Origin: an uncultured Clostridia bacterium
GTDB lineage: Bacteria > Bacillota > Clostridia > Oscillospirales > Ruminococcaceae
Direction: 5' to 3'
DNA length: 35,697 nt
NCBI GenBank assembly: GCA_947176675.1
Contig: CAMWRN010000002.1
Location: 1 to 35,697 of the forward strand
Part shown: piece by piece, positions 1 to 35,697 of the stretch
Layout: each line of letters starts with the position of its first letter
Position numbering within the stretch: position 1 is the stretch's first letter
The notes under the pieces: generated by a model
The model's input: the letters and a program-made list of their open reading frames with translations, nothing else
What the model was told of the DNA's origin: nothing
Database searches by the model: none
Position numbers and translations under genes: made by a program

Positions 1-153
1 GGCTACGGCAACGGCGACGGTGACGGCAACGGCAACGGCTACGGCGACGGCGACGGCGACGGCAACGGCTACGGCAACGGCAACGGCTACGGCTACGGCT
101 ACGGCAACGGCTACGGCAACGGCGACGGCGACGGTTACGGCTACGGCGACGGC
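1..153 (+). repeat. Hexanucleotide tandem repeat (GGC NAC)n
   Basis: Direct inspection: GGCTAC/GGCAAC/GGCGAC units in tandem. Confidence 0.95.
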
Positions 154-156
154 TAA
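1..156 (+). CDS. C-terminal part of a Gly-X dipeptide-repeat protein, truncated at window edge
   Basis: Frame 1 reads GYGNGDGDGNGNGYGDGDGD...GYGYGDG* with stop at 154-156. It has 25 GGY-NAC units with N = T/A/G. The listed 20..358 ORF reads the same DNA out of frame as (TA)n. Confidence 0.65.
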   Translation, partial: GYGNGDGDGNGNGYGDGDGDGNGYGNGNGYGYGYGNGYGNGDGDGYGYGDG

Positions 157-169
157 AAGGAGCGCAAAA

Positions 170-358
170 ATGAAAAACAAAGTGTTGACAGCAATATTCG
201 TACTATCTTGGTTCGCAATATTTTGCATAGCAGGCAACTTGGATCAATACAAAATAAGCATTGGACAAGCTGTGGTTTATTCCGTAATTGTTTTTGCAGC
301 TATAGCAATAAGCGGATTTTTGAGCGGCTTACTTACGCCGCCCGACAATAAAAAATAA
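170..358 (+). CDS. Small membrane protein (about two TM segments)
   Basis: ATG at 170 after AAAGGAG; MKNKVLTAIFVLSWFAIFCIAGNLDQYKISIGQAVVYSVIVFAAIAISGFLSGLLTPPDNKK. Confidence 0.6.
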   Translation: MKNKVLTAIFVLSWFAIFCIAGNLDQYKISIGQAVVYSVIVFAAIAISGFLSGLLTPPDNKK

Positions 359-365
359 ATGCTGA

Positions 366-598
366 TTTCAAGCGGTATAAAAACCGCACAAATACGCAAA
401 AGGCTGCACACGAACCTTAAACTGTGTGAATGCTGTACAGCAAGTTTCCGAGGGTTTTAGTGTGAAATTCTCGCGCGGAGCAAGTTTAGATTTTTTCCGT
501 CCGTGGGGTCAACATGGGAAAAATTGCAGTGTAACAAGTTTGGCGGTTTTAATGTGAAATCGTCAGCCGTATTTGTGCTGTTTTTATGCCGCTTGAAA
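366..598. repeat. 31-bp inverted repeat (366-396 / 568-598) flanking about 171 bp of noncoding DNA
   Basis: TTTCAAGCGGTATAAAAACCGCACAAATACG versus reverse complement of 568-598, TTTCAAGCGGCATAAAAACAGCACAAATACG; 29/31 identical. Confidence 0.85.
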
Positions 599-626
599 GG
601 ATATGGCATAAGTCTGAATACGAGAG

Positions 627-1625
627 GTGGTGATAATATTGATAATCGTAGGTAACGCACTTGATGAATTGAAGCACATGGAGACTGAAAGCATTGACTG
701 CTGTGTAACGTCGCCGCCGTACTACAATCTTCGCGATTACGGCATTGAGGGACAGATAGGGCTTGAAACAACTCCCGATGAATACATATCAAAGCTCGTT
801 GATGTTTTTCGGGAAGTGCGTCGGATTCTCAAAAAGGACGGTACGCTTTGGCTCAATATCGGTGACAGCTATGCAGGGAGCGGCAAAGGCAAAAAAGATA
901 CCCATACCCGAAATATGGGAAATAAAGGTACTCTGAATAATTCTGCGTTGCAGGGAAATTTCAGAAACGAGGTTATAAAACCGAAAGACCTTATCGGTAT
1001 TCCGTGGCTCTTAGCGTTCGCGCTCAGAGCGGACGGCTGGTATCTGCGGCAGGACATAATTTGGAGCAAGTCCAATTGTATGCCCGAATCCGTTAGAGAC
1101 CGCTGTACACGGTCACATGAGTATATTTTCCTGCTGTCAAAATCTCGAAAGTATTATTATGACAGCGAGGCGATTATGGAAAAGGCTGTGACTTCCGACA
1201 GAAGTTTTCCGAGAGGGTCAAAAGGCACGTTCACGCCAAATACGGGACGGCGAAAACAGGAAGAGTTTGGCAACAGAAGATATACGGGCTTTAACGAGCG
1301 TTATTTTGCCAAAGTCTCGCCGCTGAAACGCAATAAGAGGGACGTATGGAATGTTCCCACTTGCGGATTTAAGGGAGCGCATTTTGCCGTGTTTCCCGAA
1401 AAGCTTATAGAGCCTTGTGTGCTTGCAGGGTGTCCGAACGGCGGTACAGTTCTTGACCCATTCTGCGGAAGCGGTACTACGGGTGTGGCTGCCGCAAAAA
1501 ATAATCGGAAATTTGTCGGGATTGAACTTAATCCCGAATATGCCGATTTGGCGCGAAAAAGAATTTCCGATACAAAAAACGAGCCTGCACCGTCGGCAAA
1601 CAGCACAAGCTCAACAGGGAAATAA
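627..1625 (+). CDS. Site-specific DNA methyltransferase, beta class (N4-cytosine or N6-adenine)
   Basis: Catalytic motif TSPPYYNLRDYG precedes SAM motif DPFCGSGTTGVAA. The real start may be the TTG at about 639. Confidence 0.9.
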   Translation: MVIILIIVGNALDELKHMETESIDCCVTSPPYYNLRDYGIEGQIGLETTPDEYISKLVDVFREVRRILKKDGTLWLNIGDSYAGSGKGKKDTHTRNMGNKGTLNNSALQGNFRNEVIKPKDLIGIPWLLAFALRADGWYLRQDIIWSKSNCMPESVRDRCTRSHEYIFLLSKSRKYYYDSEAIMEKAVTSDRSFPRGSKGTFTPNTGRRKQEEFGNRRYTGFNERYFAKVSPLKRNKRDVWNVPTCGFKGAHFAVFPEKLIEPCVLAGCPNGGTVLDPFCGSGTTGVAAAKNNRKFVGIELNPEYADLARKRISDTKNEPAPSANSTSSTGK

Positions 1626-1695
1626 TGAAAACTTAGACGCTTTTATTATATCCCCAAAAATAAAATTTGTCAAGTGTTTGGAGGAAGATAAACAT

Positions 1696-2409
1696 ATGAG
1701 CAATATTAATTATAATGACATCGACGAAATTACAGTACACAATCAGGAGGAGTTAGACGATATTCCTCTTGATTTTAAAGGCAAAATTTACATTGAATGT
1801 ACGGCTACTGTCAGAGTATCAAATAGGTATTATTGGAGCGTCGTGGTGTGGGAAAACAGCTCCGTCGTGGCGTGGGGAAACAGCTCCGTCGTGGCGTGGG
1901 GAAACAGCTCCGTCGAGGCTAACTCTAATGTTCAGGTGGTAAATCACCTTATAAACGGAAAAATCAAACTGAGCGGTAATGCGCGAGAAGTTTTCATGCC
2001 CAAAAACATATTTGAATTTATGGATTTCTATGGCATTAAACACACAAAAACTAAAGCTGTTTTCTACAAAGCTGTAAGAAAAACGGATAACGGAACATTA
2101 TATGCCAATTATAGCGGCGATTTTGAATATGTGGTTGGTGAAATGAAATCAGAGCCAAATATTAATACCGACCCCTCAGAAGATTGTGGAAGCGGTATAC
2201 ACATTTCAAATCTTAGTTGGGCTTTGAATTTTGGAAACAGCTGGAGCAATCTTGCCATAATCGAAGTCGAAACGAAAATTGAAGATATCGTTTTGCCCAA
2301 AAACACAGACGGTGAAGTCAGAACTTCAAAGGTAAAAGTCCTTAGGGAAGTTCCTCTCGAGGAATGCGGAGTGTACGGCAACATATTGGCTAAAAGACTT
2401 GCAAAATAA
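1696..2409 (+). CDS. DUF7666-like phage protein with octapeptide repeat
   Basis: ATG at 1696 in the 1417 ORF; VVAWGNSS repeats followed by FYKAVRKTDNGTLYANYSGDFEYVVGE..CGSGIHISNL..A. Confidence 0.65.
   Translation: MSNINYNDIDEITVHNQEELDDIPLDFKGKIYIECTATVRVSNRYYWSVVVWENSSVVAWGNSSVVAWGNSSVEANSNVQVVNHLINGKIKLSGNAREVFMPKNIFEFMDFYGIKHTKTKAVFYKAVRKTDNGTLYANYSGDFEYVVGEMKSEPNINTDPSEDCGSGIHISNLSWALNFGNSWSNLAIIEVETKIEDIVLPKNTDGEVRTSKVKVLREVPLEECGVYGNILAKRLAK
1840..1911 (+). repeat. 24-bp in-frame tandem repeat, 3 copies
   Basis: GTCGTGGCGTGGGGAAACAGCTCC; copies 2 and 3 are identical, copy 1 slightly diverged. Confidence 0.95.
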
Positions 2410-2423
2410 CGGGGGACTTTAAA

Positions 2424-2606
2424 ATGATATTGTTAGATTTAAACGAGCGCGAAGCGGAGATGGTTATTTCCGCACTGTTTAGTAAAATCGACGACCTGAG
2501 AGCAGACAAGATAATTCTCGAAAACAAAGTTGAAAAACTTAAAGAACAATTAAACTGTTCGAAAATTCCGAACAGTTCCGAAAGCGGGGCGGACGATAAT
2601 GGGTGA
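2424..2606 (+). CDS. Small hypothetical coiled-coil-like protein
   Basis: RBS GGGGGA; MILLDLNEREAEMVISALFSKIDDLRADKIILENKVEKLKEQ. Confidence 0.6.
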   Translation: MILLDLNEREAEMVISALFSKIDDLRADKIILENKVEKLKEQLNCSKIPNSSESGADDNG

Positions 2607-2730
2607 CTGCTGTATTTACGACCGCTTGGAACAGTGCTTTCACGACTGTGATAATTGCCCGCAGGCTCGGTGCGGTGAGGATAATGGGGTCGTATTCGAC
2701 CCCTACGACAAATACGACAGGGAGGATTGA
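2599..2730 (+). CDS. 43-aa cysteine-rich small protein
   Basis: MGDCCIYDRLEQCFHDCDNCPQARCGEDNGVVFDPYDKYDRED*; overlaps the upstream stop and ends beside the next RBS. Below the length cutoff of the ORF track. Confidence 0.5.
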   Translation: MGDCCIYDRLEQCFHDCDNCPQARCGEDNGVVFDPYDKYDRED

Positions 2731-2732
2731 CA

Positions 2733-3560
2733 ATGAACGAAATAATTGAAGTCAAGCAGCTGCCGATCATTGTGGAGCAGCTCCAAACGATAAAGGCGAA
2801 CGTGACCGCAAGAGTGAACGACGCGTTAAGCCTTGACTGCACGGAGGATACCGTAAAAGCGGTTAAAAGCGCGAGGTCTGACCTTAACAAGGAGTTTAAG
2901 GATTGGGAAGCAAGGCGCGGCGAGGTAAAAAGGGCGATAATGTCCCCCTATGAACAATTTGAGGCGGTCTATAAGGACTGCATTACCGACGTTTTCAAAA
3001 AAGCAGATACCGAATTAAAGGACAAGATCACGGAGGTCGAAAACGGCGTAAAAGAGCGCAAATCTGCGGAGGTAAAAGAGTATTTCATCGAATACGCTCA
3101 GAGCCGCAATATTGATTTTCTGACCTTTGAAAGGTCGGGCGTAAAGGTCGGCTTGTCCGATAGTCTCAAAAAGCTTAAAGAACAGGCAAAGGCTTTTGTT
3201 GACCGCGTTTCAGACGATTTGAACCTAATTGAAACACAGGAACACAGCACGGAAATACTTGTGGAGTACAAGCGGTCTCTTAACGCGTCCGCGGCGATCA
3301 CAACGGTTATTGACCGTTACAAGGCTATTGAAGCGGAAAAGGAACGGGAAGCTGAAAGGCAGCGGCTTGACCGGCAAGCCAAGGAAGCCGAAAAGGCGGT
3401 CGACGAAATTATTACGGCTCCCGATGAGCCTGTTATTGCACCGCTGACGGTTGAAGAAAGTGATCCCGTACTTACGCTTATGTTTAAAGTTACCGCGCCC
3501 AAAAGCAAGCTGAACGAGCTCAAAACATTTTTGATAAACGGAGGATATGATTATGAATAA
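2733..3560 (+). CDS. DUF1351 family phage protein
   Basis: GGAGG then ATG at 2733; MNEIIEVKQLPIIVEQLQTIKANVTARVNDAL.., directly upstream of recT. Confidence 0.75.
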   Translation: MNEIIEVKQLPIIVEQLQTIKANVTARVNDALSLDCTEDTVKAVKSARSDLNKEFKDWEARRGEVKRAIMSPYEQFEAVYKDCITDVFKKADTELKDKITEVENGVKERKSAEVKEYFIEYAQSRNIDFLTFERSGVKVGLSDSLKKLKEQAKAFVDRVSDDLNLIETQEHSTEILVEYKRSLNASAAITTVIDRYKAIEAEKEREAERQRLDRQAKEAEKAVDEIITAPDEPVIAPLTVEESDPVLTLMFKVTAPKSKLNELKTFLINGGYDYE

Positions 3561-4446
3561 TGCTCCTGTAGCGAATAAACTTAAATTCTCGGCGGCTATC
3601 TCAACGCCAACCTACATCGGTCTCATTAACCGAACCTTGGGAGATCCTAACAGGGCGAAACGTTTTATCGCGTCTATTACTTCGGCGGTTGCTGTAAACC
3701 CTGCATTGCAGGACTGCACGCCCAATACAATACTTGCGGGCGCGCTTCTCGGAGAAAGCCTTAATCTTTCGCCGTCCCCGCAGCTGGGACAGTTCTACCT
3801 CGTTCCGTTCAAAAATAAAAAAGCGGGCGTTACCGATGCGCAGTTTGTACTTGGCTACAAAGGATATATTCAACTTGCATTGCGTACGGGTCAGTACAGG
3901 CGGCTTAATGTGGTCGCTGTAAAAGAGGGCGAGCTTATAAGCTATAACGCGTTTTCGGAGGAACTTGTGTGCAATTGGATAGAGGACGAAGAACGGCGCG
4001 CGGGTTTAAAAACCGTCGGATATGCCGCACGGTTCGAGTATATGAACGGTTTTGAAAAGGTTCTTTATTGGAGCAAAGAAAAAATGATTGCTCATGCTGA
4101 CAGATACAGCCCTGCTTTTTCGGCTGCCGTTGCGAAAAGAATCGAAAACGGCGAAATACCCGCAAGCGAAATGTGGAAATATTCCTCGTTCTGGTATAAA
4201 GATTTTGACGGCATGGCTATGAAAACAATGCTCAGACAAATAATCGGCAAGTGGGGTATTATGTCATCGGAAATTGAGGCGGCGTTTGAAAAAGACGCGT
4301 CGGTCGCAAATGTAAGCAGCAGCGGAGAAATATTTACCGAACCGGCAGACAGCGAAGAACCGCAGCAGATTATTCAGCAAGACGAGCCATCGGAAACGCC
4401 GCAAATGCCTGAAACTAACGAGGCGATAACTTTTGATGACATATAA
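3553..4446 (+). CDS. recT: RecT-family single-strand annealing protein
   Basis: AVNPALQDCTPNTILAGALLGESLNLSPSPQLGQFYLVPF..FVLGYKGYIQLALRTGQY is typical of RecT. Confidence 0.93.
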   Translation: MNNAPVANKLKFSAAISTPTYIGLINRTLGDPNRAKRFIASITSAVAVNPALQDCTPNTILAGALLGESLNLSPSPQLGQFYLVPFKNKKAGVTDAQFVLGYKGYIQLALRTGQYRRLNVVAVKEGELISYNAFSEELVCNWIEDEERRAGLKTVGYAARFEYMNGFEKVLYWSKEKMIAHADRYSPAFSAAVAKRIENGEIPASEMWKYSSFWYKDFDGMAMKTMLRQIIGKWGIMSSEIEAAFEKDASVANVSSSGEIFTEPADSEEPQQIIQQDEPSETPQMPETNEAITFDDI

Positions 4447-5083
4447 CATCATTTCTACGGGTAGTATCGGCAACGCTGTTGTCATAAACGGTTTTATCCT
4501 TATTGACTGCGGCGTGTCGTTTAAGTCCTTGAAAAACGTATACAAAAATCTTAAGCTTGTTCTTTTGACACACATTCACAGAGACCACTTTAATGCCGCG
4601 ACAATCAGGCAGCTTGCTAAAGAACGTCCCACGTTATTTTTCGGCTGCTGTGAATGGCTTATAAAGCCCCTTATTAACTGCGGTCTAAATAAGTCAAAAA
4701 TATTACCTTTTAAATGCGGTCAAATGTATGATTTAGGCGCGTGTAAGGTGTCGCCCATTAAGTTATACCACGACGTTCCAAACTGCGGCTATAGGCTGTA
4801 TATTGGCTCTGAAAAGGCGTTGTACATAACCGACAGCGGAACGGTCGAGGGAATAACCGCACGGGATTACGATCTGTACATGATTGAGGCAAATTATCGT
4901 ACCGATGAAATAACGGAGCGGATCCGTGAAAAAGAAGCGACGGGTGAATACTCCTACGAAAAAGATGTTTTATACCGCCATCTGTCAAAGGAACAAGCCG
5001 ATGATTTTTTACTCAATAATATGGGCAATAAGGGCGAATTTGTATATTTGCATATGCATAAGGAGGGTATCAAGAATGTCTAA
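4433..5083 (+). CDS. MBL-fold metallo-hydrolase
   Basis: THIHRDH (HxHxDH) motif; STGSIGNAVVINGFILIDCGVS start. Confidence 0.85.
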   Translation: MMTYNIISTGSIGNAVVINGFILIDCGVSFKSLKNVYKNLKLVLLTHIHRDHFNAATIRQLAKERPTLFFGCCEWLIKPLINCGLNKSKILPFKCGQMYDLGACKVSPIKLYHDVPNCGYRLYIGSEKALYITDSGTVEGITARDYDLYMIEANYRTDEITERIREKEATGEYSYEKDVLYRHLSKEQADDFLLNNMGNKGEFVYLHMHKEGIKNV

Positions 5084-5258
5084 TTACGAATACTTACGCA
5101 GCTTGTCTCTCAAAGAATTGGCAAAAGAGATTGTGAATTTGCCTTTATGCGTAGCTTGCGACCGTATCAGCGGCGAATGGGGCTGCAACGGCGGCGATTG
5201 TTCCAAAGCTGCCGTTGAGTGGCTCAAATCCGAGAGAATGGTGCAAAATGGCGGATAA
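5076..5258 (+). CDS. Small hypothetical protein, Cys-rich
   Basis: ATG at 5076 after AGGAGGG; MSNYEYLRSLSLKELAKEIVNLPLCVACDRISGEWGCNGGDCSKAAVEWLKSE. Confidence 0.6.
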   Translation: MSNYEYLRSLSLKELAKEIVNLPLCVACDRISGEWGCNGGDCSKAAVEWLKSERMVQNGG

Positions 5259-5955
5259 GAAAAGCTTTGTGTTCTATCACAAATGGAAAGAATTGCTTGA
5301 AGATTTATCCGCCGAAGATGTCAAAGGCGTTATGCTTGCTTTAATTGATTATTCAGAGATCGGCACAATTCCAACGCAACTTTCCCCGATTGCGAATCAA
5401 ACTTTTAAGTGTGTTCGGCAATCAATTGATGAGGATACTCAAAAATGGGAAAGCGTTTGTAAGCGCAATGCCGAAAACGTAAAAAAACGTTGGGATAAAA
5501 GTGGTAATACCAAAAATACCACCGTATACAGTGGTAAAGGGCCGTATAAAAAAAATACCAAAAATACCGATAATGATTATGATAATGATTATGATAATGA
5601 TTATGATAATGATTATGAATTAACACCCCCTACCCCCTCAAAGGGGAAAAACGCCTCTAAAAAACGAGCCTCAAAGCCTGAAATTGATAAAACCCAATTT
5701 GCCGAATTTGTCAGCATGACCAATGACGAATACACGTCACTCGTTGCGAAACTCGGTGAACAGGGTGCAAAGCGGTGCATTGAGATACTCGACAATTACA
5801 AGGGTTCAAGCGGTAAAACATACGAATCGGACTATCGGACAATTTTGAATTGGGTGGTAGAGCGATATGAGAAGGAACTTTCTAAATCTCATGCGCAGCC
5901 TATTCAAAATAATTACGAATTTGACCCGAATGATCCTTACAGGAACTGGAGGTAA
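5248..5955 (+). CDS. Replication initiator / DnaD-like phage protein (DUF6291-like N-terminus)
   Basis: MADKKSFVFYHKWKELLEDLSAEDVKGVMLALIDYSE; C-terminal TYESDYRTILNWVVERYEKE; immediately upstream of the dnaC-like gene. Confidence 0.7.
   Translation: MADKKSFVFYHKWKELLEDLSAEDVKGVMLALIDYSEIGTIPTQLSPIANQTFKCVRQSIDEDTQKWESVCKRNAENVKKRWDKSGNTKNTTVYSGKGPYKKNTKNTDNDYDNDYDNDYDNDYELTPPTPSKGKNASKKRASKPEIDKTQFAEFVSMTNDEYTSLVAKLGEQGAKRCIEILDNYKGSSGKTYESDYRTILNWVVERYEKELSKSHAQPIQNNYEFDPNDPYRNWR
5569..5616 (+). repeat. Four perfect 12-bp tandem repeats GATAATGATTAT inside the initiator gene
   Basis: Direct inspection; encodes (DNDY)n. Possible iteron/origin. Confidence 0.9.
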
Positions 5956-5958
5956 ATC

Positions 5959-6816
5959 ATGTCTGAAATAAAATCGGCAGGAAATATTATCGAAAGCATT
6001 ATGTGTAAGGCCGAAAGCGGTATTCCGAAAAACAAGGCTGACTACATAAACGATGAGGACGGCTTACTTTGGTGTGGAAAATGCCATACCCCGAAGCAAT
6101 GTAGAATAACAATGCTTGGCAGGATTTACACGCCCTACTGCCTTTGCAAATGCGGTCAGGAACGTCTTGCGGAGGAAAAGGCAGAACGCGAGCAGCAGGA
6201 ACGGTTCGCAGAGGGTCAGCGTCTTAAAACGGTCAGCGGAATGTCCACCGCTCTTTTGCAGAACAGATTTGAGGGCTACCGTGTTACGGCGGAAAATCAA
6301 AAGGCATACGCTCTTTGCAGACGGTACGCCGAACGCTTCGAGAAAATGCCTAAGAAAAATCAAGGCTTGCTTTTGTGGGGCGGAGTTGGTACTGGCAAAA
6401 CCTTTTCGGCGGCGTGTATTGCCAACGCTTTACTTGACAGAGGCATAAGCGTTGTTATGACAAGCTTTGCGCAAATTTTGGGCAAGGGTAAAGGTTTTGA
6501 CGTTGATAGTGAAACGGCTGACAGACTAAACCGCGCAAAGGTACTCATAATCGACGATCTGGGAGCGGAGAGGAATACCGATTTCGCTCTTGAAAGGGTC
6601 TACAGCATTATCGACAGCAGATATGCGGCGGGAAAGCCTATGATACTTACCACAAACCTTGATTTGTCAGAAATGCAGATGTGTACAGATATTCGGTACA
6701 AACGGGTGTACGAAAGAATTTTGGAGGTTTGTTATCCTGTGAGATTTGCAGGAAATTCCCTGCGGAAAGCGGAGGCGGCGAACAGATTCAGAGAAATGGA
6801 GGAATTTTTGAAATGA
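5959..6816 (+). CDS. dnaC: DnaC-like AAA+ helicase loader
   Basis: Walker A GGVGTGKT, Walker B VLIIDDLGAE; N-terminal Cys cluster. Confidence 0.9.
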   Translation: MSEIKSAGNIIESIMCKAESGIPKNKADYINDEDGLLWCGKCHTPKQCRITMLGRIYTPYCLCKCGQERLAEEKAEREQQERFAEGQRLKTVSGMSTALLQNRFEGYRVTAENQKAYALCRRYAERFEKMPKKNQGLLLWGGVGTGKTFSAACIANALLDRGISVVMTSFAQILGKGKGFDVDSETADRLNRAKVLIIDDLGAERNTDFALERVYSIIDSRYAAGKPMILTTNLDLSEMQMCTDIRYKRVYERILEVCYPVRFAGNSLRKAEAANRFREMEEFLK

Positions 6817-7265
6817 GCGTTATGATAAACGCAGTTATAACGGGCGTTGACGAGGTGAGTTTCACAATTCCCATAGCACCCGTCACAAAGAAAAATCACG
6901 GTCGTATCGTGATGTGCGGAAGATATCCGAAGTTGCTGCCGAGCGAAGCATATGAGCGGTACACAAAGGCGGCAATGCCGTTTCTGAAAGTGATACATAG
7001 TTTTGCGAAGATGATTGACAGTCCCGTGAACCTGAAATGCGTTTTTTACCTTGACAAGCGGCGTAAGAGTGATTTGGCTGGTTACTTACAAGCTGTTCAG
7101 GACTTGCTTGTAGAGTCTGGGATATTGGCGGACGATAACCGTAATATCGTGGCTTCTGTTGACGGAAGCGCGGTGCTGTACGACAAGGCAAATCCACGGA
7201 CGGAGGTCACGATTACCCGAAAGGAGAATTACGAGCAATGGGTGTCGAAAAATGAAAATAAATAA
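6813..7265 (+). CDS. rusA: RusA-family Holliday junction resolvase
   Basis: KRRKSDLAGYLQAVQDLLVESGILADDNRNIV; ATG at 6813. Confidence 0.85.
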   Translation: MSVMINAVITGVDEVSFTIPIAPVTKKNHGRIVMCGRYPKLLPSEAYERYTKAAMPFLKVIHSFAKMIDSPVNLKCVFYLDKRRKSDLAGYLQAVQDLLVESGILADDNRNIVASVDGSAVLYDKANPRTEVTITRKENYEQWVSKNENK

Positions 7266-7286
7266 TGAGGAACAAGGAGTAGGCAT

Positions 7287-7472
7287 ATGGAACATAAAAC
7301 AGAACTTAAACCATGCCCATTTTGCGGAGAAAGAGTTGTTTTGTGGAACACAGGGTATGGTGTTGTAAAAGTTGTGGAGTGTAAAAATTGCAAAGTGCGA
7401 TTTGTTTTTTCGTGGGATAAAGCGGAAAATAATGTAGAGTTGGCAGAATTGTGGAACAGGAGAGTTGAATGA
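7287..7472 (+). CDS. Lar-like restriction alleviation protein (copy 1)
   Basis: ELKPCPFCGERV...VECKNCKVRF...ELWNRRVE. Confidence 0.8.
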   Translation: MEHKTELKPCPFCGERVVLWNTGYGVVKVVECKNCKVRFVFSWDKAENNVELAELWNRRVE

Positions 7473-7508
7473 AAAACATCTTAGCTAATGTAATGAAAGG
7501 CGTAAAAA

Positions 7509-7946
7509 ATGAGCAATGAAATTTTCACACACCCCAATAAATACGGATACAACCTTTCCATAAATCACCCCGTGATCGGCGCGTTTTACAACGATTTTTT
7601 CCGCAGATTCAAGCTTTCTCACAAAATGGGTATGGGCGATAAACAAAGGCCGCTATACGAAAAGCTCTTGTGGAAATACCTTAGGAGCATATGCCGCAGC
7701 TATGATAAAAATCTGTTGCTCCCGCCGATAAGCGATAACGGGTTTCTTTTCACCCAAATTATCGGCGAACAAAGCGAATCGCTTAATATCTTTTTGACCG
7801 AAAAATTAAATCTTTACAAGGCGTTGGACCAGTTTGCGAAAAAATATTCCGAAGAGCTGATACCGATTGCGGAAACATTGAAACCGTCCCAAACCTATTT
7901 AGATTGGGTAAGCGGTGATTATGATTATCATAAACAGGAGAAATAA
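7509..7946 (+). CDS. Hypothetical phage protein
   Basis: 145-aa ORF in operon context. Confidence 0.55.
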   Translation: MSNEIFTHPNKYGYNLSINHPVIGAFYNDFFRRFKLSHKMGMGDKQRPLYEKLLWKYLRSICRSYDKNLLLPPISDNGFLFTQIIGEQSESLNIFLTEKLNLYKALDQFAKKYSEELIPIAETLKPSQTYLDWVSGDYDYHKQEK

Positions 7947-7949
7947 ATC

Positions 7950-8027
7950 ATGGCATTAACATTAGGTAGCCTGTTCGACGGTTTGGGAGGCTTTCCCCTT
8001 GCGGCGGAAGTTTTAAAGGAGGATTGA
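7950..8027 (+). pseudogene. N-terminal stub of a DNA (cytosine-5) methyltransferase
   Basis: MALTLGSLFDGLGGFPLAAEVLKED*; motif I (LGSLFDGxGGFPLAA) is diagnostic of phage C5-MTases, and the rest of the enzyme is absent. Confidence 0.75.
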
Positions 8028-8030
8028 AAA

Positions 8031-8858
8031 ATGCTTGAAATACTCTACCGAATATATGAGGTAGCGGACGAGGAGACCAAAGAAAAGAACCTACAGAGCG
8101 GTATAGATTTTGGACTGTTCTCCACAAGCAAAGCAGAAAATATCGAGCTTCTCATGGACTGCCTTATATGTGACACTCGGGAGCAATTCAAGGAAATAAT
8201 CCGCAGCGAATACGGAGACGGCATTGCCTTTCGGTACAGCAGAAAGCTCAAACCCGGTGATGTGTACTGTATTATCATTGGCGAACATTGCTACAATACT
8301 GAGAATTATTTTAATAAAATCAAGTTTAAATGCGACCATTGCGGAGCAGAGATTGAGACATACTACAAGAACCCTATAGGATTTTCGCCCTATGAGATAC
8401 GCAGCGAATTGTATGGAATAGAGGATTATTCCAAAAAGAGGTTTTGTTCCAACAAGTGCAAATCCGGCTTTTTGAAACATGAACGCCGTACCCTCCGTCC
8501 CGCCGACGATACCGAATTTTACGTCACACGGGATATGTTCACGGAAGATATTTCGGGGTACATATACAAGATAACCAAGAAATCCACGGGAGAATTTTAT
8601 GTAGGTCAGACCCAATACGCACCCGTGTTTAGGTGGGGTCAGCACTTGAAAACGGAGCGTTTCCCGATTGCGGGTATTCTCGATTACAAGTTTGAGGTAC
8701 TTGAAATAGTCCCGAAAGGCGAGAATATCCTCGAAAGAGAAAAGCACTATATTCAGCTTCTCTATCGGGAAAATCCCGAAAAGTCGCTGAATATAGCGTG
8801 TGTTGCAGGAGCGTATGACAACGATCCGAGCCAAATGGAATTAAAGATAAGCGACTGA
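8031..8858 (+). CDS. GIY-YIG endonuclease with zinc-finger-like segment
   Basis: ISGYIYKITKKSTGEFYVGQT...RWGQHL...EREKHYIQLLY; upstream FKCDHCG...KRFCSNKCKSGF. Confidence 0.8.
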   Translation: MLEILYRIYEVADEETKEKNLQSGIDFGLFSTSKAENIELLMDCLICDTREQFKEIIRSEYGDGIAFRYSRKLKPGDVYCIIIGEHCYNTENYFNKIKFKCDHCGAEIETYYKNPIGFSPYEIRSELYGIEDYSKKRFCSNKCKSGFLKHERRTLRPADDTEFYVTRDMFTEDISGYIYKITKKSTGEFYVGQTQYAPVFRWGQHLKTERFPIAGILDYKFEVLEIVPKGENILEREKHYIQLLYRENPEKSLNIACVAGAYDNDPSQMELKISD

Positions 8859-8912
8859 TACAAAACGGCGCGGGTCAAGATTTATAAAAATATACTTTGG
8901 AGGTAAAGAAAA

Positions 8913-9344
8913 ATGAATGATAGATTTTTAAGCCGCGGCAAGCGGAAGGATAACGGCGAATGGGTTGAGGGGTATTATCTTTCTCAAAATAAAGTTGTTA
9001 TAAGTTATTTTGAAAAAGGAGAATATGATTCCGATGAAGATTTGACAAATTGTAAATGCGTTGTTCACCGAGTGCTGCCCAAAACCGTTGGCGGCTGCAC
9101 GGGCAAAAAAGACAAGAATGGCAGAATGGTTTTCGAGGGAGACATATTGCGGGTGAAAAAGTTTAATGACGATCCTGTAATCGGCAAAGTCGTTTTCAAC
9201 GAAAATACAGCAGGATTTGAAGTTTGGTGGAATATAGTCGTGGGCGCATACGGCGAAAAAGCGACACGAAAAGAAAATTTTGCGGTATGCGGTCAAATGG
9301 AGGTTATCGGAAACATTTACGATACCCCCGAGTTACTGAAATGA
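8913..9344 (+). CDS. YopX family protein
   Basis: SRGKRKDNGEWVEGYY...TGKKDKNGRMVFEGDIL...IGNIYDTPELL. Confidence 0.85.
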   Translation: MNDRFLSRGKRKDNGEWVEGYYLSQNKVVISYFEKGEYDSDEDLTNCKCVVHRVLPKTVGGCTGKKDKNGRMVFEGDILRVKKFNDDPVIGKVVFNENTAGFEVWWNIVVGAYGEKATRKENFAVCGQMEVIGNIYDTPELLK

Positions 9345-9362
9345 TTGGAGGATTAAGGATTT

Positions 9363-10505
9363 ATGAATAAGAAAGAATTAGCGGAAATCAGAAAAATTTT
9401 CAACGAGAGCAGCGGCTTCTTTACGCTTGACCGTGTCCTGACGGCTTATGTCGATCCTGAAAAGAACGTTCTTTACAAGGAGAACAAGAATTATGCCCTC
9501 ATTCCCGAGGACGAGGGAACGGTCATGTTTGAGACGCTGCGAAAGGTTCTCGGCGGCAGTCTCGGGAAACATCTTGCGGAGTACGCATTTTCCAAGGATA
9601 AAGCAGAGGAAAAAGGCACAAACGGAGCGTATGTCCCCCTCAGTCTGACTGTCAAAGGAAAGCTCCAAAACGCGTATGCGAATGACGAACTGCTTGAAAA
9701 GATTATTCGCAATTACGAGTGCAGCGGCGCATACGCGGTCATTATAGGATATTGTACATACAGCATTACCTCCCGCCACGATGAAAACGACGAGGATTTC
9801 GGTGACAGAGAGGACGAGTACAGATTTATCGTGACTGCTCTTTGTCCCGCCTGCGCGGGGGACGACGGTCTGATGTTCGACAGGAACAACGCCTCAATTA
9901 TCAAGAAAAGCAACACCGACCTGCTTATCAGCAAGACCCCTACGGACGGTTTTCTGTACCCCGTTTTCAGCGACCGTCAGCCCGACCCGAACAGCGTTTT
10001 AGTCTACACCAAAACGCCGAAAAAGCCCAACATCTCAATGGTTGAGGACGTACTGGACTGCGATTTCGTTATGACTTGTCAGAACGAAAAAGCGGCTTTC
10101 GGGAAGATACTTTCGGAGGTTTTGGGGGACGATTTGAGTTACACGGTTATTACGCAGGTGAACGAAAGATTGAGCGAGATTGTGGCGGGGCATAAAAATG
10201 ATACCGCACTCCCGAAAATCAATGAAAATACGTTATGCGGAATCCTTTTGGGTATCGGCTTTGACGATAAAAGCTTGGAAGCTCTTCCTGCTGCTTTCGA
10301 AGATAACGTCCCGAACGGCGAGGGACTTAATGCTGTAAACCTTGCGGAAAACAAAGTAGTCATAAAAACTTCCGAGGCAACGGTCAGCGTTGCGGGGATT
10401 GCTGCCGACAAGGTCAGGACAAGCGTTCAGAACGGCAGGAAGTGTCTTGTTATCGACCTTGACGATCCGAATGTTACTGTTAATGATATTGATGTCAGAC
10501 TTTGA
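9363..10505 (+). CDS. DUF4317-like protein
   Basis: MNKKELAEIRKIFNESSGFFTLDRVLTAYVDPEKNVL start and ITSRHDENDED segment. Confidence 0.7.
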   Translation: MNKKELAEIRKIFNESSGFFTLDRVLTAYVDPEKNVLYKENKNYALIPEDEGTVMFETLRKVLGGSLGKHLAEYAFSKDKAEEKGTNGAYVPLSLTVKGKLQNAYANDELLEKIIRNYECSGAYAVIIGYCTYSITSRHDENDEDFGDREDEYRFIVTALCPACAGDDGLMFDRNNASIIKKSNTDLLISKTPTDGFLYPVFSDRQPDPNSVLVYTKTPKKPNISMVEDVLDCDFVMTCQNEKAAFGKILSEVLGDDLSYTVITQVNERLSEIVAGHKNDTALPKINENTLCGILLGIGFDDKSLEALPAAFEDNVPNGEGLNAVNLAENKVVIKTSEATVSVAGIAADKVRTSVQNGRKCLVIDLDDPNVTVNDIDVRL

Positions 10506-10519
10506 AAGGAGGCGTAAAA

Positions 10520-10978
10520 ATGATAAACAATGTTACAATAATGGGTCGGCTCACGGCTGACCCCGAATTAAAGCAGACCCCGAGCGGAGCGTCCACCTGT
10601 ACCGTGACTGTTGCCGTCGAGCGTAGCTACGCGCCGCAGGGACAGGAAAGGCAGACGGATTTTATTCCTGTTGTGGCTTGGAGACAGACCGCCGAATTTA
10701 TCAGCAGGAACTTTTCTAAAGGGAAGCTGATAGCCGTCACGGGTCAACTTCGTACTCGTACTTACACGGACAAGCGTTATTCAGATGTGACACATTACGT
10801 TATGGAGCTGTACGCCGATAGCGTAAGCTTCTGCGGGGACAAAACAACTGCACCCGCACAGCCAGCGCCACCCCCTACAGTTCTCGCAGTTCCTGATAAG
10901 CCCGCCGAACCGCAGGCGGAACAAGCGAGATTTTACGATTTTGAGGGGATTATAGGGGACGATAATTTACCGTTTTAA
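10520..10978 (+). CDS. ssb: Single-stranded DNA-binding protein
   Basis: MINNVTIMGRLTADPELKQTPSGASTCTVTVAVER...; acidic tail ending DDNLPF. Confidence 0.95.
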   Translation: MINNVTIMGRLTADPELKQTPSGASTCTVTVAVERSYAPQGQERQTDFIPVVAWRQTAEFISRNFSKGKLIAVTGQLRTRTYTDKRYSDVTHYVMELYADSVSFCGDKTTAPAQPAPPPTVLAVPDKPAEPQAEQARFYDFEGIIGDDNLPF

Positions 10979-10996
10979 TAAAAGGAGAGTGAAATA

Positions 10997-11695
10997 ATGG
11001 CACGTTCAAAATCTGAAAGGCTTTTGCAAAATGGTTATCCTTTAAATTTGTTAACCGAACTTTCGGGCGGCTCTTTTGTCAAAACTATAACACTTAACGA
11101 CTGTGCTTGCTTGGAATATTTGCTTAATAAAAATTTAACAGAATTACAATATAGCACACTATTGCTTCGTTATCGGTTTAAGCTTACTTGCGAGATGTGC
11201 GGAAAATTGTTGAATTGTTCCAGACAAGCTGTAGCACAATACGAAAACGTTGCATTAAGTAAACTGCGTGAGCTTAAAGAAATTTGCGGCTTTTTGGCAA
11301 CTGGCAAATTTGACATTATAGAAAAATCAGCCAAAACAGAAGAAAAAGCCTTAAGCAACAAAGAACTGGACAAAACAGTTAATGATTTAAAATCAGAAGT
11401 TGAAAAGCTTTCGAGAGTTTCTGATACATTGGCAATTCTTGACTGCGTAAGGGCTATTAGCGGGGAGAAAACCTATTTTACGTTGCACAAGAGCGTAGAG
11501 GGGCTTGGTTTTTCTGTGCGAACTTACAACTGCTTGGTTCGCAATAACATAAAATGCGTGGCTGACATTTTATACAAATGGAATGATTTGCCTAAACTGC
11601 GGAATTTAGGTGTTTTTTGTGCGTGGGAAATTATGGACAAAATGTATGAATTAGGGTTTAAAGTGCCTAAAGGTACATTAGAAACGGACGATTAA
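10997..11695 (+). CDS. Sigma-region-4-like HTH joined to an RNA polymerase alpha-CTD-like domain
   Basis: N-terminal LTELQYSTLLLRYRFKLTCEMCGKLLNCSRQAVAQYENVALSKLREL (sigma4-like); C-terminal FSVRTYNCLVRNNIKCVADILYKWNDLPKLRNLGVFCAWEIMDKMYELGF (alpha-CTD-like). Confidence 0.7.
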   Translation: MARSKSERLLQNGYPLNLLTELSGGSFVKTITLNDCACLEYLLNKNLTELQYSTLLLRYRFKLTCEMCGKLLNCSRQAVAQYENVALSKLRELKEICGFLATGKFDIIEKSAKTEEKALSNKELDKTVNDLKSEVEKLSRVSDTLAILDCVRAISGEKTYFTLHKSVEGLGFSVRTYNCLVRNNIKCVADILYKWNDLPKLRNLGVFCAWEIMDKMYELGFKVPKGTLETDD

Positions 11696-11705
11696 ATTAT
11701 TATAT

Positions 11706-11739
11706 GGCAACGGGTGAGCTGACAGCTTGCCCTTTTGCC
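11706..11739 (+). other. Strong RNA hairpin between two regulator genes
   Basis: GGCAA-c-GGGTGAGCTGACAGCTTGCCC-tt-TTGCC. Confidence 0.5.
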
Positions 11740-11764
11740 GATTTTAAATTAAGGAGGAATTAAC

Positions 11765-12115
11765 GTGACAGTCGAGGAACTTCTTAACAAGCTTGAAAAA
11801 ATAGTCCCTAATGAACGAGCTATCGAAAATATTGATTATGACATACATTCAATACAGTTAAAAATTGGCAAGTTGGAGGACGAAATAAAAAGACTTGAAA
11901 GAAAACGTGATGATATATCTTTAGAGAATGAGGCAACCAAAGAAACGGTAAACAAAATGCCTACAAATACATACAGAAAAATGCTTAAATTACATTATAT
12001 TGACGATAAGACGTGGGAAACGGTTGCAGAGGCTATAAATTATTCTGTAAAGCAGCTTTATAATTATCGTTTCTCAGCTTTGGAAGAATGCCTTAAAACG
12101 TGGAACGAAAAATAG
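11765..12115 (+). CDS. ArpU/DUF1492-like sigma-region-4-like regulator
   Basis: MPTNTYRKMLKLHYIDDKTWETVAEAINYSVKQLYNYRFSALEEC; directly upstream of terS; GTG start. Confidence 0.65.
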   Translation: MTVEELLNKLEKIVPNERAIENIDYDIHSIQLKIGKLEDEIKRLERKRDDISLENEATKETVNKMPTNTYRKMLKLHYIDDKTWETVAEAINYSVKQLYNYRFSALEECLKTWNEK

Positions 12116-12116
12116 C

Positions 12117-12157
12117 AGTAAAGTTTATTGAAGTGCAGTTTGAAGGCGGTATATGCT
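12117..12157 (+). promoter_or_regulatory. Putative late promoter, copy 1 (23-bp box plus -10)
   Basis: AGTAAAGTTTATTGAAGTGCAGT (12117-12139) identical to 17734-17756. TTGAAG (12128-12133) lies 18 bp from TATGCT (12152-12157). Confidence 0.6.
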
Positions 12158-12195
12158 TTGTTTGAGAGATGTAAACCAAAAGAGAGGTGGTGTAA

Positions 12196-12624
12196 TTGGC
12201 AGCAAGACTTACCGACAGACAAAAGAAGAAAATTATTGCCGATTACGTCCAGTTTGGCAGTTATAGCACCGCAGGAAAAATGAACGGCGTTTCTCGGCAA
12301 ACTGTTAAGCGAATTGTTGCGGATTGTGCGGATTTGAACGAAAAGTTACAGCAAAAAAAAGAGGAAAATACTGCCGATATTATCGAATATATGGAGCGGC
12401 AGAAAAACAGCGTTTGTAAAATACTCGATATTTGTTTAAACGAGTTGGAAAATCCTGATAAGTACGCCAAAGTGCCACCGCAGCAGATAGCCACAACTAT
12501 GGCGATACTGATAGACAAGTACACTGCAGACAACGGCAGAACACCCGATACATCCGAAGCGGAGGACGACGCATTGACCGCCTCGCTTAAAGAATTGGCA
12601 AAGGAGCTTGAAAAAAATGATTGA
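12196..12624 (+). CDS. terS: Terminase small subunit
   Basis: HTH (FGSYSTAGKMNGVSRQTVKRI) and position before TerL; TTG start. Confidence 0.7.
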   Translation: MAARLTDRQKKKIIADYVQFGSYSTAGKMNGVSRQTVKRIVADCADLNEKLQQKKEENTADIIEYMERQKNSVCKILDICLNELENPDKYAKVPPQQIATTMAILIDKYTADNGRTPDTSEAEDDALTASLKELAKELEKND

Positions 12625-12856
12625 ATTAAAACCTTGCCCGTTTTGCGGGGGAAAGGCAAGACTAAAAAGGTTAAGAGGTGGTTACAAAACAAACCCAACT
12701 ACAGCAATTTTTGATAGTTGGCAAGTAGTTTGCCAAAGTAATTGTTGCCGAACTTCTGAATTTGAGGACGAAATTTACCACGCAGACAACGGAGAAGTTG
12801 TTGTTAAGCACAACGGCGCGGAGGAAGCTGCGGAAACTTGGAATAAAAGGGTATGA
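12617..12856 (+). CDS. Lar-like restriction alleviation protein (copy 2)
   Basis: MIELKPCPFCGGKARLKR...VVCQSNCCR...AAETWNKRV. Confidence 0.75.
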   Translation: MIELKPCPFCGGKARLKRLRGGYKTNPTTAIFDSWQVVCQSNCCRTSEFEDEIYHADNGEVVVKHNGAEEAAETWNKRV

Positions 12857-14052
12857 AAGGTATGATTAGCCCCAAACAGCGAAAAATCCTCGCTTTCCCA
12901 CACACCAATTACGACGCTCTTATTTGCGACGGAGCGATAAGGTCGGGAAAGACGGCTATTATGACTATAGCCTTTATAGACGACGCTATGAGGCGTTACA
13001 ACGGTCAGCGATTTGGCATATGTGGTAAAACTGTTGACAGCGCAATAAAAAATATCATTGTGCCGTATATTAGCACGGCGTATGCAAAAAGAAAATACCG
13101 TTTGCAATGGAAACGCTCCGAAAAGGTGTTAATTGTAAGCAAAGGCAAAAAGTCAAATATCTTTGAAATTTTTGGTGGTCGTGACGAAAGCAGCTTTGCC
13201 CTCATTCAAGGTCGTACCCTTGCAGGTGTGCTTATTGATGAGGTTGCTTTAATGCCGCGCTCTTTTGTGGAGCAAGCTTGCGCCCGTTGCTCCGTTGACG
13301 GCTCTAAACTGTGGTTTAACTGCAACCCAAACAGCCCGCAACATTGGTTTTATTTGGAGTGGATAAAAGAGGCAAGAAGTAAGAATGCCCTGCACTTGCA
13401 TTTTGACCTTGAAGATAACCCGTCCTTGACGGAAAGCGTTATAAACCGATACAAAAACGACTATAAAGGCGTGTTTTATCAGCGTTATGTGTTAGGTCAA
13501 TGGTGCGTTGCAGAGGGCTTGGTGTATGATTTCGGCGAGAAAAACATCACCGACGAACGCCCCGAAAGCGGCGAATATTACATAAGTATAGACTACGGCA
13601 CAATGAACCCATTTTCTGCGGGATTATGGTGCTTGCGTGGGGCTAAAGCTGTGCGTATCAAGGAGTATTATTACAACGGCAGAGCAAAGAACATACAACT
13701 TACCGATGAACAATATTGTGATGCCGTGGAGCAGCTTGCCAAAGGCTATGAGGTACGCAAGGTTATTGTTGACCCGTCTGCCGCCTCTTTTATAACCGCC
13801 CTGCGAAAGCGCGGATTTACGGTTATGCAGGCAAAAAACGAAGTCTTGGACGGTATCAGACGGACGGCGACAATGTTAGAAAACGGCAATATAAAGATAC
13901 ACCGCTCCTGCGGAGACACTATTAGAGAGTTTGGCTTGTACAGTTGGGACGAAAAAGCAACGGAAGATACCGTAATCAAAGAAAACGACCATGCAATGGA
14001 CGATATACGTTATTTTGTCAATACGATTTTGAGATATAAGGCTAAGTGCTAA
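12853..14052 (+). CDS. terL: Terminase large subunit (PBSX-type)
   Basis: DGAIRSGKTAIMTIAF (Walker A), GVLIDEVALMPRSF (Walker B), C-terminal nuclease region ISIDYGTMNPFSAGLW. Confidence 0.92.
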   Translation: MKGMISPKQRKILAFPHTNYDALICDGAIRSGKTAIMTIAFIDDAMRRYNGQRFGICGKTVDSAIKNIIVPYISTAYAKRKYRLQWKRSEKVLIVSKGKKSNIFEIFGGRDESSFALIQGRTLAGVLIDEVALMPRSFVEQACARCSVDGSKLWFNCNPNSPQHWFYLEWIKEARSKNALHLHFDLEDNPSLTESVINRYKNDYKGVFYQRYVLGQWCVAEGLVYDFGEKNITDERPESGEYYISIDYGTMNPFSAGLWCLRGAKAVRIKEYYYNGRAKNIQLTDEQYCDAVEQLAKGYEVRKVIVDPSAASFITALRKRGFTVMQAKNEVLDGIRRTATMLENGNIKIHRSCGDTIREFGLYSWDEKATEDTVIKENDHAMDDIRYFVNTILRYKAKC

Positions 14053-14103
14053 GAGCAAAAAGCGGCAAAGCTTGGAATATGAGGCAAAACGGAGGATTAA
14101 ACA

Positions 14104-14400
14104 ATGACAAGATATAAAAAAGAGTTAAACAAAATGCAAGATGAAATAGCAAAATACAACGCGGTTTTGTCTGTTTTGGTTGAGTTTGAAAATACGCTTA
14201 ATTTATACGAAAACGACAATTGCGCTTGCGATGATAAAGATTTTGTAACAGGAAAAACAAGTCCTTTAATGCAGCAAGATGTTTGTGCGAAAATATTTGA
14301 TTATGCTATGAATAAATCAACTCCAATTATTGAAAAAATGATAAAAATGATAGGTGAAATATACAATGAAAATCCCAGAAATAATAAAAATCGGTGGTAA
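14104..14400 (+). CDS. Hypothetical protein
   Basis: RBS GGAGG; 98 aa in operon. Confidence 0.55.
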   Translation: MTRYKKELNKMQDEIAKYNAVLSVLVEFENTLNLYENDNCACDDKDFVTGKTSPLMQQDVCAKIFDYAMNKSTPIIEKMIKMIGEIYNENPRNNKNRW

Positions 14401-14617
14401 ACTTTACACAGTTGAGGAAACGGACAATTTGCGTTTAGGCTCGCTTAACTGTACCGCTGAATGTGATTATGAAAATATCCACGAAGTTGTACACTCTATA
14501 GCGGACAATCTTGGCTATAAGCAGCAGGACGAACAAGCTGTTGAAGCGTTTGCACAGGCTTTGTATGCCGTGATAGTGGGCAACCAAGAAGTGTTTTGCG
14601 TAACAATTAAGTCATAG
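14366..14617 (+). CDS. Short putative Zn-metallopeptidase-like phage protein
   Basis: MKIPEIIKIGGKLYTVEETDNLRLG...HEVVHSIADNLGYKQQDEQAVEAFAQALYAVI; HExxH retained. Confidence 0.5.
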   Translation: MKIPEIIKIGGKLYTVEETDNLRLGSLNCTAECDYENIHEVVHSIADNLGYKQQDEQAVEAFAQALYAVIVGNQEVFCVTIKS

Positions 14618-14630
14618 GGGGATTAGTTTA

Positions 14631-16034
14631 GTGAAAACCTACCAAGATTTGCAAGAAGTACGGAAAAAGAACGACGAAAAAGAACTTATGTCTTTTCTCA
14701 TAGCCGCCATAAACGACCACAAGAGCAGCGAGATGTACAAAATGGCTATTGAAGCCGATTTGTATATGCGGCATAAAAACGCCTTTATATACAACGCTGT
14801 TGACTTGATAGAGGACGCTTTAGGAAGACGCGTTCCAACTCTTTCGGACGCAGTTAAATGCGCAAGTGGATTTTTCCCGACGTTTGTTATACAGCAAAAT
14901 CAATATCTTTTAGGCAATGGCGTAACGTTTAATAACAAGCAGACAAAGGACAAGTTAGGTGGCGATGAATTTGACGATAAACTGTCGTTTATGGGAGAAG
15001 CTGCGTTGTGGGGCATAGTTTCTTTTGGTTTTTACAATCGAAATAAAGTCGAAACATTTAAGCTTGGCAGTATAGACGAACCGTCGTTTGTTCCATTGTG
15101 GGACGAAGAAAACGGCAGTCTGCGGGCGGGTATACGTTTTTGGCAGATAGACCCGCAAAAGCCGTTGCGAGTTACTCTTTATGAAATGGACGGTATTACT
15201 GAATATATGCAGCGTAAGAGCGAGGAAATGAGGGAATTAACGCCAAAAAAGACGTACAAACAAAAAATATATTCTACCAAAAAAGACGGTGTTATAGGAA
15301 TATCCAACGGAGGCAATTACCCTGCATTTCCAATAGTTCCGTTTTGGGGCAATCCCGAACACCAAAGCGAACTTGTAAGCATAAAAGGCAAAATAGATAT
15401 GTACGACCTTATTTCAACAGGTTTTGCGAGGGACGAACAAGAAGCGGCTACTATATATTGGACTATCAGTAATGCGGGAGGTATGGACAAAAAAGATCTC
15501 AAAGAATTTGTTGAAAATCTTAGAGTTGTTCGCGCAGCAAACACAAGCGAACAAACGAGGGTAGAAGCGCATACTGTTGAAGTTCCGTATCAAAGTCGTG
15601 AAACTTATTTGAACCGCCTTGAAAACGATATGTACAGAGATTTTATGGCGTTAAATCTTAGAGATATATCGGCAGGGAACAACACGGCAACCGCTATAGA
15701 AGCCGCATACGAAACTCTGAACAATAAGGCAGACCGTTACGAATACTGCGTAAGGCAATTTATAAAGGGCTTGTTAGAACTTGCGGGAGTGGACGACGCT
15801 CCCACGTTCAAACGCTCTAAAATTGTAAATGTTGCGGAACAAACAAACGCGGTTCTTGCTATGGGAAATTACATTGATGATAGGACGGCGTTAAATTTGT
15901 TCCCTCTTATTTCTGTTGATGAAGTGGACGAAATTCGCGCTCGAAAAGCAGAGGAGGAAATGGGACGGTATGAAGATACAGCGGCTGAGGAACAGGAAGA
16001 ACCGCTCGGAAATACAAGCAAGGAGGCTGAATAA
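14631..16034 (+). CDS. Portal protein (SPP1 gp6-like)
   Basis: KCASGFFPTFVIQQNQYLLGNGV...; position after TerL; GTG start. Confidence 0.85.
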   Translation: MKTYQDLQEVRKKNDEKELMSFLIAAINDHKSSEMYKMAIEADLYMRHKNAFIYNAVDLIEDALGRRVPTLSDAVKCASGFFPTFVIQQNQYLLGNGVTFNNKQTKDKLGGDEFDDKLSFMGEAALWGIVSFGFYNRNKVETFKLGSIDEPSFVPLWDEENGSLRAGIRFWQIDPQKPLRVTLYEMDGITEYMQRKSEEMRELTPKKTYKQKIYSTKKDGVIGISNGGNYPAFPIVPFWGNPEHQSELVSIKGKIDMYDLISTGFARDEQEAATIYWTISNAGGMDKKDLKEFVENLRVVRAANTSEQTRVEAHTVEVPYQSRETYLNRLENDMYRDFMALNLRDISAGNNTATAIEAAYETLNNKADRYEYCVRQFIKGLLELAGVDDAPTFKRSKIVNVAEQTNAVLAMGNYIDDRTALNLFPLISVDEVDEIRARKAEEEMGRYEDTAAEEQEEPLGNTSKEAE

Positions 16035-16036
16035 AA

Positions 16037-16129
16037 ATGAAAAATGCTATTAAATGGGTAATGATACATAACATTGCCGTGATTATCGGTTTTGTTATGC
16101 TTGCGGTAATATTAAGCATTGGTGGATAG
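16037..16129 (+). CDS. 30-aa single-pass membrane peptide
   Basis: MKNAIKWVMIHNIAVIIGFVMLAVILSIGG*, start 2 nt after the portal stop. Confidence 0.4.
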   Translation: MKNAIKWVMIHNIAVIIGFVMLAVILSIGG

Positions 16130-16196
16130 TATTTTTTTCTTTACTGTTTACACATTGTTTTCGTTCTGGCGGAGATAGCAAAGAGAGTGATGAGTA

Positions 16197-17165
16197 ATGC
16201 CCGACAAGGCACACAAACAAACCGATAAAAAACTCTTGAAAATGGAGCAGCATATCAAGGATATATACGCACAGGCAGAGGGTGATATGCGGGCAAAGTG
16301 GGAGGAGTTTATGGAGAACGCCGAGAAACGCACCGTAAAGCTCCGTGAGCGGCTTGAAGCGGCTTTAAAGGGTAATGACCCCAAAGAGATAAAAGAGGCA
16401 AGAGCGGCATTACAGCAGCGTTTAGAGTACGTCACGTTCCGCAATGAGCAGTACAAGAAAATGGTGGAGCAAATGGTGGCAAACTATGAACACGCCAACG
16501 AAATCGCCCTCGCATACATAAACGGCGAATTGCCCGAAATTTATACCTTGAATTACAACTATATTGGTAAGGATATAGAAAAACAAGTCGGCAGGAACGT
16601 CCAGAAAGCCTTTGCAAAAGAATACTCTTTTACATTGGTAGACCAAAACACGGTTTATCTGCTTGCCAAAAAGAATAAAAGCCTCTTGCCGTACAAAAAA
16701 GTCAACGTGCCTAAAGACTTGCGCTGGAACACCAAACAGATAAACGCGCAAGTCATGCAGGGTATTTTGCAAGGCGAAAGTATGCACAAAATAGCTGCAC
16801 GTCTGCAAACCGTCACGGACATGACCTCCTCCGCCGCCATACGCAACGCCCGTACTATGGTTACGGGAGCGGAAAATGCAGGACGTATGCGCGCTGCGGA
16901 TAAAGCCATTGATGACGGCGTGGTTATGAAAAAATCGTGGCTTGCAACGCACGACGAACGTACCCGTGACTGGCATATGGACTTAAACGGCGTGGAAGTT
17001 GAGAACGACGAACCGTTTGAGAATGATTATGGTAAGATTATGTACCCAGGCGACCCCCACGCACACCCTGCAAACGTCTATAATTGCCGTTGTACATTGG
17101 TTTATGTCGTTGTTGGAATTAAAAAGCCAAACGGTGAAATTGTATACTTCAAGGGAGGTAAATAA
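16197..17165 (+). CDS. Phage head morphogenesis protein (SPP1 gp7 / Mu gpF-like)
   Basis: C-terminal TRDWHMDLNGVEVENDEPF..MYPGDPHAHPANVYNCRCTLVYV. Confidence 0.9.
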   Translation: MPDKAHKQTDKKLLKMEQHIKDIYAQAEGDMRAKWEEFMENAEKRTVKLRERLEAALKGNDPKEIKEARAALQQRLEYVTFRNEQYKKMVEQMVANYEHANEIALAYINGELPEIYTLNYNYIGKDIEKQVGRNVQKAFAKEYSFTLVDQNTVYLLAKKNKSLLPYKKVNVPKDLRWNTKQINAQVMQGILQGESMHKIAARLQTVTDMTSSAAIRNARTMVTGAENAGRMRAADKAIDDGVVMKKSWLATHDERTRDWHMDLNGVEVENDEPFENDYGKIMYPGDPHAHPANVYNCRCTLVYVVVGIKKPNGEIVYFKGGK

Positions 17166-17695
17166 TGGGTAAGGAAATAACGAACGTAACTATAACTGAC
17201 AATACGGGTTTAGTCCGTGAGGCTTTAGCAAGAGCGACAAGACAAGCTCTTGCAGCAATAGGGACAACGGCAGAACGATATGTAAAAGAAAATATGACAT
17301 ACGACACTACACCTCCTAAGCCTCCTATTGATACGGGATTGTTAAGAAATTCTATGACTTATGTCGTTTCGGGAGAAGAGGCGCATATAAAAAATTATAA
17401 GGCTGATAAAGGCGACGAAAGCGGCGAATATTCTGGAACAGCTCCCGCAACGCCCAAAAACACCGTATACGTGGGAACAAATGTAGAATACGGCGTTTTT
17501 ATTGAGGAGGGAACGGGTATTCACGCCGCAGGAAACAAAGGCAGAAAAGACCCGTGGGTTTATACCGACGAAAAAACAGGCAAAAAACGTGTTACGGCAG
17601 GATATACAGCCCGTCATATGATACGCCGAGCTGTAACGGAGCATACGGACGAATATAGGGAGATTGTCAAGCAAACATTTAAGGCTAACGAGTAA
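17165..17695 (+). CDS. HK97 gp10-like protein
   Basis: PPIDTGLLRNSMTY...VYVGTNVEYGVFIEEGTG...GYTARHMIRRAV. Confidence 0.8.
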   Translation: MGKEITNVTITDNTGLVREALARATRQALAAIGTTAERYVKENMTYDTTPPKPPIDTGLLRNSMTYVVSGEEAHIKNYKADKGDESGEYSGTAPATPKNTVYVGTNVEYGVFIEEGTGIHAAGNKGRKDPWVYTDEKTGKKRVTAGYTARHMIRRAVTEHTDEYREIVKQTFKANE

Positions 17696-17700
17696 AATAA

Positions 17701-17732
17701 CCCCGCAATCGTTAAGACTGCGGGGATTTTTA
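17701..17732 (+). terminator. Rho-independent terminator
   Basis: CCCCGCA-atcgttaagac-TGCGGGG then ATTTTTAT. Confidence 0.8.
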
Positions 17733-17733
17733 T

Positions 17734-17774
17734 AGTAAAGTTTATTGAAGTGCAGTAGTTTTCCACCATAAAAT
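17734..17774 (+). promoter_or_regulatory. Putative late promoter, copy 2 (23-bp box plus -10)
   Basis: AGTAAAGTTTATTGAAGTGCAGT identical to 12117-12139; TAAAAT at 17769-17774 has the same offset as TATGCT in copy 1. Confidence 0.6.
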
Positions 17775-17811
17775 ATAGTTAATAGTTATAAATTAAGCGG
17801 AGGATTGCAAA

Positions 17812-18225
17812 GTGCAGAAAAAACGACTGTTAACAGATGATTATGTTGAAGCCGCTGAAAAAGTTCTTGCAAAAGGTGAACGAACATTGACTGTGCCTAT
17901 CAAGGACGGGGTGAGACTTTTTTCGCTTAATCAAAAAGAGATAAAATTTGTTAAGCAGGAAGAGGTGAGCCAAACAAAACTGGATAAAGCACCAATGCCA
18001 ACCCCAAATACTATGGATTATCTTTCTTTTGCAGGGTGCGGCTGTTCTCGCAAAACAAATTACAAAGAAAATTGCTATTTTTATGAGGCGGTAAGGGATA
18101 TGGGTGCAACAATACCAACTTGCAATTATTATGCAAAATTAGGATATTGCCCTTGTGAGGATTGCAACAAATACATAAGCAAATCGACCGTTTTTGAAAT
18201 GGTAAAAAATAAAGTTGCAAATTAA
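17812..18225 (+). CDS. Hypothetical Cys-rich (putative Zn-binding) cargo protein A
   Basis: FAGCGCSRKTNYKENCYFY...PTCNYYAKLGYCPCEDCNKY; GTG start after GGAGG. Confidence 0.6.
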   Translation: MQKKRLLTDDYVEAAEKVLAKGERTLTVPIKDGVRLFSLNQKEIKFVKQEEVSQTKLDKAPMPTPNTMDYLSFAGCGCSRKTNYKENCYFYEAVRDMGATIPTCNYYAKLGYCPCEDCNKYISKSTVFEMVKNKVAN

Positions 18226-18240
18226 GCGTGAGGAAATAAA

Positions 18241-18840
18241 ATGCAATTGCTATATACAGGATACTTAGGGGATTTGTACGTTACTGATACTGGCACGTTA
18301 ATTAAAAAACAGCATTGTTATTGTAACTATAAATACAAACCAGACAAGCTATGCGAAATATTTTACGAATGTGGAAACAGAGGCACAGATTATGACCGCC
18401 AATATCATACAGCTTTAAATTTTGTTGGCAAACCATTAGAAGATTTAAAACAAGAAATTAAAAGACGTGCGTTAATAAACGAAAAAATCAGAGAAAAACG
18501 GCAAAAACAAATTGACGATTGGAATTCCCAAGAAAATAAAATCAAGCAATTTTTAATAGGCATAGACAAAAAAGTATATGATTTTGAAACAGGGTTTAAC
18601 GTATATGTGCTTACTAATACCAAGCACACAAAGAAAGAGCAAATTGATTTTGTTAAAAATCATAAAAAGCTTTTTATAAACTTTGTTGTAAAAGAAATCA
18701 AAAAAATACGCAAAGGCAAATATTCGGATTTATTGCCATTTTGTTATATATCTGAAATAACAGTTAAAAACAACAACGAAATAGTTGTAACTTTTGAGAT
18801 AAAAGAAGAATTGCAAGAAAAATTGCAATTGTTAAATTAA
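18241..18840 (+). CDS. Hypothetical Lys-rich cargo protein B
   Basis: 199-aa ORF after GTGAGGAAATAAA; AT-rich relative to flanks. Confidence 0.6.
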   Translation: MQLLYTGYLGDLYVTDTGTLIKKQHCYCNYKYKPDKLCEIFYECGNRGTDYDRQYHTALNFVGKPLEDLKQEIKRRALINEKIREKRQKQIDDWNSQENKIKQFLIGIDKKVYDFETGFNVYVLTNTKHTKKEQIDFVKNHKKLFINFVVKEIKKIRKGKYSDLLPFCYISEITVKNNNEIVVTFEIKEELQEKLQLLN

Positions 18841-18848
18841 ATATTATC

Positions 18849-19068
18849 CTCGCTCTAAGCGTTGAGTGAGAAGAACCAAGCGTGGTTATTGTTGAGAAAT
18901 CAGCAGTAATCACGCTTTTGCTTTTATGTGGTGGCGGAATAGGTAGACGCAAGTGGTTCGGGCGTGAGAACCGTTCGGAGTGTGCGCACACGAAGAACAA
19001 AAGACGCTATGCAAGGTGCAAATCCTTGCCCGCATACAACGATAAAACCCGCTTATGCGGTTTTATAA
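18849..19068 (+). ncRNA. Structured noncoding region: two hairpins, tRNA-Leu-like element, terminator-like hairpin
   Basis: CTCGCTC/GAGTGAG (18849-18870); AAGCGTGGTTATT/AGTAATCACGCTT (18878-18917); tRNA-like 18925-19037; CCGC-TTAT-GCGG-TTTTAT near 19049-19066. Confidence 0.6.
18925..19037 (+). tRNA. tRNA-Leu-like element lacking a canonical anticodon arm
   Basis: Acceptor TATGTGG/CCGCATA; TG-GCGGAATAGGTAGACGC D-arm; T-arm GCAAGGTGCAAATCCTTGC; no standard 5+7+5 anticodon arm, no CCA. Confidence 0.4.
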
Positions 19069-19114
19069 ATCATTCTTAGGGTAGCTCCCGTAACAGCGAG
19101 AAAGGAATGTAATT

Positions 19115-19732
19115 ATGGCAGATTTTGAAAGCATTATTAAAAATCATTGCAGCGAAGACGGGGGTATTCCCGCCGAAGCTATTGCCAAACTGACAAAGGC
19201 TATCAGCACTACTGTTGGAAATGAGTTTGTTGAGAAAACCCGTTATAAGGCAAAACTGGAGGAAATCGAAACGCTCAAAACAGAAAAGCAGACCGCCGAA
19301 GACAGCGCAACAACCGCTGAAAGCTGGAAAAAAAAGTACGAAACACTTGAAGCAGAAACAAAGGCAAAGGAAACAAGGTCGGCAAAGGAAAAGGCGTACC
19401 GCTCTTTGCTTGAAGCCGCAAGCGTGGACGGTAAACATCACAATATGCTTGTCAAGGCGGCGAAAGAGGATATTGACGGCATTGAACTTGACAAGGACGG
19501 CAATATCAAGAACGCCGACAAACTGACAGAGAAAATTAAAACCGATTGGTCGGGCTTTATTGTCGGCGTAACCGAAATAGGGGCAAACACCCCTAATCCG
19601 CCTGCGAACAATGGCAGCAAAATGACGAAAGCCGATATTTATGCTAAGGACGATAACGGCAAGTATAAGCTTGACACAACAACACGGCAAAACGCTCTTG
19701 CCGAAATGTTGAGAAACGAAGGAGGAACTTAA
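19115..19732 (+). CDS. Phage scaffolding protein
   Basis: Charged coiled-coil protein directly before the capsid gene; VDGKHHNMLVKAA, GANTPNPPANNG. Confidence 0.7.
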   Translation: MADFESIIKNHCSEDGGIPAEAIAKLTKAISTTVGNEFVEKTRYKAKLEEIETLKTEKQTAEDSATTAESWKKKYETLEAETKAKETRSAKEKAYRSLLEAASVDGKHHNMLVKAAKEDIDGIELDKDGNIKNADKLTEKIKTDWSGFIVGVTEIGANTPNPPANNGSKMTKADIYAKDDNGKYKLDTTTRQNALAEMLRNEGGT

Positions 19733-19736
19733 TTTT

Positions 19737-20789
19737 ATGGCGGTAAAAGAAAACCTTACCATGACGAGTGATTTTACAATCAAAGCCCGTGAAGTGGACT
19801 TTGTAACCCGTTTTACGGACACTTGGGAAGCTCTACGCGAAATTATGGGCATTATGCGCCCTATTGAAAAAACACCCGGCACAACACTTACAAGTTACAC
19901 GGCAAGTGTTACATTGGAAAACGGCGACGTTCCCGAGGGCGAAGAAATTCCTTACAGCAAAGCAAAAGTTAAACCTGTTTCATACGCAGACCTTAAACTT
20001 AAAAAGTATGCTAAAGCTGTTACTATTGAAGATGTTGAAAAATTTGGAGCAACCGCAGCGGTGCAAAAAACGGACGAAGCGTTTTTGTTTGAGTTGCAGA
20101 GCGTTGTAATGGACAACTTTTACAGCTTTATTTTGACGGGCTCGCTCACAAAAACAGCTGTAAATCTCCAGTCGGCGATCGCCTCTGCTATCGGCTTGGC
20201 AAAGGACAAGTTTAAGAAAATGCACAAAAATTCGTCCGAAATAGTGGTAATTGTCAACACTTTGGATATTTACGACTATTTGGCTGCAGCGGGAATTACC
20301 ACACAAAATGCTTTTGGTATAGAATACCTTAAAAATTTTTTGGGCGCAGCCTCTATGATTATATCGTCCGAAATACCGCAAGGCAAAGTTATTGCAACTC
20401 CTGCCGGCAACATTGATTTGTATTACATTAACCCCGCACACAGCGATTTTAAACAGCTTGGACTTGATTACACAGTACAGGGCGAAACAAACCTCATAGG
20501 CTTCCACGCAAACGGCGACTATTCTCACGCGGTAGGCGAAAGCTTTGCGCTTATGGGTATGAAGCTGTGGGCTGAATATCTTGATGGTATCGCTGTTGTG
20601 TCTATACAAGGGGCAGGCGGCGAGGGCGGTGAAAACGATAACCTCGAAACGCAAGACCTCGAAGCTCCCGACCTTAGCGGTATGTCCAAAGACGAACTGC
20701 TTGCCTATGCGGCAGAAAACGGAGTAAAGGGCGTAAGCAATGCAGACAAGAAAGAAAATATAATCGCTGCTATCGAAGCGGCTATGTAA
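19737..20789 (+). CDS. Major capsid protein with C-terminal HeH/Rho-N-like extension
   Basis: Position after scaffold; TDTWEALREIMGIMRPIEKTPGTTLTSYTA...; C-terminal MSKDELLAYAAENGVKGVSNADKKENIIAAI. Confidence 0.75.
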   Translation: MAVKENLTMTSDFTIKAREVDFVTRFTDTWEALREIMGIMRPIEKTPGTTLTSYTASVTLENGDVPEGEEIPYSKAKVKPVSYADLKLKKYAKAVTIEDVEKFGATAAVQKTDEAFLFELQSVVMDNFYSFILTGSLTKTAVNLQSAIASAIGLAKDKFKKMHKNSSEIVVIVNTLDIYDYLAAAGITTQNAFGIEYLKNFLGAASMIISSEIPQGKVIATPAGNIDLYYINPAHSDFKQLGLDYTVQGETNLIGFHANGDYSHAVGESFALMGMKLWAEYLDGIAVVSIQGAGGEGGENDNLETQDLEAPDLSGMSKDELLAYAAENGVKGVSNADKKENIIAAIEAAM

Positions 20790-20805
20790 AGAAAGGCGGC
20801 GCAGT

Positions 20806-21231
20806 ATGATTGACGAAATCTGCACGGAGCTGAAAAACTGGTTTGTTACCGACGGCGACAAACATTTTGGCACGTTTACAATTTCAGACGGTCGGATTGC
20901 GCCGTCTGACTTTTTACAGCAAGGGCAGTATTACCGCGTTATCGGGTCGGTGTTTAATGACGGTGTACATAGATACGGCGACGATACTGATATACTGACT
21001 CCCGAAATCTTTAAAGGTGCAGTATGGGCTATGCGTGTACCGTATGCGGTTGTGCAGTTGTCGGTTGAGGTTGATAACTGGGTTAAAAATTACGGTGAAA
21101 TACTGGCAAGCCCGTACACGTCCGAAAGCTTTGCGGGGTATTCTTACAGCAAGGCTACAAATGCGAGCGGCGGTTCGGTGACGTGGCAAGACGTTTTTCG
21201 TTCCCGCCTTAACAAATGGAGGAAAATATGA
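20806..21231 (+). CDS. Head-tail connector-like protein
   Basis: Position after capsid; 141 aa. Confidence 0.5.
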   Translation: MIDEICTELKNWFVTDGDKHFGTFTISDGRIAPSDFLQQGQYYRVIGSVFNDGVHRYGDDTDILTPEIFKGAVWAMRVPYAVVQLSVEVDNWVKNYGEILASPYTSESFAGYSYSKATNASGGSVTWQDVFRSRLNKWRKI

Positions 21232-21602
21232 GTTTACTTGATAAAACAATGGAAGATTGTGTAATGCTTGATAAAACTACAGTCCCCGACATTTACGGCA
21301 GCGGTATAATCATCACGTACAAAGAGGGCGCGTCGTTTACGGCTAACGTTGTTTTTGACAGTTCTACGCAAGGTAAAATAGCCGCCGTACAAGGAGTTAA
21401 AAACCTTTATACGGTCATTACCAAAAAAACGATCGCTTTTGCGTACCACGACGTTTTTAAACGGTTAAGCGACGGCAAAATTTTCCGCATAACTTCCGAC
21501 GGTAACGATAATAAAACACCTCCGAGCGCAGGGCTTGATATGCGGGCGACGTCGGCGGAAGAATGGCAGTTGCCTAACACAATGGAGGTAAACGATGGCT
21601 GA
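21228..21602 (+). CDS. Head closure-like protein
   Basis: Position; ATG at 21228. Confidence 0.5.
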   Translation: MSLLDKTMEDCVMLDKTTVPDIYGSGIIITYKEGASFTANVVFDSSTQGKIAAVQGVKNLYTVITKKTIAFAYHDVFKRLSDGKIFRITSDGNDNKTPPSAGLDMRATSAEEWQLPNTMEVNDG

Positions 21603-21975
21603 TAAATTTGCGGCTATTCAAGACTTTTGGAGTTCTTTCGGCGTTCCCGCTTATGACGAATATTCCGTACCAACGGGCGACAATGCGCCCAAATTCCCAT
21701 ATATCACATATAGCCTGTCTTATGACACATTTGACCACCCTGTTTCAATGGTAGTCAATGTGTGGACACGCTCAACCTCTTGGGGTTCTGCCCTGAGAAA
21801 ATTTGCGGAGATAGAAAAGACTATCAGTGCAGGAAAGTACATCGAATGTGACGGCGGAGCGATACTCATACGCTTTGGCTCACCGATTATGAACAGGCTC
21901 GGCGACGACAATGACGATCTTATCCGTCGTTTGCTTATCAATATTACGGCGGAATACATTATTTCAAAATATTAA
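21595..21975 (+). CDS. Minor capsid / tail completion-like protein
   Basis: AKFPYITYSLSYDTFDHPVSMVVNVWTRSTSW-type sequence; position before tail tube. Confidence 0.55.
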   Translation: MADKFAAIQDFWSSFGVPAYDEYSVPTGDNAPKFPYITYSLSYDTFDHPVSMVVNVWTRSTSWGSALRKFAEIEKTISAGKYIECDGGAILIRFGSPIMNRLGDDNDDLIRRLLINITAEYIISKY

Positions 21976-21988
21976 GGAGGATTTTTAA

Positions 21989-22654
21989 GTGAAATTCAAT
22001 CAGATACCCATAAACACTTTCGAGACAATGCAGCTTAATGCGGGAATTTTTGTCAAAAATTTTGATCCCGCAACAGGTGAGTTCAAAAAAGAGGATATAA
22101 TGGGCGCAACGAGCGGCGGTGCAAATTTTTCCGCAGTACCGACCTTTTCTGACCGCGGCGAGGGTATAGACAACTGTCCCAAAAACACAATGGAGCTTAT
22201 GAACCTTGACAATTGGGAAATTAAAATGTCGGGTACATACAAAACGCTCTCAAAAAGCAACATTATTCAAGGTCTTGGTTCTGCCGATATCGACCCCGAC
22301 GACGAAACTCACATCATACCCCGCCGTACTCTCAAACAGGAAGATTTTTACGATATGTGGTGGGTCGGCGACTACGCAGGAAACGGCTTTATGGCTATAC
22401 ATATGTACAATCTGCTTAATACTAACGGATTTTCGTTCCAGTCCACCGACAACAGTACAGGCTCTTTCCCATTTGAGTATACGTGTCACTTTTCGCAAAA
22501 GGACGTTGACAAGCTACCTTTTGATATTTATGTTTCAGAGGGTACGACAACACCTCCTGATGAAAGCGGCAGCGAAACAGAACAGCAGTCCAACGCCGAA
22601 GCGGCTACCTTTAAAGCAACACGCTCCAAACTGAATACAACAACGGAGGAATAA
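21989..22654 (+). CDS. Major tail (tube) protein
   Basis: Position before tail chaperones; FEYTCHFSQKDVDKLPFDIYV; GTG start. Confidence 0.7.
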   Translation: MKFNQIPINTFETMQLNAGIFVKNFDPATGEFKKEDIMGATSGGANFSAVPTFSDRGEGIDNCPKNTMELMNLDNWEIKMSGTYKTLSKSNIIQGLGSADIDPDDETHIIPRRTLKQEDFYDMWWVGDYAGNGFMAIHMYNLLNTNGFSFQSTDNSTGSFPFEYTCHFSQKDVDKLPFDIYVSEGTTTPPDESGSETEQQSNAEAATFKATRSKLNTTTEE

Positions 22655-22657
22655 GGT

Positions 22658-23017
22658 ATGAAAAAAATTTCTGAATACAAAAATGAAGAGGCTCTCGACC
22701 TGCTTGCGGATATAATCGAACCTGCGGCGGCGATTTTTTCCGACAAAAATATTGCCGAACTTATGCGCGGTAAAAAGAAAATGGCGGCTGTTTCGGCGGC
22801 GATAAAGAGCCACAAGCAGGAAGTTATCAAAATACTGGCACGTCTCAACGATACCCCTGTTGAGGAATATCAGTGCAACATTTTTTCACTGCCGACGGCA
22901 TTGCTTGAAATTCTCAACGATGAGGGACTTCTTGGTTTTTTTACCGCGTCGGTTCGGAAGAATACCAAAACATCTGGTGGCAATCCTACGGAGAATACAG
23001 AGGAAAGCGAGAAATAA
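22658..23017 (+). CDS. Tail assembly chaperone (gpG-like), zero-frame product
   Basis: Position between tube and tape measure; helical protein. Confidence 0.75.
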   Translation: MKKISEYKNEEALDLLADIIEPAAAIFSDKNIAELMRGKKKMAAVSAAIKSHKQEVIKILARLNDTPVEEYQCNIFSLPTALLEILNDEGLLGFFTASVRKNTKTSGGNPTENTEESEK

Positions 23018-23253
23018 AGCCGTTTTTACGGTATGTCGACGCACGGTTTGAAGCTTTTAGGCGCGACGAATTATACAGAATGTATATCACTGACACTCTC
23101 TATTATCAAAACCGGCTTACCGTGCGCTATACCGACATTATAAACGGCACAATCCCCAAAAAGGACGATAGAACAGGTGATGAAATAGCAGAAGATATTA
23201 TTGCAAAGTTTGGATTGAAAGAGATAGGGGGTGAGAACGTTGGACTTGCTTGA
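22658..23253 (+). CDS. Tail assembly chaperone fusion (gpGT-like) via -1 frameshift
   Basis: GGT TTT TTT ACC slip at 22936-22942. The -1 frame then reads YRVGSEEYQNIWWQSYGEYRGKREIKPFLRYVDARFEAFRRDELYRMYITDTLYYQNRLTV...GLA* with stop at 23251-23253. Confidence 0.8.
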
Positions 23254-26200
23254 TTTGTTTGCAAAAATTACGCTTGATACAAGCGGGTATGAAAAAGGAC
23301 TTGACAAAGTAGAGAGCGGAGCGAGTTCAATTATTCAAAGCTCCGATAACATTGTTAATTCCTTTGAAACTCAACAAAACCGCTTAAATTTTCTTGCGGT
23401 TGCTTATGATGAAGCGGTAGAAAATGTCAGCAAAATTGCCGCTGCGTTTAATGCTTCCGCTGACGAAAGTGGATTAGCTTCTCAAAGCACACAAGAACTT
23501 GCGGCAGCATTGGATAAAGCCGAAAAATCAGTTGAAACAGCGGCGGCTAATTTGGCGGCGTTTGAAAAAAGGCTTGATGATGAGGCTAAAACCGCACAAG
23601 AAGCTGGAAATGCACACGGTAATGACCTTAATCCCAAAATCAAAGAAACGGGCAACGAAGCCGAAAAGTCAGGCGATAAAGTTTCAAGCTTTGGCAAAAA
23701 ACTTGAAGCTGTTGCAAGTGCAGCAAAAATAGGTGTATCAGCGGTTTCCGCTGTTGCTACTGCTGTAGCTGCCACAGGGGCGGCTATGGTAAAAGTGACG
23801 TCCGATACGGCGGCTTATGCTGATAATATCGACAAAGCAAGCCAGAAGCTGGGCGTATCTGCCGAGTTTTATCAAGAGTGGGAGGCTGTATTACAGCATA
23901 GCGGTACATCAATGAGCAGTATGACCGCGACTTTTAAAACTCTTGCCAATGCGGCGCAGGATATGTCCGCAGACCAACAGGCGGCGTTCGAAAAGCTTGG
24001 AATATCCATAGAAAGCGTTGCAAGCCTGTCAACGGAGGAATTGTTTACACAAGTTATAAGCGGCTTACAACAAATGGAGGAAGGCACAGAAAGAACAGCT
24101 ATCGCAACCGATTTACTTGGACGCGGTGCAATGGAAATGGGTGCTTTGCTCAACACTTCCGCAGAAGATACTCAAAAAATGATCGACACCGTCCACGATT
24201 TGGGCGGTGTCATGAGTGACGAGGCTATAAAAGCGGGGGCGGCTTTTCAAGATAGTTTACAAGATTTGCAGACATCTTTAAGCGGTCTCAAAAACAACCT
24301 TGCCGCCGAATTTTTGCCGTCAATGGTAGAAGTTATGGACGGCTTAGCCGCTGTTTTTAGCGGCGATAACAGCGGCATAGAAAAAGCAAAAGAGGGCATA
24401 CAGAATTTTATTGACGAATTAAGCGAGCAGTTGCCAAAAGTAGCGGATTTCGGCGGAGAGGTAATTTCTGCATTATTGGAGGGTATAAGCGACAATTTAA
24501 CCGATATTACGGGCGTAGCTGTTGACATAATCGGTGAGCTTGTAACGGAACTCATTTCTCTTGCCCCAACCCTTGTGGATAGTGCGGTAGAGATAATCGA
24601 TCAGCTTTTTGGATTTTTGCAAGAAAACGCATATGTTATTGCAGACGGAGCTGTATCTATTATAACCTCTCTTGTAAACGGCATATCAGACTTATTGCCT
24701 GACCTTATCCCCGCAACTGTAGACATAGTTATGCAAATCGTAAAAGGCATTACAGACAACGCGGGGGAACTTGTTGCGGCGGCATTGCAGCTTATATTTT
24801 CCTTAGGCGCGGGATTAATTGACGCAATACCCACATTGCTTGAAGCCATAGTAAAAATACCGCAGTCGATTGCTGACAGTTTAATACATTATGATTGGGG
24901 ATCTGTTGCAAAGCAGACAATGACAAATATTGCAAATGCACTTGATAACGCGCAAAAACACGTCCAAATTGCTCTTGATAATATTTTTACAGGTGGAGAA
25001 GTATACGGCGGCGAAATCGCAAACGTTGATAGCACACCGTTTATTGAAAATATGCGAGATGGCATTGACGAAATTGCAAATGCTGTTGAAACGGGCAGTC
25101 AATGGCTTGCTGAACAATACGATATGGGTAAAGACGTTATCGAAGAAGCGCAGCAAGAACTTGTTAATGCCGAGCATAATGGCGCAAAACTTGCCGCCGC
25201 AGGAATGGCAGCATATTACGCCGCACAAGCAAAAGCCGCAAGCAAAGGCGGCAACGATGTATCGGGTGCAATAGGTGCAAGCGGCGATGAAATCGCCGAA
25301 ACTACCAAAAAAACAGGTGAAAAGCAAAAATCCGTACTCTTGCAGAATATGGAGGCTCTCGAACGGCTGTACAAGCAGCGTGAAATTACAGAGGATACAT
25401 ACCAAAAGCGGCGTTTGGAGTATTTGGAAAAGCACAGGGATACAGAAAGCGACGAATGGACGAAATATTACGACCAAGTACAAACGTACTATGAAAAGCT
25501 CGTGGACACCGAACAGAAAGCCGCTGAAAAGGCTGCACAGGAACGGGAAAAGAATTTCAGTACTATTCTTGACGCGTACAATAAGCAAGTTGAACAGCTT
25601 CAAAACAAAATCGGCACATTTGCCGACAAGTTGACGGGAGCATATAAGGACTTTTACACCTTTGAGACCGACGACGAGGGCAATATCACAAGCGCATATG
25701 CAACCGACAAAATGACACAGGCGGGCAAGAATTTAGAGGAATACTATAACCAGCTTCTTAAATTTTCCGAGCGCGGAATAGGCGGCGATATGATAAGCCA
25801 GCTTGCGGATTTCTCGCAGGAAGAGGGGCTTGCTACCCTTGAATATTGGAACAGTCTTACAGACCAAGAAATCAAGAATTTGCAAGATCATTATGACAAA
25901 GTGGTAAATCTGTCAAACAAGGTGAGCGAGCTTCTCCATAAGGGTGAAGCTGAAAGCACGGCGGAGGCATTTGCCAATGAAATAGCGGGCGCGGTGGAAA
26001 ACGACGAACAGTTTAAGGCGATAGGCGAATTGATGTTAAGCGGCATTATCGGCGGACTTAACAACGGTGCGTTTGATATTACCGAAGCTGCAAGTAGGAT
26101 TTCTGCGGCGTTTACCGATTATTTCAGCGGCGGTACCGTTCCGAATTACGGTACTGCAAATCAGAATTACATTACCTATTCGCCAATAACGACAACAGCT

Positions 26201-26401
26201 TTCCCCGTTGCCGAAAACACGAGCGGAACGGCTGTAAAGCAAGCGACAAGTGCGTCCGAAGCAGGTGAAAACGGTTTTAGTATCGAGGTCAATATTGACG
26301 AATTTAACAATTATACCAATGACGATATAGATACTCTTGCGGACAAAATTCTGATTGCGATACAGGATAAAATCAATAAACGAAAGGTGGCATTCTCGTG
26401 A
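23231..26401 (+). CDS. Tail tape measure protein
   Basis: 1056 aa, alternating coiled-coil and hydrophobic segments; GTG start. Confidence 0.92.
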   Translation: MRTLDLLDLFAKITLDTSGYEKGLDKVESGASSIIQSSDNIVNSFETQQNRLNFLAVAYDEAVENVSKIAAAFNASADESGLASQSTQELAAALDKAEKSVETAAANLAAFEKRLDDEAKTAQEAGNAHGNDLNPKIKETGNEAEKSGDKVSSFGKKLEAVASAAKIGVSAVSAVATAVAATGAAMVKVTSDTAAYADNIDKASQKLGVSAEFYQEWEAVLQHSGTSMSSMTATFKTLANAAQDMSADQQAAFEKLGISIESVASLSTEELFTQVISGLQQMEEGTERTAIATDLLGRGAMEMGALLNTSAEDTQKMIDTVHDLGGVMSDEAIKAGAAFQDSLQDLQTSLSGLKNNLAAEFLPSMVEVMDGLAAVFSGDNSGIEKAKEGIQNFIDELSEQLPKVADFGGEVISALLEGISDNLTDITGVAVDIIGELVTELISLAPTLVDSAVEIIDQLFGFLQENAYVIADGAVSIITSLVNGISDLLPDLIPATVDIVMQIVKGITDNAGELVAAALQLIFSLGAGLIDAIPTLLEAIVKIPQSIADSLIHYDWGSVAKQTMTNIANALDNAQKHVQIALDNIFTGGEVYGGEIANVDSTPFIENMRDGIDEIANAVETGSQWLAEQYDMGKDVIEEAQQELVNAEHNGAKLAAAGMAAYYAAQAKAASKGGNDVSGAIGASGDEIAETTKKTGEKQKSVLLQNMEALERLYKQREITEDTYQKRRLEYLEKHRDTESDEWTKYYDQVQTYYEKLVDTEQKAAEKAAQEREKNFSTILDAYNKQVEQLQNKIGTFADKLTGAYKDFYTFETDDEGNITSAYATDKMTQAGKNLEEYYNQLLKFSERGIGGDMISQLADFSQEEGLATLEYWNSLTDQEIKNLQDHYDKVVNLSNKVSELLHKGEAESTAEAFANEIAGAVENDEQFKAIGELMLSGIIGGLNNGAFDITEAASRISAAFTDYFSGGTVPNYGTANQNYITYSPITTTAFPVAENTSGTAVKQATSASEAGENGFSIEVNIDEFNNYTNDDIDTLADKILIAIQDKINKRKVAFS

Positions 26402-26820
26402 GTTACGGTTATAAAGGTTTGCATAGTTTTACGTATAACGGCTTAAATTCTATGGATTTCGGCGTGTACATTAAGAAGTGCAATTCCTATGACAGCGGAG
26501 CGCGGAACGTCACAGAGATTAATGTACCCGGCAGAAACGGCACTATCATAATTGACAATGGCAATTATGAGAACTCCAAGCTTACTTACGAATGCCGCCT
26601 TTTGCCTGTTGAAAGCAAGTACAGTGGATTTGATGAACAGACGGTGGCTATTAAGGCGTGGCTGTATGCTGATGTGGGTAATTATCATAGTCTTACCGAC
26701 ACTTACGGCGCATCTAAAATGGCAGCATTCACATCTTCATTAAAATTCGTTGAAGTTATAAAGGGCGCGCTGGACGTTTCTATAACATTCAGCTGTAAAC
26801 CTAAGGAGGGGGCGGAGTGA
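26398..26820 (+). CDS. Distal tail protein (Dit-like)
   Basis: FTYNGLNSMDFGVYIKKCNSYDSGARNVTEINVPGRNGTIIID. Confidence 0.85.
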   Translation: MSYGYKGLHSFTYNGLNSMDFGVYIKKCNSYDSGARNVTEINVPGRNGTIIIDNGNYENSKLTYECRLLPVESKYSGFDEQTVAIKAWLYADVGNYHSLTDTYGASKMAAFTSSLKFVEVIKGALDVSITFSCKPKEGAE

Positions 26821-28154
26821 AGCCTGTTTTATATTCAAGAGACGGCACGGAACGTATTGGTGTGCTTAATGAAGCAACAGTATGTACCGCTCCTGAGCAA
26901 AGAAACGGCGCATATACAGCAAGTTTTACATATCCTTATGTAGGCGAGTATTTTTCGCAAATTGAATATGACAGCATGGTACGCATAAAGCCTAATCCTA
27001 TGGACGAATATCAAGTATTTCGCGTAACAGGAATAGGCAAGACTATCAACGGCATGGTGTCTTACAACCTTGCCCATATTTCCTACGAACTCAACGGCAA
27101 TCCTATTTTGCACGTAAGCGTTGAGGGGACGGCAAAAGAAGTGCTTCAAGCGATACTAAACAACACGGTAATCGAAAACCATTATGTTGCCGAAAGTGAT
27201 ATCACCGAGGTAAAAAAATGTGAGTTTGACCAAATGAGTGCAAGAGAGGCAATACTTAAAACACAGCAATATTTTGGCGGCGAACTTGAATGGGACAGAA
27301 ACAGCAGGGTTATTCTCCATCGCGACAGAGGCAAAGATAACGGCAAGGTAATAGCTTACGGCGTTGACCTTTTGGATTATTCGAGTAAGCTCGATATTTC
27401 TAATATTTTTACCGCGATCGCACCTTGTGTGGAGGTTAAGGGAGACGACGGCGAAAAAGTCATGTATAATTTGCCCGAAAAGATACTGCCGTATTATAAT
27501 GCGGAAAATTATACATATATCAGAGCAAAGCCTGTTGATTTTACGGACGAATTCACAGAGGAAGAATTGGCGGAATTAGGCGGCGAAGAAGCTATTATAA
27601 GCGCGTTGCGTAATAAAGCGTATGAATATATGCAAGAAAACAGTCCCAATATTATCAGCCGTAATGTCACATTGTCATATGTAGACTTGCAAAAAGCAAA
27701 AGAATTTGAAACAATAGCAGCAATAAACGATCTTTGTGTTTGCGATTATGTTACTCTTAAAGATGATCGCTTAGGGGTAAACATAAAAGCTAAGGTCATT
27801 TCTGTAAAATTTAACGCTATTACAGAGATGTATGATAGTATAGAAATAGGCGACCCCACAGACCAACTTATTGACGCGTTAGCAAGCATAGTCAATTTTG
27901 ACAATAACAGCACCACCATCGGCGAAACAATAGATAATATAGAAAAAAATCTTGATGAATATTTTTCGGAAATAAGAGTTACAGATGGTCAAATTACATT
28001 TATTTCAGGCAATATCAAAAATCGCGAGGGCGTTTATAATAAATATATCTATAAAATTTCTCGCGATACAGATATACAAGAGGAGGACAAAAAAGGCAAA
28101 ATAGTAAGTTTTATTGACCCTCAAAACCGTAAAACAAGAATAGAGAGGAAATAA
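26817..28154 (+). CDS. Tail-associated protein / prophage endopeptidase tail (Tal-like)
   Basis: Position after Dit; LSYVDLQKAKEFETIAAINDLCVCDYVTLKDDRLGVNIKAKVISVKFNAITEMYDSIEIGDP. Confidence 0.85.
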   Translation: MKPVLYSRDGTERIGVLNEATVCTAPEQRNGAYTASFTYPYVGEYFSQIEYDSMVRIKPNPMDEYQVFRVTGIGKTINGMVSYNLAHISYELNGNPILHVSVEGTAKEVLQAILNNTVIENHYVAESDITEVKKCEFDQMSAREAILKTQQYFGGELEWDRNSRVILHRDRGKDNGKVIAYGVDLLDYSSKLDISNIFTAIAPCVEVKGDDGEKVMYNLPEKILPYYNAENYTYIRAKPVDFTDEFTEEELAELGGEEAIISALRNKAYEYMQENSPNIISRNVTLSYVDLQKAKEFETIAAINDLCVCDYVTLKDDRLGVNIKAKVISVKFNAITEMYDSIEIGDPTDQLIDALASIVNFDNNSTTIGETIDNIEKNLDEYFSEIRVTDGQITFISGNIKNREGVYNKYIYKISRDTDIQEEDKKGKIVSFIDPQNRKTRIERK

Positions 28155-28158
28155 CAAA

Positions 28159-29085
28159 ATGGATACAAAAAGTTTTGTTATGGGATATGCAGTCGGATAT
28201 AACGACGGGCTTGACGATAGCGGCGGCCAACCATCCGAAGACTGGACACCCCCAGCCGACTGGCTCAATGTCCCCGAGCCCGGGGCGTGGGAAGCGTACT
28301 TTCTTGTAGATATGTATTTACTGCTTGAATTTGGGCTGTATTTTCTGAATCCCGACAAAAAACAACCTACGACCGGTAAATTAACCGTAGACTGGGGAGA
28401 TGGAAAAATTGAATCTTTTGAGGGTGTCAAAGAGTATACTTCCGTGTCTCACACATACGAAGCCGAGGGACAGTATTTAATAAAAGCAACTGTTGACGAA
28501 CAAAGCTGTATATTAGCCAAGACAAGCGACTACTCTGGTCGTCCGGCTATTGTAGATTCTTTGCTTATTGTAAAGCTCGGAGAAAACATCTGTCTGGATT
28601 ATGATGAAGGCACTCACGGCATCGGTGTTTTTCGCGACAGCAAAAAATTATGCATGGTTAAAATAAACGGAAATTCAAAGCTGCCGCAATCCTGCTTTGC
28701 ATACTGTACCGCACTAAAAAAAATTGATTTTAAAAATCCGCCAACGATAATCCCACGGAGTTGTTTTAGTAACGCATATTGCTTAAAAGAAAACTCGATC
28801 GACTTATCGAAAGTTACCGAAATAGAAGATAGCGCGTTTAGTTATTGTTATAGCTTTAATAAAATAAATTTGCTTCTTTGTACAAGCATAGGGGAAAACG
28901 GTTTCCTCTCCTGTTATACTCTGCAAAGCTTTTATGCGCCTTTTTGTACAGGTTTGGGCAGAGAATGCTTTGCATACTGTAATTCACTTTCTGAACTCGA
29001 CGTTGACGAAAACTGCACTTTTGGCGATCGGTGCTTTTACGACTGTTACAATCTATATCCCCGTCCCGACGGGTCGGTAAATTAA
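28159..29085 (+). CDS. Tail-tip protein with PKD-like and BspA-type leucine-rich repeats
   Basis: LTVDWGDGKIESFEG...HTYEAEGQYLIKATVD (PKD-like); repeats SCFAYCTALKKIDF / SAFSYCYSFNKINL / NGFLSCYTLQSFYA / ECFAYCNSLSELDV. Confidence 0.75.
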   Translation: MDTKSFVMGYAVGYNDGLDDSGGQPSEDWTPPADWLNVPEPGAWEAYFLVDMYLLLEFGLYFLNPDKKQPTTGKLTVDWGDGKIESFEGVKEYTSVSHTYEAEGQYLIKATVDEQSCILAKTSDYSGRPAIVDSLLIVKLGENICLDYDEGTHGIGVFRDSKKLCMVKINGNSKLPQSCFAYCTALKKIDFKNPPTIIPRSCFSNAYCLKENSIDLSKVTEIEDSAFSYCYSFNKINLLLCTSIGENGFLSCYTLQSFYAPFCTGLGRECFAYCNSLSELDVDENCTFGDRCFYDCYNLYPRPDGSVN

Positions 29086-29110
29086 TTTTCTAGATTTAAG
29101 GAGATTTTAT

Positions 29111-30022
29111 ATGGTAAATTCAAATGTAGCCACAATAACCCTTGCCGGGAACGAAATAAAAGTCGAATTTGAAAGCGGTTATCCATACTATCAGATAACC
29201 AATAAAGGTGACATGGATATTTACGTTTCTGCATCTCCCAATATCACCCCCGAAGCGGACGGTGTTTACACTGTATCTGCGGGCGGTTGGGAGATTATCG
29301 GCGAGGGATATCCATTCGACAAGTTTTATATTCTGGGTACGGGCAAAGCGTACATACGCGGAAAGCAGAACGCTATGCCGGCATCTTTTAAGCGAGGGGG
29401 GAAGGGAGGTGATGGAAATGCAGAACTCAATATTTTGCCCCATTCCGAGGGTCTGACATATTATTTTGACTATCAAAAAAATATAACCCCGTCAAGCTGG
29501 ACAGACATTATAAGCGGTTACAAAATCGATAGCGGAATTGTACAAAACACGGATTACATAGAGTGTAACCGGACAACACAATTAAACTGGGGCGTAAAAA
29601 AAACATTTACAGTGTACTGTGTATGTAAATGCATAAGCGACAGCGACAAGAATATCGGTCTTTTCGGCACAGAAAATAATGCACGCGATGATTGGTTTAT
29701 GCCTGCGAAAACTCCTAAAAATACGATCGGGTTTGTGTTCAACTCGCCTATTCCGGGATACGAAACCGCTGTTTCCGCGCTTGATTATCATGTTCTTGCT
29801 TGGAACTTTTTTGACGGTGTTGTGTTTTGCTATGTAGACGGCAAACAAGTTACATCAAAAACCAACTGTCGGACTTTAGACCATTGGAGAATCGGCAATA
29901 CCGCAGAAGACTTTTTATTGTGTTTAAAAATGATTGCATTCTACGAAAACGTAGCGCAGGGCGCAGACTCCATTGCCGAGAACTCTCGGTACATTGCTCA
30001 AAAATACGGTATAGAAATTTAG
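29111..30022 (+). CDS. Tail fibre / concanavalin-like (LamG-type) lectin domain protein
   Basis: TFTVYCVCKC...YHVLAWNFFDGVVFCYVDGKQV...WRIGN...KMIAFYENV. Confidence 0.65.
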   Translation: MVNSNVATITLAGNEIKVEFESGYPYYQITNKGDMDIYVSASPNITPEADGVYTVSAGGWEIIGEGYPFDKFYILGTGKAYIRGKQNAMPASFKRGGKGGDGNAELNILPHSEGLTYYFDYQKNITPSSWTDIISGYKIDSGIVQNTDYIECNRTTQLNWGVKKTFTVYCVCKCISDSDKNIGLFGTENNARDDWFMPAKTPKNTIGFVFNSPIPGYETAVSALDYHVLAWNFFDGVVFCYVDGKQVTSKTNCRTLDHWRIGNTAEDFLLCLKMIAFYENVAQGADSIAENSRYIAQKYGIEI

Positions 30023-30034
30023 GAGGTAAATATC

Positions 30035-30775
30035 ATGACCAGAAAAGGAATCGACGTATCACACCACAACGGGACAATTGACTGGGACAAGGTCAAGGCG
30101 GCGGGGGTGCAGTTTGCGATTTTGCGCTGCGGATTCGGGCGGAAAAGCCCGAAACAGATAGACACGCAGTTTGAACGGAACTATAGAGAGTGCAAGCGTG
30201 TTGGCATACCCGTTGGTGTGTATCACTACAGCTATGCCGCGACTGTTGAGGACGCAAAGCTTGAGGCTGACTTTATGCTGGAGCTTATTTCGGGAAAGCA
30301 GCTTGAGTATCCCGTCGTGCCTGATATCGAGGATAAAACGCAGGTACACCTTGGAAAAAATCTGCTTACGGAAATTACAGTGGCTTTCTGCGATAAAATG
30401 GAAAAGGCGGGTTACTACACGGCAATTTACAGTAATCCCGATTGGCTGATAAATCGTCTTGACCGCGATAAGCTTAGCCGCTTTGACTTGTGGCTTGCGG
30501 AATGGCGTTCTGCTAAGACCTACACGGGTGCGCACGGTATCTGGCAGTACACTAAAAAAGGCACGGTTGACGGCATCAGCGGCGATGTTGATCTTGATAT
30601 TGCTTACAAGGATTACCCCGCTATCATCAAAAAGGCGGGACTTAACGGGTATTCTCAAAAGGCAGATACTTACAAGGTCACGGCGGAAATAAGCGGGATC
30701 CCGTCGGCAAAAGCAGGGACGATAAAGTCCGCCTGTGAGCAGATGGGTATGACTGTTGTTCAGAAAAAGGAATAG
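30035..30775 (+). CDS. GH25 lysozyme endolysin
   Basis: KGIDVSHHNGTIDWDKVKAAGVQFAILRCGFG...VPVGVYHYSYA; YPVVPDIED. Confidence 0.95.
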   Translation: MTRKGIDVSHHNGTIDWDKVKAAGVQFAILRCGFGRKSPKQIDTQFERNYRECKRVGIPVGVYHYSYAATVEDAKLEADFMLELISGKQLEYPVVPDIEDKTQVHLGKNLLTEITVAFCDKMEKAGYYTAIYSNPDWLINRLDRDKLSRFDLWLAEWRSAKTYTGAHGIWQYTKKGTVDGISGDVDLDIAYKDYPAIIKKAGLNGYSQKADTYKVTAEISGIPSAKAGTIKSACEQMGMTVVQKKE

Positions 30776-30786
30776 GAGGTTTTAAT

Positions 30787-31008
30787 ATGAAAAATATTAA
30801 CTGGAAAAGAAAATTGTCTTCAAGAAAATTCTGGGCGGCGGTATCTGGCGTTGTTATCAGTATCATGATAATTTTCGGCGCGGACAGCGGTTCGCAGGAA
30901 AAAATCGCGGGAGCTATCACCTCAACGGGAGTGCTTGTTACATACATTCTTGCCGAAAGCGGTACAGATAAGGCGGCTCTCAACAATTCGGAGGATACGG
31001 AGGAATAG
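30787..31008 (+). CDS. Phage holin (phi LC3-like)
   Basis: NINWKRKLSSRKFWAAVSGVVISIMIIFGA... two TM segments, after endolysin. Confidence 0.8.
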   Translation: MKNINWKRKLSSRKFWAAVSGVVISIMIIFGADSGSQEKIAGAITSTGVLVTYILAESGTDKAALNNSEDTEE

Positions 31009-31011
31009 CAT

Positions 31012-31230
31012 ATGTCTACTGAAATTATTTGCTCTTTGATTGCTCTTGTGGGTACTTTCGGCGGGTCGCTGGGCGGAATACTGGTGTCAAGCAAGCTTTC
31101 CAATTACCGCATAGAACAGCTCGAAAAGAAAATCGAAAAGCTCAACACTATATTGGATAAAATCGCTAATATTGAACTGCACCTTGCAGTGCTTGATGAA
31201 AGAATCGATACCTTGGAGGGCAAAAAGTAG
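31012..31230 (+). CDS. Membrane protein with coiled-coil (XhlA/holin-accessory-like)
   Basis: One TM plus IEQLEKKIEKLNTILDKIANIELHLAVLDERIDTLEGKK. Confidence 0.6.
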   Translation: MSTEIICSLIALVGTFGGSLGGILVSSKLSNYRIEQLEKKIEKLNTILDKIANIELHLAVLDERIDTLEGKK

Positions 31231-31251
31231 CTTGCATAAATTCATTGGCTA

Positions 31252-31280
31252 TTGACAAGCTATGTCAAAAAATATATAAT
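31252..31280 (+). promoter_or_regulatory. Perfect consensus sigma70/sigmaA promoter
   Basis: TTGACA - 17 bp - TATAAT. Confidence 0.9.
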
Positions 31281-31285
31281 AATAC

Positions 31286-31302
31286 TAACAGTATAGCTGT
31301 TA
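31286..31302. promoter_or_regulatory. Operator-like palindrome TAACAG-N5-CTGTTA
   Basis: Perfect 6-bp half sites overlapping the predicted transcription start. Confidence 0.6.
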
Positions 31303-31327
31303 TATTAAAAATGGTTGGTGATTATTT

Positions 31328-31693
31328 ATGCAGAATAAAAACAATGAGCAGAACGCAGACAAGGAAATAAAGGACGTTAAAGCTTCAGAAACCCCCATAG
31401 CTTCTGTACCTTATATCGTTTATGAGAGCGAACAGGCGCGGTCAGAACGGCATATTAAGCGATTAGTTATTATAACCATTATTGCAATAGCGATGTTGTT
31501 TGCAAGCAACTTAATATGGCTGTACGCTTGGTGTCAGTACGATTATGTAGGCGAAAGCACAACCGTATCAGTTGAGGGCGATGGTGATGGCGATGCTAAT
31601 TATATTGGCGATTACGCTAATTACATAGGAAATGATGGTGATATAAATGGCGAAAATAACAGTACAGACAAAGACAAGAAAGAGAACCCGTAA
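31328..31693 (+). CDS. Single-TM protein with Asp/Gly/Asn-rich tail
   Basis: RLVIITIIAIAMLFASNLIWLYAW TM; tail VSVEGDGDGDANYIGDYANYIGNDGDINGEN. Confidence 0.75.
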   Translation: MQNKNNEQNADKEIKDVKASETPIASVPYIVYESEQARSERHIKRLVIITIIAIAMLFASNLIWLYAWCQYDYVGESTTVSVEGDGDGDANYIGDYANYIGNDGDINGENNSTDKDKKENP

Positions 31694-31731
31694 AAATAAA
31701 AAAGGCGTTAAGAGAAGAAAGGGGTAAAACA

Positions 31732-31947
31732 TTGAAACATGGTTTTGATTTATCCCGTTCCCAAATATCGGACTTGATAGACGAATGGATATTAAACGAG
31801 CGCGACAGAAAAATTTTAAAAAGGCGTTATCTTGACGGCGTTTGTTTTGAACGCCTTGCCGAAGAATTTGATTTGTCCGCCCGCTATATTCAAAATATTG
31901 TTTACAAATCCGAGAAAAAATTATTGAAGCACGTTAAAATATCATAA
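31732..31947 (+). CDS. Small sigma-region-4-like HTH protein
   Basis: LNERDRKILKRRYLDGVCFERLAEEFDLSARYIQNIVYKSEKKLLKHV; TTG start. Confidence 0.7.
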   Translation: MKHGFDLSRSQISDLIDEWILNERDRKILKRRYLDGVCFERLAEEFDLSARYIQNIVYKSEKKLLKHVKIS

Positions 31948-31960
31948 AAAAATCATTTTT

Positions 31961-32000
31961 AAAGCATTTCCGTATCGTTGCGGAAATGCTTTTCTTTTTG
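31961..32000 (+). terminator. Rho-independent terminator
   Basis: AAAGCATTTCCG-tatcgttg-CGGAAATGCTTTTCTTTTT. Confidence 0.9.
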
Positions 32001-32036
32001 TATAATCAAAGTAACAAAACAAAACGGAGTGTGGCT

Positions 32037-32213
32037 ATGAAATACGCAAAAAATATTATCATCAGCCAAATACAGTTTAAATACAACATAACAAAGAAAC
32101 AGGCTGAGAATATGTATAGGGAATTTGAGCAAACGGACGATACGGACATATTGGCAAGCATTGTTTTTAAGCCCGACTATGCGACTTTTGACATTGCCGC
32201 TTTAAACTATTAA
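32037..32213 (+). CDS. Small hypothetical protein
   Basis: ATG at 32037; MKYAKNIIISQIQFKYNITKKQAENMYREFEQ. Confidence 0.6.
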   Translation: MKYAKNIIISQIQFKYNITKKQAENMYREFEQTDDTDILASIVFKPDYATFDIAALNY

Positions 32214-32215
32214 CC

Positions 32216-32602
32216 ATGTGGATTAAATACAATGCCAATCCCATAGGCAAACGTGTAGGCGACTGCACAGTCAGGGCTATAAGTAAGGCATTAAATCAGT
32301 CTTGGGAAAAAACTTACGTCGGATTATTTATTCGAGGATTTATGATGTACAATATGCCCTCCGCAAATGCCGTATGGGGCGCATATCTCAAAAGCAAGGG
32401 TTTTACGAGGCACATAGTTCCCGAGAACTTGCCCGACGTTTATACGGTGTCCGACTTCTGCCGCGATAACCCAAAGGGCGTTTACGTCCTTGCCCCCTCG
32501 GAACACGTTATTGCTGTTGTAGACGGCAATTACTACGATACTTGGGACAGCGGCGACGAAATACCTGTTTATTATTGGAAACGGAGTGATAAGAATGCCT
32601 AA
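32216..32602 (+). CDS. Putative papain-like cysteine peptidase-fold phage protein
   Basis: VGDCTVRAISKALNQSWEKTY (Cys) and SEHVIAVVDGNYYDTWDSGDE (His). Confidence 0.55.
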   Translation: MWIKYNANPIGKRVGDCTVRAISKALNQSWEKTYVGLFIRGFMMYNMPSANAVWGAYLKSKGFTRHIVPENLPDVYTVSDFCRDNPKGVYVLAPSEHVIAVVDGNYYDTWDSGDEIPVYYWKRSDKNA

Positions 32603-33059
32603 TTACAACGGTTACGGCAACATCAGCGGAATATCGGGATATCCGCAGCAAAATTACTACAATAGCCCTATGCCCGATAGATTCAGTCAGTCTATAGGGC
32701 AATACCAGCAGCCGCAGCCTGTACCACAGCCTGCAAGTAACGGCATTATTTGGGTGCAGGGCGAAGAGGGGGCAAAGGCTTATATGGTTGCTCCCGGCAA
32801 CACTGTACAGCTTTGGGACAGCGAAAACCCCGTTATATATCTTAAATCGGCGGATATGTCGGGTATGCCGTCTATGAGAATACTTGACTGGACGGAACGG
32901 ACGGCGGCACACAAAGCGCCTCTTGACATTCCACAGGTGGATTTTGTTACCCGCGAGGAATTCACGGCTTTAGAAGACAGGCTCAACACCCTTATGGCAA
33001 AAGAATACAGCAAGCCCGCAAAGGCTGCAAAGACAAAGGAGGATACGGGAAATGGCTAA
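32595..33059 (+). CDS. Hypothetical Asn/Tyr/Gln/Pro-rich N-terminus protein
   Basis: MPNYNGYGNISGISGYPQQNYYN...NGIIWVQGEEGAKAYMVAPGNTVQLWDSENPVIYLKSAD. Confidence 0.65.
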   Translation: MPNYNGYGNISGISGYPQQNYYNSPMPDRFSQSIGQYQQPQPVPQPASNGIIWVQGEEGAKAYMVAPGNTVQLWDSENPVIYLKSADMSGMPSMRILDWTERTAAHKAPLDIPQVDFVTREEFTALEDRLNTLMAKEYSKPAKAAKTKEDTGNG

Positions 33060-33285
33060 TCCATTATTCAAAGCAATGGGCGGTAATCAGCAGTCTACTA
33101 ATATGCTTGAAGCGTTTCCTAAATTTATGCAGCAGATGAGAGGAAAAGATCCTAACGAAATACTTAACGGTCTTATTTCATCAGGCAAAGTAAGCCAACA
33201 GCAGCTTGACATGGTTCAGAGGCAAGCGCAGCAAATACAACAAATGCCTGGAATGTTTGAAAAATTTAAAGGTATGTTTAAATAA
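33052..33285 (+). CDS. Small Met/Gln-rich hypothetical protein
   Basis: MANPLFKAMGGNQQSTNMLEAFPKFMQQMRGKDPNEILNGLISSGKVSQQQLDMVQRQAQQIQQM. Confidence 0.65.
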   Translation: MANPLFKAMGGNQQSTNMLEAFPKFMQQMRGKDPNEILNGLISSGKVSQQQLDMVQRQAQQIQQMPGMFEKFKGMFK

Positions 33286-33325
33286 AAAATAAACGGCGTT
33301 GATAAGCGTTTTAACGTAACAACCG

Positions 33326-33375
33326 AGCGTGGTTAGTCTGTCGGAATTTCCGATGGGTTGACCGCGCTTTTTGTT
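33326..33375 (+). terminator. Large branched hairpin followed by T-run
   Basis: AGCGTGGTTAGTC...GGTTGACCGCGCT with internal TCGGA-ATT-TCCGA, then TTTTTGTTT. Confidence 0.65.
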
Positions 33376-33401
33376 TGGTACATTATATCAGCTGATAATG
33401 T
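33371..33401 (+). promoter_or_regulatory. Promoter with overlapping near-palindrome
   Basis: TTGTTT-17-GATAAT; near-palindrome ACATTATATCAGCTGATAATGT at 33380-33401. Confidence 0.5.
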
Positions 33402-33431
33402 AATAAATCTATTTTGCAAAGGAGAAATATT

Positions 33432-34244
33432 ATGTCACTTACTACAAGCGAAATGACCCCCGCAGATATCCGCGCTTGCACTTGCAACGACGGAAACGGT
33501 AACAGTAATGGCTGGGGCGGCGATTGGGGAGCATGGATAATTCTGTTCCTAATCTTCGGTATGTTTGGTTGGGGCGGTTTTGGCGGCTTTGGCGGAGGCT
33601 TCGGCGGCGGTGCCGGTCTTCAGGGTATGGCGACAAGAGCCGACATTAACGAAGGCTTTGCACTGAACAACCTCCAGAGCGGTATCAACGCTATTCAGCA
33701 GGGTATTTGCGATAGCACATACGCACTTAACAACGCTATCACAAGCGGCTTTAACAATACCAACATGGGTATGATGCAGGGCTTTAACGGTGTGGAACGC
33801 AGCTTCTGCAATCTTTCAAGCCAGCTTGCGGACTGCTGCTGCACCACTCAGAGAGCGATTGACGGTGTTAATTACAACATGGCAACTAACACCTGCGCTT
33901 TGCAGAACACCATGAATAACAATACCCGAGACATTATCGACAGTCAGCAGGCGGGTACAAGAGCTATCCTCGACTATCTGTGTCAGGATAAGATTTCTAC
34001 GCTCCAGAGCGAAAATCAGGCTCTTCGCCTTGCAGCTTCGCAGTCTAATCAGAATGCCGTTCTCATGGCGGCTATGGACGCTAACAAAGCTGAAATTCTC
34101 AGACGTACGGGCGCGGAGTGTCCTACGGCAGCGTACATTGTGCAGCCCCCTACACCCGTGACTTTCCCTACTAACTGCTGCGGACAAGCAACGTTTAGCA
34201 ACAACAGCTGCAACAGCGGCTGTGGAAATTCTTGCGGTTTCTAA
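33432..34244 (+). CDS. Gly/Trp-rich membrane segment, helical repeats, Cys-rich tail; unknown function
   Basis: GWGGDWGAWIILFLIFGMFGWGGFGGFGGGFGGG; ADCCCTTQRAIDGVNYNMATNTCALQNTMNNNTRDIIDSQQ; NCCGQATFSNNSCNSGCGNSCGF. Confidence 0.75.
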   Translation: MSLTTSEMTPADIRACTCNDGNGNSNGWGGDWGAWIILFLIFGMFGWGGFGGFGGGFGGGAGLQGMATRADINEGFALNNLQSGINAIQQGICDSTYALNNAITSGFNNTNMGMMQGFNGVERSFCNLSSQLADCCCTTQRAIDGVNYNMATNTCALQNTMNNNTRDIIDSQQAGTRAILDYLCQDKISTLQSENQALRLAASQSNQNAVLMAAMDANKAEILRRTGAECPTAAYIVQPPTPVTFPTNCCGQATFSNNSCNSGCGNSCGF

Positions 34245-34281
34245 GGTCAACTGACTATTTTCCCCGCTAAGGGTGATTTTC

Positions 34282-34316
34282 GGAGCGGCGGGACAACCTT
34301 GCCGCTCCTGATTTTT
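34282..34316 (+). terminator. Rho-independent terminator
   Basis: GGAGCGGC-gggacaacctt-GCCGCTCC then TGATTTTT. Confidence 0.85.
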
Positions 34317-34329
34317 AGGAGGTATTTAT

Positions 34330-34725
34330 ATGGCTTGCAAACCTATTTGCAAATTATGCGATAAACTTGTTATATCCAGCAGCGTAACGTTTGCGGGTGG
34401 AAATGTGGTTATAAACATTCCTGCGGGCAGTTACAGAGACGGCTGCAAGTACTGTCTTGTTATAGCGCAGGCGATACCCACAACCGCAACTATCGCCGCA
34501 CCTGTGGTTATCACCATAGGCAGCGGTACAGAGCAGTACCCTCTTACAAGGTGCGACTGTTCGCAGGTCACGGTATGCGGCATAAGGACGCGTACAAGAT
34601 ACAGCACTATTGTGTCTACAAGCGCAACAGGCGGCGTGTTCAAAATGCTTGGCAGACCCTGCTGCACTCCAGACAATAACCTTGCAAGTATCAACGGGAC
34701 TGCTCCAGCAACGCCCACAACTTAA
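34330..34725 (+). CDS. Cys-rich probable beta-structured protein, unknown function
   Basis: MACKPICKLCDKLVISSSVTFAGGNVVINIPAGSYRDGCKYCLVIAQ...CDCSQVTVCG...PCC. Confidence 0.7.
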   Translation: MACKPICKLCDKLVISSSVTFAGGNVVINIPAGSYRDGCKYCLVIAQAIPTTATIAAPVVITIGSGTEQYPLTRCDCSQVTVCGIRTRTRYSTIVSTSATGGVFKMLGRPCCTPDNNLASINGTAPATPTT

Positions 34726-34740
34726 AAGGAGGATAAAGAT

Positions 34741-35160
34741 ATGGAACATCTTTACAAACTTAAAGACGCTCTTATGGATAGCCTTGAAGAGCTTGATACC
34801 ATAAAAAACGGCAGGCTTAAAATGAGCGAGCTCGAAGCTATAAACTATATAACCGACACTATCAAGAATATAGACAAAATCTGTATGCTTGAAGAGGACG
34901 ACGGTTATAGCGGTGCGGGTAATTGGGAGGCTCGTATCGATGGCACATACGGTAATAGCCGCATGAATGACCGCAATCGCCATTACGACAGCGAGAGCAG
35001 CTACGCAAATCGTGGCAAACATTGGGTAAAAGGTCATTACAGCCGCGCAGACGCTAAAGAAATGACTATGAAACATCTTGAAAAAGCAATGGACAGCGCA
35101 ACCGACCACAAGGAACGCGAAGCCATTGAAAAAGCAATGGAAACTATTGAAAGAATGTGA
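34741..35160 (+). CDS. Helical phage protein of unknown function with Tyr/Arg/Ser/Gly-rich centre
   Basis: MEHLYKLKDALMDSLEELDTIKNGRLKMSELEAINYITDTIKNIDKICMLEEDDGYSG...GKHWVKGHYSR. Confidence 0.7.
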   Translation: MEHLYKLKDALMDSLEELDTIKNGRLKMSELEAINYITDTIKNIDKICMLEEDDGYSGAGNWEARIDGTYGNSRMNDRNRHYDSESSYANRGKHWVKGHYSRADAKEMTMKHLEKAMDSATDHKEREAIEKAMETIERM

Positions 35161-35478
35161 ATGACTATGATTTCTCAAAGAGAACTGCTAAAAGCCATTG
35201 AAGAATGTGAGAAAAACGTTAATTCGTTTCAAGGCTGTGAAAAACTATCGGCTCTGTACACAGTTTACGACCATTTATACGGTCAGCCTGTGGAATATAC
35301 CAATATCCACACCGAGACCGAAACAATAATTGAAACAGACGGCGACAATGATTTTCTGAAAGCTATCAATGGCAAAAGCGCAGTTAAGATTTGGAATATT
35401 GTGTCGGAACTTATGGAAAGTGTTAAACTTATCCAGCCGCGACTTTATGATGCGGTTATGCAAAAAATTCAAGAATAA
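35161..35478 (+). CDS. Hypothetical helical phage protein
   Basis: Tightly linked to preceding gene; ISQRELLKAIEECEKNVNSFQGCEKLSALYTVYDHLY. Confidence 0.6.
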   Translation: MTMISQRELLKAIEECEKNVNSFQGCEKLSALYTVYDHLYGQPVEYTNIHTETETIIETDGDNDFLKAINGKSAVKIWNIVSELMESVKLIQPRLYDAVMQKIQE

Positions 35479-35482
35479 TCTT

Positions 35483-35517
35483 TGCGGGATTTGTAGAAAG
35501 CAAGTCCCGCATATTTT
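35483..35517 (+). terminator. Rho-independent terminator at right end of prophage
   Basis: TGCGGGATTTG-tagaaag-CAAGTCCCGCA then TATTTTT. Confidence 0.9.
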
Positions 35518-35539
35518 TGACACCCATTTTGACACCCAT
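35516..35539. repeat. Two tandem 12-bp repeats TTTGACACCCAT; candidate integrase arm-type sites
   Basis: Direct inspection; about 110 bp from the tRNA-Thr 3' end. Confidence 0.6.
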
Positions 35540-35650
35540 AAACACGCATAATTACAATGTTATTTCCTGTTATTGCCAATTAATTTCTGATTAAAAAAAC
35601 CAAAAAACCCCGTAAACCGTTTAAATGACGCATTTACAAGGCTTTTTTAA

Positions 35651-35697
35651 TGGAGCTGGAAACGTGACTTGAACACGCGACCTGCGCATTACGAATG
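35651..35697 (-). tRNA. tRNA-Thr(CGT), 3' portion, truncated by window end; likely attachment site
   Basis: Reverse complement CATTCGTAATGCGCAGGTCGCGTGTTCAAGTCACGTTTCCAGCTCCA: loop TTCGTAA, stem TGCGC, T-arm GCGTG-TTCAAGT-CACGT, acceptor TTCCAGC, encoded CCA. Confidence 0.88.

Follow-up and report, generated by a model that had tools for sequence, protein, structure and literature searches.

Phage RNAs with a tRNA-Leu-like core and no anticodon arm: a family traced from an insertion in the leader of a head scaffolding gene

The interval before the head scaffolding gene of a phage or prophage from an uncultured Clostridia bacterium holds a series of RNA structures, one of which resembles a tRNA, and this raises the question of what a tRNA-like fold is doing among morphogenesis genes. 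The DNA that we analysed is a stretch of 35,697 nt (the window), whose gene content is that of a phage or prophage morphogenesis region. It carries genes for the terminase large subunit (12853-14052), the portal (14631-16034), a head morphogenesis protein (16197-17165) and a connector protein (17165-17695). The connector gene is followed by two genes without known function, the RNA region, the gene of the head scaffolding protein (19115-19732, + strand; PF06810, E 2.6e-14; phrog_194) and that of the major head protein (19737-20789, + strand; phrog_544, E 8e-40). A small gene at 12608-12856 matches the restriction alleviation protein Lar (PF14354). The RNA region (18841-19114, 274 nt) gave a better fold than 200 out of 200 shuffled sequences (z -3.4). 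A sequence-only reading had described four local structures here as parts of a single structured RNA of about 220 nt. All four are present: a 7-bp hairpin (18849-18870), an 18-bp hairpin with T-runs after it (18878-18917), the tRNA-like RNA (18925-19036) and a terminator-like hairpin (about 19043-19066, + strand). Folded alone, the tRNA-like element was not above shuffles (z -0.4) in nested folding, which cannot score its pseudoknot.

The core element is an RNA of 112 nt on the + strand (18925-19036), as defined by a covariance model (R1) and by the covariation of its family. Its sequence is TATGTGG-TG-GCG-GAATAGGTAGA-CGC-(60 nt)-GCAAGG-TGCAAAT-CCTTGC-CCGCATA. It comprises, all on the same strand, a 7-bp acceptor (18925-18931 with 19030-19036), U8-G9 (18932-18933), a 3-bp D-stem of the Leu type (18934-18936 with 18948-18950), a 6-bp T-stem (19011-19016 with 19024-19029) and the T-loop UGCAAAU (19017-19023). 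The anticodon arm is absent from the element, base 73 is C and CCA is not encoded. ARAGORN, including its tmRNA scan, made no call at the element in the window, and the Rfam search of the window returned no family at gathering score and no tRNA family even at E 5. Model R1, which was built without the window, scored the element with 79.6 bits (E 1.1e-17).

The same scaffold leader was found in Flavonifractor phage Chenonceau (L002) and in two further contigs (L354, L355), with the tRNA-like element absent. The extent of the insertion was determined by a removal scan against these empty-site relatives, and the best alignment was obtained after deleting window bases 18926-19040 (+ strand), with the same optimal boundaries for all three. 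Judged from these alignments, the tRNA-like element is a discrete insertion of about 115 nt into an older leader. The hairpins on either side occur in relatives without the tRNA-like RNA and so do not belong to it, and the single RNA of about 220 nt gives way to a separate insertion in an older leader. That leader, on the + strand, consists of two small hairpins with AAGCGU loops (18846-18893), also present in relatives without the element, a long hairpin with T-runs that is likely a terminator (18878-18924), and the terminator-like hairpin as its second; a conserved 46-nt scaffold leader with the ribosome-binding site within a possible hairpin (19069-19114) follows on the same strand. The second small hairpin overlaps the long hairpin, so that the two structures are alternatives, and this overlap of hairpin and terminator before the scaffold gene looks like an attenuator. 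The fold of the 46-nt leader was no better than that of shuffles. This leader and its ribosome-binding site hardly differ between relatives that share only about 60% identity in their capsid proteins, and this suggests regulation.

The element was missing from every one of about 75 capsid relatives of the window phage that have the same head genes, and a conserved role in the scaffold leader of this phage lineage was rejected on this ground. A search with relatives of the scaffold protein yielded no loci. One capsid-relative phage contig contains a group I intron (L333:7001-7212; RF00028, 65.7 bits). Phage SPP1 has a member of the family with a different middle in the same gene interval as the window, before scaffold gene 11. 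The annotated protein of that interval, gp10, is without known relatives (PMC6316719), and a 55-codon frame in the gp10 interval overlaps the tRNA-like element.

What takes the place of the anticodon arm was read from a comparison with the closest relative of the window element (L110), in which helix a was computed, whereas b and c were identified by eye in the sequences. Helix a pairs GGTTC (18955-18959) with GAACC (18968-18972), with a compensatory T-A to C-G change. The 8-nt loop of this hairpin occupies the position of the 'anticodon' loop, and its GGCGT (18961-18965) pairs with ACGCT (19004-19008), just 5' of the T-arm, to form helix b, which has a compensatory G-C to A-T change and ends 2 nt before the T-stem, at the site of the long variable arm in tRNA-Leu. 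Hairpin c/d pairs GTTC (18973-18976) with GAAC (18995-18998) around an inner GTGTGCGCACAC (18980-18991); helix c shows three two-sided compensatory changes and the inner palindrome is identical. All of these helices lie on the + strand. The compensatory changes thus number one in a, one in b and three in c, with no pair broken, and these five changes between two sequences support an H-type pseudoknot followed by a hairpin in the window. The Leu-type D-arm, 7-bp acceptor, strong T-arm, GGTTC-loop-GAACC and GTTC..GAAC hairpins and missing CCA of the sequence-only reading are all as it had claimed, and so are the hairpins in place of the anticodon arm; the plain loop that it drew between GGTTC and GAACC is engaged in the putative pseudoknot. 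Across the family the middle domain is hypervariable (28 to 123 nt), and a helix with its 3' strand ending 1-2 nt before the T-stem was present in 187 of 214 sequences. In our own reading the inner topology varies, with a probable pseudoknot in some subfamilies and nested hairpins in others. The middle seems to hold an extra canonical T-arm hairpin with a TTCGAAT-type loop in L204, L256, L016, L169 and L056.

The family was collected in several searches. A strict pattern run on 399 genomes of the window's phylum matched solely the window's own genome. Scanning viral contigs with the letters of the D-arm and T-arm gave at least 120 loci, a scan of 85,462 prokaryote species yielded 74, of which about 64 belong to Firmicutes, and a scan with the T-arm only added at least 120 further entries. 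At least 215 distinct middles or relatives were obtained in all, from phages and prophages mainly of Bacilli and Clostridia. The named carriers are SPP1, phi3T, Grass, SPG24, Bacillus KLEB27-1, Enterococcus EFDG1, Weissella WC29P3, Listeria PSA, B025 and P70, and Leuconostoc LN34 and Ln-9, with Herelleviridae among them. Bacillus phage SPG24 and Leuconostoc phage Ln-9, found through short matches, have tRNA-likes with the same D-arm, the same odd T-loop and unrelated middles. Another genome of the window's family holds a second member of 156 nt with a longer middle (L384; G399 C36:6004-6159; 54.5 bits). Listeria phage P100 has a degraded or divergent copy on the minus strand within a tRNA cluster (L302:36403-36543, 36 bits), with the T-loop UGAAAAU and the GG of the D-loop lost.

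Model R1 was built from 40 diverse relatives with the window excluded. In these 40 sequences, 99.7% of the pair cells in the acceptor, D- and T-stems were standard-paired, all 7 acceptor pairs showed two-sided changes, and the covariation score was 0.722 against 0.174 for shuffled alignments (reached by 0 of 500 shuffles) and at most 0.149 for slid controls. Since the 40 relatives had been chosen partly for pairing, a second test was made on 196 members picked by D-arm and T-arm letters only: 154 form 7/7 acceptor pairs, compared with 8 of 196 when partners were swapped. U8, A14, A15, G19 and U48 were present in all 215 members listed, several D-arm letters being preset by the search, A17 being free and U48 being free in most of the set. 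Among the same 215 members listed, CCA is encoded in two, and base 73 is A in 118, T in 61, C in 20 and G in 16. ARAGORN called none of 242 copies a tRNA, and the family is absent from Rfam 15. The earlier view that the element is not a decoding tRNA, and is a tRNA mimic with a tRNA-Leu-like core, is borne out by at least 215 relatives with covariation and no anticodon arm; homologs were found, and neither ARAGORN nor Rfam reports an ordinary tRNA-Leu. A description of the family was not found in the open-access full-text literature, a scope that stops short of subscription papers and outside preprints, and the family seems not to have been described before.

The closest known RNA is the type II tRNA-Leu(UAA). 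As many as 19 of the 19 D-arm bases agree with it, compared with at most 13 for any other tRNA class, and the family keeps U8, A14, A15-U48, G18-G19 and C56 as well as a helix 2 nt before the T-stem, at the place of the long variable arm. Model R1 gives ordinary tRNA-Leu genes 30-40 bits, so that the family is kin to tRNA-Leu and R1 searches need a cut-off above this range. Unlike tRNA-Leu, the family has no anticodon stem-loop, a variable base 73, an unencoded CCA, a 6-bp T-stem and an acceptor/T stack of 13 bp; its T-loop UGCAAAU with G55 occurs in only 1 of 259 canonical tRNAs of the same loci. The 5-bp anticodon stem with 7-nt loop of canonical tRNA-Leu is lacking in the window element. 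Because CCA is unencoded and base 73 varies, leucine charging is not conserved across the family. An acceptor/T stack of 13 bp resembles that of tRNA-Sec and disfavours EF-Tu. The family shares this stack and the long extra arm with tRNA-Sec (RF01852) but has no UCA anticodon arm and a 3-bp D-stem of the Leu type, and only one member (L044) was weakly matched by RF01852, with 26 bits against a threshold of 47. In tmRNA, a tRNA-like end is combined with a longer structured domain with pseudoknots in place of the anticodon stem; the family differs in being of the Leu type, not the Ala type, and in having no ARAGORN or Rfam match. Bacterial Y RNAs of the YrlA kind have a permuted tRNA order. They resemble the family as non-decoding tRNA mimics, whereas the ends of the family form an acceptor in the normal tRNA order. 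The staphylococcal non-proteinogenic tRNA-Gly has an altered T-loop and is used outside translation, while it keeps its anticodon arm and is charged with glycine; the altered T-loop is common to this tRNA and the family, and the anticodon arm is found in tRNA-Gly only. GOLLD and ROOL are structured RNAs without known function from phages and prophages, often near tRNA islands (PMC12286853), and differ from the family in being far larger and not tRNA-like.

The surroundings of the copies follow a recurrent pattern. Late transcription activators are frequent as the nearest gene upstream (phrog_36 in 36 of 129; RinA 22, ArpU 14). In iterated searches covering 207 loci, ArpU-like genes were upstream in 52, on the same strand in all, HNH genes were downstream in 28, and the terminase large subunit was downstream in 47 and upstream in 4. 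One RNA subtype precedes the scaffold gene in the window and an HNH gene in L110, so the RNA is not tied to one gene and has moved between gene intervals. A canonical tRNA was present within 1 kb of 48 of the 242 copies, on the same strand in 48 of 48, with some gaps of 2-11 nt, and two tandem pairs of copies have gaps of 3 and 7 nt. Gaps this short leave no room for separate promoters and match the layout of tRNA genes whose transcripts RNase P and RNase Z separate. Promoter-like sites upstream of copies were not enriched (14% versus 19%); terminators downstream were (16% versus 4%). Antitermination by the element is unsupported, since terminators follow in only 16%. An origin as an attachment site was ruled out, most copies being away from integrases and virulent phages carrying copies as well.

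Many copies also have company of their own kind. Another canonical T-arm was found within 200 nt of 50 of 198 copies, compared with 9 of 495 control positions, and many of these neighbouring T-arms belong to non-canonical tRNA-likes of 44-98 nt that have an acceptor, a D-arm and a T-arm and no anticodon arm. A perfect 7-bp acceptor was formed in 34 of 64 non-canonical T-arms near copies, versus 3.9% with shuffled upstream sequence. These companions have several D-arm types, and the Leu-type family may belong, as one branch, to a broader group of phage tRNA-likes that do not decode. Short anticodon-less tRNA-likes within 300 nt of members were seen in L243, L135, L168, L187, L073, L099 and others, and in SPP1 (L126, about 3117-3158) such a tRNA-like falls on a segment that PMC6316719 gives as a terminator (6780-6824). 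In Listeria phages the stretch immediately upstream of the element belongs to the known sRNA families rliG and rli62 (L130:2258-2409, L280:8760-8907, L300:1759-1996, L298:2753-2888); in L130 and L280 the tRNA-like element seems to have taken the place of the 3' part of rliG, and an mcrA motif follows the element in L298, L300 and L235. Listeria phage CKA15 makes very abundant unannotated RNAs that its authors likened to Y RNAs (PMC12282133). A link between these RNAs and the family was rejected, also as evidence for expression, because the relative P100 has only the degraded copy.

For the function of the element we tentatively favour, at a little under even chances, a non-decoding tRNA-like phage RNA that is cut out by host tRNA enzymes and acts in trans as a tRNA mimic. 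Its ancestor would be a tRNA-Leu, probably tRNA-Leu(UAA). The acceptor/T stack of a tRNA is kept, as is the elbow between D-loop and T-loop, and in place of the anticodon and variable arms stands the hypervariable structured domain, in the window with a pseudoknot. Usually without a promoter of its own, it would be transcribed within longer phage RNAs; host RNase P would then cut the 5' end and RNase Z the 3' end, and the freed RNA would accumulate separately and occupy a host tRNA-binding factor in trans during infection. Excision by these two enzymes is plausible in view of the 2-11 nt spacing to real tRNAs. LeuRS is one candidate target because bacterial LeuRS does not read the anticodon, while a strictly Leu-specific target fits poorly with the varying base 73 and with the other D-arm types seen among the companion tRNA-likes. 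Against a trans-acting mimic, copies strongly favour the interval that separates late activator genes from packaging genes, which could mean a role in cis, and no partner is suggested by the hypervariable middle. A broader reading, which we put forward as possible and with some reserve, is that Gram-positive phages encode a large class of host-matured, non-decoding tRNA-likes that serve in trans as tools against a tRNA-binding factor or tRNA-targeting defence; this class would comprise the Leu type and several other D-arm types, often side by side.

The main rival, which we judge rather unlikely, holds that the fold is a processing or stability signal within the late transcript, where an RNase P/Z cut or a folded barrier would split upstream RNA from packaging or scaffold/capsid mRNA and set the stability of both. 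The position between late activator and HNH/terminase genes (ArpU-like 52; terminase large subunit 47 versus 4) and the lack of an own promoter agree with this, and the very short anticodon-less tRNA-likes nearby would suffice for cutting. However, cutting does not need a structured middle domain of 44-120 nt, copies occur not only in many different gene intervals but also in tRNA arrays, and the approximately 75 capsid relatives manage without the element. Another reading, to which we give a small chance, is a decoy against defence that would draw off host nucleases or toxins directed at the tRNA elbow, acceptor or T-arm. This would fit a family that is confined to phages, has diversified, does not decode and often lies in clusters with other tRNA-likes; the decoy for anticodon nucleases that had been suggested from the sequence is unlikely, as there is no anticodon loop for them to attack.

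We consider a structural RNA of packaging or assembly, with a role comparable to that of phi29 pRNA, very improbable. Members sit close to the scaffold gene in the window and in SPP1, to HNH/terS in other loci, and to the ends of linear genomes in PSA and Leuconostoc phages, positions that would suit such a role, but copies in tRNA arrays and unrelated intervals, the absence from capsid relatives with the same head genes and the conserved tRNA elbow bases speak against it. The missing anticodon and CCA and the degraded P100 copy could point to a decaying tRNA pseudogene without function; this is contradicted by the covariation, with strong compensatory change in every helix across very divergent copies, and deserves next to no credence. 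Equally scant is the probability of a bacterial Y RNA (YrlA) partnered with a Ro-type protein. A passage of PMC12282133 cites YrlA tRNA mimics reported in phages; the Rfam search gave no YrlA match in the window or in 13 member loci, and the acceptor of the family is in the normal tRNA order. A Ro-type gene was not among the top families of nearest neighbours in a scan of the nearest genes only.

tRNA mimics as a kind are already known, and the family itself seems to be new. It is an RNA family in hundreds of phages and prophages, including the laboratory models SPP1, phi3T and PSA, that ARAGORN and Rfam miss. In SPP1 the annotated interval of gp10 coincides with a family member, and the genetic tools of this phage and of B. 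subtilis allow a direct test of what a non-decoding phage tRNA mimic does. If the RNA acts in trans, it would represent a new phage route to interfere with host tRNA biology or defence.

The hairpins of the older leader have a distribution of their own. The AAGCGU hairpin pair recurs in phage late regions, being found in the window (18846-18924) and in the L002, L354 and L355 leaders, and further pairs were located at L002:10759-10806, L355:7981-8028 and L347:7280-7327. The two small hairpins of the window gave a weak match to gut-2 RNA (RF02990, 26 bits, below threshold), and the pairs together score 26-30 bits against a threshold of 39.8; gut-2 may be a phage late-gene element.
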